A DNA stretch of 7,734 nucleotides, from contig CAOVIS010000052.1 in NCBI GenBank assembly GCA_948543905.1, positions 1 to 7,734 on the forward strand, in the 5' to 3' direction. Source of the stretch: an uncultured Bacilli bacterium (lineage in GTDB: Bacteria > Bacillota_I > Bacilli_A > RF39 > UBA660). Positions 1 through 7,734 of this stretch are shown here, piece after piece. Positions within the stretch are counted from its first letter, which is position 1, and every line of letters starts with the position of its first letter. The notes under the pieces were generated by a model. That model was not told the DNA's origin and searched no databases. It saw only the letters and a list, made by a program, of their open reading frames with translations. Position numbers and translations under genes: made by a program.

Positions 1-1739
1 ATTGTAACCTCAGCATCTCTATAAGTTTTATGACTCTTTAGGGCTGAACTAATTTTTTCTAGTATTTCTTTAGCAATATCATCAACTCGATCATCATCAT
101 TTCCATATTTAGGAAAATCTCCTTCAATTTCAAAGTGGGTTGCAATACCTTCACTATTTCGAATTGGTTTTACTTTGGCATATTTGATTGCTGAAAGAGA
201 ATCCGCGGCCACTGAAAGGCCTGCAACCCCATAAGCCATGTAAGGCCATTTGTCCAGCTTCATAAGCATATTTATCATGCATATAGTGGATTATATTCAT
301 CGCACTACTATAGACTTCAGCAACTTTATCTAGTACATTAAAATAAGACTTTTTAACTGATTCGTAATCTAAAACTTCATCTGATATTTTAGGGATATCT
401 TTAAATACTAGCATATTTTCTTTTTCATCAATTCCACCATTTATGGCATATAATAGGGATTTAGCTAAATTGCATCTTGCTCCAAAAAATTGCATATCTT
501 TTCCTATACGCATCGCTGAAACGCAACAAGCAATCGCATAATCATCGCCATATATTGGCCGCATTAAATCATCACTTTCATATTGTAAAGCATCAGTTTC
601 AATCGACATTTTAGCAACATATTTCTTCCAAGCTTCTGGCAGATTATTACTCCATAAAATTGTAATATTAGGCTCTGGTGAAGGTTCTAAATTTGTAAGA
701 GTATGCACTAGTCTAAAACTAGTTTTGGTAACCATATTTTTATTATCCTCACTAATTCCCCCAATTGAACAAGTAACCCACGTTGGATCTCCTGAGAATA
801 ATTCATCATAATCAGGAGTTCTTAAGTGTCTTACGCATCTTAATTTAATAACAAAATTATCAATTAATTCTTGAGCTTCACTCTCGGTTAAGACGCCATT
901 TTTTAAATCTCTTTCAATATAAATATCAAAAAAAGCATCAACTCTTCCAAGCGACATTGCAGCACCATTATTTTCTTTAATCGCGGCTAAATATCCAAAA
1001 TAAGTCCATTGTATCGCTTCTTTTGCATTACAAGCGGGTCTACTAATATCAAAACCATACTTCGCTGCCATTTCTTTAATTTCTGCTAAAGCTCGGTACT
1101 GCATTGAAATTTCTTCTCTAATTCTTATATTATCTTCCGTCATTTTACCTTGGAATTTTGTTTCCCATTCTGTCTTTTTAGCTTCCATTAGACGATCTAT
1201 TCCGTAAAGAGCAACTCGCCTATAATCTCCTATAATTCGTCCTCTCCCATAAGCATCAGGAAGCCCAGTAAGTAATCCTACATGTCTAGCTGTTTTTATA
1301 TCTTTAGTATAAGCGTCAAATACCCCTTGATTATGAGTTTTCCGAAATTCATTAAAATATTTATCGACAGTTTCATCTAACTTATAGCCATATGCATCTA
1401 AACTTTGATAAACCATTCTAATTCCCCCATAAGGATTTACAATCCTTTTGGGGCGTCAGTTTGCAACCCTACAATTACATCATCATCACTACATATATAG
1501 CCAGCCTCAAAACTATTTATTCCCGACATATTAACTGTGTCAATATCTAAAACATGTTTTTTACTTTCTTCATTATATAGTTTTTCAAATGTCTCTTTAA
1601 TTTTTTTAGTTTTCGAAGTTATCTTTGCTAAAAAAATTTCATCTCCTTCATATGGTGTATAATTACATTTAATGAAATCACTTACATTAATATCATTACA
1701 CCAATCTCCCTTATTAAAATTAATCCATTCCTCTTTCAT
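1..1739 (-). pseudogene. pflB: Pyruvate formate-lyase (formate C-acetyltransferase), 5' part, frame broken twice, cut by window edge
   Basis: Pyruvate formate-lyase is a cytosolic glycyl-radical enzyme that converts pyruvate and CoA to acetyl-CoA and formate in anaerobic fermentation. Three collinear pieces match the E. coli enzyme as I know it. Piece 1 (1739-1437) is the N-terminus, with NYTPYEGDE and VGLQTDAP. Piece 2 (about 1446-240) carries [31 protein letters not shown] and the active-site Cys-Cys pair in ACCVSAM (codons at 528-523). Piece 3 (239-1) carries [20 protein letters not shown] and RVDDIA. The glycine-radical region (RVSGYA), roughly 160 residues further on, lies outside the window. 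Piece 1 runs into TAA at 1439-1437, while the correct sequence ([12 protein letters not shown]) continues in another frame. Near 240 about eight conserved residues (HDRDVIRT in E. coli) are missing and the frame shifts again. The start ATG (1739-1737) has a GGAGG seven bases upstream. As read, the gene cannot give a full enzyme. Assembly error is the main alternative to a true pseudogene. Confidence 0.93.
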
Positions 1740-1746
1740 ATCACTA

Positions 1747-1751
1747 CCTCC
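1747..1751 (-). promoter_or_regulatory. Shine-Dalgarno site of pflB
   Basis: The minus strand reads GGAGG, seven bases before the ATG at 1739-1737. The match is consensus-strength and fixes the pflB start. The encoded N-terminus then aligns with the start of E. coli pyruvate formate-lyase. Confidence 0.8.
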
Positions 1752-1757
1752 ATTAGT

Positions 1758-1786
1758 ATTTTAACAAATATATAATTTAGATGCAA
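1758..1786 (-). promoter_or_regulatory. Candidate promoter for pflB
   Basis: On the minus strand a TTGCAT (-35, 1786-1781) is followed after 17 bases by TAAAAT (-10, 1763-1758). Transcription would begin near 1751, almost on the Shine-Dalgarno site, so the leader would be very short. That makes the call tentative. No convincing complete FNR- or Rex-type operator is visible. Confidence 0.35.
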
Positions 1787-1830
1787 GCAAATAAGACTTT
1801 CTTAACACTTAAAAAATTACCAAAATTTAG

Positions 1831-1859
1831 TTTAAAATTAAAATAATTAATGTTATAAT
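1831..1859 (+). promoter_or_regulatory. Candidate sigma-A type promoter for mutS
   Basis: TTTAAA (1831-1836) is followed after 17 bases by a perfect TATAAT (1854-1859). A TG one base upstream of the -10 (1851-1852) makes it an extended -10. Transcription would begin near 1866, giving a leader of about 19 bases that holds the TAGGAG ribosome site (1872-1877), seven bases before the mutS ATG. It faces away from pflB within the 145-base divergent intergenic region. Confidence 0.6.
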
Positions 1860-1884
1860 AATTAATTGTAGTAGGAGTTAAAAA

Positions 1885-4373
1885 ATGAAATTGAGTGAAG
1901 TAAATGTAGACGAATTAAGTCCCATGATGCAACAATATGTTGAAATAAAAAAAGATTATCCAGATGAATTATTATTTTTTCGGTTGGGTGATTTTTATGA
2001 ATTGTTTTTTGAAGATGGCATAACTGCTAGTCGCGAGCTTGAGCTTACCCTAACTGGTAAAAATGCCGGTCTAAAAGAGCGTATTCCTATGTGTGGCGTC
2101 CCATTTCATAGTGTTACCCCATATCTTGAAAAGTTAATTGAAAAAGGTTATAAAGTCGCTATCTGTGAGCAATTAGAAGATCCTAAATCTACTAAAGGAA
2201 TGGTCAGACGGGGAGTAGTGGAAGTTGTATCTAAAGGTACGATTGTTAATCTTGAATCGTTATCAGAACATGATAATAATTACTTATGCTGATATCTCAA
2301 CTGGTGAATTAAAAAGTCTTAGTTTAACGCACAATATTCAAAAAGTTATAAATGAACTTTTGCATTTAAATATTAAGGAAGTTCTTTTAGAAAAAAAGAC
2401 TGATTCTGAGTTAGAGCTAATTTTAAAGAATAATTATGGCATGGAAATATCTTATAGTGATGTCTATTTAACTGATGGTTATGACTCTTTAATTAATAGT
2501 GTTAATGATTTTGAAGTTCGAAAAGGCATTCGGCACTTATTATATTATTAAGGTTGAAATTGTAAATAAAAATGATTATTTAGAAATGGATATTCACACG
2601 ATTAGAAACCTAGAATTAGTAGAAACTTTAAGATTAAAAGAGCGTACCTATTCTATTTTATGGCTTCTTGATAAATCTAAAACAGCGATGGGTTCCAGAA
2701 AAATAAAAAATTGGCTCATGAACCCCCTTAAAAGTGAACCAGAAATAACTGCTAGATGGGATAAAATAACTAAATTAAATGAAGAATTTTTACTAAAAGA
2801 TGAACTTCGTGATTTATTATATGAAATCTATGACTTAGAACGATTATGTGCCAAAGTTATATGTGGGTCCCTAAATGCCCGTGATTTATTGCAAATAAAA
2901 AATTCTTTAGGTGTTCTACCTCGTATTAAGGAGGAGCTGAATGATTTTGGCATAAGTATTAAAGATATTGTAAGCGATTTAGGTTTTAGTTATGATATTA
3001 ATACACATTCGGTTATTTTTGATTTATTAGAAAGTAGTATATATGAAAACCCTCCTATTAGCATTAAAGAAGGATATCTTATTAAAGAGGGCTATAGTAA
3101 AGAACTTGATGAACTAAAAAGTATTAGAAGTGGCGGCAAAGAATTTATTGCAGAGTTTGAAGCTAAAATAAAAGAACAATCCGGTATTAAAAATTTAAAA
3201 GTTGGATTTAATCGCGTTTTTGGTTATTATATAGAAGTATCAAAAGGGCAAGCTACAAACGTCAGCGAGACTCTTGGCTGGGAGCGAAGGCAAACTCTTT
3301 CTAATTCGGAACGATTTATTTCTCCTGAATTAAATGAAAAGGAATCTTTAATATTAAATGCCGAAGAGAAAATAATTGATCTCGAATATAATTTGTTTTG
3401 TGATATCAAAGCTCGTATTAAAGAAGAAATACTCTCTCTTAAAAATACTGCCGATATTATCAGTGAATTAGATGCTCTTGCAAGTTTAGCAGTTGTCGCC
3501 GAAGATTACAATTTTGTCCGGCCTTCCATTAATCATGATAAAAAAATAAATATTATTGATGGTCGTCATCCTGTAATCGAGTGTGTTTCAAAAGAAGCCT
3601 ATGTTCCAAACGATATTATCATGGATGAAAATACAGATATTTTGCTTATTACTGGTCCTAATATGAGTGGTAAGTCCACTTATATGCGCGAGCTTGCGGT
3701 TATTATCATATTAGCACAAATGGGTTCTTTTGTTCCAGCAAAAAGCGCCTCTTTACCTATTATTGATAAAATATTTACGCGAATTGGTGCTAGTGACGAT
3801 TTAGTAAGTGGCCAGTCAACTTTTATGGTTGAAATGAAAGAAGCTTGTAATGCGCTTTTAAATGCTACTTCTAATAGCTTAATTTTGTTTGACGAGCTAG
3901 GACGAGGAACAGCGACTTTTGATGGTATGAGTCTTGCTCAGGCGATACTAGAATATGTTGCTAAAAATATTAAGTGTAAAACTCTGTTTTCAACACATTA
4001 TCATGAATTAACTAGTCTTGATAAGGAATTTTCTAATATTTGCAATGTACATGTCGCTGCTCATGAAGAAAAAAACATGATAACTTTCTTACATAAAGTA
4101 AAAAGTGGGCCTGCGGATAAAAGTTATGGTATTCATGTTGCCCGTCTTGCTAATATGCCTGAAGATTTACTCACTAGAGCTGAAATCATTTTACAAAGTT
4201 ATGAAAAAAATTCCAAGCCAACATCTATTGCTGATAGTAATATCCAATTAGCCATGAATTTTGATAAATCTGAACCTGATAAATTACGCGAAAAACTTGA
4301 TGCTCTAGATATTCTTCATATGACTCCTATTGAAGCAATAAACGCTTTATATGAACTAAAAGAAACCAAATAA
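1885..4373 (+). pseudogene. mutS: DNA mismatch repair protein MutS, split over three frames
   Basis: MutS is the cytosolic ATPase that binds mispaired or looped bases and starts mismatch repair. Piece 1 (1885-2289) is the mismatch-binding domain, with the Phe-x-Glu motif at residues 37-39 (GDFYEL) plus PMCGVPFHS and KVAICEQ. Piece 2 (about 2285-2548) is the connector domain, starting YADISTGEL. Piece 3 (about 2550-4373) holds the core/lever and clamp, then the ATPase. The ATPase has Walker A GPNMSGKST (3654-3680), SGQSTFMVEM, Walker B LILFDELGRGT (Asp-Glu at 3891-3896) and STHYHEL. It ends with the usual C-terminal TPIEAINALYEL; QLAMNF before this may be a divergent beta-clamp motif. Compared with B. 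subtilis MutS, about 13-14 residues are missing at 2281-2288 and about 13 at 2546-2551. Each loss moves the frame by +1, so translation would stop at 2290 after 135 codons. All catalytic motifs survive and the pieces contain no other stops, so the lesions are either recent or artefactual. Confidence 0.93.
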
Positions 4374-4377
4374 AAGC

Positions 4378-4406
4378 TTGATTTTTCTAAAACAATTGTT
4401 TATAAT
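4378..4406 (+). promoter_or_regulatory. Promoter of the four-paralog operon
   Basis: TTGATT (4378-4383) and a perfect TATAAT (4401-4406) are separated by an optimal 17 bases. The element begins four bases after the mutS stop codon. Transcription would begin near 4412, leaving a leader of about 28 bases. The spacer holds a perfect 12-base palindrome, AAACAATTGTTT (4390-4401), which could be an operator or a chance AT-rich sequence. Its position suggests that the operon is expressed independently of mutS. Confidence 0.65.
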
Positions 4407-4439
4407 AAAGACCACATATACAGAAAGAAGCAAGATTAT

Positions 4440-5171
4440 ATGAATAATTATTTAGAATTAATAAAGAAATTACAAGCAAAACTTGAGAAAACTAGAGAGA
4501 AAATTAATGAAGCTACAGATCTTGAAAGTAAAAGTACTGAGGAACTTACCGAAAAAAAGTTTGAACTAGAAGAAGAAAAGAGAAAATATAATACTCTTTT
4601 AGAAAAACTAGATAAATTAAAAAATTATGATATTCTAATAGCAAACATCAAAAAAAAACATCGCAAAATATATTTTAAAGAATACTTTAAATATGTTATT
4701 TATATTTTTTTAATCTTACTATTTTTTTTGTTACCTTTAGTAGTGGTTAATTTCGAGGGCTTAAAAATTTTAGCCATTGCTAATATATGTTTTAACTTAT
4801 TTTGGAGTTTGATAACTTACATAGCTTTAAGACCATCGTTTAATAGGGAAATAAAACCTTTATTTGATTTAAAAAACACTTACGCCATGGATAGTTTAGA
4901 AAAAGAAATTTCTTTAAAAAAAGCAAATATTGCTACCTTAAAAAAAGATATAAAAGATTTAAAAAGCATTATTAAAAAAAGCCAAGATGATAATAAAAAA
5001 TTAAATAACTGTTTGTGTGATTTAGAAGAAAAAGTACGACAAATTGAAGCTAAGATTACTAGCATTCTAGAGACTCCTCAAGTTGAAGAAATTTCTAATG
5101 CTAAGTTTTTTGTTGAAGAAACACTTGCAAGAACCTTAATTCCAAAAATAAAAGGAGGACATCATGAATAA
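4440..5171 (+). CDS. Membrane-hairpin coiled-coil protein, paralog 1 of 4 (unknown function)
   Basis: I do not recognise this 243-residue protein. Residues 5-62 are Lys/Glu-rich and heptad-like (coiled coil). A basic stretch KKKHRKIYFK (71-80) leads into two hydrophobic segments at about 85-104 and 108-130, joined by only a few polar residues (NFEG). Residues 150-210 form a second coiled coil, followed by ILETPQVEEISNAKF (209-223) and a basic tail ending GGHHE. The basic flanks suggest both ends are cytoplasmic with a short outer loop. There is no signal peptide, nucleotide-binding motif or obvious catalytic motif. The start at 4440 has only a weak ribosome site (AGAAAGAAG, 4422-4430), but its first residues MNNYLELI match those of paralogs 2 and 3. 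It is the first gene of the operon. Its last eight bases overlap the start of paralog 2, and its final codons contain that gene's strong Shine-Dalgarno (AAAGGAGG). Confidence 0.88.
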   Translation: MNNYLELIKKLQAKLEKTREKINEATDLESKSTEELTEKKFELEEEKRKYNTLLEKLDKLKNYDILIANIKKKHRKIYFKEYFKYVIYIFLILLFFLLPLVVVNFEGLKILAIANICFNLFWSLITYIALRPSFNREIKPLFDLKNTYAMDSLEKEISLKKANIATLKKDIKDLKSIIKKSQDDNKKLNNCLCDLEEKVRQIEAKITSILETPQVEEISNAKFFVEETLARTLIPKIKGGHHE

Positions 5172-5889
5172 ATATCTAACATTAATAAAAGAATTAAGCA
5201 TTTTAATCAATAATCTAAATACTAAATTAAAAGATAATTATGAAAATGAAGTAGCTGCCTCTATTTCTCTTACTAGTGATAAAAAGATGGTAAATGAATA
5301 TGAAAGTGATTTAATTGAATTAAAGAATATTAAAAGAGAACTTAAAAGATATCCTACTTTAATAGGAAAAATCCGAAAAAAATACTTTTTCAGATTTTTA
5401 AAATGGACGGTAGGATGCAGTATTCTTACTATAGGAGGAATTCAACTTTTTTGCATGTTTTTAAATGAATTTATTTCGGATATAGTAGTATTTAAAGTAC
5501 TTTCATCTGGTATTTATACCTTTCTTTTTTCTATAGTTTATGGCCTTAGAGATATTATCGCTTATTTAGAAGAGAGCATTCCCTTAAAATCTTTAAAAAA
5601 ACATTATACTTTAGAAGCTCTAGATATTTTAATCGATACCAAAGATCAAGAAATAGCTAAGTTAAAGGCTGAAATAGTAAAACTAAGTGCGAATGTTAAA
5701 ATTTATTTAACTGAAAAAGAAGTTTTAGTAGCTCAAAAAAATGAATTAGAAAAAAAGGTAGCTATTGCCCAAAATAAATATAATTCTGTTTTAGCTTTAC
5801 CTGAGGTTGAAGCTATAATTGATGATAAGTTTTGTGCAGATTTGAGTTTAAATCGTCTTTTAAACAGAAGGGAAACGCCTCATGAATAA
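5164..5889 (+). CDS. Membrane-hairpin coiled-coil protein, paralog 2 of 4 (unknown function)
   Basis: This 241-residue protein has the same plan as paralog 1. The N-terminus is MNKYLTLIKEL, and residues 10-62 are helical. A basic patch (KIRKKYFFRFLK, 69-80) precedes hydrophobic segments at about 81-101 and 108-128. A Lys/Glu-rich coiled coil occupies about 150-207. The motif SVLALPEVEAIIDDKF (208-223) aligns without gaps to the same residue numbers in paralog 1, and a basic tail follows (LNRLLNRRETPHE). The start is well supported: AAAGGAGG lies at its usual distance and the ATG lies inside the end of paralog 1 (ATGAATAA shared, 8 bases), so translation is probably coupled. The gene ends with the same CATGAATAA junction onto paralog 3. 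Sequence identity to the others is low outside the ends, so the duplication is old or fast-diverging. Function is unknown. Confidence 0.88.
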   Translation: MNKYLTLIKELSILINNLNTKLKDNYENEVAASISLTSDKKMVNEYESDLIELKNIKRELKRYPTLIGKIRKKYFFRFLKWTVGCSILTIGGIQLFCMFLNEFISDIVVFKVLSSGIYTFLFSIVYGLRDIIAYLEESIPLKSLKKHYTLEALDILIDTKDQEIAKLKAEIVKLSANVKIYLTEKEVLVAQKNELEKKVAIAQNKYNSVLALPEVEAIIDDKFCADLSLNRLLNRRETPHE

Positions 5890-6568
5890 CTATCAAAAAT
5901 TTCTATTAAACTTTAACAAGAGACTCATAAAAACTGCCAAAAAATTAGATATCAATAAGAACAGGCAAGAAGCTATAAGAGATGTTCTTAAAAATAATAA
6001 TGCTAGATTAGCAATTTTAGAAAAAGAAAAAAGCAAATATGAGGCTATACTTTCTGAGATAGAAGAACGTGAGAAGCGTTTAAAAGAAGATTGTAGAAAA
6101 CTTCCATACTATTTTCTTCTAACATTTATAGTATATTTAACAGTTCCTCCAATAGACCATTATTTATTAGGAAATCCTGTAAATATTATTGGTGATATTA
6201 TTGTAGTTTCAATTTTCAACATCTTATTTGATAGTGTATTCATATATTCCTATATTAAAGATACTAATAAACTACGAGATTTTAAAGAAGATAATCATAC
6301 TGATGAAATAGAGGATAAACTAGCTAGAATTTTATTAGAAAAATTCGACCTTGAGAAGAAAAATGATAAAGCCCTAGAAATGCTATCTATTCTTCAAGAT
6401 TACGAATCTAGACTTAAAAAACTTTATGCTAGACTAAAAAGTCGCAAACATGAAGTTCAGGTAGCTTACACTGAAGTCTTAACCACACCATCTATTAAAA
6501 ACGAAATAAATAGCGAATTTACCAAAACATCTATCACGCGAGTTAGAAAGAGAGATACTAATGGATAA
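5882..6568 (+). CDS. Membrane-hairpin coiled-coil protein, paralog 3 of 4 (unknown function)
   Basis: At 228 residues this is the shortest of the four. MNNYQKFL begins a long charged helix (about 10-70) rich in Lys/Glu/Arg. Hydrophobic segments lie at about 76-95 and 102-125. The outer loop region (PPIDHYLLGNP) is more polar and prolines break the first segment. The second coiled coil (about 140-197) is followed by EVLTTPSIKNEINSEF (198-213), which matches the motif of paralogs 1 and 2 at the same spacing but ten residues earlier. The end is basic (SITRVRKRDTNG). The ribosome site AGAAGGG (5866-5872) lies nine bases before the ATG, inside paralog 2. Both ends overlap their neighbours by eight bases. 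There is no Trp and no recognisable enzyme motif. Confidence 0.87.
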   Translation: MNNYQKFLLNFNKRLIKTAKKLDINKNRQEAIRDVLKNNNARLAILEKEKSKYEAILSEIEEREKRLKEDCRKLPYYFLLTFIVYLTVPPIDHYLLGNPVNIIGDIIVVSIFNILFDSVFIYSYIKDTNKLRDFKEDNHTDEIEDKLARILLEKFDLEKKNDKALEMLSILQDYESRLKKLYARLKSRKHEVQVAYTEVLTTPSIKNEINSEFTKTSITRVRKRDTNG

Positions 6569-7289
6569 TAAAACTCAAGAAGAATTAATAGAAAGTCTTA
6601 TTTTAACCAGAAAAGATTTAGTATTAATAAATCATAACCAAGAAGAAAATGCTCATGATATTACTATAACAGAAGAAGAAATAACTATGCTTGAAAAGGA
6701 TTTAGAAAGACTAGGATTTATCAAAAATATCCTTTTAAATTATAAGACCAAAATTAAAAGTGCTAAACAAAAATCCCTTTTAAGTGGCTCTATTTTAAGT
6801 ACAGTTATTTTTCTAATAGTCTTATTTTACATTTTATCTTTTTATGATTTTGATAAAATCTATATTTTAGCCGAAAAAGAAGCGGTTTTGCTTTATAGTC
6901 TATCAGATGCCATTATTTCTACTTTTTTTAGTGCCATTTTCGAGATTAACAAGTATTTGCGTTATACTTCTGAGGACCATTTTGTTAAAAATAATTTTAG
7001 TTTAGAAGGGGTAGAAGCGGAAATAAAAACTAAAAGTCTAGCTCATGATGAAGCTCTAAAAAAATTAGCTGTTATGTATACTACTAAAGAACAATTAGCT
7101 AAAAAAAGCTCTGAAATAGAGAGTTTAATAAAAACTCTTGAAAATCAAATAGCCTTTAATTATGAAGCTGCTCGTAAGGAAATTTCATCTTCTTCTTTAG
7201 TCGCCAATTTATTATCTGAAACATTTAATCAATCTAGTGAAGGGATCACATTAAAAAGAATCAATAAAGAAACTTCTAAAGAATACTAA
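6561..7289 (+). CDS. Membrane-hairpin coiled-coil protein, paralog 4 of 4 (unknown function)
   Basis: This 242-residue protein is the most divergent of the set. The N-terminus is acidic (MDNKTQEELIESL) rather than MNxY. A helical region runs to about residue 65, then a basic stretch KTKIKSAKQK (62-71). Two hydrophobic segments follow at about 74-95 and 105-126, joined by a loop with acidic and aromatic residues. The rear coiled coil covers about 148-200. Where the first three have L-x-x-P, this one reads EISSSSLVANLLSETF (207-222). It keeps only the E-I opening, the Val at position 8 and the final Phe, and lacks the Leu and Pro. The tail is again basic (ITLKRINKETSK). The start overlaps paralog 3 by eight bases (ATGGATAA), with a weak AAAGAGAG upstream. 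It is the last gene of the operon; a hairpin terminator follows 50 bases later. Confidence 0.85.
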   Translation: MDNKTQEELIESLILTRKDLVLINHNQEENAHDITITEEEITMLEKDLERLGFIKNILLNYKTKIKSAKQKSLLSGSILSTVIFLIVLFYILSFYDFDKIYILAEKEAVLLYSLSDAIISTFFSAIFEINKYLRYTSEDHFVKNNFSLEGVEAEIKTKSLAHDEALKKLAVMYTTKEQLAKKSSEIESLIKTLENQIAFNYEAARKEISSSSLVANLLSETFNQSSEGITLKRINKETSKEY

Positions 7290-7339
7290 ACCTTAAAATT
7301 ATACTTTTTTTGACCATAAACAAGAAACTTAAAAAAGCT

Positions 7340-7373
7340 ATGATTAGAAGCATACTCTAGTCATTTTTATTTT
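7340..7373 (+). terminator. Rho-independent terminator of the paralog operon
   Basis: A nine-base stem pairs ATGATTAGA (7340-7348) with TCTAGTCAT (7356-7364), with one G-U pair and a seven-base loop, followed by TTTTATTTT. An A-run just upstream (7331-7336) gives a T-run on the opposite strand, so the hairpin could also work in reverse. It separates the paralog operon from the toxin-like gene downstream. Confidence 0.72.
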
Positions 7374-7382
7374 AAAAAACAT

Positions 7383-7411
7383 TTGACGACCATACTTTAG
7401 TATGATAAATG
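7383..7411 (+). promoter_or_regulatory. Candidate promoter with spacer palindrome for the ToxN-like gene
   Basis: TTGACG (7383-7388) lies 17 bases upstream of TAAATG (7406-7411), which has an extended -10 TG one base before it (7403-7404). The -10 itself is weak; GATAAA at a 15-base spacing is an alternative. The spacer holds the inverted repeat CATACT-TT-AGTATG (7391-7404), well placed for a repressor site. The predicted start near 7418 leaves about 13 bases of leader, with AGGGGA (7419-7424) six bases before the ATG at 7431. Confidence 0.5.
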
Positions 7412-7430
7412 CATAGATAGGGGAATACTA

Positions 7431-7734
7431 ATGCCAAGTAGATTATAAATATTGTAATTATTTAAGAAATTATGATGATAAAGTTCCATACAATTCAGGA
7501 GATAAAAGAAATAGACCATTTGTTGGCGTCTTATTTTATGTTGATAAAATTGAATATTTTACACCATTATCAAGCCCTAAACTGAAGCATCAAAAAATGA
7601 AAAACACTCTTGATTTTATTAAAATAGATGGTGGGAAATTAAAAGCAATTAACTTTAATAATATGATTCAAGTTACTAAAGAAAACTATCGAAAATTAGA
7701 AATATCCAAACAAGATAAAGGTTCAAGCCAAAGG
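7431..7734 (+). pseudogene. ToxN/AbiQ-family endoribonuclease toxin, 5' part, frame lost after the start codon, cut by window edge
   Basis: ToxN/AbiQ proteins are endoribonucleases of type III toxin-antitoxin systems. They are normally held inactive by a repeat RNA and can abort phage infection. From 7432 one frame stays open for 101 codons to the edge. It carries family landmarks: YLRNYDDKVP, RPFVGVLF, a PLSSPK stretch matching PLTSPK of P. atrosepticum ToxN (where I recall the catalytic Ser/Lys lie), then KMKNTLDF and INFNNMI as in lactococcal AbiQ. The only start with a good ribosome site (AGGGGA, ATG at 7431) is in a different frame and gives five codons before TAA. By comparison with ToxN (MKFYTI...), about eight bases encoding most of KFY appear to be missing directly after ATG; the lone C before CAA GTA GAT may be what is left of a Tyr codon. 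No ATG, GTG or TTG start in the toxin frame lies near the front. The 3' end is outside the window. Family assignment is from remembered motifs. Confidence 0.8.

Follow-up and report, generated by a model that had tools for sequence, protein, structure and literature searches.

Four consecutive genes in the window, the whole 7,734-nucleotide stretch analysed here, encode diverged members of one family of small membrane proteins (P1 to P4), and their relatives in other uncultured Bacilli are encoded for the most part in a mutS-nusB-xseA-xseB-proS-spoIVB operon that includes DNA-repair genes, the commonest site being between xseA and xseB. We propose, at a probability of roughly 0.4, that P1 to P4 are an expanded set of weakly constrained membrane coiled-coil rods acting at the inner face of the membrane as a scaffold or tether. 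The array would be a local tandem expansion of a very fast-evolving family found most often in the xseA-xseB-proS part of the operon in RF39-like Bacilli. The family appears lineage-restricted, judging by the sequences found so far, all from relatives of the window bacterium.

Four orphan genes can now be assigned to a family that can be defined and that has a recurring genomic location: synteny and held-out profile tests together place proteins left without relatives by a search of 5.8 billion sequences. They provide a case where apparent orphans can be explained by a locus that stays in place while its proteins diverge to an extreme degree or are repeatedly replaced, and an entry point to the question of what RF39-like Bacilli build on the inner membrane.

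Paralogy and architecture of P1 to P4

All four reading frames are open, lie on one strand and overlap the next by 8 nt (Table 1); the tight coupling described in the first-pass annotation holds at all three array junctions. Paralogy was tested by comparing pairwise local scores with 300 regional shuffles. The highest values were obtained for P1-P2 (z = 9.6) and P1-P3 (z = 6.0), followed by P2-P4 (z = 3.7, reached by 1 of 300 shuffles), P2-P3 (z = 2.9, 5 of 300), P3-P4 (z = 2.7, 4 of 300) and P1-P4 (z = 2.2, 9 of 300). Mutual identity among the four is 24-32%. With the entire window held out, the family profile recognised P1 (z = 7.6), P2 (z = 5.7), P3 (z = 5.8) and P4 (z = 5.4), values reached by none of 200 shuffles; against the best reversed sequence P4 won narrowly (26.1 to 20.9). 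That the four consecutive genes are true paralogs of one family, as first proposed, is well supported at the level of sequence.

In leave-one-out tests 33 of 35 members scored above all 200 shuffles, and L060 above 199 of them; members recruited by profile search score optimistically here, as in the held-out and reversed-sequence tests. L006 failed one test (103/200) and gave a weak pass (z = 3.0) once more rows were used for training, which leaves its place in the family uncertain; G002_far did not pass the held-out test (z = 1.1, 32/200 shuffles). Scores not above the best of 35 reversed sequences were those of L016_xBproS, L007_xBproS, L123_xBproS, L006, L060, L126_1 and L124_b. The 28-row profile (A4) includes 13 ORFs from fetched stretches (19 stretches, 16 genomes) and leaves out L125, L128, L131, L132, L133, L135, L136, L139, L140, L124_b and L130_1, some of them plausible members. 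Within the array P1 and P2 are mutual best partners, P3 is closest to P1 and P4 to P2. Saturation of the tree (median end branch 1.7, with good support for 6 of 32 inner branches) means that it resolves the xseB-proS group, P1+P2 (support 93/83, outside the starred branches) and little else.

Table 1. Positions of the array genes, their hairpins and junctions, and flanking elements in the window
Feature	Position	Strand	Basis
mutS, anchor of syntenic operon, reading frame split in window	1885..4373	+	
Promoter-like site TTGATT-17-TATAAT	4378..4406	+	10/12 consensus match only
P1, 243 aa, coil - 2TM hairpin - coil	4440..5171	+	ORF, architecture, held-out profile, AlphaFold2
P1 hydrophobic hairpin, aa 77-130	4668..4829	+	
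P1/P2 stop/start overlap, 8 nt, ATGAATAA	5164..5171	+	
P2, 241 aa, closest paralog of P1	5164..5889	+	ORF, pairwise scores, tree, held-out profile
P2 hydrophobic hairpin, aa 81-135	5404..5568	+	
P2/P3 stop/start overlap, 8 nt, ATGAATAA	5882..5889	+	
P3, 228 aa paralog	5882..6568	+	ORF, pairwise scores, held-out profile
P3 hydrophobic hairpin, aa 78-126	6113..6259	+	
P3/P4 stop/start overlap, 8 nt, ATGGATAA	6561..6568	+	
P4, 242 aa, most diverged paralog	6561..7289	+	ORF, pairwise scores, held-out profile
P4 hydrophobic hairpin, aa 70-127	6768..6941	+	
Terminator-like 9-bp hairpin, then U-rich sequence	7340..7364	+	z -2.1

A single hydrophobic block in each protein is of sufficient length for two helices, and all four have the layout that defines the family, a coil, a two-TM block and a second coil in about 190-250 aa. 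A 3.5-residue coiled-coil period runs through the arms, with a mean power of 3.57 vs. 1.0 in random order (40 family members, leaving out L001, which is interrupted, L006, L131 and L132). The architecture of P1 to P4 is therefore well supported, and the two hydrophobic segments and coiled coils reported earlier are confirmed in each. A basic patch before the hairpin, also reported for all, is seen in P1 (net charge +5), P2 (+8) and P4 (+6) and not in P3 (0). A C-terminal tail motif, whose pattern was picked after inspection, occurs in 16 of the 43 tails; its frequency is 2.5% in shuffled tails and 120/1403 in other ORFs, and we do not rely on it.

AlphaFold2 predicted P1 (mean pLDDT 84.1, pTM 0.59) as helices spanning residues 3-61, 63-103, 107-147, 150-210 and 213-233. 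VIA-align matched this model to antiparallel two-helix rods, among them the dynein stalk 5ayh (1.6 A over 124 residues), at a level that the tool calls common for long helices. The antiparallel coiled-coil rod is a prediction from this one model, of P1. We infer from these features that each chain would insert in the membrane as a short two-helix hairpin, and that the N- and C-terminal arms, probably both cytoplasmic, may zip into such a rod on the inner face. Co-translated copies could associate via arms and hairpins into homo-oligomers or, possibly, hetero-oligomers, which would serve as a scaffold or tether at the cytoplasmic face.

The array had also been credited with its own promoter and terminator. 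The site upstream of P1 does match the consensus, but such sites are no commoner than chance in the region (21 found vs. 19.7 expected from shuffles). A strict terminator scan found none; the hairpin downstream of P4, which 5 of 200 shuffles equalled in stability, is a plausible terminator. An Rfam search gave nothing at the gathering score.

Operon address and copy number in relatives

Synteny around mutS served to locate relatives in uncultured Bacilli. The array of the window comes after mutS, and the window ends before any visible nusB or xseA. Operon copies in relatives are single or form arrays of two or three, and 7 of 14 xseA junctions have the same 8-nt stop/start overlap as the window. 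Stretches fetched around later profile matches held members exactly between xseA and xseB in four of seven cases (G003, G009, G015 and G018) and elsewhere in the other three; the profile itself carries no positional information. The profile does not place the 149-aa ORF in the 611-nt xseB-proS gap of L048 in the family.

The number of intact copies in the 18 nearest genomes ranges from none detected to three, with several genomes holding a single copy. Full-length reading frames are present in 12 of them (13 counting a weak match in G002); three have neither a full-length copy nor a remnant, and the remaining three hold, respectively, an interrupted copy, a remnant and the weak match alone. 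In the nearest relative the sole detected copy is broken by two in-frame stops. Such absence and decay imply either that the function is dispensable or that copies are too diverged to detect. The survey of related genomes proposed in the first-pass annotation revealed a recurrent address, the xse operon, without a constant copy number. The single, scattered homologs named there as contrary evidence were found in part: members are often single and some lie outside the xse operon, yet many share one operon address.

These counts bear on the earlier claim that each paralog fills a distinct slot. An obligate four-subunit hetero-oligomeric complex would suit four diverged copies coupled by overlaps, and L016 and G115 keep two paralogs each within the operon, their xseB-proS copies grouping with that of L007 (tree support 100/98). 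However, copy number runs from zero to four, singles are common, and P1 to P4 could not be paired one-to-one with the copies of the three-gene array in G009. Since copy number varies and array positions are not orthologous, the obligate complex is unsupported, and we regard it as highly unlikely. The scaffold that we prefer would need shape and heptads with few exact residues, and would tolerate zero to four copies.

Sequence divergence and selection

Nine pairs from the same operon interval were 26-37% identical, compared to 78-97% for their mutS, nusB, xseA and xseB. In the three least diverged pairs dN/dS was 0.16, 0.39 and 0.55, vs. 0.03-0.08 for dinB, PBP, xseA and xseB (0.08 for xseA in the comparison that gave 0.55); the values of 0.62-1.02 in more diverged pairs are too saturated to read. 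For two small uncharacterised neighbours of one member dN/dS was 0.16 and 0.24, which is not below the value of the member itself. The raised ratios are as compatible with conflict or relaxed selection as with scaffolding.

Weakly constrained accessory genes, passengers of the operon that undergo duplication and decay and do little more than insert in the membrane, would account for the variable copy number, the interrupted copy in G001, the fragments in L013 and L004 and an identity evenly low across arms and hairpin. The two closest pairs, with dN/dS well below 1, argue against this, as do the full-length frames in most of the nearest genomes, the recurrent position and the better kept first 15 residues (65% vs. 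40-45% elsewhere, ten pairs pooled). We consider this explanation unlikely.

Fast divergence, presence and absence, tandem expansion and decay would also be expected of host-parasite conflict genes, that is, membrane-hairpin effectors or exclusion factors driven to change by phages or mobile elements and carried as variable operon cargo. A ToxN toxin gene lies downstream of the array in the window, another in the same operon in G001 (Pfam), and ToxN-like genes are close to a member in G292 (BLAST label only); in G003 a DUF1016/YhcG nuclease gene is two genes away from a member. Against this stand an overall dN/dS that stays under 1 in the three pairs with the lowest divergence and an operon in which no sensor or signalling partner was recognised, and we find it rather unlikely. 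In the pair measured, the family protein had changed roughly tenfold more than xseA. A broader account, distinctly unlikely in our judgement, would have an undescribed membrane coiled-coil system of RF39-like Bacilli duplicating and diversifying at this pace in the mutS-xseAB-proS operon because its rods are targets or weapons in molecular conflict, or tethers linking the membrane to operon-encoded DNA-processing proteins.

Database searches and closest known systems

No Pfam or NCBIfam model reached its cut-off for P1 to P4, the proteins for which Pfam cut-offs were compared, in agreement with the absence of a recognised family noted earlier. Protein and profile searches, the latter likewise proposed there, gave little beyond the window: P1 retrieved itself alone, a four-row profile P1, P3 and P4 alone (P2 unlisted), and a 16-row profile added to P1 and P4 a single relative, P0004, with 99% identity to the L005 member. 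In these listings P1 occurs on 2 contigs and P4 on 3, the longest of 126,019 bases. Scans with P1 found no relative in genome, viral or plasmid contigs. A profile search of 386 family genomes gave matches at E <= 0.001 in 72, many of them partial and coiled-coil.

Among the 25 commonest families listed for 28 members, the most frequent Pfam model was DUF2207_C (5 of 28, lowest E 0.0012) and the strongest Pfam match listed was to Baculo_PEP_C (E 9.2e-6, 2 members); none of the listed models matched more than 7 of the 28 members, and for this reason the weak family matches were set aside. PHROGs gave weak matches only (best E 1.3e-4, a tape measure protein). Weak PADLOC matches to LeoBC (E 1.1e-6, 2 members) and LmuB (E 5.6e-6, 7 members) would favour conflict, but they vary between members and, where positions are given, fall mainly in the coiled-coil arm. 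SLATT, TIGR04527, LmuB, LeoBC, PbeC and other weak matches were set aside as coiled-coil resemblance. Profile A3 matched 8qox (E 2.9e-8), likewise at a coiled coil; papers listing 8QOX concern S-layers, judging by the search listing.

SLATT proteins (PF18160 / NF033631) are described in PMC7159879 as predicted 2TM pore-forming effectors, with pore formation predicted to follow a nucleotide signal. They resemble P1 as small two-TM proteins with a weak match, which would again point to conflict, although P1 alone of the four matched (no match for P2 to P4 up to E 1) and stayed below both cut-offs (15.7 bits vs. 29.5 for PF18160; 19.4 vs. 60 for NF033631). The alignments pair residues 3-100 of P1 with 78-178 of 180 and 8-103 with 85-190 of 192, so that its N-arm and TM1 fall on the last part of the SLATT models, and no SMODS, SLOG or other signalling partner was recognised near the array. 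MG_279/MG_280 of Mycoplasma (TIGR04527, mycoplas_twoTM) form an NCBIfam-named two-TM family with weak matches in 5 of 28 members; P1 scored 15.8 bits, and the best score in 25 genomes was 22.5 bits (0 of 25 above the cut-off of 125). As 11 of 14 control genomes match weakly too, this match is unspecific. The dynein stalk (5ayh) and the SMC arm (5nnv) are rods of the two-helix antiparallel kind predicted for P1, with no sequence relationship shown. Those rods are soluble parts of ATPases, whereas the predicted rod of P1 bears a membrane hairpin.

Four coupled genes of a divergent family

P1-P4, the four array genes of the window, belong to a family with a common architecture, close coupling, a recurrent address in relatives and divergent sequences. 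In the window they follow pfl and mutS and precede a partial ToxN gene, and their lengths (243, 241, 228 and 242 residues) are those that the first-pass annotation had given. Each protein carries a hydrophobic block with room for two helices, an N-terminal arm and a longer C-terminal arm. The three junctions overlap by exactly 8 nt each, sharing ATGAATAA at P1/P2 and at P2/P3 and ATGGATAA at P3/P4. Unlike the split mutS and pfl, the four genes are open; the split frames suggest sequence or assembly errors in the contig.

Pairwise scores connected P1, P2 and P3, with P4 linked more weakly and best to P2. A family profile trained without any window protein scored 61, 38, 42 and 29 bits for P1 to P4, in each case above all 200 regional-composition shuffles and above the protein's own reversed sequence. 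No curated family (Pfam, NCBIfam) reached its cut-off for P1-P4, and no model recurred through the 28 members tested. Among open-licence PMC papers on SLATT, on membrane hairpins, on MG279/MG280 or on coiled coils together with xseA/xseB or RF39, no title or abstract opening described such a family.

A P1 protein search of 5.8 billion proteins returned no relative besides P1 itself. With the last 281 MutS residues as query, the window fell among uncultured genomes labelled Bacilli, Bacillota, Mycoplasma or Tenericutes, the nearest being that of locus L001 (82%). We take the window and its relatives to be RF39-like, from general taxonomy and such genome labels. PMC7301438 describes RF39 as a gut lineage of Bacilli. 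A four-row profile detected single genes in G001 (to which L001 belongs) and in genome G236, and scanning for composition revealed the tandem copies of L013. Further rounds over ORFs from the retrieved loci brought the profile to 17 rows, including one duplicate.

Features of the window and of related loci (L numbers)
Locus	Position	Feature	Remark
Window	3-1416	pfl	Minus strand; split over two frames
Window	1885-4373	mutS	Split over three overlapping frames
Window	4440-7289	P1-P4	Plus strand
Window	7431	ATG	Out of frame with the ToxN gene
Window	7441-7734	Partial ToxN-type toxin gene, type III toxin-antitoxin system	PF13958, E 2.3e-29; runs off the window
L001	8908-9056	Direct repeats upstream of toxN	Spacing 36-41 nt
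L008	11479-11730	Second small gene	Between family slot and xseB
L004	12515-12781	Second small gene	Between family slot and xseB
L013	3590-4324	Protein of ~244-256 aa, also in relatives	Between nusB and xseA; no Pfam match (L013 copy searched)
L185	5642	Member of G002 (weak)
L184	5779	Member of G012
L181	4781	Member of G003

Position and copy number in relatives

The operon in relatives runs mutS-nusB-xseA-xseB-proS-spoIVB-type peptidase (the peptidase assigned by PF05580, the other names by eye). Among L001-L080, xseA and xseB lay on one strand in 36 loci; their interval exceeded 600 nt in nine and measured -13 to 93 nt in the other 27. Eight of the nine long intervals hold a member, interrupted in L001 and weakest in L060, and the ninth (L004) holds a member remnant and an 88-aa ORF. 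Members also occur between xseB and proS (L007, L016, L123), after proS (G236), before mutS (L068; G198, with one gene between) and after mutS (window), as well as outside the operon (G002, weak; G003, G012, G098, G378, G188 and others). The members of G002, G012 and G003 lie in a second, similar-looking neighbourhood with adjoining genes equal in length; the neighbours in L185 encode a DUF3006 protein and a protein with a metallo-beta-lactamase fold.

Copy number varies: the xseA-xseB interval holds three full copies in G009 and two copies and a fragment in L013, and four tandem members lie elsewhere in G226. The four-slot complex proposed by the first-pass annotation is the least likely of the explanations considered.

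Full-length copies were found in 12 of the 18 nearest genomes (13 with the weak G002 hit; the G006 copy is unsure). The G001 copy is interrupted, G004 has a remnant, G011 has a partial match with stops and nothing else, and G010 and G017 gave no profile match among the at most seven candidates scored per genome, a scope of the genome-wide scans that makes absence soft. Across 395 genomes of the class (E <= 1e-6, same candidate limit), full-length copies appeared in no genome beyond those encountered during the search of the family.

The 8-nt overlap of the window junctions recurs at seven of 14 xseA-member junctions read (L001, L008, L014, L016, L123, L182, L183); among the others (L179, L031, L060, L013, L180, L005, L006), four overlaps measure 1, 11, 11 and 23 nt, and three gaps measure 8, 19 and ~120 nt. 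P1 begins with eight letters as in the overlaps, though 66 nt separate it from the end of mutS. On the simplest reading, we infer, the array was built from copies once located behind another gene's stop codon.

The mutS-nusB interval looks like a variable site, because its cargo differs among several genomes (L001-L080, L123): L001 carries ToxN there, L014 has tyrS and a GNAT acetyltransferase, and G115 has a phosphodiesterase. Direct repeats upstream of toxN are expected of a ToxI-like RNA antitoxin; L001 has them, and the window has two short weak repeats and no more. The second small gene of L008 and L004 encodes 83-88 aa without Pfam match.

Divergence, constraint and proposed role

Member identity was 26-37% over aligned residues in 11 between-genome pairs, nine of them same-interval pairs; in the same genomes mutS, nusB, xseA and xseB, where measured, were 78-97% identical, proS 80-84% (24% in one pair with different proS types) and spoIVB 68-81%. 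Two further same-interval member pairs showed 40% and 28%. In some pairs, a different paralog may have taken over the position. Conservation is highest over the first 15 residues (65%, vs 40-45% in other parts; ten pairs pooled).

By the Nei-Gojobori method, the L014/G015 member pair gave dN 0.489 and dS 0.883 (ratio 0.55), vs 0.050/0.660 (0.08) for xseA and 0.08 for xseB; in this one pair, member dN is about tenfold that of xseA. Two closer member pairs (79% and 82% identical) gave 0.16 and 0.39, beside 0.03 for dinB and 0.06 for PBP. The family genes are therefore constrained, yet evolve faster than adjacent housekeeping genes. Two small uncharacterised neighbours in the stretch of the closer-pair comparison gave 0.16 and 0.24. 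The role proposed below has two serious rivals: that the genes take part in host-parasite conflict, or that they are passengers under weak constraint.

Our proposal is that members are antiparallel coiled-coil rods anchored in the membrane, the rod itself being a structural prediction. Both termini would lie inside the cell, with mixed support: of 40 members, most but not all carry a positive net charge ahead of the hairpin. Co-encoded copies may assemble into homo- or hetero-oligomers, and the rods would serve as a scaffold or tether at the inner face of the membrane.
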